Assembly: GCF_000377565.1 (NCBI RefSeq)
Contig: NZ_KB898369.1
Span: forward strand, 1-64,000
DNA from: Rhizobium sp. 2MFCol3.1
GTDB lineage: Bacteria > Pseudomonadota > Alphaproteobacteria > Rhizobiales > Rhizobiaceae
Length of the DNA: 64,000 nt
Direction of reading: 5' to 3'
The notes beneath the pieces are model-generated. The model worked only from the letters and a program-made list of their open reading frames with translations, was not told where the DNA came from and made no database searches. Shown one piece after another: positions 1 through 64,000 of the stretch; the first letter of the stretch is position 1; the number at the start of each line of letters is the position of its first letter. Position numbers and translations under genes: made by a program.

Positions 1-69
1 CATGCCGCGAAGAAGAGGTGACAGCGCGGCGACATCGACGTCACCCTGCAGCTTGATTTCCGGAAGCAT
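1..69 (-). CDS. 5'-end of an unidentified gene, cut by window edge
   Basis: On the minus strand an ATG at 69 opens a frame that runs off the window (23 codons, beginning MLPEIKLQGDVDV). An AAGGA-like ribosome binding site lies about 14 bases upstream. The peptide is too short to assign to a family, and the open frame is short enough to be chance. Confidence 0.35.
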   Translation of the reverse strand, partial: MLPEIKLQGDVDVAALSPLLRGM

Positions 70-409
70 CGTGCAGCTTTGATCCTTACCCGCTCTATTC
101 AGATAAAAGCGAGTATCAGCCGACGACGAAACAATTGCCACAGAGAAAGCTAAAGCCGAAAGGGAGCGTCATCACCCGCCCCCGCTCCGCCCTTTCAACC
201 CGGCCCAGCCGGTCGGATCGGGGGCTGATCCGAGCAGCCAGTGTCGCGTTTCTAAATGGCTGACAACGTCGCAGCCCTATTCAGCTTTGACATTGATTGT
301 AGCCGGGTACATTCTATTTCCAAGTGCGACATGCCAAACCGGGTGGGTTCAAGGATGAAGTGCGACCTACGAATGACACCAATGGGTTGTCCCTCGCAAG
401 GAAGCTGCA
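70..409. other. no gene recognised
   Basis: I see no convincing coding frame here on either strand. The stretch just before 410 probably belongs to the end of the IS30-type remnant, but I could not identify a terminal inverted repeat. Confidence 0.4.
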
Positions 410-545
410 GTGAAACACACCTACTCCCACATCGATATGGATGAACGGCGCAAGATCGCCCGCCGGCGCATGGCGGGGCTGCTGTTGGCGTCATCGCCGA
501 GAAAGGGTCGAACGTCCACCGTTGATCGAATTCGGCGACGCCCGC
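410..545 (+). mobile_element. IS30-family transposase N-terminal remnant
   Basis: The frame at 410 starts MKHTYSHIDMDERRKIARRR, which matches the highly conserved start of IS30-family transposases. About 24 residues later the homology continues in a second frame (VGVIAEK) and then returns to the first frame (GRTSTVDRIRRR, corresponding to the helix-turn-helix stretch LGRxRSTxxREIRR). The fragment is therefore frameshifted twice and has no DDE catalytic domain, so it cannot encode a transposase. The same open frame happens to run on into the DJ-1/PfpI gene downstream, which should not be started here. Confidence 0.7.
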
Positions 546-609
546 TACCTGCAACCCGTGAAGACTTTCTACGATCTCTACCGTACTTGAATTTAGGGCA
601 TGCTCGGAC

Positions 610-634
610 GGAACTTCGAACATACAGGCGTGTT
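610..634 (+). promoter_or_regulatory. EcfG-type (general stress) promoter
   Basis: GGAAC at 610-614, 16 bases, then TGTT at 631-634. This fits the alphaproteobacterial EcfG/RpoE2 pattern GGAAC-N16-cGTT. It lies 49 bases before the ATG of the DJ-1/PfpI gene at 683. Confidence 0.7.
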
Positions 635-682
635 TCAACTTCGACACTCCCGTCCCAACCTCATTTCAAACTGGAGATAGCC

Positions 683-1252
683 ATGACCCTCGAAGGGAAG
701 AAGATCGCCGTCCTGATCGCACCGCGCGGCACCGAGGAACCCGAATTCAAGCAGCCCAAGGTAGCAGTCGAAGCTGCCGGCGCGACGGTCACGGTCGTCG
801 GGATCGAGGCCGGCGAGGCCAAGACCAACAACGGCGATCTCGATCCGGGCGGCAGATACGCCGTGGACAAGGCCGTAAAGGATGTTTCGGCAAGCGATTT
901 CGACGGACTTGTAATTCCTGGCGGTACCGTCGGCGCCGACAAGCTGCGGGCGGACGATCATATCGTTTCGTTCGTGCGATCCTTTTTCGAGCAGGGCAAG
1001 CCTGTCGGCGTGATCTGCCACGGGCCTTGGCTCCTGGTGCAAGCGGACGTTCTAAAGGGACGCACGGTCACGTCCTACTCGTCGATTCGCAAAGACATTG
1101 AGAACGCAGGGGCCACCTGGGTCAATCAGGAGGTCGTGACCGATCAGGGATTAGTCACGAGCCGGAAGCCTGATGACCTTACAGCGTTCTGCGCAAAAAT
1201 CGTTGAGGAATTCGGCGAAGGTCGACACCCGGAACAGGCGCGCAGCGCCTGA
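683..1252 (+). CDS. DJ-1/PfpI family protein (type 1 glutamine amidotransferase-like)
   Basis: A 189-residue protein of the PfpI/YhbO/DJ-1 family, which includes stress-protective chaperones, glyoxalases or deglycases and putative intracellular proteases. The nucleophile elbow is visible as GVICHGPW (Cys112-His113), with an acidic GTEEPEF stretch near residues 17-23 and the VIPGG strand end around 78-82. Length is normal for the family. I start at ATG 683 (GGAG a few bases upstream) rather than the much longer open frame, because residues upstream of this Met belong to an IS30 remnant. An EcfG-type promoter at 610-634 predicts induction in the general stress response. The exact enzymatic activity cannot be told from sequence. 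Confidence 0.92.
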   Translation: MTLEGKKIAVLIAPRGTEEPEFKQPKVAVEAAGATVTVVGIEAGEAKTNNGDLDPGGRYAVDKAVKDVSASDFDGLVIPGGTVGADKLRADDHIVSFVRSFFEQGKPVGVICHGPWLLVQADVLKGRTVTSYSSIRKDIENAGATWVNQEVVTDQGLVTSRKPDDLTAFCAKIVEEFGEGRHPEQARSA

Positions 1253-1362
1253 TCGAACATTGGAAGCGTCGGATTCGTTCGGCGCTTCATCACTTTCGCG
1301 ACGTTCCTTCGACCTCCATGGGCAAACAGCGTCGTTCTGACAGCGCGCGGAGGGACGCGTTT
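1253..1362. other. short intergenic stretch
   Basis: This lies between the convergent DJ-1/PfpI gene and the HAD pseudogene. I saw no clear terminator hairpin with a U-run. Confidence 0.3.
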
Positions 1363-1505
1363 TCATGGAGCCAACAGTAATTCGGCCGCCTTGCCGACGT
1401 CTGGAACTTCGGCATAAGGCCGCCAGTCCGGGTTTCCCTGCTCCCCACGCCGGTTGACCCAGACGCCACGCAAGCCCAGCTCGGCAGAGCCGCGACGACA
1501 GGCAC

Positions 1506-1676
1506 CTAGGCCGCAAGTGCAACCTCGGCGTGGTCTCCGTGGCGCGCGATCCGCATGGACAGGTCCAGCTTCACGTCCGACGCCATGGCAACCATGGACG
1601 CTGCGGCGAATGCGAGGACGCACAAGCCGGTAATTCGACCCAGCGGGGTCAGTTTTTTGAGGGCAAGTTCACACAT
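1506..1676 (-). CDS. small predicted exported peptide inside the HAD insertion
   Basis: A 56-residue frame from ATG 1676 preceded by an AAAGGTGA ribosome site 5-10 bases upstream. The N-terminus resembles a signal peptide: basic residues (ALKKLTPLGR), a hydrophobic core (LCVLAFAAASMVAMA) and then a polar tail. I recognise no family. Promoter, ribosome site and signal peptide together make it more than a random frame, but it is short and could be a 5' part of a longer gene carried in with the insertion. Confidence 0.4.
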   Translation of the reverse strand: MCELALKKLTPLGRITGLCVLAFAAASMVAMASDVKLDLSMRIARHGDHAEVALAA

Positions 1677-1689
1677 TTCTTCACCTTTC

Positions 1690-1717
1690 ACCCTAGCAGG
1701 TTTTTTGGCAATGTCAA
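1690..1717 (-). promoter_or_regulatory. sigma70-like promoter for the small insert gene
   Basis: On the minus strand TTGACA (1717-1712) is followed after 16 bases by TAGGGT (1695-1690), just upstream of the ribosome site for the 56-residue frame. The -35 box is perfect; the -10 box is weak. Confidence 0.45.
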
Positions 1718-2562
1718 GCGCTTGCCGCTCGAGGCCGGGCCACCGCTTCGTGGCGCGCCTTCATGTCCCAGTACATTCCCATTGCGACATGAACGGTTTC
1801 GTCGGCACTGACGCCCATCGTTCGATAGGCGTGCTCGAAGAATTCGCGCGACGGTTTGTAGGCCTGCGCTTGCTCCGCAGTGATGACGTAGTCGAAGGCA
1901 ACGCCGATACGCTCGACCGTCGGTGCGATGAGGTCATCGTCGGAGTTCGTGAAGATCGCGAGCTTGTAGCGTTCCCGGAGCCGCCGCAGGGCATCCGGAA
2001 CGTCTGAATGCGGACCCATCATCATGGGCGCGTTGGCGATACGTTCGATATTGTCCGAGCTGAGCTCGACGTCGTGATTTCGAAAGGCGGTGTCGAACCC
2101 TGAGCGGAGGATTTCTTTGTAGAGCCTATGGGGCTTGTCCGCCGTCATTTGTTTGGCGATAGCGGAGAAGTCGTCGAGAACCACCTTTGCGTCGGTGTCA
2201 GTTCGTCCGTACTCGGTCAGCGTCGAGGCTATCTCCCGCAGCAGGACCTCGTACCACCGCACCAGAGTGCCGTAGCAATCGAAAGTGATGACCTTTGGTA
2301 TCGGGTCAAGATCGAACGGCAGATGCGAGCCAACGGTCGCGGCGGGTGGGACCCGCTCGAACGAGTGATGGTCGACCGCGACGTGAGCGGTCGCCTCGAC
2401 CAGGTCGAACGACCGTTTCTTTTCTGGACGCTCGGTGTCGAGTTCCTCGGAGCTTTCACCGCTGCTCATGACGTACCTCCCACAACATGGTATCGAATAC
2501 GCCGGTCTTCGGAAGCGGAGCGCGCGGCGAGCGATTGGAGACGGGACCGACATCAATCTCGC

Positions 2563-3759
2563 TCAAATTGAGAGGGCCGGATACTGAGGCAGGTCTGCCG
2601 CTTCCGCATTGCCCGCAAAGAGGCCGCCTGACACCTTTTGCAGAGATTGCGAAGCCATGATGCGAAGGACTCCGTGAAGCGCGGCAATGCCCATTCGGGT
2701 GCGCGGATGCACCAGCCTCGGCACGATCTTTGGAATTCCTTGGGCTTTCTTGACGAACGGCCGCATGACGTTCTCGTATTTACGGAATGCGTCCTCGACA
2801 TCACCGTTTGTCGCAAGTTCGCCGGCCAGCACGTAGGCGCCGCAGATAGCGAGCGTCGCCCCGACGCCGCCCAAAGGCGTGACGCACCACGCCGCGTCTC
2901 CGAGCAGCACCACCCTGCCCCGCGACCACCTCGGCATCTGAACCTGCCTCAGGACGTCAAGATAGAAGTGCTGCGTCGTCCCCATTGCATCAAGGACACG
3001 CGCCGTCTGCCAACCGGCATCGCGGAACTCGTTGCGAAGCCACGCCTTCTGGCGGCTCTGATCCCAGCTTGCTTCGTCACCGTTCTTCCTATGGATCGCG
3101 AGGTTCGCCCGCATCGTTCCGTGCATGTCGGGACGGATCGAGACGCTTCGGCAGCCGGGGGCGTTGAACCAGCGCCATAGCTGGTCGTCACCTTCTTCCC
3201 GCGGGATTGTGAAATAGGCCATCGTCATGTCCATCCAGCGCGGATTGTTCTGGCCGCTGAAAACCAGATCGCGCGTCGAGGAGCCGACGCCTTCCGCTAC
3301 GAGGACGATGTCATACTCCTCATTCGTACCGCTCTCGAAGCTAACGGAGATGCCCCCGCTGGCGGGGGAGACTGACTTGATTGTCTCGCCGAAACGGAAG
3401 TCCGCCCGCGCGCGAGCCGGCTCGTAGAGGAGACCCGATAGGTCGCCTCGCAGGATTTCCATCTCGGCCGTCGGACCGTCTGCGCCGAGTTTTTCGGTGA
3501 CGATCTTCGCGACCACGTCATCGTTTTCGTCGACCCAGGCTATCCCCGTCTCGCCGGTGCCGAGAGCGAGCGCTGCGTCTTCCAAGCCCATCAGTCGTAG
3601 GACTTTGCGGCCCTCGCCGCGCACGTCGACGTTCTGCCCGCCGTCGCGGAACTCTGAAGCCTTCTCGATGACGGTGACGTCGAAGCCGTTTCTGCCTAGC
3701 CACCAGGCTGCAGCGCAACCAGCGATGCTGGCACCTGAGATAAGAACGGTGCGTGCCAT
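2563..3759 (-). CDS. FAD-dependent monooxygenase / oxidoreductase
   Basis: A 398-residue flavoprotein of the PHBH/TetX-like class A monooxygenase group. It shows the N-terminal dinucleotide-binding motif GASIAGCAAA (residues 9-18) followed by an acidic strand end (VTVIEKA), a VAEGVGSSTR motif near 155-163, and the second FAD motif GDAAWCVTPLGGVG near 287-300. Length is normal. Enzymes of this group hydroxylate aromatic or polyketide substrates with NAD(P)H and O2; the substrate here cannot be inferred. It lies just downstream of a small rhizobial gene on the same strand and upstream of the broken HAD gene. Confidence 0.9.
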   Translation of the reverse strand: MARTVLISGASIAGCAAAWWLGRNGFDVTVIEKASEFRDGGQNVDVRGEGRKVLRLMGLEDAALALGTGETGIAWVDENDDVVAKIVTEKLGADGPTAEMEILRGDLSGLLYEPARARADFRFGETIKSVSPASGGISVSFESGTNEEYDIVLVAEGVGSSTRDLVFSGQNNPRWMDMTMAYFTIPREEGDDQLWRWFNAPGCRSVSIRPDMHGTMRANLAIHRKNGDEASWDQSRQKAWLRNEFRDAGWQTARVLDAMGTTQHFYLDVLRQVQMPRWSRGRVVLLGDAAWCVTPLGGVGATLAICGAYVLAGELATNGDVEDAFRKYENVMRPFVKKAQGIPKIVPRLVHPRTRMGIAALHGVLRIMASQSLQKVSGGLFAGNAEAADLPQYPALSI

Positions 3760-3773
3760 TCGCGTTCGGAGGT

Positions 3774-3956
3774 TCAGTGCTTGCCTTGATGATCGCCGCG
3801 GTCACCTTCGCCAGGCTTTGCGACCGTCTTGGACTTTTGGCGTTGGTCTGCCGACAGCGAGCGGCCGACGTCCGTCGACTCCTTGAACTGTCCCTTTTCA
3901 TCGCGCCGCACGTAGAGCTTGTCAGTTGCGGTATCGAGAAGTTCGCGCTTTGACAT
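3774..3956 (-). CDS. small conserved rhizobial protein
   Basis: A 60-residue, very hydrophilic protein (starts MSKRELLDTATDKLYVRRD, then KGQFKES and a Lys/Gly-rich tail). I recognise the pattern 'DTGTDKRYVRRDxKGQFKE' as a short conserved protein of rhizobia with no assigned function, often found near stress genes. The 14-base gap to the flavoprotein gene downstream on the same strand suggests cotranscription. Confidence 0.7.
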   Translation of the reverse strand: MSKRELLDTATDKLYVRRDEKGQFKESTDVGRSLSADQRQKSKTVAKPGEGDRGDHQGKH

Positions 3957-4240
3957 GGGTGTTCTCCATCTGGGTCAGACGCAGAAACGTGCGAGATTCC
4001 AATTTGTTGCGTCGGTGACCTTACGCCATAGGGCGGCGAATTCTTTCTGAGCCTAAGTCTCCCGGACTCAATATGCCAACAAACGCGGATAACCTATTAA
4101 AAAAAAGTTCTTGTTTCCGGTGTGGGCGAAAAGATGTTGCGGCGTTCACCTCGTGCTCTTGCCGCAGGTCGCCAGTAAGCCATCGACATGTGCGTAGACC
4201 TCCAAGCCAACGAAGTACTTCGCTGCCGGATGCAACGAAC
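3957..4240. other. no gene recognised
   Basis: AT-richer than its neighbours around 4080-4110. No convincing coding frame or regulatory motif seen apart from the beginning of the degraded Vsr frame. Confidence 0.35.
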
Positions 4241-4578
4241 ACCGCGCTAGGACAACGCCTCGAGCGCGCGGTCCGGTCTCGGGTTCACGTCTACAGGCTC
4301 CGATATCGAATTCACTATCCAATCCCAGGCATGAAGCGGGTAACCTGCGATTTCGCGCTTCCGGGCTTGAAGATCGCCGTATTTCTTGAGGGCTGTTGTG
4401 GCAGGGGTGCGAAGTTCATCTGCCGTTGAGTAAGAAGACCACTGACTTCTGGATCACCAAGATCGAGCGCAATCGGGCAAGGGATATGCGCGTGAATGCA
4501 CACCTCAAGGAACTTGGCTGGAGGGCGATCCGGTTCTGCGAGCATGGGCACTCCACCGAAACAATTCGGTCACAGTAA
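4241..4578 (+). pseudogene. very-short-patch-repair (Vsr-like) endonuclease, frameshifted
   Basis: Two overlapping frames together give a Vsr-family protein. The first (ending 4429) contains LRYRIHYPIPGMKRVTCDF and IAVFLEGC; the second (4396-4578) continues WQGCEVHLPLSKK, DFWITKIERNRARD and ELGWRAIRFCEH. These match the Vsr pattern 'GxRYRxxxxxLPGxxxxDxxFxxxKxAVFxxGCFWHGC...FWxxKxxxNxxRD...GWxxxxxWEcE'. The frame breaks at the FWHGC motif near 4395-4400, where two bases appear to be missing. Vsr nicks T:G mismatches next to cytosine methylase sites and usually accompanies a dcm-type methylase; none is present here. Confidence 0.75.
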
Positions 4579-4731
4579 GTTTCCTTTTGCAGAGACTGCA
4601 CCTTAAAATAGATTGAGACCGTGCTTTCGGTGAGGCAGAATTGAGACGAATGCGCAAGCCAACGGCTCGATTGTGTTAATTCTGCGTCATCGAGGGGCGT
4701 CTAGCGTGCGATCTACAAACGGAAGATAACG

Positions 4732-4929
4732 ATGCGATCCTACGTCACTGACCGATATTCGACCCGTATGGAGCCCGACGGAACTTGGACGATCTTCGAT
4801 AAGTTCACTGGTTTTCCGGCTGAATATTGCGGGCGACCAACCACCCTTATGCTCGAGGACGGATCGACCTCGCTTTGCATCGTCATGAACGCGCTGGACA
4901 GGCACAAGCGCAGACAAACTCCCGTCTGA
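4732..4929 (+). CDS. small conserved hypothetical protein
   Basis: A 65-residue protein (MRSYVTDRYSTRMEPDGTWT then IFDKFTGFPAEYCGRP). It has an upstream GGAAGA ribosome site 7 bases before the ATG. The pattern 'DGTWxVxDxxTGxPA' recurs in short rhizobial proteins of unknown function. No signal peptide or membrane segment. Stands alone between a pseudogene and a long non-coding stretch. Confidence 0.7.
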   Translation: MRSYVTDRYSTRMEPDGTWTIFDKFTGFPAEYCGRPTTLMLEDGSTSLCIVMNALDRHKRRQTPV

Positions 4930-5476
4930 CCCGCGTGGATATCGACGAACAGCGAGACGGTTACATCTTGGGTAGAAACAGTAAAGCGTGATGGCAGCCG
5001 TCGTACGCCGCCGCCAAAAGCTGGATTTGGGCAGCCATTCCTACAAGCTAGGTTGCGGGATGAACGAGCATCCGGGACACTACTTGGCATGAGGTCGTGA
5101 TCGAGCGGGCTAGCTCCAAAGCGAAGGACTCCTCCTCGAGGCTGGTTGTGTAGCCTTCAATTATCACGTTCGCACCAAGCATGGAAACCTTAAGGTTTCT
5201 GCGGATTGAACGATGCTCAGCAAGCGCGGCTGCAATGATGCCGTCATACTGGCCGTATAACAGCCAGACAACTGGCCGTCGGAGGGTCGAGCGTGTGTGT
5301 AGAATTGAAGTATTATCTGCTAGCCTCGCTAGTCATGCGTTAACCCGCGCAGATGCCGACTTGGTTCAATGCTTGCAGCTTCCTGTTTCAGCGGCCGCTA
5401 TATTTTACAACCTAAGCGTAAGCTTCAGTTAAGTTTTAGTTGCGAACATAAATATGTTTAAAATTCTGGAAGCACC
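4930..5476. other. non-coding stretch, nothing recognised
   Basis: Open frames here lack ribosome sites and family resemblance. From about 5390 it becomes AT-rich, consistent with a promoter region for the small gene at 5477. Confidence 0.4.
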
Positions 5477-5620
5477 ATGACAAAGTTGCATCTTCTCGAT
5501 CATCTCGATGCCGCATTGAAACTTGCCGAATTGAACAAAATGACTTTCGTGGCCTATCTGATTAAGATGACGAAGGACGCGGCGTTCCGCCCCGAAAAGG
5601 AAGAAAGTCGCGCCGCCTGA
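5477..5620 (+). CDS. small helical protein (47 aa)
   Basis: A short frame from ATG 5477 to TGA 5620 (begins MTKLHLLDHLDAALKLAELN and ends EKEESRAA). It is predicted to be alpha-helical and charged. The conserved-looking 'LDAALxLAEhNxMxFVAYLIxMA' pattern reminds me of short rhizobial proteins of unknown function. CTGGAAG is a possible ribosome site. A perfect inverted repeat follows 30 bases after the stop. Confidence 0.55.
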   Translation: MTKLHLLDHLDAALKLAELNKMTFVAYLIKMTKDAAFRPEKEESRAA

Positions 5621-5650
5621 AGGCTTTAGCAGCGCGACCGTGGAGCATTG

Positions 5651-5677
5651 GCCGCCAGCATTAAGCTCGCTGGCGGC
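5651..5677. terminator. GC-rich hairpin after the 47-aa gene
   Basis: GCCGCCAGC (5651-5659) and GCTGGCGGC (5669-5677) form a perfect 9-bp stem with a 9-base loop. No U-run follows, so it may act as an mRNA-stabilising end or a weak terminator. Confidence 0.45.
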
Positions 5678-5734
5678 GCGCGTTCTCACAGGAAGGCCAG
5701 ATCTCTTTATGGCGACAAACTCTTCACCGAAGGC

Positions 5735-7010
<1,276 letters not shown>

Positions 7011-8225
7011 CTAGCGGCCGTTCGGCATTTTGAAAGTGAAACCCGTTGCTGTCTCATCGGACGAGACGTCGATCGTTCCGCCGTGAGCCTTCGCAATCTC
7101 CATAGCGATATAGAGGCCGAGACCCAGGCCCTGTCCTCCACGAGAGGCACCGCCGCGCTTAAACGGGAGGAACAGCTTTTCCATGTCGTCCTTGCCGATG
7201 GCTGGGCCCGCGTTTCGCACGCTGACCTCAACGCCGTCAGGGCCATGCCGCCCCACGATCTTGACAGGATGCTCGTGCAACCCGTGAGTGACGGCATTCG
7301 ACACCAAATTCGAGAACAATTGTGCGATCCGGAGACTGTCGACCACTACCGGCCGCTGGAAATCCAGTTCGAGATGAATTGCACGGGCGGGGTGGGCGGA
7401 ACGAATTTCGTCGGCCACGATCTGCAACGTCTCGCCCAGATCAGCCTCCTTCAGGTCCAGTGAGATGCCGCCCCCCAGCCGCGCGCGGGCGAGGTCCATG
7501 ATGTTGTCTACAAGGCCGGTCATCCGGCAGATGCTTGCCTTCATCAGGCTTAGGACGAGCGGGCTCCGTTCAGTCCAGCCTTCCTTGAGAAGGCGGCTGG
7601 TTCCCGCGTCGATTGCGGCGAGCGGATTGCGAAGGTCGTGGCCGAGAACGGCGATGAACTGCTCTCGCAGATCTGAGAGCTCCCGCTCCAAATCAAGAGA
7701 TGCCTCAGTAGCACGGAGGCGGTCGCCAGCGTCCAGATGATGCGCGATCAATTCCGCAAACAGCTTGAATGTGCCGATGACCTGCGGGTCGTTGACCTTC
7801 GCCGGGTTCGGGTCAATCGCGCACAACGTGCCCCAGAAGGTGCCATCCTCGCGGATGATAGGCATGGAGATGTAGCTTCTCAAGCCGTAGATCCGGGGCG
7901 TGTGATGATCTCTGTAGCGACCATCCACAGAGGCGTCGTCGAAGACGATCGGCTGCCGGTGATCACGGATTTCGTTGCAAAGCGTGCTCTCGATAGGCAA
8001 TTCGTCGCCAGGCTTCAGCCCAAAGCCCACGTTGTCCAGGGAGCTGCAGGTGATCCAACGCGTCTCCGTGACCCGAGCGATCGCCGCAAAGCCCATCTTG
8101 GTCGTCCGAAGCGCGACGTCCAGCATCGTCGGAACAGCCGCTATCCCAGCGATTGCCTCGATGTCGGCTCGGTAGTCGCCCGCTGAACGTGGAGATAGGG
8201 ACGTTGGAGATCTGTCTAACTTCAA
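7011..8225 (-). CDS. GAF-domain sensor histidine kinase (3' part of a frameshifted gene)
   Basis: The frame encodes a GAF domain (about residues 20-165, with FWGTLCAIDPNP typical of GAF), a HisKA dimerisation domain with phospho-acceptor His196 in AVLGHDLRNPLAAI, and a HATPase domain with N-box LFSNLVSNAVTHG and glycine box GQGLGLGLYIA. The TTG at 8225 is only the first possible start in this frame. The protein-like sequence continues upstream (WEVETLEALAEAAATAVDN) to about 8335, where it meets the other frame of 8282-8725. The natural gene was therefore one GAF-GAF-HisKA-HATPase kinase of roughly 570 residues. It is a cytosolic sensor with no membrane segments, and its ligand is unknown. Confidence 0.85.
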   Translation of the reverse strand: MKLDRSPTSLSPRSAGDYRADIEAIAGIAAVPTMLDVALRTTKMGFAAIARVTETRWITCSSLDNVGFGLKPGDELPIESTLCNEIRDHRQPIVFDDASVDGRYRDHHTPRIYGLRSYISMPIIREDGTFWGTLCAIDPNPAKVNDPQVIGTFKLFAELIAHHLDAGDRLRATEASLDLERELSDLREQFIAVLGHDLRNPLAAIDAGTSRLLKEGWTERSPLVLSLMKASICRMTGLVDNIMDLARARLGGGISLDLKEADLGETLQIVADEIRSAHPARAIHLELDFQRPVVVDSLRIAQLFSNLVSNAVTHGLHEHPVKIVGRHGPDGVEVSVRNAGPAIGKDDMEKLFLPFKRGGASRGGQGLGLGLYIAMEIAKAHGGTIDVSSDETATGFTFKMPNGR

Positions 8226-8281
8226 CCCTGCCGCAAAGCCGATGTTATCAACGGCAGTAGCGGCCGCCTCGGCCAGGGCCT

Positions 8282-8725
8282 CTAGTGTTTCGACTTCCCA
8301 GCGTGTCGGCTCGTAGGGCTGCGACCAGTAGGCGCGCCGACGGGGTCAGCGAGGCCAATTGGCGCCATGGCAACAGACCGGACAAACGTGTCGGCGTATA
8401 GCTCGTGCGGAATACGTTCATCTTGCTGGACGTCGGGAACGACCACAGTCTGCCGGTTGATCATCGACCAGCCCGAGATGCATGCGGACGCAGGAAACTT
8501 CGCACCTTTCCACAACGGCCCGATGGCGTCTTCTTCGACGCAGTGACAGAGGTCGCCTTCGCGCCGAATAACGGCGATCCCTTCGCAGCCCACGAGGGAA
8601 CGCGCACTTGCACGGATCGTCGCAACTACATCGTCAAGCGTGCGCGCGCGCGAAATAGCAGCCGTCGCTCTCGTCAAATTGGCGAGCGAACTCCTGAACT
8701 CGGTGGTATCGGTTAACAGTGCCAC
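8282..8725 (-). pseudogene. N-terminal GAF domain of the same kinase, frameshifted
   Basis: GTG 8725 with AAAGGA upstream starts a GAF domain: TRATAAISRARTLDDVVATI, SLVGCEGIAVIRREG, ACISGWSMINRQTVVVPDV and FVRSVAMAPIG. After LADPVGA the frame runs into an unrelated tail and stops at 8282. The expected continuation (AYWSQPYEPTRWEVETLEAL) is in the next frame starting near 8335. A net loss of 3n+1 bases inside the GGCGCG repeat explains the break. It could be a genuine inactivating deletion or an assembly error; a repaired gene would span 7011-8725. Confidence 0.75.
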
Positions 8726-9031
8726 CGCGGTCCTTTCGAATGCATGAATATTACCTCAGATACGGGAGGGGAACTTCGCATACTCCAGAGCGATATGAAA
8801 GATGGATGGGAACTTAAGCGGAACATTAAGGTGAAACCCAAAGCTCGCTCTAGAAACCATACGCAGCCACTTCGGATAGATTTCATCGCGCGGGGTATTC
8901 GGAAGTCCCTAAGTCGAAAGGATTTTTTAGTTTTGAGACCTTGCAATATCGACTAATAAGGGCACCTATGTACGATATCGTACAAATGCTCGCGAACTGT
9001 TCGGGAGCTTCCTCCGAAACAGCGAGCTGCC

Positions 9032-9397
9032 ATGTCTGATCCTGTTACCGTCCTCGTGGTCGAAGACGAACCCCTATCGCGTTTGTCAATTGTCGCCGGC
9101 CTTGAAGATGAAGGCTTCATCGTGTTCGAAGCCGCCAACGCCGACGATGCGATCACCGTACTCGAAGCGAATTTAGAGATCCAGCTCGTCTTTACAGACG
9201 TCGATATGCCCGGAACGATGGACGGTTTGCGCTTGGCCGCATTCGTTCGAGACCGCTGGCCCCCTATCCATATCATCGTGACGTCGGGCCATAGCAGTCC
9301 TGATCCTGCTTTCTTACCCGTGAACGCGCCTTTTTTCAGCAAACCGTACCGCCCAGAAGATATCTTCTCAGAAATTAGGCGCATGACGGCGAATTAG
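9032..9397 (+). CDS. single-domain response regulator
   Basis: A 121-residue stand-alone receiver domain. Acidic pocket EDE (11-13), phospho-acceptor Asp56 in VFTDVDMPG, Thr84 in IIVTSG and Lys104 in FFSKPY are all present. There is no output domain, so it either relays phosphate or competes for a kinase, as is common for alphaproteobacterial 'VLVVEDEPL' regulators. It is transcribed away from the GAF kinase on the other strand, which may be a partner. Confidence 0.93.
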   Translation: MSDPVTVLVVEDEPLSRLSIVAGLEDEGFIVFEAANADDAITVLEANLEIQLVFTDVDMPGTMDGLRLAAFVRDRWPPIHIIVTSGHSSPDPAFLPVNAPFFSKPYRPEDIFSEIRRMTAN

Positions 9398-9932
9398 TTT
9401 CTGCATTCCATTTTGCATTAGGGCCTAAGGTTCGGGCATAGTCGCCGTCAGGAATGTGCTCGTGCCAGATCTGGGCCGAGCACAGGAGGGATGATAGGTG
9501 AGGGCTTTGCGAACGAGCTTTATGTAGCCGCCTATGTCGCTTTGGTGATTACGGCAGCATCGCAGCTCTAAATAGAGATAGAGCTTCCAATATTTTAGGT
9601 TGACGGCGGTTCGAGGCATCGCGTGGACTGCAATCTTTGAATTGCGCGACAGAGGTGAACCGTTTTGTCTGTGATCACTGCCGACAGGTCAAACAACAAG
9701 CACGGCACCCTTGTAGGGCCTGTGATTTTGTAATGTGTCAGCAGTAGCAGCGCCTCTTTAGCTTTTTCGGGTAGTCAGTGAGCATCGTCATGTCCTGTTG
9801 ATGCTCTGCGGGCGTAACGAAATGCGTTGGTCCCCTTCCTGCCAATTAAGCTCGTGAGCAAGGGTGACGTGAGATAGGCGACCGATCCTGTGCGCTGATT
9901 CAAATCCGGCTAGAGCTACTGAGAGACAACAG
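9398..9932. other. non-coding stretch, nothing recognised
   Basis: Frames in this region look random, with no ribosome sites or known motifs. No EcfG-type promoter pattern was found. Confidence 0.4.
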
Positions 9933-10166
9933 TTAAAGTCTCGAATGCTCATCTGAAGGACCTCGCGAATACAGCAGCTCCCTAAGCCGGGTAGCGTCCG
10001 TTTCTCCTGCCTGAAACCATTTTAGCAGCTCTTTTGCGGCATCCCTCGCCTCAGCGCCGCCAGGTTGCACCTTGGATACCAGACAGTAATCGGCAACAAG
10101 TTTCTGAATCATGGCGACATGCGCCGGTGCAAGAGGCTGGGACCGGTCGCCAGACGAAGCATTCAT
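9933..10166 (-). CDS. small conserved hypothetical protein
   Basis: From ATG 10166, with GAGGAG 9 bases upstream, the frame encodes a 77-residue, mainly helical protein (…HVAMIQKLVADYCLVSKVQP…GAEARDAAKELLKWFQAG…LRELL…). The pattern of a helical 'AARxLhxhFQxGxtdxxxL' is common in short rhizobial proteins of unknown role. The longer open frame upstream lacks a ribosome site, so I prefer this start. Confidence 0.7.
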   Translation of the reverse strand: MNASSGDRSQPLAPAHVAMIQKLVADYCLVSKVQPGGAEARDAAKELLKWFQAGETDATRLRELLYSRGPSDEHSRL

Positions 10167-10412
10167 ATCGGCGTACTCCTCATTGTGAGATGATCGATAT
10201 GTAAAGCTTGATCCTCGGGAAGCAACTGCTATCCATCCTCTAAGGCTTGATCTAGCTTCCATACACTCGCACGGCATTTCGGGGAAATAATCTGATGGAG
10301 ATCGATCGCATCGCTTTGGTGCACCTGCTCTGGTGATACGCGTTTGGCACCGGTGCCGTGCCGCGCACCGAAAATACAAGGCAAAACCCTATCATTGATA
10401 TGATCCGTGATA

Positions 10413-10793
10413 TCACCAACGTATGGAAGAGTTCCAAGCTCGTCCTTTCGATGCAGAGTCGGCCTTTTCGAGCCCCTGCCTAATTCGATCATCCGAAAAT
10501 GGCTTCCCGATTACGTCGACTGCCCCATCAAGGCCGTGTCCGACGTCACCCGGGGATCCCGTGACAAATACCACGCTGATCCCATAACGGTCCGTGAGAC
10601 GACGGGCCAGAACTGCCCCACTCATGCCATCGGATAGCCCCAAATCCACTAGTGCCACATCCACACGAGGCGCGTGAGCGAGCGCTTGCTCTACGGTGGC
10701 GACTGGCCCAACTGCTGTGTGCCCAGCTTCTGTGACAATCCGCTCAAGCTCTAAGGCGATAAGCGCTTCATCCTCGACAATCAGAACCCGCAT
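10413..10793 (-). CDS. single-domain response regulator
   Basis: A 126-residue receiver domain with EDE at 7-9, phospho-acceptor Asp50 (ALVDLGLSDG), Thr78 in VFVTGS and Lys97 in VIGKPF. It belongs to the 'VLIVEDEALIALELE' group that in rhizobia is usually linked to HWE/HisKA_2 kinases; the regulator at 63225 is of the same kind. No output domain follows. No kinase is directly adjacent on this strand. Confidence 0.93.
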   Translation of the reverse strand: MRVLIVEDEALIALELERIVTEAGHTAVGPVATVEQALAHAPRVDVALVDLGLSDGMSGAVLARRLTDRYGISVVFVTGSPGDVGHGLDGAVDVIGKPFSDDRIRQGLEKADSASKGRAWNSSIRW

Positions 10794-11334
10794 TCATTTC
10801 TCCAAAAAAGCAAATATCTAGATCGGATCTCAGGCAGTTCGAGTGCTTTCACGTGTTATTGAATGCAGACGATCTCGGCTGACGACAGAACCCTGGGATC
10901 CCGACAAGCCGCGTTTACGATATTTGTCGTCGTGGATCGGACTGATATGGAGGCGGTTCCAAAGGTTCAGGATCTCGGTGATTGTGTCCCTCGCCTGAGC
11001 GATGCACTCGAGCCTCCGATATACTCTCCTGGCTTGAAGAAGGCGGAAGTTTCTGCCGGCCACTTCGTCAGCGCAATGACCAGGGCGGAAAGAAGCTTCG
11101 TTTGCAAGGATGGTTCCAGGAGATCGCCTCTGATATCGGGCTGCTGCGCCCGCACCACCTACAACGTGCATTGTTGTGCGATCTCAACGCGTTCGGCCGT
11201 AAAAGCTTTCCTCTAAACTTTGGTCGCTAAACTTGGATTTAACATGACTGGCGTGAAGCCTGACATTCACGAGATTAAGTTGCCACCTGGGTGTGGAAGC
11301 GTTCTAGTGATGCCGAGCGGACGATCGGAGAGAG
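10794..11334. other. non-coding or decayed stretch
   Basis: The minus strand holds protein-like pieces in two frames (for example TKLLSALVIALTKWPAET and ARDTITEILNLWNRLHISP), but neither has a ribosome site and I cannot name a family. It may be a decayed gene. Confidence 0.35.
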
Positions 11335-11359
11335 GGAACTTGGCGTCTCAAGGAGCGTT
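11335..11359 (+). promoter_or_regulatory. EcfG-type promoter (perfect consensus)
   Basis: GGAAC at 11335-11339, 16 bases, then CGTT at 11356-11359, 28 bases before the start codon of the small membrane protein gene. This is the full GGAAC-N16-CGTT consensus. Confidence 0.75.
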
Positions 11360-11386
11360 TTTAGACCAACGACCAGGGGAGCTGAC

Positions 11387-11551
11387 ATGGGACGTGGAAC
11401 CGTTATCGCCCTTGGGGGGATCGCAATTATGGCTATGATATGCATTTACCTGTATCTGCCGTCCCCAGTCACAGCCTTTCTACTCGCAGCCGTCGTGCTC
11501 ATCGTTTTCGGTGGCGGACTGTGGCATCTGTGGCAGCGGGATCTGACGTAA
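11387..11551 (+). CDS. small membrane protein (54 aa)
   Basis: ATG 11387 with GGGGAG 6 bases upstream. The 54-residue product has two hydrophobic stretches (roughly residues 5-21, VIALGGIAIMAMICIYLYL, and 25-44, VTAFLLAAVVLIVFGGGLW) separated by a short turn, so a two-helix hairpin in the inner membrane is likely. No family recognised. Driven by a perfect EcfG promoter, so probably a stress-induced membrane peptide. Confidence 0.75.
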   Translation: MGRGTVIALGGIAIMAMICIYLYLPSPVTAFLLAAVVLIVFGGGLWHLWQRDLT

Positions 11552-11933
11552 CGTAAGCCGCAGTCGAGCAACTGCCAACCCCGGTAGGTAATCCACGCCC
11601 ACTCCGTCGATTAAACAGAAGACGATAGACCTGTCGGCTTTGTGGCCCACGCCGTGACTTAGGCTAGACCAGCCGAAACCACTTCAACGGTGCCCTGGAT
11701 TGAATTGAGGGTGGTTTTGGTGGTCGCATCCGTCCTAGACGACTGCCATCATCACCGTTGATCATCGCAGAATAGATTATTGCGGTGCTGCGAGCGCAAT
11801 TCCAGAAGTCCTTGACAGTGGTTCAATTTGAGCTGCGCGAAAGTCGCTACCCCCTTCCAGCAAGGCGGCCATGATAAACTTGGGTTAGCTTCTCAAAAAA
11901 AGCTTCATTCCTCATTTTCCGCTCGATGCCTGT
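11552..11933. other. non-coding stretch, nothing recognised
   Basis: No convincing frame, repeat or hairpin. It ends at the promoter of the next small gene. Confidence 0.4.
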
Positions 11934-11958
11934 GGAACCAATTGCCGCGAAACACATT
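11934..11958 (+). promoter_or_regulatory. EcfG-type promoter (CATT variant)
   Basis: GGAAC at 11934-11938, N16, then CATT at 11955-11958. The -10 element departs from CGTT by one base but occurs with the same spacing at three other places in this window. It lies 29 bases before the GTG at 11987 and would also serve the amylase gene. Confidence 0.55.
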
Positions 11959-11986
11959 TCTTCCGCGCATAATTTGAGGGGGCAAT

Positions 11987-12175
11987 GTGAGTAATCATTT
12001 TCAAACTACAGGCTTTACAACGGACCGAGTTCGCAAGGTGCTGAGGGTGGTCGAGTTTGCCGACCACCAGGGGTTGGACGACAAGCAGAAACGCGATCTT
12101 TTGAAGCTGTTCGGAGAATTTGCAACCCTCCAGGAGCTGCTGACAAACTGCCGTCTGCCCGGCAAAGTCCGGTAA
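11987..12175 (+). CDS. small helical protein upstream of the amylase gene
   Basis: GTG 11987 preceded by GAGGGGG gives a 62-residue protein (…FTTDRVRKVLRVVEFADHQGLDDKQKRDLLKLFGEFATLQELL…). It is predicted to be all helical, with a charged 'RVxxVLxVVxFADxQGLdxxxRxxLxxhFGxFAT' pattern that I have seen in short rhizobial proteins of unknown function. It is 67 bases upstream of the amylase gene in the same direction, so probably in one transcript. Confidence 0.65.
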   Translation: MSNHFQTTGFTTDRVRKVLRVVEFADHQGLDDKQKRDLLKLFGEFATLQELLTNCRLPGKVR

Positions 12176-12242
12176 GTCGTTCCCGCAGATGGTGCCTTGA
12201 GGCCAAGTCATTCCACCGCATAACAAATTTCATTCAGGGGCA

Positions 12243-13733
12243 ATGATGATCAAGCGGACGCTCTTCCAATTCTTCCACTGGTACTCGCTCGGCGAGAGCC
12301 GTCTCTGGAAAGAGGTTGCCGAGAAGGCTTCAGATCTCGCGGAGCTGGGGATAACTGACGTGTGGTTGCCACCCGCCTACAAGGGTGCATCAGGAGCGTA
12401 CTCTGTAGGATACGATACCTATGATCTCTTCGACCTTGGGGAATTCGATCAAAAAGGGAGCAGGGCGACCAAGTATGGTGACAGGGCCGCCTTTGAGGCT
12501 AGCTGCCGGGCCCTTGTGGATCAAGGCATTCGTCCGATCCACGATGTCGTACTGAACCACAAGATGGGTGCCGACGAAAAAGAACCGGTGGTCGTTCGAC
12601 GCGTCGATGCAGGCGATCGTAGGCAAATCGCGGAAGACGACGTGGAGGCTCTCGCCTACACGCGCTTCACCTTCCCCGGTCGCGGCGGAAAATACTCAGA
12701 GTTCATCTGGGACAAACAGTGCTTCAGCGGCGTCGACCTGATCGAAGAGCCCAATGAAAGTGGTGTGTTCCGACTGATGAATGAGTATGGCGAAGGCCAG
12801 TGGAACGACGAAGTTGATGATGAGCTTGGAAACTTCGACTACTTGATGGGTGCTGATGTCGAGTTCCGCAACAAGGCCGTCTATGAAGAGCTGAAATACT
12901 GGGGACGCTGGTTTTCCGACCAGGTTCCGGTTGGGGGCTTCCGATTGGATGCGGCGAAGCATATTCCAGCTTGGTTTTTCAAGGACTGGGTCGGCCATAT
13001 GCGCGACACTGTCGGCGACGACTTATTCGTCGTCGCCGAATATTGGCATCCCGATATGGGAACGCTCACGAACTATCTGGAACTCGTCGACAAGCAGCTT
13101 ATGCTTTTTGACGTCGCGCTCCATCATCGTTTCCATGATGCCTCCAAGGCGGGTGGAGATTTCGACATGCGGACCATTTTCGACGGGTCGCTTGTATCGG
13201 CCAACCCCCAGCATGCCGTGACGCTTGTCGACAACCATGACACACAGCCACTGCAGTCGCTGGAAGCTACTGTTGAGCCTTGGTTCAAGCCGCTGGCCTA
13301 CGCACTGATCCTGCTTCGCGAACAAGGAACGCCATGCGTTTTCTATCCGGATCTGTACGGTGCGGAATACAGCGACAAGGGCAACGACGAGAGCCAGCAC
13401 CTGGTAAAGATGCCAGCAATCGGTTGCTTGCCCAAATTAATCGAGGCGCGTCAGCGGTTCGCTAACGGGCCGCAGCTCGATCAATTCGATGATCCCAGCG
13501 TGATTGGCTTCACTCGTCATGGAACCGAAACCGAGCCTGGCTGCGTGGTTGTCATGTCCAATGGTGCGGCCGCAGAGATCTCGGTTGATCTCGGTCCAAA
13601 CCAGTCTAATGCGTTATTCATAGACTTCTTGGGTCATCATGAGGCTGAAGTGACTGTCGACGAACAAGGTCGTGCCAATTTCCCCACAAATGGCGGAAGT
13701 GTCAGTGTCTGGGTCCGGCGTGACGCCCTTTAA
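12243..13733 (+). CDS. cytoplasmic alpha-amylase (GH13 family)
   Basis: A 496-residue glycoside hydrolase family 13 enzyme without signal peptide, resembling the GH13_5 group of cytoplasmic and liquefying amylases. The four conserved regions are visible: DVVLNH (101-106), nucleophile Asp236 in GGFRLDAAKH, acid/base Glu266 in VVAEYW, and Asp333 in LVDNHDTQ. It would hydrolyse internal alpha-1,4 bonds of glycogen or malto-oligosaccharides inside the cell. Start choice between two adjacent ATG codons (12243, 12246) is open; a CAGGGGCA ribosome site precedes. The EcfG-type promoter at 11934 and the treZ and glgX genes further on suggest stress-linked glycogen-to-trehalose metabolism. Confidence 0.93.
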   Translation: MMIKRTLFQFFHWYSLGESRLWKEVAEKASDLAELGITDVWLPPAYKGASGAYSVGYDTYDLFDLGEFDQKGSRATKYGDRAAFEASCRALVDQGIRPIHDVVLNHKMGADEKEPVVVRRVDAGDRRQIAEDDVEALAYTRFTFPGRGGKYSEFIWDKQCFSGVDLIEEPNESGVFRLMNEYGEGQWNDEVDDELGNFDYLMGADVEFRNKAVYEELKYWGRWFSDQVPVGGFRLDAAKHIPAWFFKDWVGHMRDTVGDDLFVVAEYWHPDMGTLTNYLELVDKQLMLFDVALHHRFHDASKAGGDFDMRTIFDGSLVSANPQHAVTLVDNHDTQPLQSLEATVEPWFKPLAYALILLREQGTPCVFYPDLYGAEYSDKGNDESQHLVKMPAIGCLPKLIEARQRFANGPQLDQFDDPSVIGFTRHGTETEPGCVVVMSNGAAAEISVDLGPNQSNALFIDFLGHHEAEVTVDEQGRANFPTNGGSVSVWVRRDAL

Positions 13734-13760
13734 TCGCTGAGGCATGCACACCAAATAAAC

Positions 13761-14861
13761 CTAAGGTCGTTTTTCCGGCTGCGGACCTTCAGCGACGTCG
13801 CTAAGCTTTCTCGCTTTCAGCCATTTGATGACCCGAATTTCTTCTTCGTCCATCCACTGAAGGAGCCGTTCGCTTCGCGTTTTGAACTTGAGCACTTCTC
13901 TGAGAGTGCCAGCTTCAAAATCCTCAAAGACAGCTGGATGTATGTAGGACGACCGGCATACGGATCGCGTATTGACGAGCTTGGCGGCGACCTGATCTAC
14001 CGCCTCATTGAGCTGGCGTGCGAGCGCTCTTTTTGTGTCCGCTACCTCGGCCGAGGCTAATGCTTCCACTGCCATGCAAGTCGCACCCCAGGTCCGAAAC
14101 TGCCTAGAGCTGAATTCCTCGCCGGTCACTTCCTGGATGTACGCATTCACATCACTGGAGGCAATCTGACGACAGCCGCCCTCGTCGCAGACGTACTGGA
14201 ATAAATGCTGGCCAGGCAATTCTTGTAGTTTGCGAACGACGTTGGCTATCCGGCGGTCACTATGGGCCAAATTCCATTCCTTGCCGGATTTGCCTTTGAA
14301 GCGGAACTTCACACTCCCGCCTTCGACTTGCACATGGCGGTTTCGCAAGGTGGTGAGGCCGAACGATTTGTTTGTCTGCGCATATGCGGCGTTGCCAATG
14401 CGGATGTAGAGGTTATCCAGCATCCAGACCACTGTTGCTAGCGCCTTACTCATATTCAGCCCGCGCGACCGCAAATCGTTGTCGACCCTTTCACGAAGAT
14501 CTGGCAGATGGTGCGCGAAGTCTGCTAATCGCTCAAATTTCGCTTTGCCTCGTTCAGCATGCCAGTCAGCATGATAACGATACTGGCGTCGTCCTCGCGC
14601 ATCTTTTCCGATAGCTTGCAGGTGCGAGAACGGGTTCGTGGAAATGACGACGTCGGTGTAGGCAGGCGGAATGGCGAGCGCGTTCAGTCGCGCTATTTCG
14701 GCAGCCTGGGTAATCCGACGACCATCCGGCTGGTAATACAGAAATCCCCTCGCTCCCATTTTTCGGGTGATCCCTGTCTCCAATCCAGGAACGTAGACAA
14801 GGCCCGACGCGAGCTTGGCCTCAACGGCAATTGTATCGATGTCAGTAAGGGTCTGGTTCAT
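13761..14861 (-). CDS. DNA topoisomerase IB (poxvirus type)
   Basis: A 366-residue type IB topoisomerase that relaxes supercoils through a 3'-phosphotyrosine. The N-terminal domain is seen as GLVYVPGLETGITRK…GFLYYQPDG…ALAIPPAYTDVVI. In the catalytic domain, Arg154 in LYIRIGN, the K-rich FRFKGKSGKEW strand, R256 in FRTWGAT and the active Tyr306 in SSYIHPAVF are present. Length is typical of bacterial members. I start at ATG 14861; an AGAGG sits 10 bases upstream and overlaps the -10 element of a perfectly spaced EcfG promoter, which makes the mRNA leader extremely short. Confidence 0.93.
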   Translation of the reverse strand: MNQTLTDIDTIAVEAKLASGLVYVPGLETGITRKMGARGFLYYQPDGRRITQAAEIARLNALAIPPAYTDVVISTNPFSHLQAIGKDARGRRQYRYHADWHAERGKAKFERLADFAHHLPDLRERVDNDLRSRGLNMSKALATVVWMLDNLYIRIGNAAYAQTNKSFGLTTLRNRHVQVEGGSVKFRFKGKSGKEWNLAHSDRRIANVVRKLQELPGQHLFQYVCDEGGCRQIASSDVNAYIQEVTGEEFSSRQFRTWGATCMAVEALASAEVADTKRALARQLNEAVDQVAAKLVNTRSVCRSSYIHPAVFEDFEAGTLREVLKFKTRSERLLQWMDEEEIRVIKWLKARKLSDVAEGPQPEKRP

Positions 14862-14869
14862 CTCGCGGT

Positions 14870-14894
14870 AACCTCTAGAACCGGATTTCGTTCC
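14870..14894 (-). promoter_or_regulatory. EcfG-type promoter for topoisomerase IB
   Basis: On the minus strand GGAAC (14894-14890), N16, then GGTT (14873-14870). The predicted transcript start would fall within a few bases of the ATG at 14861, so the mRNA may be leaderless or the real start codon may lie further in. Confidence 0.6.
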
Positions 14895-14986
14895 CACCGC
14901 CGGTCATTGAACGTAAATTCGAGACGCCAGCCCGCGCGATGCGACTTGGCTTGTGCGATCCCAATCCCTTTCAACGCTTTGCAAGC

Positions 14987-15011
14987 GGAACAAATCCTTC
15001 TCATCGGCATT
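14987..15011 (+). promoter_or_regulatory. EcfG-type promoter (CATT variant)
   Basis: GGAAC at 14987-14991, N16, CATT at 15008-15011, 27 bases before the ATG of the DUF3606-like gene at 15038. Confidence 0.55.
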
Positions 15012-15037
15012 TGCCCGCCAAACGAAGGAGGCTGAAA

Positions 15038-15247
15038 ATGAAAGAAAAGGTTTCAGAGCGTGGGAGAGCTCTACGAGGCAAGCCATATTCACTCGAAGAG
15101 TTTCGCGCGAAATACGCCTTGGATCAGCACGATGCCGAAGATCTGTTCCAACGCTTCGGGCCGTCATCAGTGGAGCTCGACCTCTTGATGGCGGCCAAGC
15201 GCCGTAAGCCGTTGTTTCAGGTCATCGTCGCCGACATCAGTCTGTGA
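15038..15247 (+). CDS. DUF3606-like small protein
   Basis: ATG 15038 with a strong AAGGAGG ribosome site gives 69 residues. The core YSLEEFRAKYALDQHDAEDL followed by FQRFG resembles the DUF3606 helical fold ('YEVxYhAxKxgISxxqAxxLIxrfG'). Function unknown; such proteins are frequent in GSR regulons of rhizobia. It is followed 10 bases later by a DUF6894 gene, so the two are cotranscribed. Confidence 0.7.
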   Translation: MKEKVSERGRALRGKPYSLEEFRAKYALDQHDAEDLFQRFGPSSVELDLLMAAKRRKPLFQVIVADISL

Positions 15248-15256
15248 GCCAAACTG

Positions 15257-15496
15257 ATGCCCACATTCATCTTTCAGCTTGTAGACGGGAGCGTAGGCGA
15301 CGTCACTGAGATCCAGCACGAGATCGACACTCTTGATGAAGCTCGTTCCGAGGGTAGGACGTTGCTCCGCGAGTTGGTGGCAAAAGGATCGCCCGATGAG
15401 TTCGCAGACATGATGAGTATCGAGATTTTCGACGCTGAAAGGAGACCGATTGTGGAACTGAGACTTACGTTCGACCAGATCGAAAAGAGATCGTAG
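15257..15496 (+). CDS. DUF6894 family protein
   Basis: A 79-residue alpha/beta protein. It shows the family pattern of a short strand (TFIFQLVDG), an aspartate-containing turn, a helix (LDEARSEGRTLLRELVAKG) and two C-terminal strands (SIEIFDAERRPIVELRL). A second copy of the family is encoded at 26277. The role is unknown. Likely second gene of the operon that starts at 15038; a short GATG-type start follows the previous stop by 10 bases. Confidence 0.75.
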   Translation: MPTFIFQLVDGSVGDVTEIQHEIDTLDEARSEGRTLLRELVAKGSPDEFADMMSIEIFDAERRPIVELRLTFDQIEKRS

Positions 15497-15567
15497 GACG
15501 GAGCCGTTACACCCGCCAAGCTTTGCTTGTGGCTCTCCAAGCCTTGCTCGTGGAATGAGTCTGCACC

Positions 15568-15592
15568 GGAACCTAAATCGCAGCCGGATGTT
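15568..15592 (+). promoter_or_regulatory. EcfG-type promoter
   Basis: GGAAC at 15568-15572, N16, TGTT at 15589-15592, 30 bases before the ATG at 15623. Confidence 0.7.
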
Positions 15593-15622
15593 ATAAAAGT
15601 CATAATAGAAAAGGAACAGAAA

Positions 15623-16069
15623 ATGGCAGATCCGACCAAATCCCCCGCAGTCCAGTCGTACAATGCAGAGAAGTCCCGGCGGCGCACTGCAAACCCCGAT
15701 ACTATCGAACAGGGCCTAGAAGACAGCTTCCCTGCGTCTGATCCCGTTTCGGCGGTCCAGCCGTCAGTCGCCTCCACCGTCGGTGGAAAGTCCACTGATG
15801 CTCGTGATGGTGCTCCGCTTGTAGACGAAGCTTTGAGGTCGACCGGTGAGCTCGGCGGGCTTGAGCATCATGGAGGCGTCCGCGCTCTTCGCCGTGACGC
15901 TCAGCGCCTGTCGGACCAAGCTTCCGAAGTTGCTAGCGGTGCAGTGGCTGTTGGGAAGGCTGAAGCAAAGTCAATCCTCAAGAGTGTTGAAGACATCGTC
16001 AAGGAACGCCCGCTTACCGCGGTCGGTATCGTCGCTGCGGTAGCATGGTTCTGGGGAGCCACCCGATAA
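15623..16069 (+). CDS. DUF883/YqjD-like membrane-anchored stress protein
   Basis: ATG 15623, AAGGAA 8 bases upstream; 148 residues. The N-terminal half is polar and disordered, with a motif common in small rhizobial stress proteins (NPDTIEQGLEDSFPASDPVS). The C-terminal half is an amphipathic helix followed by a short hydrophobic segment (LTAVGIVAAVAWFWGAT), the arrangement of the ElaB/YqjD/DUF883 family, which anchors at the inner membrane and in E. coli binds ribosomes in stationary phase. The protein at 30911 has the same layout. Start chosen by ribosome site and the promoter position. Confidence 0.75.
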   Translation: MADPTKSPAVQSYNAEKSRRRTANPDTIEQGLEDSFPASDPVSAVQPSVASTVGGKSTDARDGAPLVDEALRSTGELGGLEHHGGVRALRRDAQRLSDQASEVASGAVAVGKAEAKSILKSVEDIVKERPLTAVGIVAAVAWFWGATR

Positions 16070-16648
16070 AGGCGCGGCATTGGTGCAGGCGCTTTGGCGC
16101 TCTGTAGTCAGTTCTCTGCGCGGGGATCGACGTTCAGCATCACGGTTCGTAACCTTAAAGGAGATCGCAGGGATTTTTCTCGTCGACCTTGCCGCGGGAA
16201 AATCTGCCCTGCTGCAGTTGCGGCTGGCTTTCAGCGGTGGAGCTTGATGCTCAGATTGTTGACGGGCCGGCTTGATCTCCTCAATGATCGGAGCGTCCTG
16301 GTCGATGATTAGGCGACGCCTTGTTGGAGCTTGTCGCATTCCGCTCTGCGATCTGTCGTGTTGATTGTTTTCCTGACCAATCATCGGCGACGAAACGTTC
16401 TATCCTCACTGGCGGCAAGCCAACGCCTCTGCTCTCAATTAGGTCAGTTTCGGATTTGTCTGACCTGCTACTGCAGGCTGTCTTGAGCGCGCGGACTTCG
16501 CCCGACGATGAGACCAAGCCTGGAACGATATCATGGCGATAGTGCTGCCACCGCGAAAGCAGTGAAGTCGCGCTTGCAGCAGAGACCGTTGTGTCCGTCC
16601 TCCCGGTATTGTGCCCTTAAAAACTGAAAATTCTTGTCGGACGATGGG
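16070..16648. other. non-coding stretch, nothing recognised
   Basis: Frames are short and lack motifs or ribosome sites. No promoter of the EcfG kind found here. Confidence 0.4.
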
Positions 16649-17072
16649 TCAGCTGACGTCGTAGGGGTCAGTTTCGTACTGACAAAGCTCGGAAAACGCT
16701 GGCATACTGCGGGGGGAAAGATCTGGAAGCGCAGCCGCTGCGTTTGGGGCAATCCAGCGCATTTCGGTATGTTCGTCGCCCAACAGCCTTGGTTCGCCGC
16801 CCTCCCACTTAGTTATTAGAAACACGTGGTAACGGGCCTTCTCGTGCTTCGTTTCTTTTGGTTCAGGCAACTGGGCGAGAGAGGCATAGCTGGTTGGGCT
16901 AAGACCAACCTCCTCTACGCATTCCCGGACGAGTGCATCCTTGACGGTTTCATTTTTTTCGACGTGGCCGCCTACGATGTCCCATCGGTTTGGGTACCAA
17001 TCTTTAAGCTGATCGGCGAACTAAAAGCAGATGGCCATCCCTCATGAAAATTCCGCAGGCGAGGTGTATCAT
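16649..17072 (-). pseudogene. Nudix hydrolase, frameshifted near the N-terminus
   Basis: From ATG 17072 (TTGGAAA upstream) the frame begins MIHLACGIFMRDGHLLLVRR, the usual first strand of Nudix proteins, then stops after SA. The continuation is in another frame: ADQLKDWYPNRWDIVGGHVE, then a complete Nudix box (GHVEKNETVKDALVRECVEE plus VGL; pattern GX5EX7REUXEEXGU) and a C-terminal part ending at 16649. The break lies near 17023-17028, where CGCCGATC occurs once; a lost tandem copy of this 8-mer would restore the frame. Nudix enzymes hydrolyse nucleoside diphosphates linked to other groups. It may be a decayed gene or an assembly error. Confidence 0.75.
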
Positions 17073-17127
17073 GACAAATTTCCAAGGCCACCGACGGCGA
17101 CTTGCAACGAAAAATGGTGAGATGCTG

Positions 17128-18366
17128 TCACTTCCGATCGTCCCTATTCGACTGCCGCGCAACGTCGCCGTCCCGCCGCCAGGTTCGAACATCATGGAAC
17201 ACGAGGACCATCGCCCCGAACACACAAAGGGCTGCGCAAAGCGTGAACAGAGACCAGTATCCAAAGGCATCAGCATATGTGCCGGTGCCCAGACCCGACA
17301 GCAGAAAACCGACACTAATAGTGTTCCCGAAAAGGGCTGATGCTGTTCCCGGCCTGCCAGGTAGCATGGCCTGCACCATTTCCATGCCAACGATGCTGAT
17401 GATGCCGATTCCCCCTGCCCTTGGCAACTGCCCGATGTAGAGAGACAACATGGTGGGCCAGGCGATTGCCATTAGAAAATATCCGCCGAACAGCAGGAAG
17501 CCGACCAAGAGAAGCCAATGCTTGCTCGACAGAGAGGGCCACGCAACGAAAGCTCCCATCACGATCACTTCCAAACCGGCGCATAAGCTAAACAGTATCC
17601 CAACGTCGCTCTGTGTACCAAGGTCTTGCGCAACCACGATCGACATGGCGTTTGATCCCATGAACATCGCCGTGTGGAACGCTGCGAGCGCAAGTAGCGC
17701 TGGGGCGGCACACAGTAGCGTGCTTCCCGACAGTTGCGCTTTATTTTCGTCGGCAGACGGCAACACTCTCATACGCGCGAAAGTCACTATGGCTAAAGCG
17801 GAAGCTGCCAAAGATGCCGCTCCTAGGTAGACGCCCTCATATCCCGTCGCAAAGATCAAGACTGCGCCAAGCGCAGGGCCAATGGTCCAGCTAAGCGAAG
17901 CTACGAGCCTTAATAGCGCCATTCCACGCAAAACAGCCGGCTCTCCGAGCTGATCAAGTTTGGCCTTCGCAACCGCGAATAATAGCGCGAAAGAAGCGGC
18001 GCTGAGACCGAAGAAAATCCCTGCACCGAGTATCAGCAGCCAGGTCTGCATGATGTATGCACAAGCACCAAGGCCGACAACTTTTGCAAAAAGCGACAGG
18101 AGCAACGGCCAGACGACCGGCTTGCGATCCTGGAGATGGCCAAACAGTGTGGTGACCGCAATACCCGTTACTGCAGGCACCGTCAGGAAAGCACTAAGCT
18201 CCAGGGGCGACATCCCGATCTTTTGAACAGCAAGAAGCGCCATATAGCTACCAGCCATTGCTTCGGCCACCATTGCGAGCAGAACGGCGGACAGTACTGG
18301 CAAGAATAATGGCGCACGCCAGAGCCGCGTTGATGGGATCTCGTCTTTTGGCCTGTCGCACTGCAT
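17128..18366 (-). CDS. MFS transporter, sugar-efflux (SetA/SetB) type
   Basis: A 412-residue major facilitator protein with about 12 hydrophobic segments. Signature-like parts are FGHLQDRKP between the second and third segments, RLVASLSWTIGPALGAVL in the fifth, and ALLPGRPGTASALF-like MVQAMLPGRPGTASALFGNT late in the protein, which resemble the sugar efflux transporter (SetA) family. It would export sugars, sugar analogues or drugs. It is transcribed towards the broken Nudix gene and lies downstream of the AttH operon, 81 bases away, possibly with its own promoter. Confidence 0.87.
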   Translation of the reverse strand: MQCDRPKDEIPSTRLWRAPLFLPVLSAVLLAMVAEAMAGSYMALLAVQKIGMSPLELSAFLTVPAVTGIAVTTLFGHLQDRKPVVWPLLLSLFAKVVGLGACAYIMQTWLLILGAGIFFGLSAASFALLFAVAKAKLDQLGEPAVLRGMALLRLVASLSWTIGPALGAVLIFATGYEGVYLGAASLAASALAIVTFARMRVLPSADENKAQLSGSTLLCAAPALLALAAFHTAMFMGSNAMSIVVAQDLGTQSDVGILFSLCAGLEVIVMGAFVAWPSLSSKHWLLLVGFLLFGGYFLMAIAWPTMLSLYIGQLPRAGGIGIISIVGMEMVQAMLPGRPGTASALFGNTISVGFLLSGLGTGTYADAFGYWSLFTLCAALCVFGAMVLVFHDVRTWRRDGDVARQSNRDDRK

Positions 18367-18447
18367 GGTCAGAACGGACTTTCGGTTGACGATCTAAAAA
18401 TCACAACGCAACGGAGGTGGTCGATGTTCAACCACTATTTGCGGTGC

Positions 18448-19518
18448 TTACCTGTATCCCGTCATTTCGAGATAACCTACGCCGGTGGTAGAGCCATTAA
18501 ACGAGATAGGACCTTCCCAGTACGGCGTGGATGTAGTCATCCAAGACTGATCGTTTATTGCCTGAGTTTGCACATCGAGTGATTTCGAAGGGATTTCAAT
18601 CCGCCAGGAGACCGGGACCTGCTTCCCATCGACCGTCGTGGTCCGCAGTGGCGTGAGATGAACTTGGTCTGCAGTCAGCGGTGTTGTGCGTCCATCAGGA
18701 GAGATCCAGTTTGCCGAGATATAGCCGTCCTTGTCATCGCGCAGACGAAAAGCCATCAGCTTCTCGCCGCTGGCAAAGTGCAGCGAAAACCAATCCCACC
18801 CGCTCTGGTTTGAAGCCAGTGGTTGCGAGGACCACTCTCTGTCAAGCCACGCATTGCCACTCACCGTGATGGGCTTCCCCGACACCTCGATTGTTCCGGA
18901 GACTTCGTAAAACGGCTGGGAATAGTAGTAGCTCGCTTGCCCGCTTGCCGACTTCACCGAATACCCGCTATCGCCTTGGAGTACCAGTGGGCCGTTCGCT
19001 TTCAGGTCCAAAGCGTAGCTGAAGCTCAGCCCGCTGGCTTTGAGTGAGAGGTTGGCGATAGGATCGGAGGTGGAATTGTCGTCGGCCGACATTGTCCACT
19101 CATCTATCCAGGCGCGGAACGGCGCAGCCTCGACCCCCGCTTGGCCCACGCCGCCACGGCCTAGTCGCTCCCCGACGTATTGGCGTTCGCGGGTCGTGAT
19201 AGCGGCATGTCCGATCCAGATCTGGGGGTCCGCGAAGCCAGCCTTGCTTGCCGGGGCAAGTGCTGATCGGAAAAGCGTCCACTGCGCTCCGTATAGCTTC
19301 CCGTCCTGCCCCTTGAGATTGGCGGTCACGTACCACCATTCGATGCGAAACTCCGGATGTGCTTCATGATCTTTCGGGAAAGTTAGTTCATGGACGCGCT
19401 CTGGAATAGCGAAGCCTTGGGCGTCCGATCCCAATCCGGCAAAGCCTTGCCCTCGCGTTTCTCCCGCTGAACCCATCATGGCGACCACCAAAATCAAAGC
19501 TGCTGATCTACCGTTCAT
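18448..19518 (-). CDS. AttH/CrtC-like lipocalin-type hydrolase, exported
   Basis: A 356-residue protein of the AttH/CrtC (carotenoid 1,2-hydratase-like, lipocalin fold) family. ATG 19518 gives a signal peptide (NGRSAALILVVAMMGSAGET). Family motifs include FPKDHEAHPEFRIEWWYVTA near the N-terminus, AAITTRE, and WLDREWSSQPLASNQSGWDW in the middle. The gene overlaps the 3' end of the permease gene by 11 bases. In the genes sharing this layout AttH acts with the ABC transporter, probably in handling a lipid or lipoprotein at the cell envelope; its own reaction is not known. Confidence 0.85.
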   Translation of the reverse strand: MNGRSAALILVVAMMGSAGETRGQGFAGLGSDAQGFAIPERVHELTFPKDHEAHPEFRIEWWYVTANLKGQDGKLYGAQWTLFRSALAPASKAGFADPQIWIGHAAITTRERQYVGERLGRGGVGQAGVEAAPFRAWIDEWTMSADDNSTSDPIANLSLKASGLSFSYALDLKANGPLVLQGDSGYSVKSASGQASYYYSQPFYEVSGTIEVSGKPITVSGNAWLDREWSSQPLASNQSGWDWFSLHFASGEKLMAFRLRDDKDGYISANWISPDGRTTPLTADQVHLTPLRTTTVDGKQVPVSWRIEIPSKSLDVQTQAINDQSWMTTSTPYWEGPISFNGSTTGVGYLEMTGYR

Positions 19519-21916
19519 TTGCAAAAATCCTAAGCAGGTCGGACGGATTGATCGTTGAAAGACGACGGACAGGAAGAAACACAGAAGCGAGAGCCGCAAG
19601 GAGGGCAATTGCACCGAGCAACAGCCAGTCCATGGGAAACATATACATGGGAAGCCGCCATCCAAAGGCTTCAACATTCACGATCACCAGCAGCACCCAA
19701 GCCAATATCAGACCGACGGGTATCGCTGCGAAAAACGTAGCTAGCCACAGGGCCAGCGTTCGGGCAACCTCATACAAAGCCAAATCACGCCGCCGTACTC
19801 CCATTGCCCAAACTGGCGCCAGTTGGGGAAGTCGGATTCCGGAGAGCGTTAGGAGACTGGAGAACATGGCGAACCCGGCTACCGCCAAGGTAAGGACGTT
19901 CAGCGCACCCGTGATCTTGAAGGTCTGGTCGAAAATCGCTCGCGATTGTCTCTTCAAGGAGGCTTGATCTATAACACCAGTCTCCGGGAGACCGAAGTCC
20001 TCGATCAATTGCCGCTTCAGATCAGCTGATTTTTCAGGATCGACACGCACGCCATATCGGAGTTTGGCGACCTGCGGGTAATGAGCAATCAAAGCGTCAA
20101 TCCCGATAATGACCTGTCCGTTTGGGTTTCCGTAGTCAGAAAACACCCCAACGACTTTTGCATTCCAGCCGCCGGGCATGGTTACTCGGTCACCTATTTT
20201 CGCTGCTCCGCGCCGCCACATCTGCTCGTTGATGAGGGCGCCCTCACCTTGTGCGACCGTGTCCCAAACGTGACCCTGTGATGCGATCAGAGGCCAATGC
20301 TCGCGGTAGGTTGGGTCGTCCGCGACCCCGAAAACCTGAACTTGCTCGCCTGCGACATCGCCGTCCGTGCTCCAGATTGGCAGGACGGAGATCGAGCGTG
20401 AGGCAAGCCAGGCCCTTAGCCTCGCCACCTGGGCTTCATCCTTGGCGGTGACGTAGAGCTCCGCGGCAAGGCGCTGATCGAGCCACGCGTTGAACGTCAG
20501 CCGGAAACTGGAAACCATCGTGCCAACCCCAATGTTAGCCGACAGCGCCAACAAAAGCGCCATAAGGGCCAGCGACAACCCGGGGAGTTGAATTCGCGTG
20601 TCTGCCCAAAACCATTCACTTATGGCGCCGCGTGACAAACGCTGCATGCCGATCAATATGGATGCTAGAACCGAGGGAAGCATCAGTGCTGCTCCCAGCA
20701 ACAGGCATCCAAGCACCGCGAAACCAGCCACCAAGCCCGAAGCCGCCAGCGCCAACGCGCCACCAAGCAACACAAGCATACCCCCAATCCCTGCTTGGAT
20801 GATCAGTCCCCGTGCGGACGCTCGCGCCCAAGCTCTTGGCTGCGCGGCGGCGAGAATAGGAAGTGTCCAGACCCGGTATAGACTTTGACCGGAAGAAATC
20901 GCCATCCCGGCAAGCGCTATCCCCAATCCCGCGAGCCACCACTCTGGGCGGATTGAGAGTGACCCGGAGACATTGGCCCCGTAAAGCCCGCGAAGGGTCG
21001 CCGCGACACCCGGCATCAGGATCGACGCAATCACGTATCCGAGTATGACCCCGATGATGCCGGATGCCAGAGCGATGATCGAAAGCTCAACAATAAGCGT
21101 TACTGTTAGTTGACGGAGCGAAACGCCGAGCGATCGCAGGGTTCTAAATGTGCCACGTCGCTGTTCGAAGGTAAGACCGGTCGCCGAGTAGACAATGAAG
21201 AGACCGACAACAAACGACAGGAAACCGAACGCGGTTAGGTTCAGATGAAAACTGTCGGTCAATCGCGCGACATCCGGTTGCTCGGCCGGTCTGCGAACAA
21301 CAAGCCCAGGCGCGAGCTCATCGAGAGAAATCGCAGCTAGGCGTTCTGTCGGGGCCACAACCAGACGATCGATCTGACCGTGCTTGTCTAGCAACCGATC
21401 TGCGACAGCGATGTCCACGAAGGCTGCGCCCTCCGGCACGTTCTCGCCAATCCGCATGTTCATATCCGTTTTGCCACGGAGCTGTTCAGCTGTGGCCCTG
21501 GACACCAAAAGCTGCCCTCCCGGGTGGAAGAAGCTCGTAAGGTCGGTTCCGCTTTCAATGGTGAGCGGTTGGCTATCTCGGGGCATGGTCAACAGATCTA
21601 TGCCGATCAAGCGGATGCGGGCTGTCCCGAGGCGCGCCATCCCTTCAATAACCGGCGAGACTTTAAGACCGGAGCGCCGAAGCTTTCCATAGATGTCGGT
21701 TGAGATGCCGGTACCATCCTCAGCCACGATCTGCGCTAACCCTGCCTGCTGCAAAACCGAAGCGGCCCGAGCATAACTTGCCCTTGCGTCGGCATTGATC
21801 GCTTGCACACCCGACCACAACGCTGTTGCGAGTGCGATACCCATCACCAGCGTAAGGAGCTGCAGGGGTTTGCGGCGCCAATGCGAAACAAGGGCGGTGA
21901 ACGCTTCAACGCTCAT
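19508..21916 (-). CDS. ABC transporter permease, FtsX/MacB-like (fused, 802 aa)
   Basis: An 802-residue inner membrane protein with a first helix near residues 16-38 (LQLLTLVMGIALATALWSGV), a large periplasmic region, and two FtsX domains: one around residues 220-345 (FLSFVVGLFIVYSATGLTFE and RRGTFRTLRSLGVSLRQL) and one at the C-terminus (AMGVRRRDLALYEVARTLAL). This is the layout of the large LolCE/AttFG-type permeases that pull substrates from the membrane rather than pump through a channel. It overlaps the upstream ATPase gene by four bases (ATGA), so translation is coupled. Confidence 0.88.
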   Translation of the reverse strand: MSVEAFTALVSHWRRKPLQLLTLVMGIALATALWSGVQAINADARASYARAASVLQQAGLAQIVAEDGTGISTDIYGKLRRSGLKVSPVIEGMARLGTARIRLIGIDLLTMPRDSQPLTIESGTDLTSFFHPGGQLLVSRATAEQLRGKTDMNMRIGENVPEGAAFVDIAVADRLLDKHGQIDRLVVAPTERLAAISLDELAPGLVVRRPAEQPDVARLTDSFHLNLTAFGFLSFVVGLFIVYSATGLTFEQRRGTFRTLRSLGVSLRQLTVTLIVELSIIALASGIIGVILGYVIASILMPGVAATLRGLYGANVSGSLSIRPEWWLAGLGIALAGMAISSGQSLYRVWTLPILAAAQPRAWARASARGLIIQAGIGGMLVLLGGALALAASGLVAGFAVLGCLLLGAALMLPSVLASILIGMQRLSRGAISEWFWADTRIQLPGLSLALMALLLALSANIGVGTMVSSFRLTFNAWLDQRLAAELYVTAKDEAQVARLRAWLASRSISVLPIWSTDGDVAGEQVQVFGVADDPTYREHWPLIASQGHVWDTVAQGEGALINEQMWRRGAAKIGDRVTMPGGWNAKVVGVFSDYGNPNGQVIIGIDALIAHYPQVAKLRYGVRVDPEKSADLKRQLIEDFGLPETGVIDQASLKRQSRAIFDQTFKITGALNVLTLAVAGFAMFSSLLTLSGIRLPQLAPVWAMGVRRRDLALYEVARTLALWLATFFAAIPVGLILAWVLLVIVNVEAFGWRLPMYMFPMDWLLLGAIALLAALASVFLPVRRLSTINPSDLLRIFANER

Positions 21917-22572
21917 TCGACAATCTTCCCATCACGAAGGAGTACGGTTCGATCCAGTCGAGCCGCTAAGCGGGTTGAGTGCGTAACAAGCAGCAGCGCC
22001 GCTCCCGTGCTTCTCGCCAGATCAAGCATCAAATCAAGTACGGCGTCACCGGTTTGTTCGTCCAGATTCCCGGTCGGTTCATCGGCGAGGATGAGCCGAG
22101 GCTTGGCAGCGAGGGTTCGACCTATCGCGACGCGCTGTTGTTGCCCTCCAGATAGCTGTTCTGGATACCTCGCGGTGTACTGCTCCAATCCCAAAGCCTG
22201 GATCAGCGTCGTTTCCCAGGTGCTGTCTTGTCGCTTCGCCAATTTCGCATGGAAGGAAATATTGGCCGCGACCGTCAACGACGGAATGAGATTGAACTGC
22301 TGGAACACAAGGCCGACTTTGTTTCTTCGATATCGAGCCCGTTGTTCTTCGGAGAACTGGCTCAGATCGTCGCCGTCAATGACAACAGAGCCACTGTCTG
22401 CCCGATCGAGGCACCCAGCCAGGTGAAGGAGCGTGCTTTTGCCGCTTCCAGACTCTCCTGTAAGAGCGACGCTCTCGCGGGCCGATACGCTCAGATCGAT
22501 TCCTCTCAGGATCTCAATCGATCCCTGCGTGGATGTGTATGATTTGCGAACGGCGTCGAAGGTGAGGATCAT
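21913..22572 (-). CDS. ABC transporter ATP-binding protein (LolD/MacB-like)
   Basis: A 219-residue ATPase. Walker A GESGSGKST (39-47), Q-loop in FQQFNLIPSLT, signature LSGGQQQRVAIGR, Walker B LILADEPTGNLDE and the H-switch LVTHS are all intact. LolD-type subunits energise FtsX-like permeases, and this one is followed by such a permease and AttH. I start at ATG 22572; the open frame continues upstream without homology. An EcfG-type promoter at 22755-22779 predicts a leader of about 175 bases. Confidence 0.9.
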   Translation of the reverse strand: MILTFDAVRKSYTSTQGSIEILRGIDLSVSARESVALTGESGSGKSTLLHLAGCLDRADSGSVVIDGDDLSQFSEEQRARYRRNKVGLVFQQFNLIPSLTVAANISFHAKLAKRQDSTWETTLIQALGLEQYTARYPEQLSGGQQQRVAIGRTLAAKPRLILADEPTGNLDEQTGDAVLDLMLDLARSTGAALLLVTHSTRLAARLDRTVLLRDGKIVE

Positions 22573-22877
22573 TGTTCGCTCTGGCCCACTTTCAAGGAGA
22601 AGTCGATTTGAATGACCTATGCAGGAAGCGGCATTCGCACAAGGGCCGCAACAGGTTGATTTCAGGGCCCGCTCGCCTAGCTCCCCGAGGGCCGGTCTGA
22701 ACGACTTGCGAGGCTCACGCGGGAGGCGGCCATGAGCATGTCGTGGTAGTCTCAAACATCTGCGACCCCTCGGAGTTCCAAGGCCGTTGCTCTCAGGCCC
22801 GTCCATATCCAGCCACTTGAAAACAATCACTCGCATGCGCACATGAACATTAGAAGAACGTGATCAGGAGCTATTTT
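22573..22877. other. intergenic region between divergent genes
   Basis: Contains the EcfG-type promoter for the ABC operon (22755-22779) and the ribosome site of the small gene at 22878. Nothing else recognised. Confidence 0.4.
22755..22779 (-). promoter_or_regulatory. EcfG-type promoter for the ABC/AttH operon
   Basis: Minus strand GGAAC (22779-22775), N16, TGTT (22758-22755). It lies about 180 bases before the ATPase start codon, so the mRNA leader is long. Confidence 0.55.
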
Positions 22878-23117
22878 ATGGTCAAAGGTGGATCCATTTC
22901 GAAAACTGCTATCGACAACTTGGGTGCCATTGCGAGATTTCGCCGTCAGCACCGGTCAAATCGGGGCTGGCTTGTTGGCAACAAGCGTATCCCGTCAGCC
23001 TCCATTGCTACACTTGAGCAGAGATCCCTCCTACGCGAGGTTGCGTTCAACGGCGAACCAACGCTCATTTTGACCGAAGACGGGAAGCGGATTCTTGAAG
23101 AACGGTCGCGTGGATAG
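22878..23117 (+). CDS. small conserved hypothetical protein
   Basis: ATG 22878 with AGGAG 8 bases upstream gives a 79-residue protein. It reads like a small winged-helix domain: helix (SKTAIDNLGAIARFRRQHRS), turn, ASIATLEQRSLLREVAFNGE and a C-terminal TLILTEDGKRILEE that resembles the 'TxxGxxxL' end of wHTH proteins. There is no clear DNA-binding assignment. No neighbour in the same transcript. Confidence 0.6.
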   Translation: MVKGGSISKTAIDNLGAIARFRRQHRSNRGWLVGNKRIPSASIATLEQRSLLREVAFNGEPTLILTEDGKRILEERSRG

Positions 23118-23559
23118 AGAAGGACGCGTTTGACGACATGGTGAAGGTGTAGCCGCGTAGACATTGCATAGCACCAAAAAGCTCGAGCCGTAGCGCTCTT
23201 TGACCGATCAAAACCAGATGGCGATGCCACGCTCTTTATCAGTGGAATTGCGATTGGATTGCGCTGCAATTTTGAAATCCTGGACTGGCCTCACGTACGG
23301 CCTCGGTGTTTGGAAGGTTACGGCTGAGCCAAAACAGAGACTGACTAAAACGATGACGGTTTACGCATGGTGGGCTTGGAGGGCGCGGCGGTTGTCGGCG
23401 CCGGTCATGCCAGAGTCTCTTGGGCAGAAGATCTACACGTCTTAGGCGAAACCGTCCCCAGCACGACAAAGGCGAAGGGCGCTGGCACCTTGTTTCACGC
23501 ATGTGCATAGGGCGGCCTTTTCCCTCACCTCGACAGCACCCTACGCCCGATTTTACGCA
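23118..23559. other. non-coding stretch
   Basis: No convincing coding frame. Located between the small gene at 22878 and the terminator of the predicted sRNA. Confidence 0.4.
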
Positions 23560-23657
23560 AAAGAAAAGCCCACGACGTGGAGGCGTGGGCTTTTCAGATC
23601 TCTGCTGTTGAGGGGCTAGCAGAGTGAACAGATCCCCGAGTTCAACAGGTCTATTCG
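23560..23657 (-). ncRNA. candidate EcfG-dependent small RNA (~95 nt)
   Basis: A stress-type promoter (23665-23689, minus strand) points into a region without a coding frame that ends 100 bases later at a textbook Rho-independent terminator (23594-23564, followed by U-rich sequence). The predicted transcript starts at about 23657. Its 5' half folds well: CTGTTGA (23648-23642) pairs with TCAACAG (23611-23605), extended after a 4-base bulge by GGGG (23637-23634) with CCCC (23615-23612). A 10-base linker CAGAGATCTG can make a mini-hairpin. The terminator loop contains CCUCC, an anti-Shine-Dalgarno motif typical of rhizobial and other alphaproteobacterial sRNA loops. This suggests an sRNA that blocks ribosome binding on target mRNAs during stress. 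I cannot match it to a named family from memory. Confidence 0.6.
23564..23594 (-). terminator. Rho-independent terminator of the candidate sRNA
   Basis: Perfect 11-bp stem AAAAGCCCACG/CGTGGGCTTTT with a 9-base loop. On the minus strand it is followed by CTTTTC-type U-rich sequence, so termination is strongest in that direction. No coding gene ends here. Confidence 0.85.
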
Positions 23658-23664
23658 ACTTGTT

Positions 23665-23689
23665 AACTCAGTTCTCGGTCGAAGGTTCC
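23665..23689 (-). promoter_or_regulatory. EcfG-type promoter for the candidate sRNA
   Basis: Minus strand GGAAC (23689-23685), N16, AGTT (23668-23665). There is no coding gene downstream before the terminator at 23594-23564. Confidence 0.65.
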
Positions 23690-23856
23690 CGACAGACGAG
23701 AGTTTTCCTTCGCACGCAAGACGGCTCCAGACATGGCTAACGAAAAGTAAAAAGCTTAAGGGGCGTCGAGGTAGCCAAACGAAAATACCCTGCCGTTGGG
23801 CGAATTGCCAGCCAAGGTTATCAGTCGTGCATCAGCTTTCCACACACAGAGTATGG
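23690..23856. other. short intergenic stretch
   Basis: Between the sRNA promoter and the 3' end of the small gene at 23857. Nothing recognised. Confidence 0.3.
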
Positions 23857-24117
23857 TCAATGGAGCATGGGTCCGACTGGGTGGTGCGGGTGGCGGCAAA
23901 GAAAAGCAGTGAGGTGGCCAAGGGCTCGAAGAACAACACTCTCGGCGAGAACGATGTCCTGCTCAGTAAGATCGTTTGCAGTCGCCATCATCACCATGCT
24001 GACAGAGTACAGGATCATTCCCAGCGCATCATCCGCGTCGTCCATTGCCAGCTTCGCATTCCGCTGCAATGCTGTGGCCAGCAGCTCGATCGTTGCCTGT
24101 CGCTCGGATATCGTCAT
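23857..24117 (-). CDS. small helical protein, paralogue of the protein at 41492
   Basis: An 86-residue helical protein (ATG 24117, AGGTAG ribosome site). It ends HPHHPVGPMLH. The protein encoded at 41492-41779 ends HPHLLAGPTLH and shares the helix patterns 'LLATALxxNAxLAMDDxDDALGMIhxSV' and 'DIVLAExVVLRALxxLxxF' in equivalent positions. The two are therefore paralogues of an unnamed family. Function unknown. Confidence 0.7.
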   Translation of the reverse strand: MTISERQATIELLATALQRNAKLAMDDADDALGMILYSVSMVMMATANDLTEQDIVLAESVVLRALGHLTAFLCRHPHHPVGPMLH

Positions 24118-24326
24118 CTACCTGATGTCTGCCGTTGACGCTTTCATGAGGGCTCTGATCATTTGCCAGAGGCTAACGCTTAAACTCCGTCAAAGCTGCC
24201 CGATTGCGGTCATGCGTACGATCTCCGACATTGCCATAGTCAGATCATTAAATCGCTGCTTCGGATGGCGGCCGCAAGACAGCCAGGGCCGATTTTTTTC
24301 TTCCAGCAAGGAGAGTGGAAGCCCCT
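24118..24326. other. short intergenic stretch
   Basis: No gene, terminator or promoter pattern recognised. Confidence 0.3.
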
Positions 24327-25271
24327 TCATCCAGGAGACGCAGACGCGCCAGCCCTCGCCTTTCGTGCTCCGAATGTAGCCTCCGCTATAAGAGCGAGCG
24401 GAAGGCCAATAAAAAACGGGATGAAAAAGTAGATTACGCGGAATGCGACTAGCGAACCGATTGACGCCTGATCGCCCATCACGTGGCGCACCGTCGCCTC
24501 AAGGACGCCCAAGCCTCCGGGCGCATGCGTAACAAGGATAGCCACGTTCGCCATGGAAAAGGCTGTCGCCGCTTTCAGGAAAGTCACATCCGAACCGACC
24601 GCCATTACGTCCCTCAAGCAGGCAGACACAAACGCGAAATTCACAGTCCCTACGATGAGCTGCGCGACGGCAAGCCGAAGAGTTGGCATCTGAAACGTCC
24701 AAGATCGAATTCGAAGAGGCGTTCGGACGAAGGCAGCCAACCCAAGGTAGGCCACACTAAACGCAACGCAGGCGACACCAGCTGCTGTCACAGTGCCCTC
24801 ACTAAGTCTCAGGACCTTGGCAGCGTCGGAAGGATTTAGGATCATAACGATGCCACATAGGGTCCCTAAACCGATGCCAACGGTCACGCCCGACAATAAC
24901 ACGATCTTCGCAACATCTTCGGCACTCAGCCCCCAATGGGCGTAATACCGGTATCTCAATGCGCCGCTGCTTAGCCCAGCCAGCCCAACGCTTTGACCGA
25001 TCGATAGTGCGATGAACGAAGCAAGTGAGATCTTCGGATAGGCGAGATCGTTCTTCACGTATCGAACTCCAACCCAATCGAAGCCGGTAAGACAAAAGTA
25101 GGAACAAAAAGCAAAGACTAGTGCAGTGGCCAGATTTCGGGCAGGAATCTCTTTCACAGATCCGATGACGTCGCTTAGCGAATATTCTCGGAAGGTGTGA
25201 TAAAGGAGATAGCCTGCGGCACCGAAGCCTACAATGAGCACGCTATATGTGAGAACTCGTTTTGCGGTCAT
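24327..25271 (-). CDS. YbhN/UPF0104-type membrane protein (LPG synthase TM domain)
   Basis: A 314-residue polytopic membrane protein with about eight hydrophobic segments. It has the flippase/synthase-like motifs of the UPF0104 (lysylphosphatidylglycerol synthase transmembrane) family: LSIGQSVGLAGLSSGALRYR in the middle and FSMANVAILVTHAPGGLGVLE towards the C-terminus. Members include MprF's N-terminal half and YbhN, thought to move or bind lipids; the catalytic GNAT-like domain of MprF is absent. It lies 35 bases after a DUF2934 gene on the same strand and so is probably driven by the EcfG promoter upstream of that gene. Confidence 0.88.
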   Translation of the reverse strand: MTAKRVLTYSVLIVGFGAAGYLLYHTFREYSLSDVIGSVKEIPARNLATALVFAFCSYFCLTGFDWVGVRYVKNDLAYPKISLASFIALSIGQSVGLAGLSSGALRYRYYAHWGLSAEDVAKIVLLSGVTVGIGLGTLCGIVMILNPSDAAKVLRLSEGTVTAAGVACVAFSVAYLGLAAFVRTPLRIRSWTFQMPTLRLAVAQLIVGTVNFAFVSACLRDVMAVGSDVTFLKAATAFSMANVAILVTHAPGGLGVLEATVRHVMGDQASIGSLVAFRVIYFFIPFFIGLPLALIAEATFGARKARAGASASPG

Positions 25272-25306
25272 TGGCGCTCTCTGCCGGCCCTAAGCCAGAT
25301 GATTTC

Positions 25307-25660
25307 TTAGCTCTGCTCTCGAACACCTGGAGTGGCTTCCCGTTGATCTGCATCTTCAAGATCACTGGCAACCAAGAAGGTGTCGGTATGCTGGCGCGCT
25401 GCCTCGCGCAAGGCGGCGAGGTTCGGCACGTCGTCGCCATGAAGAGGACCGTTATCATTCATTATTTCATGCTCGGCCTGCCGCCAGTGGTCCTCGTGAC
25501 GGCCATCTAAGCTGCCTTCGGATTCCCAGATTTCGTAGGCGCGCGAACGAATGCGTTCGATCTTTTCCTCGTCCGTCTCTCCACTGACTTCTGACGTGGC
25601 GGATATAAAGTCTTCTACGGTTGGTGTGACACCTTGAGTTCGGGTTGTTCGCTCAGCCAT
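25307..25660 (-). CDS. DUF2934 family protein
   Basis: ATG 25660 with GGAG 8-11 bases upstream; 117 residues. The DUF2934 core is seen as EKIERIRSRAYEIWESEG followed by HEDHWRQAEHEI. The N-terminus and C-terminal third are polar. Function unknown, but this small helical domain is frequent in rhizobial stress regulons and occurs again fused to a receiver domain at 32541. First gene of a two-gene operon with the YbhN-like gene. Confidence 0.85.
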   Translation of the reverse strand: MAERTTRTQGVTPTVEDFISATSEVSGETDEEKIERIRSRAYEIWESEGSLDGRHEDHWRQAEHEIMNDNGPLHGDDVPNLAALREAARQHTDTFLVASDLEDADQREATPGVREQS

Positions 25661-25688
25661 GATAATCTCCGAAACGATTTCGACGAGA

Positions 25689-25713
25689 AACGCCATGATG
25701 GAAGCGAGGTTCC
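25689..25713 (-). promoter_or_regulatory. EcfG-type promoter (perfect consensus)
   Basis: Minus strand GGAAC (25713-25709), N16, CGTT (25692-25689), 29 bases before the DUF2934 start codon. Confidence 0.75.
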
Positions 25714-25961
25714 ACCATCGATGGCGGAAAACGGGGATGAAGACCCGCAATATAGTGCCCCTCAGTCTCGCAGGCGCCATTAGGGCGAGAGTTCGCCCGG
25801 TTCAAACTGCCAGCGACGTCTTCACCGCCACATTCGTGAGGCGTCTTAAAGGTTCGAGGTGAGTGCTTAGACGACGCTCCAGGCGAGCGATCCGCCAGGC
25901 GCAGGCCGGTTACGATCGAAGTCCCATGTGCATTCGTCCGGCCGAAACTGGGATCAGTCGC
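25714..25961. other. intergenic region between divergent stress promoters
   Basis: About 250 bases between the leftward promoter of the DUF2934 gene and the rightward promoter of the KGG gene. No coding frame recognised. Confidence 0.35.
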
Positions 25962-25986
25962 GGAACAAGGTCGAGATGACGAAGTT
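25962..25986 (+). promoter_or_regulatory. EcfG-type promoter
   Basis: GGAAC at 25962-25966, N16, AGTT at 25983-25986, 46 bases before the ATG of the KGG-type gene. Confidence 0.7.
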
Positions 25987-26031
25987 TGAAGAAAGGGACC
26001 ATGAAGGTCTCGAACAAACGGAGGAAACACT

Positions 26032-26226
26032 ATGGCAAATCAAGGCGGATCGCATGAGCAGCACGTGAAGGCTGGTCAGAGCAAGTCGAGTTCGAAGCAG
26101 GCTTCTTCTGGCAAGTCCTCGACGGCTAAGTCAGCGTCTTCCGACGGCAAGTCTGCTGGCAAGCAGGGCGGGTCGCATGAGCAGCACGTCAAGGCGGGCC
26201 AGCAAAGCCATAAGAACAGCCATTAA
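26032..26226 (+). CDS. KGG-type stress-induced hydrophilic protein
   Basis: A 64-residue extremely hydrophilic protein rich in Ser, Lys, Gly, Gln and His. The motif GGSHEQHVKAGQ occurs twice (residues 5-16 and 46-57), separated by a Ser/Lys-rich linker. This is the layout of the KGG-repeat stress proteins (GsiB-like), which protect cells during desiccation or osmotic stress. It has its own EcfG promoter and a strong terminator immediately after the stop, so it forms a single-gene unit. Confidence 0.85.
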   Translation: MANQGGSHEQHVKAGQSKSSSKQASSGKSSTAKSASSDGKSAGKQGGSHEQHVKAGQQSHKNSH

Positions 26227-26230
26227 AACT

Positions 26231-26256
26231 AAGGCCCGCGCCAACCCGCGGGCCTT
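26231..26256 (+). terminator. Rho-independent terminator of the KGG gene
   Basis: AAGGCCCGCG (26231-26240) pairs with CGCGGGCCTT (26247-26256), 6-base loop. It starts 4 bases after the TAA. Confidence 0.8.
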
Positions 26257-26276
26257 ATACATTTAAGGCGATAGGC

Positions 26277-26507
26277 ATGCGGTATTTCTTAAACATCCGA
26301 GACGGCGAAGACCTGCTTGTTGATCCGGACGGATCTGAGTTCGAAACCGTCGAACTTGCGATCGAAGAAGCTAAAGCGAGCGCCAGGGATTTGATGGCAG
26401 AGAAACTTCGCGCCGGCGAGCCTATCAACGGTCAGAGTTTTGAGATCAGCGACGCTCACGGCACCGTCGTTGCTACTGTCAAATTCAGGGACGTGCTCCC
26501 TTTGTGA
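26277..26507 (+). CDS. DUF6894 family protein
   Basis: A 76-residue alpha/beta protein with the pattern MRYFLNIRDGEDLLVDPDGS, helix TVELAIEEAKASARDLMAEK, and C-terminal strands SFEISDAHGTVVATVKF. It is the second DUF6894 protein of the window (first at 15257). GGCGATAGGC-type ribosome site only weak. Its last 23 bases overlap the 3' end of the Crp-like gene on the other strand. Confidence 0.8.
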   Translation: MRYFLNIRDGEDLLVDPDGSEFETVELAIEEAKASARDLMAEKLRAGEPINGQSFEISDAHGTVVATVKFRDVLPL

Positions 26508-27189
26508 GTGGTCCGAGCAAACGTTCGTACTCTCGTTCCGAAAGTCCGTATGAGTCTGACGCAAATTCTTCCAATGCTGTTCGATCACGCACGGTGACGA
26601 GACCCCGACTTGATGTAATGAACCGGTTTCCTTCGAGGACATGCAAGGCCGTGGTGACGCTCGGGCGTCGCACTGACAACATCAACGCGATAAATTCGTG
26701 GGTGAGGGACATACGGTCCCCGTCGACCCTGTCGTGACACATGAGCAGCCATCGTGCCAAACGCTCTTCGACGGTGTGCTTGGCGTTTGACAGCGACGTG
26801 AACGCGCTTTGAACGAAGAAGGCTTGGGAATATCGCAGCAGGTGGGCCAAGATGGTCGGCCGCGCGTCTAGAACAGCCGACAGGCGCTCCGGCGAGATTG
26901 CCATACCATCTCCATCGACCTGCATGAAGATCTCGAATGGCAGAGATCCGGTTTTAAGAACCGCCGACAATGGTGTGAAACCCTCGCGACCCACCACGCC
27001 GGTTTCTGACTGGTGTCCCTCGGGCGAAACGACGACGACAGAAGCGATTCCAGACGACGGGAAGTACACCAATGACGGGCTTTCATTCGGCCGGGATAGA
27101 ACCATCCCCTTAGGCAATCGCACGGGTTCGAGAAAGCTCATTAGGTGGTCGCGGTCTGCAGCACTGAGGCGATCGATTAGGTAGTTCAT
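26485..27189 (-). CDS. Crp/Fnr family transcriptional regulator
   Basis: A 234-residue protein with an N-terminal cyclic-nucleotide-binding-like barrel (residues 20-120, including LPKGMVLSRPNESPSLVYFP and SETGVVGREGF) and a C-terminal winged helix (LTHEFIALMLSVRRPSVTTA near 164-183). It has no Cys cluster, so it is not an Fnr-type iron-sulfur sensor, and the Arg/Ser residues of the cAMP pocket are not conserved. This is the common 'Crp-like, HTH_Crp_2' type of rhizobia, whose ligand is unknown. Convergent with the DUF6894 gene. Confidence 0.9.
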   Translation of the reverse strand: MNYLIDRLSAADRDHLMSFLEPVRLPKGMVLSRPNESPSLVYFPSSGIASVVVVSPEGHQSETGVVGREGFTPLSAVLKTGSLPFEIFMQVDGDGMAISPERLSAVLDARPTILAHLLRYSQAFFVQSAFTSLSNAKHTVEERLARWLLMCHDRVDGDRMSLTHEFIALMLSVRRPSVTTALHVLEGNRFITSSRGLVTVRDRTALEEFASDSYGLSEREYERLLGPLTKGARP

Positions 27190-27602
27190 CCGGCTACTTC
27201 AATTATCTGGCGTGGACTGCGGCATCTTGGCCGTTTGGTTATACGTTGCTCGACAAAGAATGTTCCGTCCGTGCGTCCTCATTCATCTCCGTGGCCGGCC
27301 CTCCTCCGAGATTGAGTTTAAATGGTGAAGTCGCCTGTCCGAATGTCGGTCCAGAGCGATCCAATCTCACTGCCCACACTCTGATTTCTTATATCGCGAC
27401 ATTTCATCGACGGTCGAGCTTTCGATTACGCGCGCTAATCGCGGTGCCGGGCTCTGGATCCGCGCTTGGCGTTTTTTGCCATCCGGCCCTAATGAGATTG
27501 CCCGCGGGCCCTCGTGTCGCCTCAATTTTTGCAGTGAGCAGCGTTGAACAGAACCGCTGCCGCGCTAATTCGACATTGCAACTCAAGATCATGGAGCACG
27601 AA
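27190..27602. other. non-coding stretch upstream of the GlsB-like gene
   Basis: No reliable coding frame; the in-frame extension of the GlsB-like gene to 27246 shows no homology and I regard it as leader or intergenic DNA. No GGAAC-N16-NNTT site was seen. Confidence 0.35.
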
Positions 27603-27854
27603 ATGGAACAGGCAGGCGTCGGCTGGATCGCAGCGATTATCATCGGTGGCATCGCGGGGTGGCTCGCAGAGCAGTTCATGAAGTCGAACATGGGCGTGTT
27701 CATGAACATCATCCTCGGCATCGTCGGGGCTATCGTCGCGAATGCGATCCTGTCTCTGTTCGGGATCGCGCTCGGTGGCTGGCTGGGCTATCTCATCGCT
27801 GGTTTCATCGGAGCTTGCATCCTGATCGCACTTGGCAGGCTTATCCGGCGCTAA
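27603..27854 (+). CDS. GlsB/YeaQ/YmgE family stress membrane protein
   Basis: ATG 27603 with GGAG 7-10 bases upstream; 83 residues. It contains the family's three hydrophobic segments with Gly zippers: WIAAIIIGGIAGWLAEQFMK, FMNIILGIVGAIVANAIL and GYLIAGFIGACILIALG. These 'transglycosylase-associated' proteins are small inner-membrane stress proteins with no proven enzymatic activity. An ATG 12 bases earlier is possible but lies inside the ribosome site. A strong hairpin follows the stop codon. Confidence 0.87.
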   Translation: MEQAGVGWIAAIIIGGIAGWLAEQFMKSNMGVFMNIILGIVGAIVANAILSLFGIALGGWLGYLIAGFIGACILIALGRLIRR

Positions 27855-27866
27855 GGCATCCTAAAG

Positions 27867-27897
27867 GGTCTCCGGCGTGCGTCAGCCGCCGGAGACC
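27867..27897 (+). terminator. hairpin after the GlsB-like gene
   Basis: GGTCTCCGGCG (27867-27877) pairs perfectly with CGCCGGAGACC (27887-27897), 9-base loop, followed by GTTC rather than a U-run. It also sits 25 bases before the start of the MOSC gene. Confidence 0.65.
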
Positions 27898-27921
27898 GTT
27901 CAAGCTCAGTGAGACGATTGA

Positions 27922-28635
27922 TTGACCAGGATCAGAGAACTGTGGCGCTATCCGGTTGCCTCTGTCGGAGGTGAAAGCGTCGACGAGATCATGGTCGGTG
28001 CGAAAGGGGTCGACGGTGATCGCGAGTATATGCTCGTGGACCTCGTCTCTGGGGAGATAGCTGCCCCGGAGAAACTGGCAAGATGGCGACCCGCCCTTGA
28101 ACTTGTCGCCTCGCACAGGGACGGCGGTGTACTGGCGGGTCCAGCGTGGTCGGCCAATTTATCGGATCCGGCGCTTGACGACGCTCTGTCCACGCATTTC
28201 GGATTTCCGTGTGGGATCCGACGACTGGGCGCTGTCATCGAAATTGAATCGGGGCCTGTGATGATCCAATCACGCTACGACGTCAGTCCCCTTCACATTG
28301 TCTCTTCAGCCGCCATCGAAGAACTGCAGACATCCGTTCCCGGCGCCAACCTTGATGTGCGCAGGTTTCGGCCGAATATCGTCGTCGACGAAGTTTTCCG
28401 TGACGATGAGGTACTTGGCAGGCCTTTCACCGCCGGCGTTTTGAAAGGGACCATGACCGAGGCAACGAGAAGATGCGGGATGACCATGATCCCGCAAATA
28501 GGGCTGCCGGAGGATCCGGAAATCCTACGGACCATTGTCAGGAAGCGCGCCCGGTGTTTCGGGGTCTACGCGACGGTGTCGGAACCCGCGACGATTTCCG
28601 TTGGGGACAAATTTTGCTTTGTTGATCCGGACTGA
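27922..28635 (+). CDS. MOSC-domain protein
   Basis: A 237-residue protein beginning at TTG 27922 (MTRIRELWRYPVASVGGESV, the typical start of a MOSC N-terminal beta-barrel). The MOSC domain follows, including ANLDVRRFRPNIVVDE and the conserved cysteine motif EATRRCGMTM. MOSC proteins carry a molybdenum cofactor sulfur or a Moco-like group and reduce N-hydroxylated compounds or transfer sulfur; the exact role is not evident. Its last 70 bases overlap the 3' end of the FAD/NAD(P) gene on the other strand. Confidence 0.85.
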   Translation: MTRIRELWRYPVASVGGESVDEIMVGAKGVDGDREYMLVDLVSGEIAAPEKLARWRPALELVASHRDGGVLAGPAWSANLSDPALDDALSTHFGFPCGIRRLGAVIEIESGPVMIQSRYDVSPLHIVSSAAIEELQTSVPGANLDVRRFRPNIVVDEVFRDDEVLGRPFTAGVLKGTMTEATRRCGMTMIPQIGLPEDPEILRTIVRKRARCFGVYATVSEPATISVGDKFCFVDPD

Positions 28636-30290
28636 AGCAACATTGAACCGGTGTCCAGCGAAGCCGTGATTGCAGAAGCCACCTTCAGGCCCATTTCGTG
28701 TGCGCTCGTGATGCCCTGCACGAACGGGAGCTTGTGCAAGAGGAATGGTACCGACACGCAGTAGAGTTTGTTCGAAACGCCGGGGTCGACGCGGGGACGG
28801 AAGTCGTCGTCGATATCAATGCCACCAGTTCGTTTCAGCGTCTGATCACCGTCGACGGTGGTGGCCATGGTCTGGGCCTTCTTCAGCGCATTTGGCTTTC
28901 GAAGGCTGGGGAATGGGAGGTCGGAAGCCGAAAGGGCATGCTGGCCGGTCGCATCGATGAAGGCGTCGAACCTCTTCTCGCTGCCAGCGATCTCGACCAC
29001 GGCCCCGCTTTCGTGCGCAGGTCGCTTGATCTCGTAGTCTTCACCCAGCACAACGACCTCAAGTCGACCCGCGACGTGGAGCGCGAGAAGTCGCTCGACA
29101 GACGCATGCGGGACGGTCGCGTAATCGTCGACAAAGACCGTCTTGAAGTGCTTGTGAAAGCGTTTCAGATCGTCAACATTGAAGTGCGGCACAGCAATGG
29201 CAACGACTTCGTGCATGCGCAAAATGGCGTAGCGCCATTCGACGGTGATCCGATGCTCCTTGTTGTGCTTGGCCTCGGCGAGGTTGCGGGCTGCCCAAAC
29301 GAATGGATCAGCCTCCTGTCTGGCCTTGAAATACCGCTCCGCGAAGGTTTCGACGGTTGCAAGCCCTAGTCCGACAGACGCAGCGTAATCCGGGTCCGCG
29401 TAGGCGATTTCCTGCCTAAAGAGTTCGAACACGTCGTCCAGAAGACTGGCCGGTTTTTCACGGATAAGACGGCGAACAGCCTCTTCGGTACATATCGTCA
29501 GTGGCAGGTACGGGATCGGGCAGTAGAAGTCTGCTTCCGGAAGCAGTCCCTTTCGCGACATCATCGTGAGATGAAAACCGGAAGCATCCGGATCGGCCTC
29601 GAACCTCAGTGATCCGGCGTCGTCGCGCAGGAACATCCCGTGAGAGGTCGCCACGGAGACGACGGCGTCAATACCGCTCAAGGAGGTCCCCAGAACGCCA
29701 ACCGCTACCGGGCCGATGCGTTTGATCGCCGCAGCCGGCCAGGGAGAAGAGAAATATCCTGGAGAAATCTCCGTGTCTTCCGGCCAGTCGTGCCCGGTCG
29801 CCATGACGACATGATCGAAGGTCGCCCGCCCCTCCTCGCCGCGCCCGCTTCTGTAGGTCAGGTCGATGTCGGTCGCATTGAGCTTGATGTCCAAGATCCG
29901 ATGGCTCGCCCTCACATCTATCGAGTGGCCGGCCTCAAGACCCTTCTTCGCCAACTTCCAGAACTGGTCGGCGAGATATTCGCCAAGAACGACGCGCGGA
30001 TAAAATTCGCGCTCGCCGATGTCGTCCGTTCCGATGCCCAGTTCCTGGAGACGCTCGAGAGGATGGGAGCGAAGCCAGTCGACAAGACTTTCTACGATCG
30101 GCGGCAGTTCAATACTTGCGATGTTGGCGAGCATTGCCCGGTCGTTTACGGCCGGATGGTACGGCGTCCCTTTCCCTGCGTCCGGCGTCTCTTCGAAGAC
30201 AGTAATCGACATCGGTCGCGGCGAGCTCACCAGTCCTTTGAGAGTGTAGATGCCCGTGGGGCCTGAACCTATGATGGCAATACGTGTCAT
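28566..30290 (-). CDS. FAD/NAD(P)-binding protein (HI0933-/PF13454-like)
   Basis: A 574-residue flavoprotein from ATG 30290. The N-terminal Rossmann motif is MTRIAIIGSGPTGIYTLKGL (GSGPTG, residues 8-13), with VMATGHDWPEDTE in the middle and a second nucleotide site VGVLGTSLSGIDAV. The layout matches the 'FAD-NAD(P)-binding' family (PF13454), whose substrates are mostly unknown. A longer frame upstream is not protein-like. A perfect EcfG-type promoter lies at 30441-30465, giving a leader of about 145 bases. Confidence 0.87.
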   Translation of the reverse strand: MTRIAIIGSGPTGIYTLKGLVSSPRPMSITVFEETPDAGKGTPYHPAVNDRAMLANIASIELPPIVESLVDWLRSHPLERLQELGIGTDDIGEREFYPRVVLGEYLADQFWKLAKKGLEAGHSIDVRASHRILDIKLNATDIDLTYRSGRGEEGRATFDHVVMATGHDWPEDTEISPGYFSSPWPAAAIKRIGPVAVGVLGTSLSGIDAVVSVATSHGMFLRDDAGSLRFEADPDASGFHLTMMSRKGLLPEADFYCPIPYLPLTICTEEAVRRLIREKPASLLDDVFELFRQEIAYADPDYAASVGLGLATVETFAERYFKARQEADPFVWAARNLAEAKHNKEHRITVEWRYAILRMHEVVAIAVPHFNVDDLKRFHKHFKTVFVDDYATVPHASVERLLALHVAGRLEVVVLGEDYEIKRPAHESGAVVEIAGSEKRFDAFIDATGQHALSASDLPFPSLRKPNALKKAQTMATTVDGDQTLKRTGGIDIDDDFRPRVDPGVSNKLYCVSVPFLLHKLPFVQGITSAHEMGLKVASAITASLDTGSMLLQSGSTKQNLSPTEIVAGSDTVA

Positions 30291-30440
30291 GGAAACTTTC
30301 GCCGGGAGGAATGCTGGGAATGGAGAAGCTACGTGGATGCAACGCCTTTGGATCAGACGGTCTTGTGTCTTGATGCGACCACCTCGTTGCGGAGAACTCT
30401 GTGAGGGAAATCTGCAAACGTTGTAACACCGAGCGATAGA

Positions 30441-30465
30441 AACGTGTGGCTGGCGATACGGTTCC
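30441..30465 (-). promoter_or_regulatory. EcfG-type promoter (perfect consensus)
   Basis: Minus strand GGAAC (30465-30461), N16, CGTT (30444-30441), upstream of the FAD/NAD(P)-binding gene. Confidence 0.65.
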
Positions 30466-30517
30466 GGTCGTCGCGAGCACCCCGTGCCCAATGTCCGATG
30501 GCGTACCGTGCTAGCGA

Positions 30518-30754
30518 TCAGTCCGACGGTTGACCGGTGGAGGCTGCGATGTGCGTCTCCTTCAGGAAGGCTCCACCCTCGACGATCGCCACCACGATTT
30601 CTTGCGCGCCCCAGCCCGCATCGGTTGCCGCTTCGAGAAGTTTGTCCAGGGCAGCCCGCACTTGCGCCTGAGCCTGATTGTAGCGCTCCGCTTCGACCTC
30701 GGTCTCGGGCTTTAAGAACGTCAGGCAGGCCGTGTAGCAAACGTCGTCTTGCAT
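30518..30754 (-). CDS. small conserved hypothetical protein
   Basis: A 78-residue protein from ATG 30754, where GGAG lies 6-9 bases upstream and favours this Met over the one four codons earlier. It contains CYTACLTFLKPETEVEAERY, a helical middle and a C-terminal helix (WGAQEIVVAIVEGG). Similar short proteins with an 'EVxxAIxEVAxxxxxA' helix are common in rhizobia; the function is unknown. It is separated from the FAD/NAD(P) gene by about 230 bases. Confidence 0.6.
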   Translation of the reverse strand: MQDDVCYTACLTFLKPETEVEAERYNQAQAQVRAALDKLLEAATDAGWGAQEIVVAIVEGGAFLKETHIAASTGQPSD

Positions 30755-30910
30755 ATGGCACTCCATTTGACGCTGACGGGTTTACCGCTCGACGCCCGAT
30801 TACGTCAGCGTGAGGCGGACGCCACGTGCGGCCGGACGTTAAACTTGCCAAGCGGTGCCCCGAGGCTTCATGGTGAAGCCGTCGGGATAGGCGTCGATCG
30901 CGACATTTGG

Positions 30911-31318
30911 TTAGAAGCGGTCTCGCACTTTGTCGAACATGTCGCGGAGATCGTCTAGCGTCCGCTCGTAGCGTGAGCGCGAGGGGGTGGCCCTGAGACC
31001 TGCGACAGCAAAAGCGAACGCTCCCGCGAGAGCGGCAACGGTCACCAGCGTCGACACCGGGTATAGCTTGACCGTCGCCTCGGTCTGGCGTGCCACCTGT
31101 CGCGCGCCCCCCTTGACCGCGTCGGCAGCGGTGACGAACTGCTGTCTTACGATCTCAAGTTCTCTGCGCAGAGCACTAATTTCTTCCTGCGCGTCGAAGT
31201 CGCCATGGGACTGCACGCCGCCCAATGTCGCGCTCTTATCGACCCCCGCGCGCGGAATGGGACTGCCAATCTTTGCGCTATTTTCTGCTGAGGTCTTGTT
31301 TTCCTTTTCGGTTGCCAT
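30911..31318 (-). CDS. DUF883/YqjD-like membrane protein
   Basis: A 135-residue protein with a polar N-terminus, a long amphipathic helix (EEISALRRELEIVRQQFVTA), a hydrophobic segment (VSTLVTVAALAGAFAFAVAG) and a short basic tail. This is the layout of ElaB/YqjD/DUF883 proteins, which anchor in the inner membrane. Ribosome site AGGAG upstream of the ATG at 31318. The same architecture appears at 15623. No EcfG pattern with correct spacing was found directly upstream. Confidence 0.78.
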   Translation of the reverse strand: MATEKENKTSAENSAKIGSPIPRAGVDKSATLGGVQSHGDFDAQEEISALRRELEIVRQQFVTAADAVKGGARQVARQTEATVKLYPVSTLVTVAALAGAFAFAVAGLRATPSRSRYERTLDDLRDMFDKVRDRF

Positions 31319-31506
31319 CGGATGCTCCTTTCACTGGTCGCGAAAAATGAAATATGCCACGGATATGCCTTCCAGCGATCTTTTGTTCCGCGATGACTAA
31401 CCTTGATCCCGACGATTGCCGTCCGAAGGTGGGAAAAAATCATGTCATCGTGGCATCTGGCGGCACAGAGAAATCCAAGTTCAAGAAGCCAAGGATTGGA
31501 CCTTCC
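31319..31506. other. short intergenic stretch
   Basis: No gene recognised between the DUF883-like start and the end of the SDR gene. Confidence 0.3.
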
Positions 31507-32289
31507 TTAGCGCAACAAGCTCTGACCGCCATCGATCCAAATCGGCGTGCCGGTAATGTGACGGGACCGATCGCTGGCAAGGAACGCGATCGTCTCGGCG
31601 ACATCCGCGGCCTTTCCCGCTTTGCCGCCCGTCACTGGTATTTCGCCTTCCGGCCAGATGACCGGGACTTCGGTCTCCTGCTTGTTTCGGCTGGCCGTAT
31701 TGTCGCTGATACTCGTGTCGATCGCGCCGGGGCAGACGGCATTAACGCGGATGCGATGCTTGCCGAGTTCGAGCGCCAGTTGCTGGACCATCGCAACCTG
31801 CGCTGCCTTGGTCGCAGAATAGGCAGTGGCGCCCGGTGTGGTGAAGGTGCGGGTGCCGTTGATCGATGAAACGACAATGATCGAGCCGCCGCCGGCCGCC
31901 TTCAGATGCGGCACGGTGAGATGCAAGGTCAGATAGGTGCCGCGCAGATTGATCGCTATCGTCTTGTCCCACTCTTGCGGCTTAAGGTCGTCGATCGGCG
32001 CCCAAACACCGTTGATGCCGGCATTGGCAACGACGATGTCGATGCCGCCGAACCGGCCCACAAGCTCACTGACAGCATTGCGCATTACCGCCTCATCGCT
32101 GGTGTCGGCGGTCAATGCAATAGCTTCACCGCCCGCCGAGCGGATTTCTGCGCAGGTCTTCTCGATCTCTTCTGCCGTGCGGCTAAGCACCGCGACGCGG
32201 GCGCCTTCCGCTGCTAGCCTCGTTGCGGCCGCCTTACCGATCCCGGATCCGGCACCGGTGACGAGTGCGGTTTTTCCCCGAAGCTCCAT
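31507..32289 (-). CDS. short-chain dehydrogenase/reductase (SDR)
   Basis: A 260-residue classical SDR from ATG 32289 (AGGAG ribosome site 9 bases upstream). The cofactor motif TGAGSGIG (11-18), the NAG motif (VANAGI), Ser141-142 and the catalytic pair Tyr157/Lys161 in YSATK are present, as is the C-terminal PG motif. Such enzymes reduce or oxidise sugars, steroids or 3-oxoacyl groups with NAD(P)H; the substrate is unknown. It has its own EcfG-type promoter and stands alone. Confidence 0.9.
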   Translation of the reverse strand: MELRGKTALVTGAGSGIGKAAATRLAAEGARVAVLSRTAEEIEKTCAEIRSAGGEAIALTADTSDEAVMRNAVSELVGRFGGIDIVVANAGINGVWAPIDDLKPQEWDKTIAINLRGTYLTLHLTVPHLKAAGGGSIIVVSSINGTRTFTTPGATAYSATKAAQVAMVQQLALELGKHRIRVNAVCPGAIDTSISDNTASRNKQETEVPVIWPEGEIPVTGGKAGKAADVAETIAFLASDRSRHITGTPIWIDGGQSLLR

Positions 32290-32315
32290 GTGGTACAACT
32301 CCTTTTAGAAACCGC

Positions 32316-32340
32316 AATGTTTAGACCGGCGCTTGGTTCC
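32316..32340 (-). promoter_or_regulatory. EcfG-type promoter (CATT variant)
   Basis: Minus strand GGAAC (32340-32336), N16, CATT (32319-32316), 27 bases before the SDR start. Confidence 0.55.
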
Positions 32341-32540
32341 GATTTCGAAGACTGGTGGGTCGTAACGTTGCGCTATACCCTCACGGCGTCTGGCATTGGA
32401 CGGCACACAGCATCGCTACTGCACAAAAAAAGGGCTGCCTTTGGAGCCTTGGGATAGCTGTGCACCTTACGCAATCTGGTGAATTTCAAGGTCGCTCCGC
32501 CGTAGGCGGCGGAGCTGAGATCGCTCAAAGTAAGTTGTGG
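32341..32540. other. short intergenic stretch
   Basis: Convergent ends; nothing recognised. Confidence 0.3.
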
Positions 32541-33086
32541 CTATGCTGACCGAGCAACCAGGTTGAGAAGTTCAAGGCCGCCGGCAGGCTTTGGCACGAA
32601 AGCCACTCCATCGTCCAGGTCGCGTTGTGAGAGCCTGATCAGACCGGAGGTCACGATGATCCGGGTCGCGGGCCAGCGCCTGCGTACGGTTGCAACGAGA
32701 CCTAGCCCGTCCATGGATCCCGGCATGTTGATGTCTGTGACAAGGATGGCGATGTCATTATTCTTCATGTGTACCATCGCCTCGTCGGCATTCGAGGCTT
32801 CCAAAGTGCGCAAGCCCGCCCGTTCCAGGAAGTCCACGGTATCAAATCTGAGCTGTGGCTCGTCTTCGACGATCAAAACGTTTGGGTTGACATCGCCGGC
32901 CAAGGCAGGCTGGTCGCTTGGCACTTCGATGACTTCCGCGCCGTCGCTGGACCCGCTCGTCGCGTCGCGCAAGTCGTACTCCATTGCTGCTCGGCTCCAC
33001 TGCTGTTCGTCTTGTCCAAAGGGACGCCCCGCCTGCTCCCACAATGCGTAGGCGCGATTAATAATCCAGACGTTCCGACTATCCAC
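32541..33086 (-). CDS. DUF2934-receiver domain fusion (response regulator)
   Basis: A 181-residue protein. Residues 1-40 form a DUF2934 unit (NRAYALWEQAGRPFGQDEQQ then WSRAAMEYDL); after a linker, residues 68-180 form a receiver domain with EDE (74-76), phospho-acceptor Asp118 (LVTDINMPG), Thr145 (IIVTSG) and Lys166 (FVPKPA). Fusion of DUF2934 to a receiver is uncommon and suggests that the DUF2934 domain is a signalling or interaction module. An EcfG-type promoter sits at 33209-33233. Confidence 0.87.
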   Translation of the reverse strand: MDSRNVWIINRAYALWEQAGRPFGQDEQQWSRAAMEYDLRDATSGSSDGAEVIEVPSDQPALAGDVNPNVLIVEDEPQLRFDTVDFLERAGLRTLEASNADEAMVHMKNNDIAILVTDINMPGSMDGLGLVATVRRRWPATRIIVTSGLIRLSQRDLDDGVAFVPKPAGGLELLNLVARSA

Positions 33087-33208
33087 TTCGAACTCCTTTC
33101 AAATTGTTCAACAACGCAGATCCCGACCTGTTGCCGGGATGGAGTACCTTCCACTTTGGGAGCTATCGCCTCATGTCGGCCGTTCCCATCGTCTCATCCA
33201 AACCGCAC

Positions 33209-33233
33209 AACTCGCAGGATTAGGCTGGGTTCC
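33209..33233 (-). promoter_or_regulatory. EcfG-type promoter
   Basis: Minus strand GGAAC (33233-33229), N16, AGTT (33212-33209). It lies about 120 bases before the DUF2934-REC start codon. Confidence 0.6.
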
Positions 33234-33343
33234 CGCGATAGATTGAGAATGCGGTGTGGCGACGTCTTCTGCGAGGCTAATCCGCACGTTGTGCGTGCCT
33301 GACTTGCGAGGCGTGGGCGTAAATGCCGTCAGGATCGACGAGC

Positions 33344-35119
33344 CTATCCGTCGATGGTCCACACAACCGACCACGCTCCGATTGCGCGCGTGTCTATCAA
33401 GCCTGTCGACCATATCGATCGCCCCGCCGGAACTCCCTGTTGTCTTTGGACTTCTGAAGAAAGGTTAGCGACCAGTCGGAGTCGGCGATCGATACCGAGC
33501 GACCAGCAAACTTCGACGATTTGACCCGATGTTCTGGCGTACTCGGTGTGACAGGCGTCAAGATGGGGAACGATCTCCCTATGTCGCAGCGCCATGAGTT
33601 CCCGATAAGTATGGAGCATTGCCGCGTTGTCTGCCTGCGCTGGCTCTTGCCAGTTCAGCTTCGCGCTCAAGAATGTCTCAAGACTGGTCGGATCCGGGGT
33701 CAATTTCGCACTCTCGTCGTCGAAACCGGGAAGTCGAGACAGTTCTTCACGCCTGCCTTTGCGAACATTTTCGTTCAGCTCTTCGTCAAAGTCGCAAAAA
33801 TACGGAAACGGCGTTCGCGCATTCCATTCCTCGCCTTGGAAGATCATGGGGATCTGAGGGGCCAAGAGATAGACGCCGGCCAGTGCTTTTATCGCCTGCA
33901 AGGAAGCTACGTTCGACAAGCGGTCGCCGAACGCGCGGTTGCCCACCTGGTCGTGGTTTTGAATGAACGAGATAAAGGCTGTAGGGGGAAGATGTCTGCT
34001 GGGTTGACCGCGGCGCGAACCTCGGTATGGCATTTGCTCGCCCTGAAAGACGAAGCCCTCCGATAAGGCCCGAGCTATTTTGTCGGGGTCGTGAGCGTAG
34101 TCTGCATAGTAGCCGAAGTCCTCCCCGGTGGCTGCCGAGTGCAGGACGTGATGGATGTCATCGTTCCATTGTGCGGTGTAGAGCTTGGGAATGCCATTCG
34201 CGTCCCTCTCAAGCAGATCACTCGAATTGTCCTCGTTCTCGACGATGAGGTGGACATGGCGGTCACCCGCGGCTTCCTTGGCCGTCGAAGCGATAAGCGC
34301 TAGCAGATGCTGATCGCTATCGTCCTTGATTGCGTGGACGGCGTCGAACCGAAGCCCATCGAAGCGGAACTCGTTGATCCAGTAGGCAACGTTTTCGACG
34401 ACGAACTTGCGAACCTCGCTGGATCCCTCGTCGTCGTAGTTCATGCCGTCGCCCCAAGGAGAGGAATGCTTGTCCGAAAACAGCGGAGCGTATGCCGGGA
34501 TGTAGTTCCCGTCAGGTCCGAAGTGATTATAGACGACGTCAAGGAAGCAGCAGATCTCGCGCTCATGGGCGGCGTCGATCAGCGCTTTTAAATCTTCCGG
34601 TCGCCCGTAGCTGCTCTCTGGCGCGTAGGGCAGAACGCCGTCGTAACCCCAGCCTCGCCCGCCTCGAAAGTCGGCGACAGGCATGAGCTGCAGTGCAGTC
34701 ACGCCGAGTTGCCGAAGATGGTCCAGTCGCTCGATCGCGGCGGTGAACGTTCCCGCCTCGGTGAAAGTGCCGACATGCAGTTCGTAGATGACCATCTCAT
34801 TCCACGGCCTGCCTTTCCACTGTGGCCGGCTCCAAGGAAATTCCTTTCCTCCCACAAGCTCGCTGGCGCCATGGACGTCGTCAGGCTGATAGCGCGACGC
34901 CGGATCCGGAACGACGAGGCCGTTGCTCAGGACGAAGCTGTAACGCGAGCCGGGGGCGACGCCGTCCACGCGTCGAGTGAACCAACCGTTGTCGTGAGCC
35001 TCCATTGCCAGATCTGGCATACCGGCCAGCCGTAGAATGATGGACTTGTGCTTCGGTGCCCAGAACCGGAAAGTGATGTTTTCGTCTTCGAAAAGAGGGC
35101 CGAACGATAGCTGTGTCAC
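33344..35119 (-). CDS. treZ: malto-oligosyltrehalose trehalohydrolase
   Basis: A 591-residue GH13 enzyme that cleaves maltooligosyl-trehalose to release trehalose. N-terminal CBM48-like domain (residues 5-90), then the (beta/alpha)8 catalytic domain with LDVVYNHFGPDGNY (193-206), nucleophile Asp259 in GLRFDAVHAI, acid/base Glu294 in IVENEDN and Asp389 in QNHDQVGNR. The motif GFVFQGEQMPYRG is typical of TreZ. The partner TreY is not in this window. It is divergent from glgX (142 bases apart), and each gene has its own EcfG-type promoter in that gap, linking trehalose production to stress. Confidence 0.95.
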   Translation of the reverse strand: MTQLSFGPLFEDENITFRFWAPKHKSIILRLAGMPDLAMEAHDNGWFTRRVDGVAPGSRYSFVLSNGLVVPDPASRYQPDDVHGASELVGGKEFPWSRPQWKGRPWNEMVIYELHVGTFTEAGTFTAAIERLDHLRQLGVTALQLMPVADFRGGRGWGYDGVLPYAPESSYGRPEDLKALIDAAHEREICCFLDVVYNHFGPDGNYIPAYAPLFSDKHSSPWGDGMNYDDEGSSEVRKFVVENVAYWINEFRFDGLRFDAVHAIKDDSDQHLLALIASTAKEAAGDRHVHLIVENEDNSSDLLERDANGIPKLYTAQWNDDIHHVLHSAATGEDFGYYADYAHDPDKIARALSEGFVFQGEQMPYRGSRRGQPSRHLPPTAFISFIQNHDQVGNRAFGDRLSNVASLQAIKALAGVYLLAPQIPMIFQGEEWNARTPFPYFCDFDEELNENVRKGRREELSRLPGFDDESAKLTPDPTSLETFLSAKLNWQEPAQADNAAMLHTYRELMALRHREIVPHLDACHTEYARTSGQIVEVCWSLGIDRRLRLVANLSSEVQRQQGVPAGRSIWSTGLIDTRAIGAWSVVWTIDG

Positions 35120-35155
35120 GTGGCTTCAATCCTTGGCAGATACCCTGGTCTGCGC

Positions 35156-35180
35156 AACTTCGTTCCATTCATTAGGTTCC
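35156..35180 (-). promoter_or_regulatory. EcfG-type promoter for treZ
   Basis: Minus strand GGAAC (35180-35176), N16, AGTT (35159-35156), 37 bases before the treZ start. Confidence 0.72.
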
Positions 35181-35204
35181 CGTCCCCGCCTTGGAAAAGG
35201 TTGC

Positions 35205-35229
35205 GGAACGAATTCTAAGTCTCCGAGTT
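35205..35229 (+). promoter_or_regulatory. EcfG-type promoter for glgX
   Basis: GGAAC at 35205-35209, N16, AGTT at 35226-35229, 32 bases before the glgX start codon. It is back-to-back with the treZ promoter. Confidence 0.72.
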
Positions 35230-35260
35230 TTCAAGGCGCCAAATCTCTTTGAGGACTCCC

Positions 35261-37345
35261 ATGACAGATTACCACGGAAGTAGACAGGTGCTTGCAGGCG
35301 ACTGGACGCGCCTCGGCGCGAATTTCGACGGCGATGGCGTTAATTTTGCGATTTTCAGCGCGCACGCCGAGCGTGTCGAGCTCTGCCTCTTCGACGAGAC
35401 GGGTAAGACCGAGACCGACCGGATCACACTTCCGGAATTCACCAACGAGATCTGGCACGGTTACGTACCCGGCCTTCAGCCTGGGACACTCTACGGCTAC
35501 CGCGTTCACGGACCGTACGATCCCGAAAGAGGCCACCGATTCAATCCGAACAAGTTGCTTGTCGATCCATACGCGCGCGAACTCGACGGCGACATCGACT
35601 GGGGCCAGCCGCAGTTTGCATATAAGTTAGACAGCGAGGAAAAAGACCTTTCCTTCGACGAGACGGACAGCGCGCAATCGATGCCAAAATGCCGCGTGAT
35701 CGATCCGGCAGGTTACGATTGGAAAAGCGATGCAAAACCGCAAGTTCCTTGGTCAAAAACGATCTTCTACGAGACACACGTCAAGGGTTTCACCAAACTT
35801 CATCCGGCCATTCCGGAGGAACTGCGTGGATCCTTCGAAGGATTGGGACACGCAAAGATCGTCGAGTATATCCGCAGCCTGGGCGTGACGTCCGTCGAGC
35901 TCCTGCCGATCCACTGGTTCCCGGACGACGCACATCTGCTCGACAAGGGACTGAAGAACTACTGGGGATACAACTCCCTCGCCTTTTTTGCTCCGGCATC
36001 GCGCTACTGCGGGCCAAAGGGCGTCAACGGCTTCCGCGACATGGTTCGCGCGTTCCATGACGGCGGGATCGAAGTCATCCTCGATGTGGTCTATAACCAC
36101 ACGGCCGAAGGAAACGAGCTTGGACCAACCTTGTCTTTCAAAGGCATCGACAACTTCTCCTACTACCGAACGATGCCCGACCAGCCGCGCTACTACATCA
36201 ATGATACTGGAACCGGAAACACGGTAAACACCTCCCACCCGCGCGTCCTGCAGATGGTGACGGACAGTTTGCGCTATTGGGCGCAGGAGATGCATGTCGA
36301 CGGCTTCCGTTTTGATCTGGGAACCATCCTTGGCCGCGAGCCGGAGGGATTCGACCAACGTGGCGGTTTCTTTGACGCCGTTGGACAAGACCCTGTGCTG
36401 TCGCGCCTGAAGCTGGTCGGGGAGCCCTGGGATATCGGCCCTGGAGGATACCAGGTCGGTGGCTTTCCGCCAGGTTGGGCCGAGTGGAACGACAAGTACC
36501 GTGACACCGTGCGCGATTATTGGAAAAACACCGACGGCACTACCGGCGACTTTGCGGCGCGTGTTTTAGGCTCCGGCGACGTGTACGATCTTCGTGGCCG
36601 CAGGCCATGGGCAGGGGTGAACTTCATAACCGCGCATGACGGTTTCACGTTGAACGACGTCGTCTCCTACGACCAAAAGCACAACGACGCCAACGGTGAA
36701 GACAATAAGGACGGCCACAGCGACAACCGTAGCTACAATTATGGCGTCGAGGGTCCTACAGAAGATCCGGGCATCAATGATGTCCGTGACCGGCAGAAAC
36801 GAAATTTCCTCTCAACTCTGTTTCTGTCGCACGGCACGCCCATGCTGCTCGCCGGAGATGAATTCGGCCGGAGCCAGATGGGCAACAACAACGGCTACTG
36901 CCAGGACAGCGAGTTGAGCTGGGTGCATTGGGAGAACCTGCCAGCATCGGCAGATCACCTTCGCCACTTCGTTGCTAGGCTTATAGAACTGCGTCAGACA
37001 AACTCAATTCTTCGGCGCGATAGCTGGCGCGACGGCACCACGGTGACCTGGCTTAATCCGGGCGGCGGTGAGCAGACACAAGAGCAGTGGGCCGACCAGG
37101 GGAGTACGACGATCGGCCTGCGCCTGACGGCGGCGGGTTCCTCGACAGAAGGCATGAGCGACGTATTGATCTTATTCAATCCTCACGACGGCGTCGTTGA
37201 CTTCAGTCTGCCTGAACCTCCAGGACAGGGCTGGGTCGTGAAGCTGACGACAGCCGATCCTGATACGGAAAACCAAGATGTCGGGGACGCGCAAATCTAC
37301 GGGCTGGCGCCCCGCAGCCTCGTGCTGCTTTCGACAGGCTCTTAA
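35261..37345 (+). CDS. glgX: glycogen debranching enzyme GlgX
   Basis: A 694-residue isoamylase-type GH13 enzyme that hydrolyses alpha-1,6 branches of phosphorylase-limit glycogen. N-terminal CBM48 ([20 protein letters not shown]) is followed by the catalytic barrel: [15 protein letters not shown] (275-289), nucleophile Asp352 in [10 protein letters not shown], Glu388 in LVGEPWD and Asp460 in [10 protein letters not shown] start at ATG 35261 because GAGG lies 8-11 bases upstream; the TTG four codons earlier overlaps that site. It pairs with divergent treZ and with the amylase gene at 12243 in a glycogen-to-trehalose route. Confidence 0.95.
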
Positions 37346-37380
37346 GCATGCCCGACGCGACAGTCAGGGACTGACGCCGA

Positions 37381-37408
37381 TCCCTGCGACCACAGTCGGT
37401 CGCAGGGA
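37381..37408 (+). terminator. strong hairpin after glgX
   Basis: TCCCTGCGACC (37381-37391) pairs perfectly with GGTCGCAGGGA (37398-37408), 6-base loop. It lies 36 bases after the glgX stop. No U-run. Confidence 0.65.
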
Positions 37409-37472
37409 CATGGAACGAGATTGACCGCGATCATCCGGAGCTTCCCACCCAACTTGATCGGGCGCTTTTCTA

Positions 37473-38519
37473 AAGCGTGTCGCGCCAAACCAGCTTCGGG
37501 ATTTCCAAATCAGTTGATCCGTGATTCTTTTTGCCCATGGAAGGAGCCACACCATGGGCAAGCCGCATCCGATCGAGTTGCGTGAGCGTGTCGTTGCGTT
37601 TGTAAATGAAGGGCATAGCAACCGTGAAGCCGCTCGGCATTTCCGGGTTTCGCCTCGGTTCGTCAATAACATGATAATCCTGCATCGGTCATCCGGTTCT
37701 CTCGCCGCCGCAAAGCAGGGCCACCCTCCTGGTGGCGCGAAGCTTATGGCTCATGCTGATTGGGTTCGCGAGCGGATGTCCGCGCATGGCGAAACGACTT
37801 TAGATGAGCTGTGCGTTGCACTCGCGGAGCGCGGCATTGAAATCCATCGCGCTACGGTCGGGCGGTTTTCGCACCGGCTTGGGCTAAGCAATAAAAAAGA
37901 GTCTCAAGGCAAGCGAGCAGCGCAGGCCGGAGATCGCCAAGGCTCGTGACCTTTGGATCAACCGCCGAAAGCGGTTCTTCAACAAGGCCTTGTCGCGGCT
38001 CATCTTTATCGATGAGACGTCGACCAACACCGCCTGACAAAACGCACTGGGTGGTCTGCCAAAGGCAGTCGCTTTGCCGCCTATGCTCCCTTCGGGAAAT
38101 GGAAGACGCAGACCTTCATTGCCGGTCTACGCTGCCATGGCCTGACCGCACCATGGATCGTCGATGCTCCAATGAACAGTCGCATCTTCGAAACCTGGAT
38201 CGAGACACAACTTGTGCCGACACTATCGCCCGGCGACGTCGTCATCCTCGACAATGTCGGCTTCCACACAAGCGAAAGGGCAGAACAGTTGCTCAAGACA
38301 AAAGGCGCAAGGCTTCCCTTCCTGCCGCCCTGTTCGCCGGACCTGAACCCCATCGAAATGGCATTCTCGAAACTTAAGTTACTCCTGCGAAAGCGGCCGC
38401 TCGAAGCTTCGATACAATCACCAAAGCGCTCGGCGACATCATCACCCTCTTCTCCGTCACCGAATGCCGAAACTTCTTCAAGGCAGCAGGATATGAGGCT
38501 GAATAGATGCGACACGCTT
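37473..38519 (+). mobile_element. IS630-family insertion sequence, decayed
   Basis: About 1047 bp bounded by inverted ends AAGCGTGTCGC (37473-37483) and GCGACACGCTT (38509-38519), each flanked by TA (37471-37472 and 38520-38521), the target duplication expected for IS630/Tc1-type elements. The transposase inside is broken by several frameshifts. The right-hand TA forms part of the stop codon of the response-regulator gene next door. Confidence 0.88.
37554..38506 (+). pseudogene. IS630 transposase, multiply frameshifted
   Basis: From ATG 37554 (AAGGAG upstream) the first part MGKPHPIELRERVVAFVNEG is a normal IS630 helix-turn-helix start. After about 120 residues the frame leaves at an A6 run near 37897; the match resumes in another frame (RRPEIAKARDLWINRRKRFF…[11 protein letters not shown]), breaks again near 38030 and continues ([20 protein letters not shown]…[15 protein letters not shown]…[17 protein letters not shown]) with a last break near 38395 before GYEAE. 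Catalytic D (FIDET), D (LDNVGFH) and E (NPIEMAF) are visible but in different frames. The first shift is +1, unlike the -1 programmed frameshift known in some IS630 elements. Confidence 0.85.
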
Positions 38520-38899
38520 TAGCTCGCGAGCCGACGGCCCTCGCTTTCAGTCATGCTTGCAACCATTTCTGCAATGAAATCCAGTCCGTACGGCTTGGGG
38601 ACGAACACGGCGTCTCCGGGCAGTTCGGCGGGCCCAAGGCGATGTCTGCCAGATGCGATGATGACCGGAACCTTCACGTGAGCGGTGGAAATCATCCGTG
38701 CTAGATCAAGGCCACTTAGGCCGCCCGGCATATCGATGTCCGTTATGACAGCGTCTATTTTCCGCTGCCCAAGGACAGCCACGGCTTCAAGGACGTTCGC
38801 AGCCTCGACGACATCATAGCCTTCTTCAAGGAGGGTGTCGGCAAGCATCATTCGGATCAGGATTTCATCTTCGACGATGAGAACCGTACGCTGGTACAT
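38519..38899 (-). CDS. single-domain response regulator
   Basis: A 126-residue receiver domain ([20 protein letters not shown]): phospho-acceptor Asp54 in [10 protein letters not shown], Ser83 in IIASG and Lys102 in FVPKPYG. Its stop codon is now TAA and includes the TA duplicated by the IS630 insertion; the original stop would have been TAG at the same place, so the protein is unchanged. There is no EcfG promoter with correct spacing directly upstream. Confidence 0.9.
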
Positions 38900-39648
38900 G
38901 GCAGTCTCCGCTAGATGGTCGTCGCAAGATAAACTCGCGTGCCCACAATTAGATTGCCCCTCGACGCGGAGTATTTGCCGACATGTTTAATAAAATGCGA
39001 ACAATCGGCCGTCGCGATCGATATTTCTTGAGGTGGCTTGTGGGCTTGCCAACCGGTAGCCAAGCACCCCTGTCGAGGATGGTGTTTCTTCCCCTCGAGT
39101 TGGCGGCTCGGTCATCTCAACGCCTAGACCGGCGGATCAATCGTCTTCTGGTGGTTGCCAGAGATGCGCCGAACTGGTCTGCCCAGACGAGCGAGTTCCG
39201 CAAAGAGGCCAGCGCCTCCGGCGCACCGGGGCTTTAAATCGCAGGTTCGGCACCTTGATCGTCTCCAGTTCAATCTGCCCGACGACCCTCAACTGCAACG
39301 CCAGGAGGCTGACGCAGCGCGAGGGTGCGTCTTATCGGCCTGGCCGTCCACGAAAGAATTCCTTGTTTGCAAACGCTACCGCCCCCGGCTTGAGTTCGAG
39401 ATTTCGATCGCGGTCCGTCAAAACCTCCAGGGTTCAGCGCCAGATGCAGACATCGCTCGCTTGCCTTCATCGAGGCTTTCAACACAGGTTTAAAACGCGG
39501 CTGATCGAAACGTCTCGCGCGCGCATACGACGCAGTTTAGATAAACCTCAACGACTGGGGTCGGGATCTTCCGTACTGAAGTCGAAGAGAAGCTGTTAGT
39601 GGGCGATAGCCTGTTACGTTGATCGACGCTGAGCATCTCGAGTTTCAC
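38900..39648. other. non-coding stretch, ~750 bp
   Basis: Several overlapping frames, none with a ribosome site or known motif. It may contain decayed DNA next to the IS element; I could not identify an origin. Confidence 0.35.
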
Positions 39649-40635
39649 TCAGATGCCCCACAGATGCATCAATTCCAGTGGCGCTGACACCCCTGCCGCC
39701 AAGACATACGGATCACCTGCACCCGAGCTTTTCCTCGAGGTGCGCTTCACCGGAAACCCGTGTCCCATCCCTTTTATGGAATAAGATACGATCGGGTTGC
39801 TACCCTTGGCGCCCCATGTTCGGCGCGTGCCCCACGATTTCGTTTCCGTTCGCTGTATAAGCGGATCCACATTGCTGGCCTGCAGCCATTGCTCGAGCAT
39901 GGCATCCGCGTTCTTGGGATTGACCACGGTGTCGAGCGTGCCCTGCCAGACACTAATCGGTGGATAGGATCTCTTAAGGTCGGACAACCCTGTCACGTTG
40001 CTCCCCCACCCTGACGAAGGCGCAGTCGCTCCCCTGTTCATTGCCCCCAATGCCGAAAGGGCGTCGCGTGCCGAGCCGACCGGCATTCCTGCAACAAAGG
40101 CGGCACCGGCGAAGGTGTCGGGATAATTGGCGACGAGCGCCGCGGCCATAGCCCCGCCCGCCGACAAGCCGACGATGAAGACCCGCGAGCGGTTGCAGCG
40201 ATGCTTGGAGCATGCATGCGCTATCATTTGCTTGATCGATAGCAGCTCGCCGCGGTCACGAGCGACGGCGCTGGGCCGAAACCAGTTGAAGCAGCGGTGT
40301 GGATTGTTGCTTGCCGTCTGCTGCGGAAACAGGACGGCGAAGCCCCTCGCCTTCGCAAGCCGGGTGATGCCGCTTGCGGCATCGAAGCTCTCCGGCGTCT
40401 GGCGGCATCCGTGCAGCACGACCACGAGCGGCGATTTCGGCAGCAAGTCCTGGGCTGCGAAGGACTTCATGAGGAGCCTTCCAGGGTTGGAGCCAAATTT
40501 TGACGTCATCTCGAATATGGCGTTTGTGGTACGCACGGCTTTGCGCCTTGGCGCCCGCACCTTGACTTCGAAGAGCTTGCTAATCTTCCTCTGCGTGCGC
40601 AGCACCTTCGATAATGACTTTGGAAATCGGAACAT
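39649..40635 (-). CDS. PHB depolymerase-type esterase (LpqC/PhaZ-like)
   Basis: A 328-residue alpha/beta hydrolase of the 'extracellular PHB depolymerase / feruloyl esterase' family. Oxyanion region VVVLHGCRQTPESFD, nucleophile Ser158 in VGLSAGGAM, an acidic region SVWQGTLDTVVN and catalytic His in GMGHGFPV are present. There is no clear signal peptide from ATG 40635; a GTG start 24 codons upstream is possible. The substrate could be polyhydroxyalkanoate oligomers or aromatic esters. It stands alone on the minus strand. Confidence 0.85.
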   Translation of the reverse strand: MFRFPKSLSKVLRTQRKISKLFEVKVRAPRRKAVRTTNAIFEMTSKFGSNPGRLLMKSFAAQDLLPKSPLVVVLHGCRQTPESFDAASGITRLAKARGFAVLFPQQTASNNPHRCFNWFRPSAVARDRGELLSIKQMIAHACSKHRCNRSRVFIVGLSAGGAMAAALVANYPDTFAGAAFVAGMPVGSARDALSALGAMNRGATAPSSGWGSNVTGLSDLKRSYPPISVWQGTLDTVVNPKNADAMLEQWLQASNVDPLIQRTETKSWGTRRTWGAKGSNPIVSYSIKGMGHGFPVKRTSRKSSGAGDPYVLAAGVSAPLELMHLWGI

Positions 40636-40780
40636 CAGCCGCAAGCCATCGCCAGATCGGGACCCATCTCTTTCTCCTTGTGCAATGCAGCATTTGAGAT
40701 AGGTCACAACGCGGGTTTTGCAATTCCAGGGAGCGTCAGAAGATCATCGCCGAAGGAGGTAGCGAACTAGGCAGCGGCCT

Positions 40781-40925
40781 TTAGTGGTCCTTCACCTTGA
40801 GATTTTCAACGATGGCCGCCACAGCACGTTGGAGCGGAGCTGGCGTCTTGCACAATCCCTCGACAATCTCCAAGCCGATTTTTGAGCTCAGGATGCATCA
40901 GAGGAATTTCGTTGTCTTTGCGCAT
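40781..40925 (-). pseudogene. possible short frameshifted gene
   Basis: Starting at ATG 40925 with GGAGG 6 bases upstream, the frame MRKDNEIPLMHPELKNR leaves homologous-looking sequence after about 17 codons. The adjoining frame then reads GLEIVEGLCKTPAPLQRAVA followed by AIVENLKVKDH and stops at 40781. Joined, they would give a helical protein of about 50 residues. I cannot identify it; it may be two chance frames. Confidence 0.35.
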
Positions 40926-41154
40926 GGGAACCTCCATGAAAAGAGGAGGTAGGAGATGATCGGTGTTCGTCAATGTGCGACGAAGACCGATCCCACCTTG
41001 ACAAGCACCCAAACCGCTATTCGCGGCAACTTCAACCGCCGGGAGCGTTGTCCGCTTGTCGAAGAAAGGTGCCGAGAGCGTGGGCCACAGTGGTCCGATT
41101 TGTCGTTCACGGCCAGTCGGGCAAATGCTCATGGATCGGTCTGCGACCAGGCAA

Positions 41155-41403
41155 TCATCCTCCGTTCACCTCGACATGCTCCTTGAGTTCGTCGCGGCTT
41201 ATGTAGGTGTCTGTCGAACCCGCTTCGTGTTCGGGATGAGAGACCTCGACCTCGATTTCATCCGGAAGCGCAAGGGCCTGGTCCTTGTTCATCAAGCCCA
41301 TCGGTACACGCTGACCAGCGGAGATGACCGCCACCTCCACGAGTGTGACGCACTGTGATGCGTCGTCGATGCTGTGTTGGCTACCTTCAACTTTGATCGA
41401 CAT
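41155..41403 (-). CDS. small conserved hypothetical protein
   Basis: ATG 41403 preceded by AGGAG gives an 82-residue acidic protein (…VTLVEVAVISAGQRVPMGLM…EIEVEVSHPEHEAGSTDTYI…). Predicted mostly beta, cytosolic; no family recognised. It follows the 41492-41952 gene pair on the same strand by 88 bases and could be transcribed with it from the EcfG promoter at 41982. Confidence 0.6.
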   Translation of the reverse strand: MSIKVEGSQHSIDDASQCVTLVEVAVISAGQRVPMGLMNKDQALALPDEIEVEVSHPEHEAGSTDTYISRDELKEHVEVNGG

Positions 41404-41491
41404 TTTGATTCTCCTGATGGCTATGCTGCCAGGTTCGAAGGACATGGTCTGCGGACGGAGGTGACGGGGCGCCGATAAAACGATACCGATT

Positions 41492-41779
41492 TTAGTGCAG
41501 CGTCGGCCCGGCCAGTAAATGAGGGTGTCGGGCGTGGAATGTCATAATGAGGCTCATCGCGCGCACGGCGACGTCCTCAGCGAGAACGACGTCGACCGTC
41601 GCCAAATCAGCTGCCACTTCGCGCAACGCCAAGCCAACCGAGCGCATCACCAACTCGAGCGCGTCTTCGCCTTCGGAGGCTGCAAGTGCTGCGGTGTCAG
41701 AGAGCGTGGTTGCAAGTCGCTCAAGAACGGCGCGCCGTTCGAGTGGTGGAAGTGTTCTAAGGTCCGAGACGATGTTCAT
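41492..41779 (-). CDS. small helical protein, paralogue of the protein at 23857
   Basis: A 95-residue helical protein from ATG 41779 (its ATGA overlaps the stop of the DUF3606 gene). It ends HPHLLAGPTLH like its paralogue at 23857-24117 (HPHHPVGPMLH), with a shared helix-rich middle (LATTLSDTAALAASEGEDAL then VDVVLAEDVAVRAMSL). The family has no name I know. The overlap implies coupled translation with the DUF3606 gene, which is under a perfectly spaced EcfG-type promoter. Confidence 0.75.
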   Translation of the reverse strand: MNIVSDLRTLPPLERRAVLERLATTLSDTAALAASEGEDALELVMRSVGLALREVAADLATVDVVLAEDVAVRAMSLIMTFHARHPHLLAGPTLH

Positions 41780-41952
41780 TTTCGACCGAGTTCAGCTTCT
41801 ACCTTTTTGCGGGAATTGCCCGCCTTCCTTACGACTCCTTTTACGGCCTCCTTGGAGACTTCTTCTTTCTTTGCTTCGTATCTCACTTCGTGGTCCTGGC
41901 CTGCTGCGACGCGAGCGCGATCCTGCGAACGGCCTCTCGGTGTAGTTGACAT
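41776..41952 (-). CDS. DUF3606-family small protein
   Basis: ATG 41952 with AGGAG 9 bases upstream; 58 residues. It matches DUF3606: MSTTPRGRSQDRARVAAGQD, then HEVRYEAKKEEVSKEAVKGV, then VRKAGNSRKKVEAEL. Function unknown; typical of rhizobial stress regulons. Its stop overlaps the next start (ATGA), so the two form an operon with the paralogue-family gene at 41492. Confidence 0.87.
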   Translation of the reverse strand: MSTTPRGRSQDRARVAAGQDHEVRYEAKKEEVSKEAVKGVVRKAGNSRKKVEAELGRK

Positions 41953-41981
41953 CTTGTTTTCTCCTGATTTTACCATCGTGA

Positions 41982-42006
41982 AACTCACGAGGATTTAATC
42001 GGTTCC
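41982..42006 (-). promoter_or_regulatory. EcfG-type promoter for the DUF3606 operon
   Basis: Minus strand GGAAC (42006-42002), N16, AGTT (41985-41982), 30 bases before the DUF3606 start codon. Confidence 0.72.
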
Positions 42007-42262
42007 CGCGGGATGCCGATGTCACGCGATGCAGCCCGATGGAAACAGCGCCCAAGAAATGCTGCTGCCGCCCACCGACGCATGACACGCGTCGGCTTGA
42101 GCGAGCTCCGGAAAGCATGGCGGCTTCACAGAAGCGCATTATCGTTCGCCACGCACTACCACCCGTCTCCGGCTGGCGGGGCATCGGTTGGTGCTTGCCG
42201 GTGCCGCATTACGTCCTTTTCTGATGCGCAGTCGGCTGTGCCCTTGCAGGGTGTTGAAGACG

Positions 42263-42607
42263 TCAGTCGCGTTCGCACACGAAGCCGAAATCGTCTCCGT
42301 TGTGGATATAGATATGACCGACAAGGCGTCCAGCAGAGCCAAGTGCTGCCCATCCGCGACCACAGACCCGGTCATTCCCGTCTTGTCCTTCCCACGAGAA
42401 CTCCGCACAGGCTGATACACTGCGCGCGCCGTAGCGGACATCGAGAAAGCCCTTGAGAGCAACGAACGCGATTTCGCCGGCGGCCGTGCCCTGGAATGTC
42501 AGATGCGCCTCTTCTACGAGATCGAGAGCGTCATTGTCCCAGTTGTCCATCTCGACGATGCGCCAGCGACCGGCGAAGGCCTTGGCGAAAGCAGGAACTC
42601 TCGCCAT
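42263..42607 (-). CDS. conserved hypothetical protein (rhizobial)
   Basis: A 114-residue protein from ATG 42607. Motifs FAGRWRIVEMDNWDNDALDL, EEAHLTFQG and ALKGFLDVRYG, then a CAEFSWEG…VGHIYIHNGDDFGFVCER end, recur in short proteins of rhizobia without known function; it looks like a compact mostly-beta protein. The start codon shares bases with the stop of the IS5 transposase (TGATG), so the IS ends right at this gene and its original upstream region was probably replaced. Confidence 0.72.
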   Translation of the reverse strand: MARVPAFAKAFAGRWRIVEMDNWDNDALDLVEEAHLTFQGTAAGEIAFVALKGFLDVRYGARSVSACAEFSWEGQDGNDRVCGRGWAALGSAGRLVGHIYIHNGDDFGFVCERD

Positions 42608-43695
42608 CAGCCTGTCTCCGTCATGAGCTTCGGCAGCCGCACAAGAGTGTAGGCGGCGGCCGCGAATGTGAAAGCCCATCCGACACGGTCGCGTCCGCGC
42701 AACTTCGTCTTGCCCTGTCCCGCGACGGTTTTGATCCAACCAAACGCCTCCTCAATGCGCTTGCGAATGCGGCGGCTAACCCCGTCGCCAGGATGGCGTG
42801 TTGTGCGTCCTTCGGTAGCCGAGCGGCGACCATTGACGTTCTGCGCCACATGCGGTGTCACCTTCATCGACCGTAGATCTTTAACGAAGTCGTTTGTGTC
42901 ATAGGTGGCATTGTCGGCACCCAGCGTGATCGCTTGTGTCCCGTCGGTGAAGGGCCCGATCATGTGCAGCGCCGCTACCCGTTCAGCATTTCCGCTGGCC
43001 TCTGTCAGATGGGCATCGACCACCAGGCAACGGCGGTTTCCCATCAGTTCGTGCTCCATGAAGCACAGCTTGGCCTCCGTGCCTTTGCCTTTCTTATAAA
43101 GCCTTGCAATTGGATCCGTCTTTAAAGCATGCGTCTCGTTGGAACGCCTTTCGCCATGAGCCTGCTTCCACATTCGACCGCCACCGTCGGATGGTCGGTC
43201 GCCTGAGCCATTCCTTGGCCTGAAACTCTTGATCGACGCCCAGGCTTCGATCGGCGTGCCATCGACAGAGAAATGGTCTGTGGACAGTAGCCGTTTTACC
43301 TTAGGTTGGGAAAGGATCGCGCCCAGGAACTTCGCGGAGATGTCGCCTTCCAGCAACCGGTCGCGGTTCTTTGAAAACACCGAATGATCCCATGCTGGAT
43401 CGTCAGCAATTTCGACGAACCAGCGGAACAGAAGGTCGTATTTCAGCCGTTCCATCAAAAGCCGTTCGGAACGGATCCAATAGAAGGCTTGCAGAAGCTT
43501 TGCCCGCAGAAGCTTCTCAGGCGCGATCAAGGGCCGTCCAATCGGAGAATAGAGTGCCGCGAACTCGCGTTGCAAGGAAACGAGCGCCTCGTTCACGATC
43601 TGCCGGATGCCCTGTAGAGGATGATCCTTTCGAACACAAGCCTCCAGATCCACATAGCTGAAGAGTTCGCCTGCCCTCACATCGCAGTCACGCAT
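42607..43695 (-). CDS. IS5-family transposase
   Basis: A 362-residue DDE transposase of the IS5 type (LFSYVDLEACVRKDHPL at the N-terminus, SVDGTPIEAWASIKSFRPRN in the middle, LGADNATYDTNDFVKDLRSM and KRIEEAFGWIKTVAGQGKTK at the C-terminus). The catalytic D (VDGT), D (GADN) and E (IEEAFGW) are all visible. The usual GADKGYD motif reads GADNATYD, which might affect the second Asp region. The missing left terminal repeat makes transposition of this copy doubtful. Confidence 0.9.
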   Translation of the reverse strand: MRDCDVRAGELFSYVDLEACVRKDHPLQGIRQIVNEALVSLQREFAALYSPIGRPLIAPEKLLRAKLLQAFYWIRSERLLMERLKYDLLFRWFVEIADDPAWDHSVFSKNRDRLLEGDISAKFLGAILSQPKVKRLLSTDHFSVDGTPIEAWASIKSFRPRNGSGDRPSDGGGRMWKQAHGERRSNETHALKTDPIARLYKKGKGTEAKLCFMEHELMGNRRCLVVDAHLTEASGNAERVAALHMIGPFTDGTQAITLGADNATYDTNDFVKDLRSMKVTPHVAQNVNGRRSATEGRTTRHPGDGVSRRIRKRIEEAFGWIKTVAGQGKTKLRGRDRVGWAFTFAAAAYTLVRLPKLMTETG

Positions 43696-43775
43696 CCGTC
43701 ATCTCCAAATCGCCATAAAACGAGTGAAACACGACAACAGCGTATTTGCCAGCGCCTATCTTAACAGCCTGCTAG
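42607..43775 (-). mobile_element. IS5-family insertion sequence (left end truncated or undefined)
   Basis: Contains a complete-looking transposase gene. The right end (promoter side of the transposase) extends to about 43775, where an IR-like CTTAACAGCCTGCTAG motif occurs. I found no matching inverted repeat at the left end: the transposase stop at 42607 abuts the start of the next gene, so that end appears deleted. Confidence 0.7.
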
Positions 43776-44139
43776 GGGTCAATAGAATGGCATTTTTTGT
43801 CGGCAATGCGCGGTACGCTACTTTAGCTTTTCCTGCTCTTAATGATGCAGCTCAGCCGGGACCGTGAGTTGTGGCGCCACGTCGAGGTCGATGAACACGC
43901 CTGTCGAGCGAAGCGGGGAACCACATGATTGGTGTCGGAGCCTTAGGGCTGAACAGCTGGAACGACTCGCTGACAGCAGTGCTTTGACCACTGGACGCCG
44001 CAAAACCGACAGTGATTCGACAACGTCGCGGAGGTCGGTCCGTTGTAGAGTTTTCAACCACGCATCGCCCACCCCGTGCTGTGGACTGCTTTCCTCAGCC
44101 GAGAGTGCGTTCCGGCAGCAAGGCGCTGCCGGCGCAGTA
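43776..44139. other. non-coding stretch between IS5 and the cupredoxin gene
   Basis: AT-rich at the IS side; frames on either strand lack motifs and ribosome sites. Confidence 0.4.
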
Positions 44140-44565
44140 TCACTTAACCGCTGTCAGCACGGCATGCATCCCCGCTTCGTAGTGTCCCTTGATATTACAA
44201 AGCAGGAGATAAGATCCTGGTGCCAACTTTGCCTTTAGGGTGCCGTCCGCTCCCGGCTTGAGGTCGGAAACCTCGCCAAGGCTCTTAAGCTGCTTCTCAT
44301 CAACCCGGTGTTTGGACTGAATAATTGGGATCTGCTGGTCTGCAGCCTTTAGCTTGACCAGCACCATTTCATGTTCTTCCGTCATCGCATCGTTGTGGAC
44401 TTTGAATATCACTTCCCCAGCCTTCACGGTCGACTGGTCCACCGTCAATGTCATCGGTCCGCCGCCCTCTCCTCCTTCAGTCACCTGAACCGTGGTGGCG
44501 GCGAGCGATGGAGTTGCCATGCATAGCAATCCAAGCCCTACAAGAATGCCTTTGTGTCGAGACAT
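44140..44565 (-). CDS. exported cupredoxin-like copper-binding protein
   Basis: ATG 44565 with AGGAG upstream gives 141 residues with a signal peptide (residues 1-22, GLGLLCMATPSLA). The mature part is a cupredoxin fold: HNDAMTEEHEMVLVKLK supplies a His (65), and LLCNIKGHYEAGMHAVL supplies Cys123, His128 and Met133, the type 1 copper ligands. It would act in the periplasm in electron transfer or copper handling. No partner gene is adjacent. Confidence 0.87.
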   Translation of the reverse strand: MSRHKGILVGLGLLCMATPSLAATTVQVTEGGEGGGPMTLTVDQSTVKAGEVIFKVHNDAMTEEHEMVLVKLKAADQQIPIIQSKHRVDEKQLKSLGEVSDLKPGADGTLKAKLAPGSYLLLCNIKGHYEAGMHAVLTAVK

Positions 44566-44746
44566 GTGATCGAATCTCCTCTTTGATCCAGCCACCCGCA
44601 GCTACCGATCGATACTGACGCCCACCTGAAAGGTACGCGCTATCTCTAGCGCTCAAGTCAAGCTGACAAGGGACAGTCAAAAGCGAATTCGCAAATAGGT
44701 CGAATTCTTTCGGCGCCTCTCCGCTTGTTCAGCGATCCATATCCGA

Positions 44747-45088
44747 TTATTTGGCCGGATAGACCGCGATCTCAGCCCCCCAATGGTGCACCGCTATATT
44801 CTGACTGTTGCGAATGACGTGGTATGCGATTTCAGGATCGCCTCCCGCCAATGTGTCCGGATCGGCGCCGCACATGAGGCAATACATGCGCTGATGAACG
44901 ACCGCAGCGAAATATTCGAGCGCGGGTGTTGATGCCTGGTGTCCGATCGCCGCCATGTTCTCGGCAACTTTATCGCTCACTTCTCGTAGAGCGGCGGAAA
45001 TGGCTTTGGCCAACATCTGATCCGCGCCCGTGATGACATCGGCGATTTCCTTGTCGGCGGCACTGCCGACAGCACCTCGTTTCTTCAT
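44747..45088 (-). CDS. hypothetical protein, tandem paralogue of 45118
   Basis: A 113-residue helical protein (ATG 45088, AAGGA upstream). It shares the pattern 'hCGADxxTxxxGDPExAxxhIxxxxNhAxxxW' with residues 55-90 of the 187-residue protein encoded upstream: here MCGADPDTLAGGDPEIAYHV and there LCGADRRTFQDGDPEVAWKI. They are tandem paralogues, 29 bases apart and probably cotranscribed. I do not recognise a named family. No signal peptide or membrane segment. Confidence 0.75.
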   Translation of the reverse strand: MKKRGAVGSAADKEIADVITGADQMLAKAISAALREVSDKVAENMAAIGHQASTPALEYFAAVVHQRMYCLMCGADPDTLAGGDPEIAYHVIRNSQNIAVHHWGAEIAVYPAK

Positions 45089-45117
45089 GCTATTATCCTT
45101 CAGCGAAATGCGCTTCT

Positions 45118-45681
45118 CTAGTCCGGCGTCTTGGTGAAGGTCGACATGTAGTTTCGCGCAGTTTCTATAAACACTCGCTCTGCTTGGGAGCCTTCGGTCG
45201 GCTCAGCGGCATGGGCTTCAACCATCGCCCGTAGCCGAGCGTCGATCTGGGCATCGGTGGTACGCGCGTGCTCAATCAATGTGCGAAGGACGGCTCTTAG
45301 GGCAAAGGATTCCGCCGATCTTGCCAACTCCTGTTCTTCGCTCTGATCCTTCGCGATGTCTTCTGGGCCGTCCGGCCTCTTTCGAACAGTTGCCGTCCGG
45401 CGTTGCTGCCGCTCCCACCGTCTAGCGACGTTGCTGCCGGCGTAGAGGATCTTCCAGGCGACTTCGGGATCGCCGTCCTGGAATGTTCGGCGATCAGCGC
45501 CGCACAGCCGAAGGAAGAGGTGACGAAGAGCAGCGTCGCTGAAGTAGTCGTGCGGCGAAGCAGGCACACCGAGGGAACGGAGCTTGTCGCCGGTAGCAAG
45601 GACGGCCGCGTCGATCGCGGCATCAACAGCCCGAAACAACGCCTCGTCCGCCTGATGCACTTCGTCCATTGTTGCCGGCAT
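45118..45681 (-). CDS. hypothetical protein, tandem paralogue of 44747
   Basis: A 187-residue charged, helical protein (ATG 45681 after GGAGAGG). The first half carries the shared motif LFLRLCGADRRTFQDGDPEV; the C-terminal half (about residues 90-187) is extra, rich in Glu and Arg (PDGPEDIAKDQSEEQELARS) and likely coiled-coil. First gene of a two-gene unit with its paralogue. Function unknown. Confidence 0.72.
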   Translation of the reverse strand: MPATMDEVHQADEALFRAVDAAIDAAVLATGDKLRSLGVPASPHDYFSDAALRHLFLRLCGADRRTFQDGDPEVAWKILYAGSNVARRWERQQRRTATVRKRPDGPEDIAKDQSEEQELARSAESFALRAVLRTLIEHARTTDAQIDARLRAMVEAHAAEPTEGSQAERVFIETARNYMSTFTKTPD

Positions 45682-45758
45682 GAGCCTCTCCCACGAATTA
45701 GCGCCGTTTGTTACCCGGCATTAGGCCGGGCTCTCGCATCCAAATGTTACATTAGGCA

Positions 45759-46694
45759 TCAATCGGGCAAGGGTATGAATTCACCGCGGTCGTCGGCAGG
45801 AAGGTCAAAGCGGCCCTCGCCCCACTTACCGGCCCGCCATTGCTCCTTTGCCTCTTCGATACGTTCCATCGACGACGCTACGAAGTTCCACCAGATGTAT
45901 CTCGAGCCGGAAAAGGTAGCGCCTCCGAGTATCATGATCCGGGCTCCCCGTTCGCCGGCTGCCACTGTTATCCTGTCACCCGGACGGAAGACCATCATCT
46001 GCATTTTAGCGAATTCCTGGCCGGCGACCGAGATCGAACCTTCGACGACGTAGATGGCGCGGTCTTCATGATCGTCCGGCATAGGAAGACGGGCCTGTGG
46101 ATCCAGTTTGACGTCGGCATAGAAGGTCTCGGAGAACATCCTGGCGGGAGCGCGCGCACCGTAGGCGTTTCCGAGGATGAGCCTCGCCGAGACGCCCTGG
46201 TCTTCAATCATTGGAAGCGCGTTCCTGCCGTGGTGCTCGAAGGAAGGCGCCACATCCTCGTGACTATCAGGAAGAGCAAGCCACGTCTGTATTCCGAACA
46301 GGCTGTTCGGGCCGCTTCTTGCCGCCACACTCGTTCGCTCCGAATGCGACACGCCTTTGCCTGCGACCATCCAGTTCAACTCGCCTGGCCTGATGATTTG
46401 GTCGGCACCGGTGCTGTCGCGGTGATGGAAGTCTCCCTGGTATAGGTAGGTCACTGTGCCGAGACCGATATGCGGATGGGGTCGAACGTCGACTCCCTGC
46501 CCTGTTAGGAGTTCGGCGGGACCGGCCTGGTCGAAGAATATGAACGGGCCGACCATCTGTCGGTTCGGCGCAGGCAATGCCCGTCGGACTTCGAAGCCGC
46601 CTAGGTCGCGGGCGCGAGGAACGATCAAGGTCTCGATCGCCTCCACGCCGACCTCATCGGGGCATCCTGGTTCGATCGCGGGATTCCAGCTCAT
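45759..46694 (-). CDS. pirin family protein
   Basis: ATG 46694 with AAGGAG 8-13 bases upstream; 311 residues of the pirin bicupin family. Motifs: FDQAGPAELLTGQGVDVRPH followed by PHIGLGTVTYLYQG (metal-binding His residues), ELNWMVAGKGVSHSERT, and AIYVVEGSISVAGQEFAKMQ in the C-terminal cupin. Bacterial pirins include quercetinase-like dioxygenases and regulators of central metabolism; activity cannot be assigned here. A longer start frame is not supported by the ribosome site. The isochorismatase-like gene next to it (46783) is on the same strand, 88 bases upstream. Confidence 0.9.
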   Translation of the reverse strand: MSWNPAIEPGCPDEVGVEAIETLIVPRARDLGGFEVRRALPAPNRQMVGPFIFFDQAGPAELLTGQGVDVRPHPHIGLGTVTYLYQGDFHHRDSTGADQIIRPGELNWMVAGKGVSHSERTSVAARSGPNSLFGIQTWLALPDSHEDVAPSFEHHGRNALPMIEDQGVSARLILGNAYGARAPARMFSETFYADVKLDPQARLPMPDDHEDRAIYVVEGSISVAGQEFAKMQMMVFRPGDRITVAAGERGARIMILGGATFSGSRYIWWNFVASSMERIEEAKEQWRAGKWGEGRFDLPADDRGEFIPLPD

Positions 46695-46782
46695 ATCAAA
46701 CTCCTTTTCTTCGGCCGATGACCATCCCTTCACGGCGGGGAGCGGTGACGCGTGTCGCACCAACTCCTCTTTTTAAACGTGC

Positions 46783-47442
46783 TTAGGCTCCAGCACCAGC
46801 CTTGGGCGCGGGAGTGTTCAGCAGCTGCTGCTCCCACAGATAGGCAATGCCGCTACCACCAGAATGCTGGACGATGACGTCGGTGATCTTCGCAGCCTGT
46901 TCGGCACGGGCCCAGTCGCGCTGCCACTCGGCTGCGAGTGCCAGCCACGTCATCATGTTGACACCGGCTGCAATCATTCGCTGGATTGCAAGCTGATGCG
47001 CTTCGTGCGAAACCGCTCCCGAGGCGTCCGTGATAACGGTTACATCCCAGCCTTCGCCAGCGGCCTGTATTGCCGGCATAGCGACACACACCTCAGTCCA
47101 GAGGCCGGCGATGATCAATTGCTTGCGGCCCGTCGCCTTCACGACGTCGACGACCTTGGGGTCCTGCCAGGTGTTGATGAGCGTCCGGTCGATGATTTCC
47201 TGGCCGGGGAAGACGTCGGCGATCTGCGGGAACAGGTTGCCGCCGCGTTCCGCGATCACGGTCGTCAGGATAGTAGGAACGTTGAAGGCCTTTGCCGCCT
47301 TCGCCAGGCCGACCGTGTTGTTGACCACCATCGTCGGCTCGTGGCTGTTGACGTTCGCAAGCTGATACGGCTGGTGGTCAATGAGGACGAGCACGGAATC
47401 TTCGGGGCGCAGAAGCGAGGCGAGGCCGTTACGAAAGGTCAT
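46783..47442 (-). CDS. isochorismatase-family hydrolase (YcaC-like)
   Basis: A 219-residue cysteine hydrolase of the YcaC/isochorismatase family. Catalytic residues: Asp22 in LVLIDHQPYQ, the Lys of RKQLIIAGL and Cys119 in LWTEVCVAM, with cis-peptide-like VAMPAIQ after it. Members hydrolyse amides or isochorismate; the 'NSHEPTMVVNNTVGLAKAAK' stretch is typical of the YcaC group, whose substrate is unknown. It is divergent from a LysR gene (140 bases), the usual arrangement for a regulated target. Confidence 0.92.
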   Translation of the reverse strand: MTFRNGLASLLRPEDSVLVLIDHQPYQLANVNSHEPTMVVNNTVGLAKAAKAFNVPTILTTVIAERGGNLFPQIADVFPGQEIIDRTLINTWQDPKVVDVVKATGRKQLIIAGLWTEVCVAMPAIQAAGEGWDVTVITDASGAVSHEAHQLAIQRMIAAGVNMMTWLALAAEWQRDWARAEQAAKITDVIVQHSGGSGIAYLWEQQLLNTPAPKAGAGA

Positions 47443-47582
47443 GGAGCATCCTTGTTGCTAAAAGTTCGGCGATATGGGTTTGAACGCCCACAACCGAGCG
47501 CTCCACGAAAACCTTGTCATCGCTCCCCCTGATGCGGTAGCCCTTAAAAACGCGAGCTGTGTTGCAGAAGGGGGAACGCTGG

Positions 47583-48458
47583 ATGGACATTGACGATCTC
47601 AGAACCTTCGTGGAAGTCGCGGATGCTGGAGGCGTCACGCCTGCCGCGCAACGGCTTGGCGTCTCCAAGTCCATGGTCAGCCGGCGCATCGCGCGTCTCG
47701 AGGCGGATCTTGGGGTACAGCTCGTTTCACGAACGACGCGCGGCATCGCATTGACGGAAGAAGGCGAGACGTTTCGCGATTACGCGGCGAGGATATCGTC
47801 TGACATTGACGCGGCTCGCGAGACCGTCTTGCCTGCTGGCGAGCTTCGCGGGCGCATCAGGGTCGCTGCTCCCTTGTCGTTCGGGCCGACCCACCTCGCC
47901 CCTGTCTTGTCTCAGATGGCGCGCCGACATCCGCAACTCCAGGTCACGTCGTGCTACACCGACCGCTTCGTCGATCTCATCAGCGAGGGGTTCGACTGTG
48001 CGATCAGGATCGGCTACCTGCCAGATTCCAATCTCGTTGCGAGGCGCGTTGGACCGCTTTATGCGAAGTTCGTCGCCAGCCCCGACTACGTTACCCGTAA
48101 CGGCTCGCCCGAAAGGCCGGACGAACTTCTCAAGCATGAAGCGCTCATGGTGGGAACGGAAGTGTGGCCGGTCACAGATGGCGATGAGGTGGTCAACATG
48201 CGCCCGCAAGGCCGCTTCAAGGCCGACAACGCAGTTGCATTGCTTGCTGCCGCCCTGGAAGGGCTAGGCATTGCGAGACTTCCAAATGGTCTGACGGACC
48301 AGCACATCGCCTCCGGGACACTCGTGGAAGTGATGCCCAACCATCCGCCTCCCACCGCTGGCATCTTCGTGGTCAGGCCTCCTGGACAGCATCCTGCCAA
48401 GAAGGTCCGCGTGCTGACCGAGATGTTGATCGAGTGTTTCGATTCCGGCGCCTCCTAG
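47583..48458 (+). CDS. LysR family transcriptional regulator
   Basis: A 291-residue regulator from ATG 47583 (GGGGGAACGCTGG upstream). Winged helix-turn-helix MDIDDLRTFVEVADAGGVTP then AAQRLGVSKSMVSRRIARLE at residues 1-40, followed by a periplasmic-binding-type sensor domain (GRIRVAAPLSFGPTHLAPVL, DRFVDLISEGFDCAIRIG). It is very similar in both halves to the regulator at 51500. It probably controls the divergent isochorismatase gene and perhaps the neighbouring oxidoreductases. Confidence 0.92.
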   Translation: MDIDDLRTFVEVADAGGVTPAAQRLGVSKSMVSRRIARLEADLGVQLVSRTTRGIALTEEGETFRDYAARISSDIDAARETVLPAGELRGRIRVAAPLSFGPTHLAPVLSQMARRHPQLQVTSCYTDRFVDLISEGFDCAIRIGYLPDSNLVARRVGPLYAKFVASPDYVTRNGSPERPDELLKHEALMVGTEVWPVTDGDEVVNMRPQGRFKADNAVALLAAALEGLGIARLPNGLTDQHIASGTLVEVMPNHPPPTAGIFVVRPPGQHPAKKVRVLTEMLIECFDSGAS

Positions 48459-48472
48459 CAAGCCTTCAAATC

Positions 48473-49393
48473 CTAGGATGCCAGATGCTCTGAATAGAAA
48501 TTGGCCAACCGTGCGACTGCCGGATCTACATATTCCGGCTTGTAGTACAAGTCGTAATGTCCCGCACCTTCGACTTCGAGGAAGTGCTTCACCTTCGACG
48601 GAGACAGGTCGAACAACCGCCTGCCCGTTTCGTATTGACCGGTCGGCCCGCGGCGTCCACCAACGACGACCTGCAGCGGCTGGGTGAGTAAGTCCGGCAC
48701 AAGGCTGAATGCGTCGAAACCAAGCAAACCGCCATAGCTAATGAATAGCAGGCGGTTCGTCGAATTCGGATGCCGATACTGCGATTCCCGGTAGAACGTG
48801 ACCGCTTCCAGCAATTCGGCATCGGTGATCCCAGCGGACTTGGCCTGCGCGAGGCTGTCAGGAATCCAGGGATCTCTGCGTGGTGGGGCACCGCGGGCCT
48901 GCGCGGTTCGCTCGGCTGCGACGTCCCGGAGGGTCTGACGGTAGTCGGGAAGCAGCCGCCGCATCGCTTCGCCAATGTCGTTGGCAACGACGGTGCCCAC
49001 TGCCTTGACGCGCGGCTCGATCTGGGCTGCCTTTATCGCGTAGCCACCGCCCGCACAGATCCCCAGAAGTCCGATCCGATCCTCGTCAACATAGGCGAGC
49101 GTCGTCAGGTGATCGACCGCGCAACGGATGTCCTCGACCCGTGCGGCTGGATCTTCAAGATCACGCGGTTCGCCGCCGCTCTCGCCTTGGAAAGACGGGT
49201 CAAAGGCAAGCGCTACGAACCCCAGGCCTGAGAGCTTTTCGGCGTAGATAGCGCCGATCTGCTCCTTGACGCTGCTACCGGGCGTCGAAAGAACGATCGC
49301 GGGATACGCGCGACCCTCGTCAAAATTCGGTGGCAGGTGAATGTTCCCGACGACTTCGATACCTCTGTTCTTGAACGAAACCCGTTTCAGCAT
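48473..49393 (-). CDS. alpha/beta hydrolase with Cys in the nucleophile elbow
   Basis: A 306-residue dienelactone-hydrolase-like enzyme. The nucleophile elbow reads GLLGICAGGGYAI with Cys113 where most alpha/beta hydrolases have Ser; dienelactone hydrolases also use Cys. The acid is likely in the GGRRGPTGQYET region and the histidine in EGAGHYDLYYKP. No signal peptide. It is 18 bases after the quinone oxidoreductase gene on the same strand, so the two are cotranscribed. Substrate unknown. Confidence 0.85.
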   Translation of the reverse strand: MLKRVSFKNRGIEVVGNIHLPPNFDEGRAYPAIVLSTPGSSVKEQIGAIYAEKLSGLGFVALAFDPSFQGESGGEPRDLEDPAARVEDIRCAVDHLTTLAYVDEDRIGLLGICAGGGYAIKAAQIEPRVKAVGTVVANDIGEAMRRLLPDYRQTLRDVAAERTAQARGAPPRRDPWIPDSLAQAKSAGITDAELLEAVTFYRESQYRHPNSTNRLLFISYGGLLGFDAFSLVPDLLTQPLQVVVGGRRGPTGQYETGRRLFDLSPSKVKHFLEVEGAGHYDLYYKPEYVDPAVARLANFYSEHLAS

Positions 49394-49411
49394 GTGTTGG
49401 ACCTTCCGATT

Positions 49412-50368
49412 TCATGGCACCATGATGACCCGCCCGAGCGGCTTGGCGCTCTCGGCATAGAGATGCGCCCGCGCGGCGTCTTCGAGCATAAAGGATCGGT
49501 CGATAACCAACTCGATCCTGCCGGCTGCGGCGGCGGCAAGGAGATCGTCAACGGTTGCATGCACAGATGGCCGTTCGAAGATGGATCCCATGAACACGCC
49601 GTGGAGCGTCTGATTGTTCTGCATTGGTTGCCACAAATCGACATTAAGCTTTCCGCCGCCGGCGTTGCCAAGGAAGACCAGACGCCCTTCCGGTGCGAGC
49701 GCAGAAAGTGAAGCCTGCAATGTGGAGCCGACCGGGTCGATGACCAGATCAACGCCTCTCCCATTGGTCAGGCGGCGTGCTTCGCGTGCGACGTCGTGCT
49801 GCATTCGGTCCACAACGAAGGTGGCGCCGAGTTCGCTCAGACGCGCCTGCCTTTCGCGCCCACTTAAGACGGCGATGACCGTCGCTCCTGCCTTATTGGC
49901 AAGCTGTACTGCCGCGAGCCCTACGCCTCCGGCCGCGGCGTGGATGAGGACGGTTTCGCCCTTGCCGATACCGCCTCGGGTGATCACGCTGTGATAGGCC
50001 GAGCCGAATGAGATGGGTAGGCCGGCCGCCTTTGCGATCTCCAGCCCTGCGGGAACAAGCCATGTTCGCGAAGCAGCGACAGCCCAGAGCTCAGCGTGCG
50101 ATCCCTGCATGCTGAAAGCCGCGACCTTGTCGCCGACGGCACGGTTGGTCACGTCCTTGCCGACACTCACGACCGTGCCGGCAGCTGCATATCCGACCAC
50201 CCACCGAGGTACCTGGGATGTCGATCTGCGATTGATCAGATCTCCGCCTTCTATGGAGATTGCTTCCACCCTTATGAGGATGTCGTCCGCCCCGCAGACC
50301 GGATCAGCCACATCGACGTATTTGAGGACAGACGGTGGTCCTGGATTGTCGTAGACGGCGGCCTTCAT
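49412..50368 (-). CDS. quinone oxidoreductase-like zinc-less MDR
   Basis: A 318-residue medium-chain dehydrogenase/reductase of the quinone oxidoreductase (QOR) type. ATG 50368 with GGAG 5 bases upstream. N-terminal GroES-like fold without the zinc ligands of alcohol dehydrogenases, then the NADPH motif AAAGGVGLAAVQLA (145-158) and DLVIDPVGST. Such enzymes reduce quinones or enones with NADPH. Operon with the hydrolase gene downstream. Confidence 0.9.
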   Translation of the reverse strand: MKAAVYDNPGPPSVLKYVDVADPVCGADDILIRVEAISIEGGDLINRRSTSQVPRWVVGYAAAGTVVSVGKDVTNRAVGDKVAAFSMQGSHAELWAVAASRTWLVPAGLEIAKAAGLPISFGSAYHSVITRGGIGKGETVLIHAAAGGVGLAAVQLANKAGATVIAVLSGRERQARLSELGATFVVDRMQHDVAREARRLTNGRGVDLVIDPVGSTLQASLSALAPEGRLVFLGNAGGGKLNVDLWQPMQNNQTLHGVFMGSIFERPSVHATVDDLLAAAAAGRIELVIDRSFMLEDAARAHLYAESAKPLGRVIMVP

Positions 50369-50631
50369 CTTCACTCCATGTTTCGAGCAATTTGTAGGGG
50401 CATGTAGGTTTTATGTGATCCCGAGAAAGGGTTTGCGATCGGCAACGATGTGTTGCGCGACTTGCAACAAGCGGGATGGAGCGCGCCGTTCCCCACCGCG
50501 CAACAGGCTGTCGCATTCATCGCCACTTCAATCGCAACGACAGATCCACGACATGGGCGACATCCGTCGGGAGCAAACGCAAGGATGAGGCCCTCCCGAA
50601 TTCACGACTACGAAGAAAGGAACCCAATCCT
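50369..50631. other. intergenic region between divergent genes
   Basis: Separates the QOR operon from the SDR gene; likely holds both promoters and the binding site for one of the LysR proteins. I could not define the site. Confidence 0.35.
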
Positions 50632-51372
50632 ATGATCGATTTGAGTGGAAAGCGCGCCTTGGTAACTGGCGGCTCGCGCGGCATCGGAGCGGCCATTGTC
50701 GAAGCACTTGCGCAAAATGGTGCCGATGTGGCGTTCACCTATCAAAATTCTAACGAGAAGGCTGCGGCGGTTGCCCGGTCCGTCGAAAGCCGCGGCCGTC
50801 GAGCCGTCGCCATCCAGGCCGACAGCGCCGATCCGCAGGCGATCGCGCGGGCTGTCGAAGCGGCCGTGGCTGCGTTGGGCGGGCTTGACATCCTTGTCAA
50901 TAGCGCAGCGATCGGCCATTCAGGAAACATCGCCGATCTGGACCTCGACGATTATCAAACCTTGATGGACGTCAACGTGCGTGCGCCGGTGCTCTTTGCG
51001 AAAGCAGTCATCCCGCATCTGCGCGACGGCGGCCGTATCGTCACGATTGGCTCCGCGCTCGGTGAGCGGGTGCCCTTCCCGGGGCTCACGCCGTACGCAA
51101 TGTCGAAGGCAGCCCTGACGTCCTTCACGCGCGGCCTGTCTCGCGAACTTGGACCAAGCGGCATAACCGTGAACCTCGTGCAGCCTGGTGCGACGGACAC
51201 GGATGCCAACCCGGCCGACGGCGGGGCAGCAGATTTTCAGCGAAGCCTGACGTCGCTCGGGCGCTTTGGCGAGCCGAAGGAGATCGCGAATGCCGTGGTG
51301 TTCCTGGCAAGCTCGGCTGCAAGCGTCATCACGGGCGCAACGCTTACCGCGGATGGCGGCGCGATCGCCTGA
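50632..51372 (+). CDS. short-chain dehydrogenase/reductase (SDR)
   Basis: ATG 50632 with AAAGGA about 10 bases upstream; 246 residues. TGGSRGIG (12-19), NSAAIG after strand 4, catalytic Tyr155/Lys159 in YAMSKAA, PG at the end of strand 6. The sequence TYQNSNEKAAAVA after the second strand is typical of NADP-dependent 3-oxoacyl-reductase-like SDRs. It is followed by a LysR gene in the same direction (128 bases). Related in sequence to the frameshifted SDR at 55202. Confidence 0.92.
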   Translation: MIDLSGKRALVTGGSRGIGAAIVEALAQNGADVAFTYQNSNEKAAAVARSVESRGRRAVAIQADSADPQAIARAVEAAVAALGGLDILVNSAAIGHSGNIADLDLDDYQTLMDVNVRAPVLFAKAVIPHLRDGGRIVTIGSALGERVPFPGLTPYAMSKAALTSFTRGLSRELGPSGITVNLVQPGATDTDANPADGGAADFQRSLTSLGRFGEPKEIANAVVFLASSAASVITGATLTADGGAIA

Positions 51373-51499
51373 GCCATCTTCATTTCAAGGACGGCCCTGG
51401 TGGACGACGGGCCGTCCTGTGTCGCATTGCTCAAAGGGCCAAGGAGCGCATCCGACAAAGCCCGAACCTGCGCCGTCTCCTGTCAAGAAAGGATCCACC

Positions 51500-52408
51500 T
51501 TGGAAATAGAAGATCTGAGGATTTTCCTGGACGTTGCTGAGGCGGGTGGGGTCTCGGCGGCGGCGCTCCGTCTTGGCATCTCGAAAACGATAATCAGTCG
51601 ACGGATTACCCAGTTGGAAGCGGATCTGGGCGCGCAACTGCTTGCAAGGACAACACGCGGCATGATCGTCACCGAAACCGGATCGACGTTTAGAGGGTAT
51701 GCCGCCCGCATCTGCGCCGAAGTGGACATGGCTCGGGAAGCGGTTTCGCCGGCAGGCGATTTGCAGGGGCGAATGAGAATTGCCGTTCCGCTATCGTTTG
51801 GACCTACACATTTCGCTCCGGTTCTGGCCGCCCTGGCGCGACGATATCCGAAGCTCATGGTGATTTCATCATATACTGATCGCTTCGTAGACCTCGTAGG
51901 AGAAGGCTTCGACTGTGCAATCCGGGTGGGACATCTTCCAGATTCCAATCTCGTTGCGAAGCGCATCGGACCCATGGTTGGCAAGCTTGTAGCCAGCCCG
52001 AGCTACATTGATGCTGAGGGTGTCCCAAAGACGCCTCAGGAGATCGTGACCCATCGGGTTGCCATGCGAGAGGCAGAGATTTGGAAATTCATGGATGGGG
52101 AAGATGTCATTGCCGTGCGCCCCAATGGACGCTTCATCGCCGACAATGCGCTGTCACTTGTCGCAGCCGCCCTGGAGGGGGTGGGGCTCGCTTATCTTCC
52201 GGAACCACTTGTTGCAGATCACATCGCTTCAGGGGCGCTGATCGCTGTCATGAACCGATACCCCGTGCCCCCGGCAGGGATTTTTGTCGTGCGGGCGCCC
52301 AATCCCTACCCGACGGAAAAAGTGAAGATCCTCACACAGATGCTCATCGACTATGTCGGTCGCCCGTGCGACGACAGGCATCCTTGGGACGAGAGCGGCA
52401 GTATCTGA
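51500..52408 (+). CDS. LysR family transcriptional regulator
   Basis: A 302-residue regulator starting at TTG 51500 (AAAGGA 7-12 bases upstream). HTH EIEDLRIFLDVAEAGGVSAA followed by ALRLGISKTIISRRITQLEA; sensor domain with PLSFGPTHFAPVLAALARRY and DRFVDLVGEGFDCAIRVGHL. About the same layout and many identical motifs as the regulator at 47583, so the two arose by duplication. The TTG start without nearby ATG is supported by the ribosome site and by the homologous start of the paralogue. It probably controls the SDR gene upstream or the SnoaL gene convergent to it. Confidence 0.9.
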   Translation: MEIEDLRIFLDVAEAGGVSAAALRLGISKTIISRRITQLEADLGAQLLARTTRGMIVTETGSTFRGYAARICAEVDMAREAVSPAGDLQGRMRIAVPLSFGPTHFAPVLAALARRYPKLMVISSYTDRFVDLVGEGFDCAIRVGHLPDSNLVAKRIGPMVGKLVASPSYIDAEGVPKTPQEIVTHRVAMREAEIWKFMDGEDVIAVRPNGRFIADNALSLVAAALEGVGLAYLPEPLVADHIASGALIAVMNRYPVPPAGIFVVRAPNPYPTEKVKILTQMLIDYVGRPCDDRHPWDESGSI

Positions 52409-52475
52409 TGTCGCTCTCACATCAAGGAAGGGCCGCTGGCGCCACTTCGGGCGCCGTCGACTGCGTAACTCTAAA

Positions 52476-52916
52476 TCAGCGCGGCAACGGATTCGTTGTC
52501 GCAAAGGAGTAGCGAGCTATTTTCCACTGATCGTTTGCATCCATCTGGAATATGAACAGCTCGTGATTTGCGTCTGGCACGCGTTGTTCGAGAGCTTTGA
52601 GGGTGACAAAGCCCTTCGAGTTGGTACGCGCGAACGCCCAGTTTGATGCCGTCTGCACGACCTCTGCCACGGTCAATTCCGTACCAAAGCTTATTGTCTC
52701 GAATATTCCGTCATACGCCCTTTGGATCGCATCTGTGCCTATGACGGACGGATTGTTCGGTGCCATGAACACGCCGTCGGCGACAAACATTTTGGCGACA
52801 GCGGTCGTGTCCGAGGCATTCAAGGCGGCTTCGTATTGCGCGAGCGCATTTTCTATTTGCTGCCGCGCCGAGGTGGCGGCTTCGTCTTCATCGGAAGGCC
52901 TGAGTGAGGGTTTCAT
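52476..52916 (-). CDS. SnoaL/ketosteroid isomerase-like protein
   Basis: ATG 52916 with GGAG upstream; 146 residues of the NTF2-like/SnoaL fold: ALAQYEAALNASDTTAVAKM, FVADGVFMAPN, AIQRAYDGIFETI and ELFIFQMDANDQWKIARYSF are the usual helix-loop-strand elements ending in the WKI(A)RY strand. The family includes small isomerases and hydratases as well as many proteins with no known activity. Convergent with the LysR gene and 124 bases from the amidohydrolase gene, on the same strand. Confidence 0.87.
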   Translation of the reverse strand: MKPSLRPSDEDEAATSARQQIENALAQYEAALNASDTTAVAKMFVADGVFMAPNNPSVIGTDAIQRAYDGIFETISFGTELTVAEVVQTASNWAFARTNSKGFVTLKALEQRVPDANHELFIFQMDANDQWKIARYSFATTNPLPR

Positions 52917-53039
52917 ATCGTCTTTCTCCGTGGGTTGAGGATGTGTCGCAATGCCAGGGCGGAAGCGTTCTCGTAACATGCGACGTAGATGACCTGCGCG
53001 GCAGCCGCCGGGTGAGGAATTCTTGGAGGATCCGAGCTC

Positions 53040-54845
53040 TCATTTCTCGCCAAAGTACGTTCCGAAATACTTGACCGGCGACCAGGCAGGCAAAATTGCT
53101 GGGAGGGTCGGCGAAAGGGCGGCGTAGTCCTGCGCACCGAAGACGACCCTGCCGTCCATGACGGTCAGCACTGAAGAGACCAATTTGATCTGATCGTCCG
53201 CAACCGAGAAGTAATCCCGGTCCAGTATGGCGAAATCAGCGAGATTGCCGGGCGCAATCAATCCCATCTCCGATTCCGTGTTCATGAACCAGGCGCCCCC
53301 CTTGGTGAAGAGTATCAGTGCTTCCTCGCGGGTGAGCCTGTTTTCCGGAGCAAGCACTTCGGATCCAGACACCGACCGCCCGGTGACCATCCAGCTCACA
53401 CCGATCCAAGGATTGAACGTGGCGGCGCGAAATGCATCGGTGCTCATTGCAAGCGGAATGCCGCTATCGACAAGCTGGCGCAGGCGCGGCGTCCGCAGGG
53501 CCTGATCTCGTCCATGGCTCTTGATGAAAGCGTCGCCATGAAGCGCCATCTTGTGATCCAGCGCGATCCCTCCGCCGAGCTTTTTCACCCGTTCGATATT
53601 TTCCGGACTGACCGTCTCGGCATGCTCGAGGCTCCACCGCAAACCATTGAAGGGAACCTCCCGATTGAGCGCTTCCAGTGCGTCGAGGAACGGAGTGATG
53701 TTCTCGTCGTAGCTGATATGCTCTCTGAACGGCATTCGCCTTTGGACGAGCTTCCTGATTTCGTGGTCCACAAGCCGATGCATTTGCTCCGGCGGAATGA
53801 TCATGGCCGGACGCTCGAAGTTCTCATGATCGTGCACTTCGGCCTCGAGGACCTCGCCTGCGCCGCGATACTCGTGGCCGTGGGCGAGCGACGGATCCAG
53901 ATTCTGCCCTGGACTGATCGGCGCTGTCTTGGTGATTGCCTCAAGCTGCAAGTCCGTCATGCTGACGCCGGAACCACTACCCAGCTGCAAAACGATGAAA
54001 GGCATGCGCACATTCAATCGCTTCTCGCGCGAGAGAACGTCGACCATTGCCTGCGCTTTCGGATATCCCCACCTGCTGCCAGCATCGATGATCGAGGTCA
54101 CACCGAAGCGGTTCAACCCGTTGATGCTCGACGTCAACGAGCTTACTTCTTCGTCGAAGGAGAGTTGCGGCACCATGGTCTCGAGAGCAACGAACGTCCA
54201 CGTGTTGCCAAAAACGACGCCTGTATATCTGCCGGAGCCATCCCGTTCGAATTGGGTGTCGGCCAATTTTGGAAACCGATCGGTCCCGACGCCGAGCTTT
54301 TCCATCGCCCGCTTGTTCAAGAAGGCCTGATTGTAAGCATACTGAACGATCAACGGCTTTTCGGGCACGGCCCGTTCAAGTTCTTCCATTGTAGGAAGGC
54401 GGTTTTCCGTGAACTGGTAGGGTGACCAGCCTCCTATTACCTTGACCCACTGTCCGTCAGGCGTACGCGAGGCTTGCTCACTCAACATCGCGAGCGCCCT
54501 GGCGAGCGTCGGCACGCCATCCCACCGGATGTTGAAGTTGAAACCGCTATCGTTAAGCACATGGGTATGGGCGTCGATGATGCCGGGGATGAGGCGCCGG
54601 TTACCCGCGTCGATGACTTTCGTACCGGCGTTTTTGAGGCTCAGAATGTCTGCATTAGACCCGACCGAATAGATCCGTCCCTTCGTCACAGCGAGCGCCG
54701 AGGCTTCCGGCTGCCCGACGTTTCCAGTGAATATCTTTGCGTTGAAAACGATGAGATCGGCCCCTGGAGAACCCTGGTTCGTCTCTGCCCGACAAACGGA
54801 GATGGTCGCGATCGCAAAGGATGCGATGAGTAGCTTCTTTATCAT
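53040..54845 (-). CDS. exported amidohydrolase (YtcJ-like)
   Basis: A 601-residue metal-dependent hydrolase of the YtcJ type. Signal peptide residues 1-20 (KKLLIASFAIATISVCRA). The metal site begins IDAHTHV (Asp91-His93-His95) and further ligands appear in SLEHAETV and MSTDAFRAAT; the C-terminal beta-sandwich strand closes with SVLTVMDGRVVFG. Substrates of this group are amides or carbamates; it is periplasmic here because of the signal. No close partner gene. Confidence 0.88.
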   Translation of the reverse strand: MIKKLLIASFAIATISVCRAETNQGSPGADLIVFNAKIFTGNVGQPEASALAVTKGRIYSVGSNADILSLKNAGTKVIDAGNRRLIPGIIDAHTHVLNDSGFNFNIRWDGVPTLARALAMLSEQASRTPDGQWVKVIGGWSPYQFTENRLPTMEELERAVPEKPLIVQYAYNQAFLNKRAMEKLGVGTDRFPKLADTQFERDGSGRYTGVVFGNTWTFVALETMVPQLSFDEEVSSLTSSINGLNRFGVTSIIDAGSRWGYPKAQAMVDVLSREKRLNVRMPFIVLQLGSGSGVSMTDLQLEAITKTAPISPGQNLDPSLAHGHEYRGAGEVLEAEVHDHENFERPAMIIPPEQMHRLVDHEIRKLVQRRMPFREHISYDENITPFLDALEALNREVPFNGLRWSLEHAETVSPENIERVKKLGGGIALDHKMALHGDAFIKSHGRDQALRTPRLRQLVDSGIPLAMSTDAFRAATFNPWIGVSWMVTGRSVSGSEVLAPENRLTREEALILFTKGGAWFMNTESEMGLIAPGNLADFAILDRDYFSVADDQIKLVSSVLTVMDGRVVFGAQDYAALSPTLPAILPAWSPVKYFGTYFGEK

Positions 54846-55201
54846 ATGCTGTTCCGCGAGGTTGGGACCCGTCCTGTCGCAGGTCTTTCTCGCGGAACCT
54901 GTCACACCCCTCTACGACAAAGAAGATGTCGACCACGACACACGGCGTTGCGGGAAACGCAACGCAGCGGCATTTCGAGCGTTTCTGCTTGGCAGTCGTT
55001 GCCTCCCTAGCAACGCTGAAAGTGACCGCTCCAGCGAACACGGCCACCGCTGACATATGCCATCGATGTGGATGGTCCTCTCTGATTGCTCTTTGACGAA
55101 GCGGTACCGCCGCTTCATCATCCATCAGCCCTGCAGTTGTCTCGTTCGTTGACGACGACTTTTGCACGTCGGCGTCTGGCGGTAGCGCTGCCAAAGTCGC
55201 A
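54846..55201. other. intergenic stretch of ~355 bases, nothing recognised
   Basis: No coding frame with a ribosome site and no promoter of the EcfG type with correct spacing. Confidence 0.35.
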
Positions 55202-55956
55202 CTAGGCGCTTATGCCGCCGTCGACCAGGATGCCCGATCCGGTTATGTAGCTTGCACCGGGTCCAGCGAGAAAGGCGACCGGCTCGGCCACTTCCCTAGG
55301 TCGGCCGTAGCGTCCGATCGACAAGCTCGGCAGGATAGCGGGGGCGAGAGCGCCATCGGCAGGGTTCATGTCGGTGTCGATCGGGCCAGGGCGAACCAGA
55401 TTGACAGTAATCTCCCGAGGCCCGAGCTCACGTGCAAGACCACGCGTGAAGCTTTCGAGTGCTGACTTCGTCGCCGCGTAGACCGCGATGCCGGCAAAGG
55501 GAACCGCCAATCCTGCATTGCTTCCGGTGCTGATGATGCGCCCGCCGTTTGGGATGTATCTGAGCGCCGCCTGTGTGGTCAGGAGGACGCCACGAAGATT
55601 GACGTTCAGTTGCGCGTCGATCTCTTGCAGTGGCTGCGTCGAGAAATCGCCTGCAAACAGGACGCCGGCATTGTTGACCAGGATGTCGAGCCCGCCAAGT
55701 TCTTCGGCTGCCTGCTTGACGGCGGCCGTCGCAGATTTGGCGAGCGCGGCGTCTGCTTGAATGGCAATAGCCTTGCGGCCCACCGCGCGGATCTTAGCGA
55801 CAACGGCATTGGCCTTTTCGGCTGACGTCTCGTAAGTTATCGCGACGTCGGCGCCATCTTCGGCAAGTTTCAGCGCCACGGCAGCACCGATCCCACGGGC
55901 GGCCCCGGTTACGAGCGCTCGCTACCGGCGAGTGGAGTGTTATCTATCTTGTGCAT
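55202..55956 (-). pseudogene. SDR family oxidoreductase with one-base frameshift
   Basis: The frame from 55879 to 55202 is the body of an SDR (VAFLAGPGASYITG, catalytic Tyr and Lys in YAATKSA, NNAGV). The start lies upstream: ATG 55956 begins MHKIDNTPLAG, then the frame stops; the missing KRALVTGAARGIG, with the cofactor glycines, is in the next frame. One lost A (GGTAAGCGA to GGTAGCGA near 55923) explains it. A repaired protein would have about 250 residues. Whether the cell lacks a functional protein or the base was lost in sequencing cannot be told here. Confidence 0.8.
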
Positions 55957-55997
55957 TGTTGTGTCCCTCAATCTGTGCTGGACCTTCAGGGTATCTC

Positions 55998-57449
55998 TCA
56001 CGATGTCTTGCCCGCGAGGCGTGTATCGCTCGGGCGGCGAGCGTCGTCGTTCATTGGGTGGATGACGGAAAGCCATGCTGCGACAAGTAGACAGATAGCA
56101 ATGGCTATCGCTGAGATGGAGTAGGCGTGGCCGATGGATGTCGCGTCGGTGGACGCACCCAGGATCGAGAAGAACAATCCAGCGATCAGAGCTGTCGCCA
56201 AGGCTCCACCGATCTGTAGCATCGAATTCACCAGCCCGGAGGCCAAACCAGATTGCGTCGGGTCGACGCGCTGCACGACTGTACGAACAAGATTCGGCAA
56301 CGCGATGCCCTGCCCTGCGCCGACGAAGAACAATGCGATTGGCAGGAGCGTCGACGCCTCGAGTGAGATCAAAGCCGCCGTCCCGAATAGACCTGCCGCT
56401 TCAAGGGACATTCCCGCGGCAGTGGAGTATCTGCCAAAAACCCGGAATATGTGTCCGCTTGCGAAGGGGCCGAGGACGAAGCCGACGGCTGCGGGAAGCA
56501 CTGCTAGTCCGGCTTCAAAAGGTGTGCGGCCGAGGCCTGCTTGCTGAAAGACCGAAAACGTCAGCCAGAATGCTGCAAAGGCGTAAAAGAACAAGGCAGC
56601 GAGCAGGCCACGCTTCAATCCGGGCGCCCGCAAGAGGCGCGGTGCCAGGATCGGGTCTCTTCCGGCCGCCTCCAGTTTCTGCTCATGTTTCCAGAACAGG
56701 AGGAGAAGTGGCAGTGATGCGGCAAGCATTAAAAGTGACCAGATCGGCCACCCTTGCTCGCGCCCCTCGATGAGCGGCGCTATCAGCGCAAAAAGCGCAA
56801 CGGCGATCAGCGCGGCGCCCCCCAGATCCAGCCTGCTAGGATGGTCTGAGCGTGTTTCGCGCAGGATCACCATCGCGAATGGTGCGGCTACGGCGATCAC
56901 TGGGAGATTTATAAGAAATATGGCTCTCCACCCGAGACCAAGGACATTGAGCGCGATCAGCGCTCCGCCCAGGAACAGCCCGGCCATCGACGCCACCCCG
57001 AATGTGAGGGCGTAAAAGCTCAGCGCCTTCGATTTTTCCCCATCGGGAAAGATGGCGTTTATCGACGCCAGAGCCTGCGGCGCCATGATCGCGGCGGCGA
57101 GGCCCTGAAGTACCCGGCCGACGACCAGAACCAATGGAGACCAGGCGAAGCCGCAAAGGGCGGAGGCGGCGGCAAACCCCATCATCCCAGCAAGGAAGAC
57201 ATTTCGTCGACCGTATAGGTCTCCAAGCCTCCCACCGGTGATGAGCATGACCGCGTAGGTGGTGGCGTAGCCGGAGATGATCAGTTGCATCGTTGAGGCG
57301 GAGGCATGGAAGTCCTCGCGTATGGAAGGAAGTGCCACGTTGACGATGAAGAAATCAAGTGGTGGGAGGAATGCGCCTGTCAACAGGATAGCCAGCGCGA
57401 TCCATCTGCGCGGATCAGGGGTTTGTTCAAGGGTGGGGACAAAGTCCAT
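55998..57449 (-). CDS. MFS efflux transporter (DHA2/EmrB-type)
   Basis: A 483-residue 14-helix MFS transporter of the DHA2 group. Start MDFVPTLEQTPDPRRWIALA (ATG 57449, GGAGAG upstream); antiporter signature NVALPSIREDF in loop region 1, GGRLGDLYGRRNVFLAG between helices 2 and 3, and a C-terminal helix bundle. It would export drugs or toxic metabolites with proton antiport. Downstream of the TetR gene on the same strand, with a palindromic operator in the gap, so repression by TetR and induction by a substrate is likely. Confidence 0.92.
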   Translation of the reverse strand: MDFVPTLEQTPDPRRWIALAILLTGAFLPPLDFFIVNVALPSIREDFHASASTMQLIISGYATTYAVMLITGGRLGDLYGRRNVFLAGMMGFAAASALCGFAWSPLVLVVGRVLQGLAAAIMAPQALASINAIFPDGEKSKALSFYALTFGVASMAGLFLGGALIALNVLGLGWRAIFLINLPVIAVAAPFAMVILRETRSDHPSRLDLGGAALIAVALFALIAPLIEGREQGWPIWSLLMLAASLPLLLLFWKHEQKLEAAGRDPILAPRLLRAPGLKRGLLAALFFYAFAAFWLTFSVFQQAGLGRTPFEAGLAVLPAAVGFVLGPFASGHIFRVFGRYSTAAGMSLEAAGLFGTAALISLEASTLLPIALFFVGAGQGIALPNLVRTVVQRVDPTQSGLASGLVNSMLQIGGALATALIAGLFFSILGASTDATSIGHAYSISAIAIAICLLVAAWLSVIHPMNDDARRPSDTRLAGKTS

Positions 57450-57498
57450 ATGTCTCTCCATGTCGATCGGCAGAACCGAGCGATCAGCCGATAATAAT

Positions 57499-57520
57499 TT
57501 AGGAACCTTTTGGTTCCTAA
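57499..57520. promoter_or_regulatory. TetR operator (perfect palindrome) before the MFS gene
   Basis: TTAGGAACC-TTTT-GGTTCCTAA, a perfect 9-bp half-site inverted repeat with 4-base centre, between tetR (stop 57527) and the MFS start (57449). It shares GGAACC-N4-GGTTCC with the site at 58150. GGAAC here is not an EcfG promoter: no NNTT at N16. Confidence 0.75.
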
Positions 57521-57526
57521 TTAAGC

Positions 57527-58138
57527 TCAGTCAAGCGATTTCAGGGCGAAGTCGACCATTGCCTTGGTGGCGTCGCGATCAGCTCCTGCCTTCCCGAGCA
57601 CTCTCATTCCCTGGATCTGGCATACGAGGAATTTCGCGAGTGTTCGCTCGTCTGCCGCAGGATCGATCTCGCCCAGGGCTTGAGCTCGAATAATCGCGGC
57701 CGCATAAAGATCCTGCAGACGTCGAAACAGGCGAGCGATACGTTGGGAGACGTGGTCGTCCGCAGGAAGCATTTCGACAGCCGACAACACGACAAAACAT
57801 CCACGCAGTCCTTCCGTGCCAGAGGACTCTTCAATGTGACGCGAAAAGGCTTCCTTGATTGCAGATTTGGGCGATGGGTTGGCATGCAGGATTTCGCCCG
57901 TCTTGCGAATGGCGTCTCCTATATAGACATCAAGCGCGCGGAGATAGACGCCTCGCTTGTCTACGAAAGCCTTGTAGAAGCTCCCTCGCGACAGCTCCAT
58001 GCCTTCGAGCAGGTCGGGAAGCGATGCATCGTGGTATCCACGGTCCCAGAAAACGCTCATCGCCTTGCGAACAGCGTCATCGAGTTCAAATTCGCGTGGC
58101 CGTCCAACTGATGGTGATGTCTCAGTACGCTTTGCCAT
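57527..58138 (-). CDS. TetR family transcriptional regulator
   Basis: A 203-residue TetR regulator (ATG 58138). HTH at about residues 19-65: FELDDAVRKAMSVFWDRGYH then DASLPDLLEGMELSRGSFYK. C-terminal ligand domain: GCFVVLSAVEMLPADDHVSQ and RTLAKFLVCQIQGMRVLGKA, resembling the TetR_C of AcrR/NemR-like regulators. A palindromic operator overlaps its own promoter region (58150-58165) and a second is before the downstream MFS gene, indicating autorepression and repression of the pump. Confidence 0.92.
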   Translation of the reverse strand: MAKRTETSPSVGRPREFELDDAVRKAMSVFWDRGYHDASLPDLLEGMELSRGSFYKAFVDKRGVYLRALDVYIGDAIRKTGEILHANPSPKSAIKEAFSRHIEESSGTEGLRGCFVVLSAVEMLPADDHVSQRIARLFRRLQDLYAAAIIRAQALGEIDPAADERTLAKFLVCQIQGMRVLGKAGADRDATKAMVDFALKSLD

Positions 58139-58149
58139 AGAGTTAATAT

Positions 58150-58165
58150 GGAACCATATGGTTCC
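58150..58165. promoter_or_regulatory. TetR operator upstream of tetR
   Basis: GGAACCATATGGTTCC is a perfect 16-bp palindrome, 11 bases before the tetR start codon, with the same half sites (GGAACC/GGTTCC) and 4-base centre as the site at 57499-57520. Confidence 0.75.
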
Positions 58166-58208
58166 TAATGCAAGCGAAATCTCACATTTCTGAGACACCA
58201 GGCAACGG

Positions 58209-59114
58209 TTACTTCAGACTTGATGAACTCTTGGTCTCATTGTCTGCTGAGCGTTGTCTGCGCCTTTCGCGTCCCTTTGCGGCGCGTCTGGCGGCTCTCA
58301 GCTCCTCGAGTGTCGGCTGCCACCATCCTCGCAGCCTCCCATACTCGCCCCGATCTTTTGGGGCCGGCCACGTGTGGACGAGCTCCTCGAGTGTCGCGGC
58401 CCGCCAACCGGCCCAGACATGCTCGCCATCGGCATCCGGATGGTGTTCGGCGATCGCATTCGCGACGACGAGTTCGCCGGTGATCTCGGTGATGACGACG
58501 ATACCGAATGCGGTTGTCGCCACAGGCCGATCGAGTGGTGGAAGATCGTCGCTCGGCACGGGCAGCCGTTTCTTCCGACGCTCGGAGATCCTGCGCTTGG
58601 CCTTTGCTTCTTCGTCGGTGCCCTTGCGCGCCTCTGCGCGCTTGCGCCGCTCGTCCGGCTCCGCCCGCTTCGCCGCCTCCTCGATGGCGCTCCAGTGGCG
58701 CTGGAGATCGTCATAGGAGGCGTACGGGATCTCCCAGACCTTGTCGGCGCCGTTCCACCGGGAAAAGGGTATCTGCCGCAGCTCGTCGACGACCGTCCGA
58801 GAGAACGGCGTATTGATGCGCAAGCCACGGTCGTAGACCTGCAGATAGGGGCTGAGGATGGGCTCGAACTGGTAGGCGTCGCGGCCGCGGTCCTCCTCGT
58901 AGGGTGTCCTGCGGTCCGCCTCGCAGGCGAGCCAACGGTCGATGCGTTTGCGCGCCGTCTTGCCGGGAACCGTCCAGGCCTGGAGCGTGTCTGACCATCG
59001 CGCATTGGGAAACACTTGCCGTATCCGCGCCACAGTCATCCGGTCGAAGGCGAACGAGACCGTCTCTTGGGGCGGGTCGACTGCCTGCTTGTCTTCGTTG
59101 CGATCATCGGTCAT
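58209..59114 (-). CDS. HARP-like domain hypothetical protein
   Basis: A 301-residue basic protein. Two repeated motifs of the HARP type (as in SMARCAL1-like helicases) are visible: VSFAFDRMTVARIRQVFPNA followed by RWSDTLQAWTVPGKTARKRI, and FSRTVVDELRQIPFSRWNGA followed by DKVWEIPYASYDDL. Between and after them are charged, disordered linkers (KRAEARKGTDEEAKAKRRIS). HARP domains bind nucleic acids, but no helicase domain is present, so the role is unknown. A known but uncharacterised rhizobial protein, I believe. Confidence 0.75.
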   Translation of the reverse strand: MTDDRNEDKQAVDPPQETVSFAFDRMTVARIRQVFPNARWSDTLQAWTVPGKTARKRIDRWLACEADRRTPYEEDRGRDAYQFEPILSPYLQVYDRGLRINTPFSRTVVDELRQIPFSRWNGADKVWEIPYASYDDLQRHWSAIEEAAKRAEPDERRKRAEARKGTDEEAKAKRRISERRKKRLPVPSDDLPPLDRPVATTAFGIVVITEITGELVVANAIAEHHPDADGEHVWAGWRAATLEELVHTWPAPKDRGEYGRLRGWWQPTLEELRAARRAAKGRERRRQRSADNETKSSSSLK

Positions 59115-59149
59115 GGCAGGAAAACGGTCGGGAGGTCGTGTGGTTTCGC

Positions 59150-59746
59150 CTATAGGAGAGACGTTTTGAGGAAGGACAACGCTTTGGCAGCACCGGCGCT
59201 CGAAATCGTATGTCCGACGCCCGGCTCGACATCGAGCTTAACGGTAAAACCAGCCGCCCGGAGCGTTGCTGCGGCCAGCGTCGAGGCGGCGGCGGGGATC
59301 GTCGTGTCGGCCTGACCATGCACGAGGAGGACCGGCGTCCCCTTGCTTGATGACGAGATGGGCTGCGGCGGGAGGAGCCCCGCGAAGGACACGAGCGCGC
59401 CGACCTTCCAGCGGCCGGAAGCCACGGCGTCGAGGGCAACGATCGCGCCCTGCGAGACGCCGACGAAGGCAATCCTGTCGTGCGTGTCTGCAAAACCTTC
59501 GCGTCGAAGGACGTCGTCCATCAGTTCGTCGAATGCTCTGCGAGCGGCCAAGACGTTTGCCGGATCAAGTGGGTTTCCTTCTGTCGAAAACCATTGATGC
59601 CCGTACCGGTGGTTCATGGGAGCGTCCGGGGCGGTGAACCGGGTGTTGGGTAACCCGGCGCGCCAGGACGAGGCAAGCGGCATGAGCTGGGCGCCCGACG
59701 CGCCGATGCCATGCAGGAAGATGACGAGGTGGTCGTGAGATGACAT
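59150..59746 (-). CDS. carboxylesterase/phospholipase-type alpha/beta hydrolase
   Basis: ATG 59746 with AGGA upstream; 198 residues, the usual length for the short carboxylesterase/phospholipase (LYPLA-like) group. HG oxyanion motif VIFLHGIGASG, nucleophile Ser98 in FVGVSQGAIV, acid in LVHGQADTTIP and histidine in PGVGHTISS. It hydrolyses short acyl esters or lysophospholipids. The frame upstream to 59833 is not protein-like. Cytosolic. Confidence 0.87.
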   Translation of the reverse strand: MSSHDHLVIFLHGIGASGAQLMPLASSWRAGLPNTRFTAPDAPMNHRYGHQWFSTEGNPLDPANVLAARRAFDELMDDVLRREGFADTHDRIAFVGVSQGAIVALDAVASGRWKVGALVSFAGLLPPQPISSSSKGTPVLLVHGQADTTIPAAASTLAAATLRAAGFTVKLDVEPGVGHTISSAGAAKALSFLKTSLL

Positions 59747-60190
59747 GATGATCCTGAAGGTTTCAAATTGGCCAGACGGCGCTCGACCTTTGAGGAAGGG
59801 AGCGGCCGTCTCACCCCGCGCGCAAGCCCTCACGCAGAAGCCGGCGGATGCCGCTGCGCATGCTCACGCGATGGTGGGGTGGCAGGCAATATATGGGGTG
59901 GCTGGTCTAGCCGCACAAGGAGTTCGGGGAGCTGTACGATAGCGCACCGGACGCTGAAAGTGGTCACGCGGCTCATACCACCAGCGATGACCGAGCCGCT
60001 CAACAAATAGACCAAATGCGGTTCTGTGTCGACGCTTCGGCTGGCAACCGGTCCCGGCGACCGGATCGTTGATAGAGTGCGCGTAAACGACCGAAAGATT
60101 ATGCCCAACATCGGGCAATCGACATGAAGCTATCCACCGGGGGGGGGCGGCTGCCGCGTCATCAACGCGCGCCAGCCGGTCGTGCTGCAA
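59747..60190. other. non-coding stretch, nothing recognised
   Basis: Frames here do not look like proteins. The run of nine Gs near 60140 (GGGGGGGGGC) is unusual but no G-quadruplex of the four-run type is clear. Confidence 0.35.
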
Positions 60191-60559
60191 TCAAAGTCCT
60201 TTCGCGATCTGCAAAGGCTGCAGGATGATATCTGCAAGCGCCGACTTTCCCACTTCAAACGCCTTCTTGTACTCGGCGTCTTCCACCATCTCACGGATTG
60301 CCGTCCGCCGCGGATACTGTACGAGCAGCACCGCGTCCCACCCTTCCACCTGCCCGGTGGTAAGGACGTCGAGGCCGTCGCCACGAAATAGGATCCGTGC
60401 GCCGAAGCGGACAAGAATAGGTTCCGCCATCTTCAGGTATTCCAGATGTCGTTCTCGCCCGCCCTCGGGGACGAACCTTAAAAGGTTCAACATCACGACG
60501 GGAGCGTCGTCCTCTTCAGCCATGAACCTGGCAAAAACATCGGGTGAAAACGCGACCAT
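60191..60559 (-). CDS. DUF1330 family protein
   Basis: A 122-residue ferredoxin-fold (alpha/beta) protein: ATG 60559, AAGGAG 9 bases upstream. Motifs VVMLNLLRFVPEGGRERHLE, GARILFRGDGLDVLTTGQVE and DAVLLVQYPRRTAIREMVED are typical of DUF1330/monooxygenase-like small proteins. The function is unknown. Its divergence from the WYL regulator is not present: the regulator gene is upstream on the same strand, with a 46-base gap. Confidence 0.9.
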   Translation of the reverse strand: MVAFSPDVFARFMAEEDDAPVVMLNLLRFVPEGGRERHLEYLKMAEPILVRFGARILFRGDGLDVLTTGQVEGWDAVLLVQYPRRTAIREMVEDAEYKKAFEVGKSALADIILQPLQIAKGL

Positions 60560-60605
60560 TAAGCTCTCCTTTCATATTGGCGTCCTTGCGACGCCTTCAG
60601 AAAGT

Positions 60606-61322
60606 TTAGCCCGGCGCTCCGTCAGAAACTGTCAGGAAGGAACGCCAGTCCCGATCCTGCTCGCGCCAACGCCGCATAAGCAGGGACCGGCGCTCTGGAT
60701 ACCGCTCGTCGAGGACAGACGCGGACCGTACACGGTCGACGCGGAAGTGACGGAACGCCGACTTGCTTTCGCACCACGCAGCAAGGACGCGAACATCGTC
60801 GAAATAGACGATCGTGATCGGCCAGACGGTGCGTTCGGACGCAGCGCCCACAGCGTCCTCATATGCCATCCTGACTTTCCTTAGACGACGGATCGCATCG
60901 CGAAGGGCTCCGACCTGCGGCGGATCGGAACGCTGTGACAAGGACGCCGCCGACACGAGTGCCGGCGCATTCTCGTCGTGCAGCCGGTCGGTCCGGCTCG
61001 ACAGTATTTTGGCTAAAGCGCTGTCGCTGCTGTGAGACAGAGCCGGATCGGCCCTCTGCTTCACCCAGGTCAGGCCGAGAATGACAGCCTCCACTTCTTC
61101 GGCCGAAAATGCGAAGTTCGGCAGGAAGAAGCCGTCGCGCAGCACAAAACCGACCCCCGCCTGCCCGTCAAGCGGCGCTCCGAGCATGCGAAGCGTCTCG
61201 ATGTCTCGATAAACGCTTCTTTCGGAGACACCCAGTTCCTGCGACAGCTGCAACGCGGTAACCGGCGTTCGTCTTGCTCGAAGCATGCCAAGCATTTCAA
61301 GGAGGCGGCTGGTTCTCGACAT
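60606..61322 (-). CDS. YafY-like HTH/WYL transcriptional regulator
   Basis: A 238-residue regulator with an N-terminal DeoR-type winged helix (MSRTSRLLEMLGMLRARRTP then TALQLSQELGVSERSVYRDI) and a C-terminal WYL domain (VWPITIVYFDDVRVLAAWCE followed by SKSAFRHFRVDRVRSASV). It precedes the DUF1330 gene by 46 bases on the same strand. YafY-type regulators commonly sit next to DUF1330, glyoxalase or oxidoreductase genes and sense a small ligand through the WYL domain. Confidence 0.9.
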   Translation of the reverse strand: MSRTSRLLEMLGMLRARRTPVTALQLSQELGVSERSVYRDIETLRMLGAPLDGQAGVGFVLRDGFFLPNFAFSAEEVEAVILGLTWVKQRADPALSHSSDSALAKILSSRTDRLHDENAPALVSAASLSQRSDPPQVGALRDAIRRLRKVRMAYEDAVGAASERTVWPITIVYFDDVRVLAAWCESKSAFRHFRVDRVRSASVLDERYPERRSLLMRRWREQDRDWRSFLTVSDGAPG

Positions 61323-61481
61323 TCAGTTCGTGGTCCCGTCTTTCGGTCGGCGGTATCTAGTGCGCCTGTGGGCAGTGTCCAAGAGCGCCTGTCTATCGAA
61401 ACTTCCGCGCCTTCTCGCTCAGCGTCTCAATGCGCGTTCCTCACGGGTGGACGTTGGAGCAAGGAGCCCCAGATATCGCCG
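61323..61481. other. short intergenic stretch
   Basis: Divergent promoters expected here; the EcfG pattern is absent. Confidence 0.3.
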
Positions 61482-62006
61482 ATGATCTACTTTACTGGCG
61501 ACACACATTTCGGCGATCGGCGCGTTCTCAGCCTCGATCGGCGACCTTTTTCCAGCATGGCCGAACATGACGCTGCGCTGATCCGAAACTGGAACGAAAC
61601 AGTGGGCCGGGTTGACGAAGTCTGGCATCTCGGCGACGTGATGTCGGCAAGGGCCGGCGACTGTACTGAGCTGCTGGCACAGCTGAACGGGCGCAAGCAC
61701 CTGATCGTCGGCAACAACGACACGCAAGCAACGACCGCTTCGAAGGGATGGGATAGCGTTCATCACTATGTCGAGCTTCGAGAAGACGGATATCACCTCA
61801 TTTTGTGCCACTACGCGTTCAGGACCTGGAACCAGATGGGCAAGAAGTCGATCAATCTGCATGGCCACTCCCATGGCCGCCTGAAGCCACTCCCCCGGCA
61901 GTTCGATGTCGGCGTCGATGCACAGGAACTCCGGCCCGTTTCGCTCGACGAAATCGTTCATCGAAAGGAAGTCGGCGCCAGCACGGAGATAATCTCTGAA
62001 GCATAG
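61482..62006 (+). CDS. metallophosphoesterase
   Basis: A 174-residue calcineurin-type phosphoesterase. Metal-binding motifs: GDTHFGD (6-12), HLGDV (49-53), VGNNDT (76-81), HYAFRTW and HGHSHG near 125. The long frame upstream is not homologous. The closest ribosome site (AAGGAG) is about 18 bases upstream, so the start could be slightly different. Substrate unknown (nucleotide or phosphodiester). It is upstream of the LOV kinase by 97 bases, same strand. Confidence 0.85.
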   Translation: MIYFTGDTHFGDRRVLSLDRRPFSSMAEHDAALIRNWNETVGRVDEVWHLGDVMSARAGDCTELLAQLNGRKHLIVGNNDTQATTASKGWDSVHHYVELREDGYHLILCHYAFRTWNQMGKKSINLHGHSHGRLKPLPRQFDVGVDAQELRPVSLDEIVHRKEVGASTEIISEA

Positions 62007-62051
62007 CGAAGACCGCGAAAGGCGCCTGATGTTAGAAACATAGTTGCTAGT

Positions 62052-62076
62052 GGAACGAAATCGCTGCTCGCGCATT
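62052..62076 (+). promoter_or_regulatory. EcfG-type promoter (CATT variant)
   Basis: GGAAC at 62052-62056, N16, CATT at 62073-62076, 28 bases before the ATG of the LOV kinase gene. Confidence 0.58.
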
Positions 62077-62103
62077 TCATTGCGTTAGCATCCGGGAATA
62101 TCG

Positions 62104-63213
62104 ATGACAGAAGACAATAATAGCATGCAGGACGCCAGGGACGCCGGTGAGCGTCTGGTTGCTGCTCACGCTTCGGAAGACCCCTTTGCGGCAGCGTTTA
62201 AAGCCACACGCATGCCGATGCTGATCACCGATCCACGTCAAGCGGACAATCCGATCATCTTCTGTAACGCAGCGTTTTGTAAGCTCACGGGCTACACCAA
62301 CGAAGAGCTCATTGGCAAAAACTGTCGCCTCCTTCAGGGGCGGGAAACCGATCCGGATGCCGTTTCAAGGCTTCGTGACGCCATTGCTGCCCAGAAAGAT
62401 CTCGCGATCGACATTCTCAATTACCGAAAAGACGGGTCGGCCTTCTGGAACGCGCTCTTCGTCAGCCCGGTGCGGGATGCCTCAGGCGCGGTGATCTACT
62501 TTTTTGCCTCTCAGCTCGACTTTACAAACATCAAAAGCAAGGAAGCGGAACTGGCGCGCGCGCGTCACCTCGCCGAGGAAGAAGTGGCGATGCGAACGGC
62601 AGACCTGACCGACGCCCTGCGTGCAAAGACAACGCTGGTCCACGAGGTCGATCATAGGGTCAAGAACAACCTGCTTACGATCGCATCCATCGTCAAACTG
62701 CAGGCTCGAATGACCGAAAACGACGTTGTCGAGCGTACACTGACGTCTGTTCTCAATCGCGTCGAAGCGCTCAGCACCGTACAGCGCAAACTCTTGAACG
62801 ACGAGGAAGTGGGACAATTCGACGTAGCCGATTTCGCAAACACCCTCATGATCGATAAAATCGGCGCATTGAAGCGTTCGGACATACAGCTGACAACCGA
62901 TCTGCACGAGGTCGTGGTGCCTGCTACCAAGGCATCGCCGTTGGCTCTCATTATCAACGAACTGGTCGGCGATGCGATAAGGCGGGGGCTGAGCGACGGC
63001 GGTGGCGAGATCCATCTGGAGATCAGACGGCTGAACGGGCACTTCCTCATTCGGGTCGCGGATACTGTCATGCCGGTTGACGTGGACAAAGAGGAGGCTG
63101 CGTTTAGCCAGGCCATGCTCGAGGCTTGCCTAAAGCAACTTCGAGCCAAGATCGACCGAGTTGTGCAGGGCCACCGGACAGACGTTACAGTCACGCTGTC
63201 CGTTAAGGACTGA
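62104..63213 (+). CDS. LOV-domain (blue light) histidine kinase, HisKA_2/HWE type
   Basis: A 369-residue cytosolic sensor. Residues 30-140 form a LOV domain: photoactive Cys74 in GKNCRLLQG, flavin contacts Asn107 (NYRKDG), Asn116 (FWN) and Gln137 (FASQLD). A J-alpha/coiled linker (145-178) leads to a HisKA_2 dimerisation domain with phospho-acceptor His184 in VHEVDHRVKNNL. The catalytic domain that follows is degenerate: the second Asn of the N-box is Asp (NELVGDA), and I see neither the DxGxG box nor a glycine-rich lid. Blue light would form the flavin-Cys adduct. LOV-HisKA_2 proteins in Caulobacter and Brucella feed the general stress response. EcfG-type promoter upstream. Confidence 0.9.
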   Translation: MTEDNNSMQDARDAGERLVAAHASEDPFAAAFKATRMPMLITDPRQADNPIIFCNAAFCKLTGYTNEELIGKNCRLLQGRETDPDAVSRLRDAIAAQKDLAIDILNYRKDGSAFWNALFVSPVRDASGAVIYFFASQLDFTNIKSKEAELARARHLAEEEVAMRTADLTDALRAKTTLVHEVDHRVKNNLLTIASIVKLQARMTENDVVERTLTSVLNRVEALSTVQRKLLNDEEVGQFDVADFANTLMIDKIGALKRSDIQLTTDLHEVVVPATKASPLALIINELVGDAIRRGLSDGGGEIHLEIRRLNGHFLIRVADTVMPVDVDKEEAAFSQAMLEACLKQLRAKIDRVVQGHRTDVTVTLSVKD

Positions 63214-63224
63214 AAGGATCCGAT

Positions 63225-63650
63225 TTGAATATTCTGATTGTGGAAGATGAAGTCCTTCTTGCCATGGAGCTGGAAAGCGAAGTGGAAGGCGCCGGTCATC
63301 TCGTTGTTGGGACGGCAGCCGATAGTCGCGAGGCGATAGAGATCATTGATGCGACCTCGCCGCAATTTGCCTTCGTCGACATTCAATTGCTGGATGGCCC
63401 AACGGGTATCGACGTCGGACGCTACCTTTCGGCCAAGGCAATTCCGTTCGTGTTCGTATCGGGAAATCTCAAGCGCATACCGGACGATTTTGCTGGTGCG
63501 CTCGGGGCGATCGAGAAGCCCTATACGGTCAACGGTCTGCAGAACGCCTTGCAGTTTCTGCAGACCATCGTCGATGGCGGCCATGGTGCGCTCGTCGCGC
63601 CCCCTAGCCTTGTCCTCTCCCCTGCCGCACGCGCCAACCTTGCGGCATGA
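63225..63650 (+). CDS. single-domain response regulator (LovR-like)
   Basis: A 141-residue receiver starting at TTG 63225 with AAGGATCC upstream, 11 bases after the LOV kinase stop, so clearly in its operon. EDE (7-9), phospho-acceptor Asp52 in FVDIQLLDG, Ser79 in FVFVSG and Lys98 in AIEKPYT. In Caulobacter the LOV kinase LovK works with the stand-alone receiver LovR next to it; the arrangement is the same here. The C-terminal tail (about 20 residues) is longer than in a minimal receiver. Confidence 0.92.
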   Translation: MNILIVEDEVLLAMELESEVEGAGHLVVGTAADSREAIEIIDATSPQFAFVDIQLLDGPTGIDVGRYLSAKAIPFVFVSGNLKRIPDDFAGALGAIEKPYTVNGLQNALQFLQTIVDGGHGALVAPPSLVLSPAARANLAA

Positions 63651-63682
63651 TCAACTGCGCGATCTCGCGTGAAGGAACCTCA

Positions 63683-64000
63683 GTGAGTTCACCATCAAAG
63701 CGCATCGGCGCTGTTCGGAATTCTGGTCTGCTTGACGTTCAAGGCCAGTCGGAATTTCAGGACATTATCGAGGTCGTGAAGGCCGGGCTTAACTGCCCCG
63801 TCGCGCTCGTCTCCATTCTCGATGAGGACAGGCAGGTCTTCATTGCTCATCTCGGTCTTCCGGAGAAATGGGCCGAGGCTGCCGAGACCCCGCTTACCCA
63901 TTCCTTCTGCCAACACGTGGTTCGGGACAAGCAGCCCCTGATCATTGGAGACGCGACGATCCATGATCTCGTCAAAGATAACCTGGCCATCCCGGATCTG
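63683..64000 (+). CDS. GAF-domain protein, 5' part (cut by window edge)
   Basis: GTG 63683 with AAGGA upstream starts a GAF domain that continues to the end of the window (106 codons): LNCPVALVSILDEDRQVFIA then HLGLPEKWAEAAETPLTHSF, CQHVVRDKQPLIIGDATIHD. It resembles the GAF sensor domains of HWE or HisKA kinases, and the full protein may be a second kinase in the light-sensing cluster. Follows the response regulator by 33 bases in the same direction. Confidence 0.82.
   Translation, partial: MSSPSKRIGAVRNSGLLDVQGQSEFQDIIEVVKAGLNCPVALVSILDEDRQVFIAHLGLPEKWAEAAETPLTHSFCQHVVRDKQPLIIGDATIHDLVKDNLAIPDL

What the first reader, a model, noticed from the sequence alone, without database searches (positions are those of the whole stretch)
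23560..23689. Candidate general-stress small RNA with CCUCC terminator loop
An EcfG-type promoter (23665-23689, minus strand) with no gene behind it runs into a perfect 11-bp terminator (23594-23564) followed by a U-rich run, giving a transcript of about 95 nt. The 5' part forms an 11-pair stem (7 + 4 with a bulge). The terminator loop carries CCUCC, which could pair with Shine-Dalgarno sequences. In Caulobacter the GSR sRNA GsrN is sigma-T dependent; whether this is a related or new RNA is open.
Basis: partly seen in the sequence, partly recalled or inferred. Interest (0 to 1): 0.85.

Follow-up and report, generated by a model that had tools for sequence, protein, structure and literature searches.

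The report
Accessory stress-sigma small RNA in Rhizobium
A bacterium of the genus Rhizobium carries, in a region rich in stress-gene promoters, a short RNA gene with its own general-stress promoter; close copies sit in unrelated places in a few relatives, which suggests a real regulator that resembles, and probably derives from, the core stress RNA GsrN.

Summary
On the minus strand an EcfG-type promoter (GGAACC-N16-GTT, 23689-23665) leads into a ~98-nt predicted RNA ending at a 12-bp intrinsic terminator. Rfam has no match. The main evidence is conservation. The unit is in 5 of 148 genomes of the genus, at three locations: between locations the RNA aligns at 88-96%, while 800-bp flanks give no alignment. 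All five keep GGAACC and GTT at the same spacing although the spacer differs, and the 33-nt terminator block, CCUCCACGU loop included, is identical in all five. A divergent relative with the same promoter offset lies on a conjugative plasmid of Rhizobium sp. BG4. Separately, the genome's GSR locus holds a GsrN/ReC64-type RNA, matched in 148 of 148 genomes. The window RNA is not directly detected by its model, but the BG4 copy scores with both models, so the window RNA is probably a diverged accessory relative. Likely mechanism, by analogy: EcfG-induced expression in stress, then pairing of C-rich loops with G-rich/Shine-Dalgarno sites. I have no expression or target data, and covariation is not above shuffles. 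New member of a known kind.

The parts
23684..23689 (-). EcfG-type -35 element GGAACC
   Evidence: invariant in 5 of 5 close homologues
23665..23667 (-). EcfG-type -10 element GTT (spacing GGAAC-N17-GTT)
   Evidence: invariant in 5 of 5 close homologues while the spacer sequence varies
23560..23658 (-). predicted small RNA (~98 nt; start inferred from promoter position, not mapped)
   Evidence: homologues; no ATG in any of the five close copies and no shared start-to-stop frame
23626..23656 (-). hairpin 1, 7 + 4 pairs, loop UUGAACU
   Evidence: 92.7% of cells paired over 5 sequences, 2 pairs with double changes (1)
23600..23624 (-). hairpin 2, 7 pairs, loop AGCCCCUCAAC with exposed CCCCUC (23615-23610), the C-rich loop shared with the BG4 relative and with GsrN's middle hairpin
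   Evidence: unpaired probability 0.97-1.0 for the CCCCUC bases
23563..23595 (-). intrinsic terminator, 12-bp stem, loop CCUCCACGU (23583-23575)
   Evidence: 33-nt block TGAAAAGCCCACGCCTCCACGTCGTGGGCTTTT identical in 5 of 5 close homologues
23559..23567 (-). U-rich terminator tail TTTTCTTTT (its first five bases, 23567-23563, lie in the terminator stem)

Best explanation
A trans-acting small RNA gene of the alphaproteobacterial general stress response. Under stress PhyR frees the sigma factor EcfG from NepR (established for the pathway); EcfG-RNA polymerase starts from 23665-23689 and makes a ~98-nt RNA of three hairpins that stops at its own terminator. C-rich loops (CCCCUC in hairpin 2; CCUCC in the terminator loop) then pair with G-rich sites, most often Shine-Dalgarno regions, of mRNAs and change their translation or stability, as GsrN does through its C-rich loop. 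The gene is an accessory, diverged relative of the core GsrN/ReC64 RNA and lies in a region packed with EcfG-type promoters, so it probably tunes or competes with GsrN when that region is present. Shown here: promoter and terminator sequence, structure prediction, conservation at three unrelated loci, coexistence with a GsrN-type RNA. Supported but not proven: descent from GsrN. Inferred: expression, EcfG dependence, targets, direction of regulation.
For: Homologues in 5 of 148 genus genomes, the own one included. Between the three loci the RNA aligns at 88-96% over 66-95 nt and the 800-bp flanks give no plus-strand blastn alignment; G000/G022 share a downstream flank and G150/G015 share both flanks. 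GGAACC and GTT are kept at the same spacing in 5 of 5 with a variable spacer. The terminator block is invariant; 96.7% of structure cells are paired, against 37-53% for slid controls. BG4 plasmid copy a: R1 30.1 bits with the EcfG site at exactly the same 4-nt offset, the only one of 54 fetched weak R1 hits with such a site upstream; with the promoter-inclusive model R3 it scores 33.6 bits, while the best other hit in 346 family genomes is 28.4 (stricter filters) and none of the 20 fetched R3 hits has an EcfG site upstream on its strand. The GsrN model R2 scores the same copy 38.9 bits, E 2.6e-8 in 58.9 kb, full length. GsrN-type RNA beside kinase-PhyR-NepR-EcfG in this genome; R. etli ReC64 at that place was shown by others to be EcfG-dependent (PMC3892343, section 21 read). 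GsrN acts through a C-rich loop (PMC5869019, passages). 37 EcfG-type sites on 144 kb of the contig against about 4 expected from the reversed control.
Against: No expression data. Covariation does not exceed shuffles (85-99 of 500 reach it). R2 finds nothing in the window and R1 finds no GsrN, so the GsrN link rests on one intermediate; a terminator of the same form alone scores 22.0 bits with R2 (L115, positions 95-125), so perhaps 17 of the 38.9 bits come from the rest. blastn finds no alignment between BG4 copy a and any of the five. R1 alone scores unrelated terminator regions up to 33.6 bits, above the BG4 copy's 30.1. Hairpin 1 lacks GsrN's 5' C-rich loop. G015 has lost the UC of CCCCUC. 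Within the G150/G015 locus the unit (87%) is no better kept than its flanks (81-91%). Two of the three BG4 copies have no intact promoter. BG4 copy a contains an ATG frame of 34 codons that stays open to the end, so a peptide is not excluded there.
Confidence: 0.66

Rival explanations
1. An EcfG-dependent sRNA unrelated by descent to GsrN: an independently arisen GSR RNA that only shares the promoter class and C-rich loops.
For: R2 does not hit the window and R1 does not hit GsrN; hairpin 1 lacks the 5' C-rich loop of GsrN; terminators with a GCCCTCG-type loop recur in Rhizobium (L105, L109, L114); three further units of EcfG-type site, structured RNA and terminator, unrelated by eye, sit on the same contig, so GSR sRNAs may arise easily.
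Against: BG4 copy a scores with both models over full length, shares the CUCUGC/GCAGAG and GAAAGCCCACG/CGUGGGC stem sequences with the window RNA and the terminator loop with GsrN.
Confidence: 0.25
2. A 5' leader or attenuator of the downstream ABC-transporter operon (next gene on the minus strand; possible starts at 22842, and about 22572).
For: Same strand, 0.7-1 kb upstream.
Against: A further EcfG-type site at 22779 stands nearer that gene. In three other genomes the RNA lies at other loci (ku/ligD, named by eye, in two; a third context in G156). On the BG4 plasmid the lipocalin/ABC region matches at 86% at 291-296 kb, the match ending near window 23130, while the RNA copies are at 183, 621 and 678 kb. 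The terminator pairs with probability near 1.
Confidence: 0.04
3. A bidirectional terminator plus a chance EcfG-like match; no RNA gene.
For: GGAAC-N17-GTT is common by chance (181 reversed-control hits genome-wide); the hairpin could terminate both strands.
Against: Promoter elements are invariant in 5 of 5 close homologues despite a changed spacer and unrelated flanks, and hairpins 1 and 2 are kept.
Confidence: 0.03
4. A small mobile element (MITE-like) that happens to carry a promoter and a terminator.
For: Three loci in five genomes and three copies on one BG4 plasmid.
Against: No exact inverted repeat longer than 8 nt between the 200 bp on either side, and the conserved unit stops at the promoter and the terminator. 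Target-site duplications and empty sites were not tested.
Confidence: 0.06

Closest known systems
GsrN (Caulobacter crescentus), PMC5869019
   Same: Transcribed from a sigma-T/EcfG promoter, short, structured, with an exposed C-rich loop; there shown to pair with a G-rich mRNA site (katG).
   Different: GsrN's active C-rich loop is in the 5' hairpin, whereas here hairpin 1 has no C tract and the C-rich loops are hairpin 2 and the terminator; not at the GSR locus. Its sequence was not compared directly here.
ReC64 / rhizobial GsrN at the phyR locus (R. etli), PMC3892343; here the RNA at G000:C2 (L118:~3010-3138)
   Same: EcfG promoter, middle hairpin exposing UCCCCUC, C-rich terminator loop.
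   Different: Matched in 148 of 148 genomes against 5 of 148; different 5' domain; CM R2 does not detect the window RNA. That the L118 RNA is ReC64 is inferred from position and promoter; letters were not compared.
alpha-r14 / NfeR1 (Sinorhizobium meliloti), PMC10746234
   Same: Three hairpins with CCUCC-type anti-SD loops.
   Different: alpha-r14 carries CCUCCUCCC in each of three hairpins and a sigma-70 promoter with LsrB/NtrC control (passages); here one CCUCC, one CCCCUC and an EcfG promoter.
RpoE2-dependent sRNAs of S. meliloti, PMC3616915
   Same: Same regulatory logic: sigma-E2 motifs upstream of 23 sRNAs, some on pSymA and pSymB (passages).
   Different: No sequence comparison with those RNAs was made; no strong match to R3 in the other 345 family genomes drawn.

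Membership tests
EcfG/GSR-dependent sRNA (functional class) | EcfG -35/-10 elements at the right spacing before the RNA | tested here: met
   5 of 5 close homologues and BG4 copy a; not in BG4 copies b and c
EcfG/GSR-dependent sRNA (functional class) | expression lost without EcfG | not testable with these tools
   needs a mutant; shown by others for ReC64 (PMC3892343, section 21)
EcfG/GSR-dependent sRNA (functional class) | non-coding | tested here: met
   no ATG in any of the five close copies and no shared start-to-stop frame; BG4 copy a does have an open ATG frame of 34 codons
GsrN family | sequence/structure match to rhizobial GsrN (model R2) | tested here: not met
   no hit in the window up to E 10
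GsrN family | linked to GsrN through an intermediate | tested here: inconclusive
   BG4 copy a: R2 38.9 bits, R1 30.1 bits, R3 33.6 bits
GsrN family | 5' hairpin with C-rich recognition loop | tested here: not met
   hairpin 1 loop is UUGAACU in the window
GsrN family | position beside ecfG-nepR-phyR | tested here: not met
   that locus is on C2 with its own RNA; the window RNA is on C17. C. crescentus gsrN itself is also distal (PMC5869019, passages)
GsrN family | processing to a stable 5' isoform, Hfq effect | not testable with these tools
   -
alpha-r14 / NfeR1 | CCUCCUCCC in three hairpins | tested here: not met
   motif absent from the sequence as read
alpha-r14 / NfeR1 | sigma-70 promoter | tested here: not met
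   no sigma-70-like consensus match at this place
any Rfam 15 family | score at or above gathering | tested here: not met
   0 matches in the window; best sub-threshold E 0.095

The most novel reading that the evidence does not exclude
Accessory replicons of Rhizobium carry their own diverged GsrN-type RNAs (here, and on BG4 plasmid pRPC2) together with clusters of EcfG-controlled genes (ku/ligD, CsbD, trehalose genes). An incoming plasmid would thus bring both a stress regulon and a post-transcriptional regulator that rewires, or competes with, the host's core GsrN.
Probability: 0.35. Interest if true: 0.66.

Novelty: new member of a known kind. Interest (0 to 1): 0.44.

Why it matters
GSR-controlled sRNAs are known in Alphaproteobacteria, including some on the S. 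meliloti megaplasmids (PMC3616915, passages). What is less usual here is an accessory RNA, found at several unrelated loci among stress-promoter clusters and beside Ku genes, in a cell that also has a core GsrN-type RNA to which it is probably related. That gives a testable case of how accessory DNA plugs into, and may alter, a host's stress network. The invariant C-rich loops and the BG4 bridge point to which nucleotides to mutate first.

Tried and rejected
Rfam membership: not met (the GSR-locus RNA also has no Rfam match up to E 1). ABC-operon leader: rejected by different neighbours elsewhere. Chance promoter beside a bidirectional terminator: rejected by conservation. A wider family: R1 over 297 and R3 over 346 family genomes gave only weak hits besides the window itself; both calls scored few candidates per genome with stricter filters, so weak relatives can be missed. 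blastn over 394 family genomes gave three weak matches, not related on inspection and without an EcfG site nearby. The genome contigs pattern scan returned 11 stretches: three are known copies (L125, L130, L133), one is a different Mesorhizobium unit (L127), seven look like chance. Weak R1 hits: 54 of 104 listed places were fetched and checked for an EcfG site, one had it; the other 50 were not checked. Is the own contig a plasmid? BG4 RepABC has no tblastn hit on the 144 kb read, so undetermined. The annotated plasmid collection holds no match to the window RNA or the G150 RNA. Literature listings: searches (9 papers; 9), GsrN (8), RpoE2/sRNA (6; 8), ReC64 (3; 34, 20 listed); none of the listed titles or abstract starts describes this RNA, but subscription papers are not held and supplementary sRNA tables were not open to me. 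NHEJ under GSR control in rhizobia is recalled; one search did not confirm it.

Full report
1. The thing itself. Minus strand, 23689 to 23559: GGAACC-N16-GTT, then a transcript of about 98 nt inferred from the promoter position, in three hairpins. Hairpin 1: 23656-23626, 7+4 pairs. Hairpin 2: 23624-23600, 7 pairs, loop AGCCCCUCAAC. Terminator: 23595-23563, 12 pairs, loop CCUCCACGU, then TTTTCTTTT, which overlaps the last stem bases. The fold is more stable than all of 200 shuffles (z -4.84). In the ensemble the CCCCUC bases of hairpin 2 are unpaired with probability 0.97-1.0; in the terminator loop UCCAC is open and the first two C are open about half the time. None of the five close copies contains an ATG and no start-to-stop frame is shared; BG4 copy a, the divergent relative below, does have an open ATG frame of 34 codons.

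2. Is it more than chance? The promoter pattern alone is not: 250 matches in the 6.55-Mb genome against 181 for the reversed pattern. The neighbourhood is unusual: 13 GGAAC-N17-GTT sites in the 64-kb window and 37 in the 144 kb of the contig that I read, where about 1.8 and 4 are expected from the control. Several stand before plausible genes, such as a DUF2934 protein (Pfam), a KGG-repeat protein (by eye) and TreZ.

3. Conservation. BLASTN over 148 genomes of the genus finds the RNA in 5, the own genome included; 394 family genomes gave three weak matches that are not homologues on inspection. G000 and G022 share one locus. G150 and G015 share another, with ku genes on one side and ligD on the other (genes named by eye). 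G156 has a third. Between loci the 800-bp flanks give no plus-strand alignment, while the RNA aligns at 88-96% over 66-95 nt. The promoter spacer differs, but GGAACC and GTT at constant spacing are in 5 of 5, and the 33-nt terminator block with its loop is identical in 5 of 5. Pairing: 96.7% of 150 cells, against 37-53% when partners are slid by 1-3 columns. Covariation is slight: 2 pairs with double changes, reached by 99 of 500 shuffles. Within the G150/G015 locus the unit is no better kept than its flanks. That the genus is Rhizobium is inferred from BG4 being in it.

4. A divergent relative. Model R1 (five sequences, promoter excluded) scores the five at 104-122 bits, and the next place in 148 genomes at 32.5. 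Of 104 weaker places listed I fetched 54; one, L051, has an EcfG site upstream, at exactly the same 4-nt distance from the match start as in the window. The expected number by chance at that exact offset is about 0.001, from the site frequency. It lies on the 790,983-bp plasmid pRPC2 of Rhizobium sp. BG4, typed conjugative, which carries two further copies without an intact promoter. Neighbours are CsbD, BON, PAS and HWE-kinase genes (copy a) and Ku genes (copy b). The same plasmid holds the window's lipocalin/ABC region at 86%, away from all three copies. Model R3, with the promoter, gives copy a 33.6 bits and nothing above 28.4 bits in the other genomes of 346 family genomes. Copy a keeps the CUCUGC/GCAGAG and GAAAGCCCACG/CGUGGGC stems, but its terminator loop is CCGCCCU, and blastn does not align it to any of the five.

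5. The core GsrN. NepR marks the GSR locus at G000:C2 (Pfam match). Beside the kinase, PhyR, NepR and EcfG (kinase, PhyR and EcfG named by eye) stands another EcfG promoter with a structured RNA and terminator. This is the kind of place where Tien et al. put rhizobial GsrN (PMC5869019, passages) and Jans et al. showed ReC64 to be EcfG-dependent (PMC3892343, section 21); ReC64 was over-expressed in saline shock in another study (PMC4167512, passages). It has a match in 148 of 148 genus genomes, with the EcfG promoter read in 30 of 30 fetched loci; position was checked in G000 and G131 only. Model R2 built from it does not find the window RNA but scores BG4 copy a at 38.9 bits, E 2.6e-8, over its full length; a terminator of that form alone gives 22.0 bits (L115, same call). 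So copy a bridges the two, and common descent is likely but not proven.

6. How it probably works. Stress frees EcfG, and EcfG makes the RNA. The exposed CCCCUC (hairpin 2) and CCUCC (terminator loop) pair with G-rich stretches, most often ribosome-binding sites. GsrN activates katG through such pairing and NfeR1 represses through CCUCCUCCC (PMC5869019, PMC10746234, passages); the sign here is unknown. With SD-complementary loops I expect mostly repression. Since GsrN of the same cell is predicted to expose UCCCCUC, overlapping targets are plausible. All of this paragraph on the window RNA is inference.

7. Verdict. Very probably a real GSR small RNA gene of accessory character, not described in the searches listed under Tried and rejected: a new member of a known kind, probably a diverged relative of GsrN.

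Noticed in passing
window 610, 11335, 15568, 25962, 35205 (+); 42006, 35180, 33233, 30465, 25713, 22779, 14894 (-): Twelve further GGAAC-N17-GTT sites; with the finding's own, 13 in 64 kb against about 1.8 expected. The contig (37 in 144 kb) looks like a stress-regulon island.
   Followed up: partly
L224:14628 and 15135 (+), L226:11149 (+) (contig C17 98628, 99135, 135149; outside the window): Three more units of EcfG-type site, structured C-rich RNA and terminator on the same contig, two of them in tandem; unrelated in sequence to this one by eye. The tandem pair has one partial plasmid match, 72% over 156 nt.
   Followed up: partly
L121:4582 and 4234 (-), Rhizobium sp. BG4 pRPC2: Two EcfG-type sites in tandem upstream of BG4 copy a, each followed by a GC-rich hairpin by eye, the second also by a strong terminator: possible further GSR RNAs.
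   Followed up: no
L127:3092-3182 (-), Mesorhizobium sp. YM1C-6-2: EcfG-type site with, about 40 nt downstream, a strong terminator-like hairpin whose loop reads UCUCCCCUCAG: a separate candidate GSR RNA.
   Followed up: no
L004:538-1500 (G022): About 960 bp with a Gly-rich repeat ORF (272 aa) sit between the RNA promoter and the upstream flank that directly adjoins it in the window: insertion in one or deletion in the other.
   Followed up: no
L105:1437-1554 (+) (G150:C43): Weak full-length matches to R2, R1 and R3 (19.9, 16.8 and 18.7 bits), with GGAACC upstream but no GTT at the right spacing: perhaps a decayed copy.
   Followed up: partly
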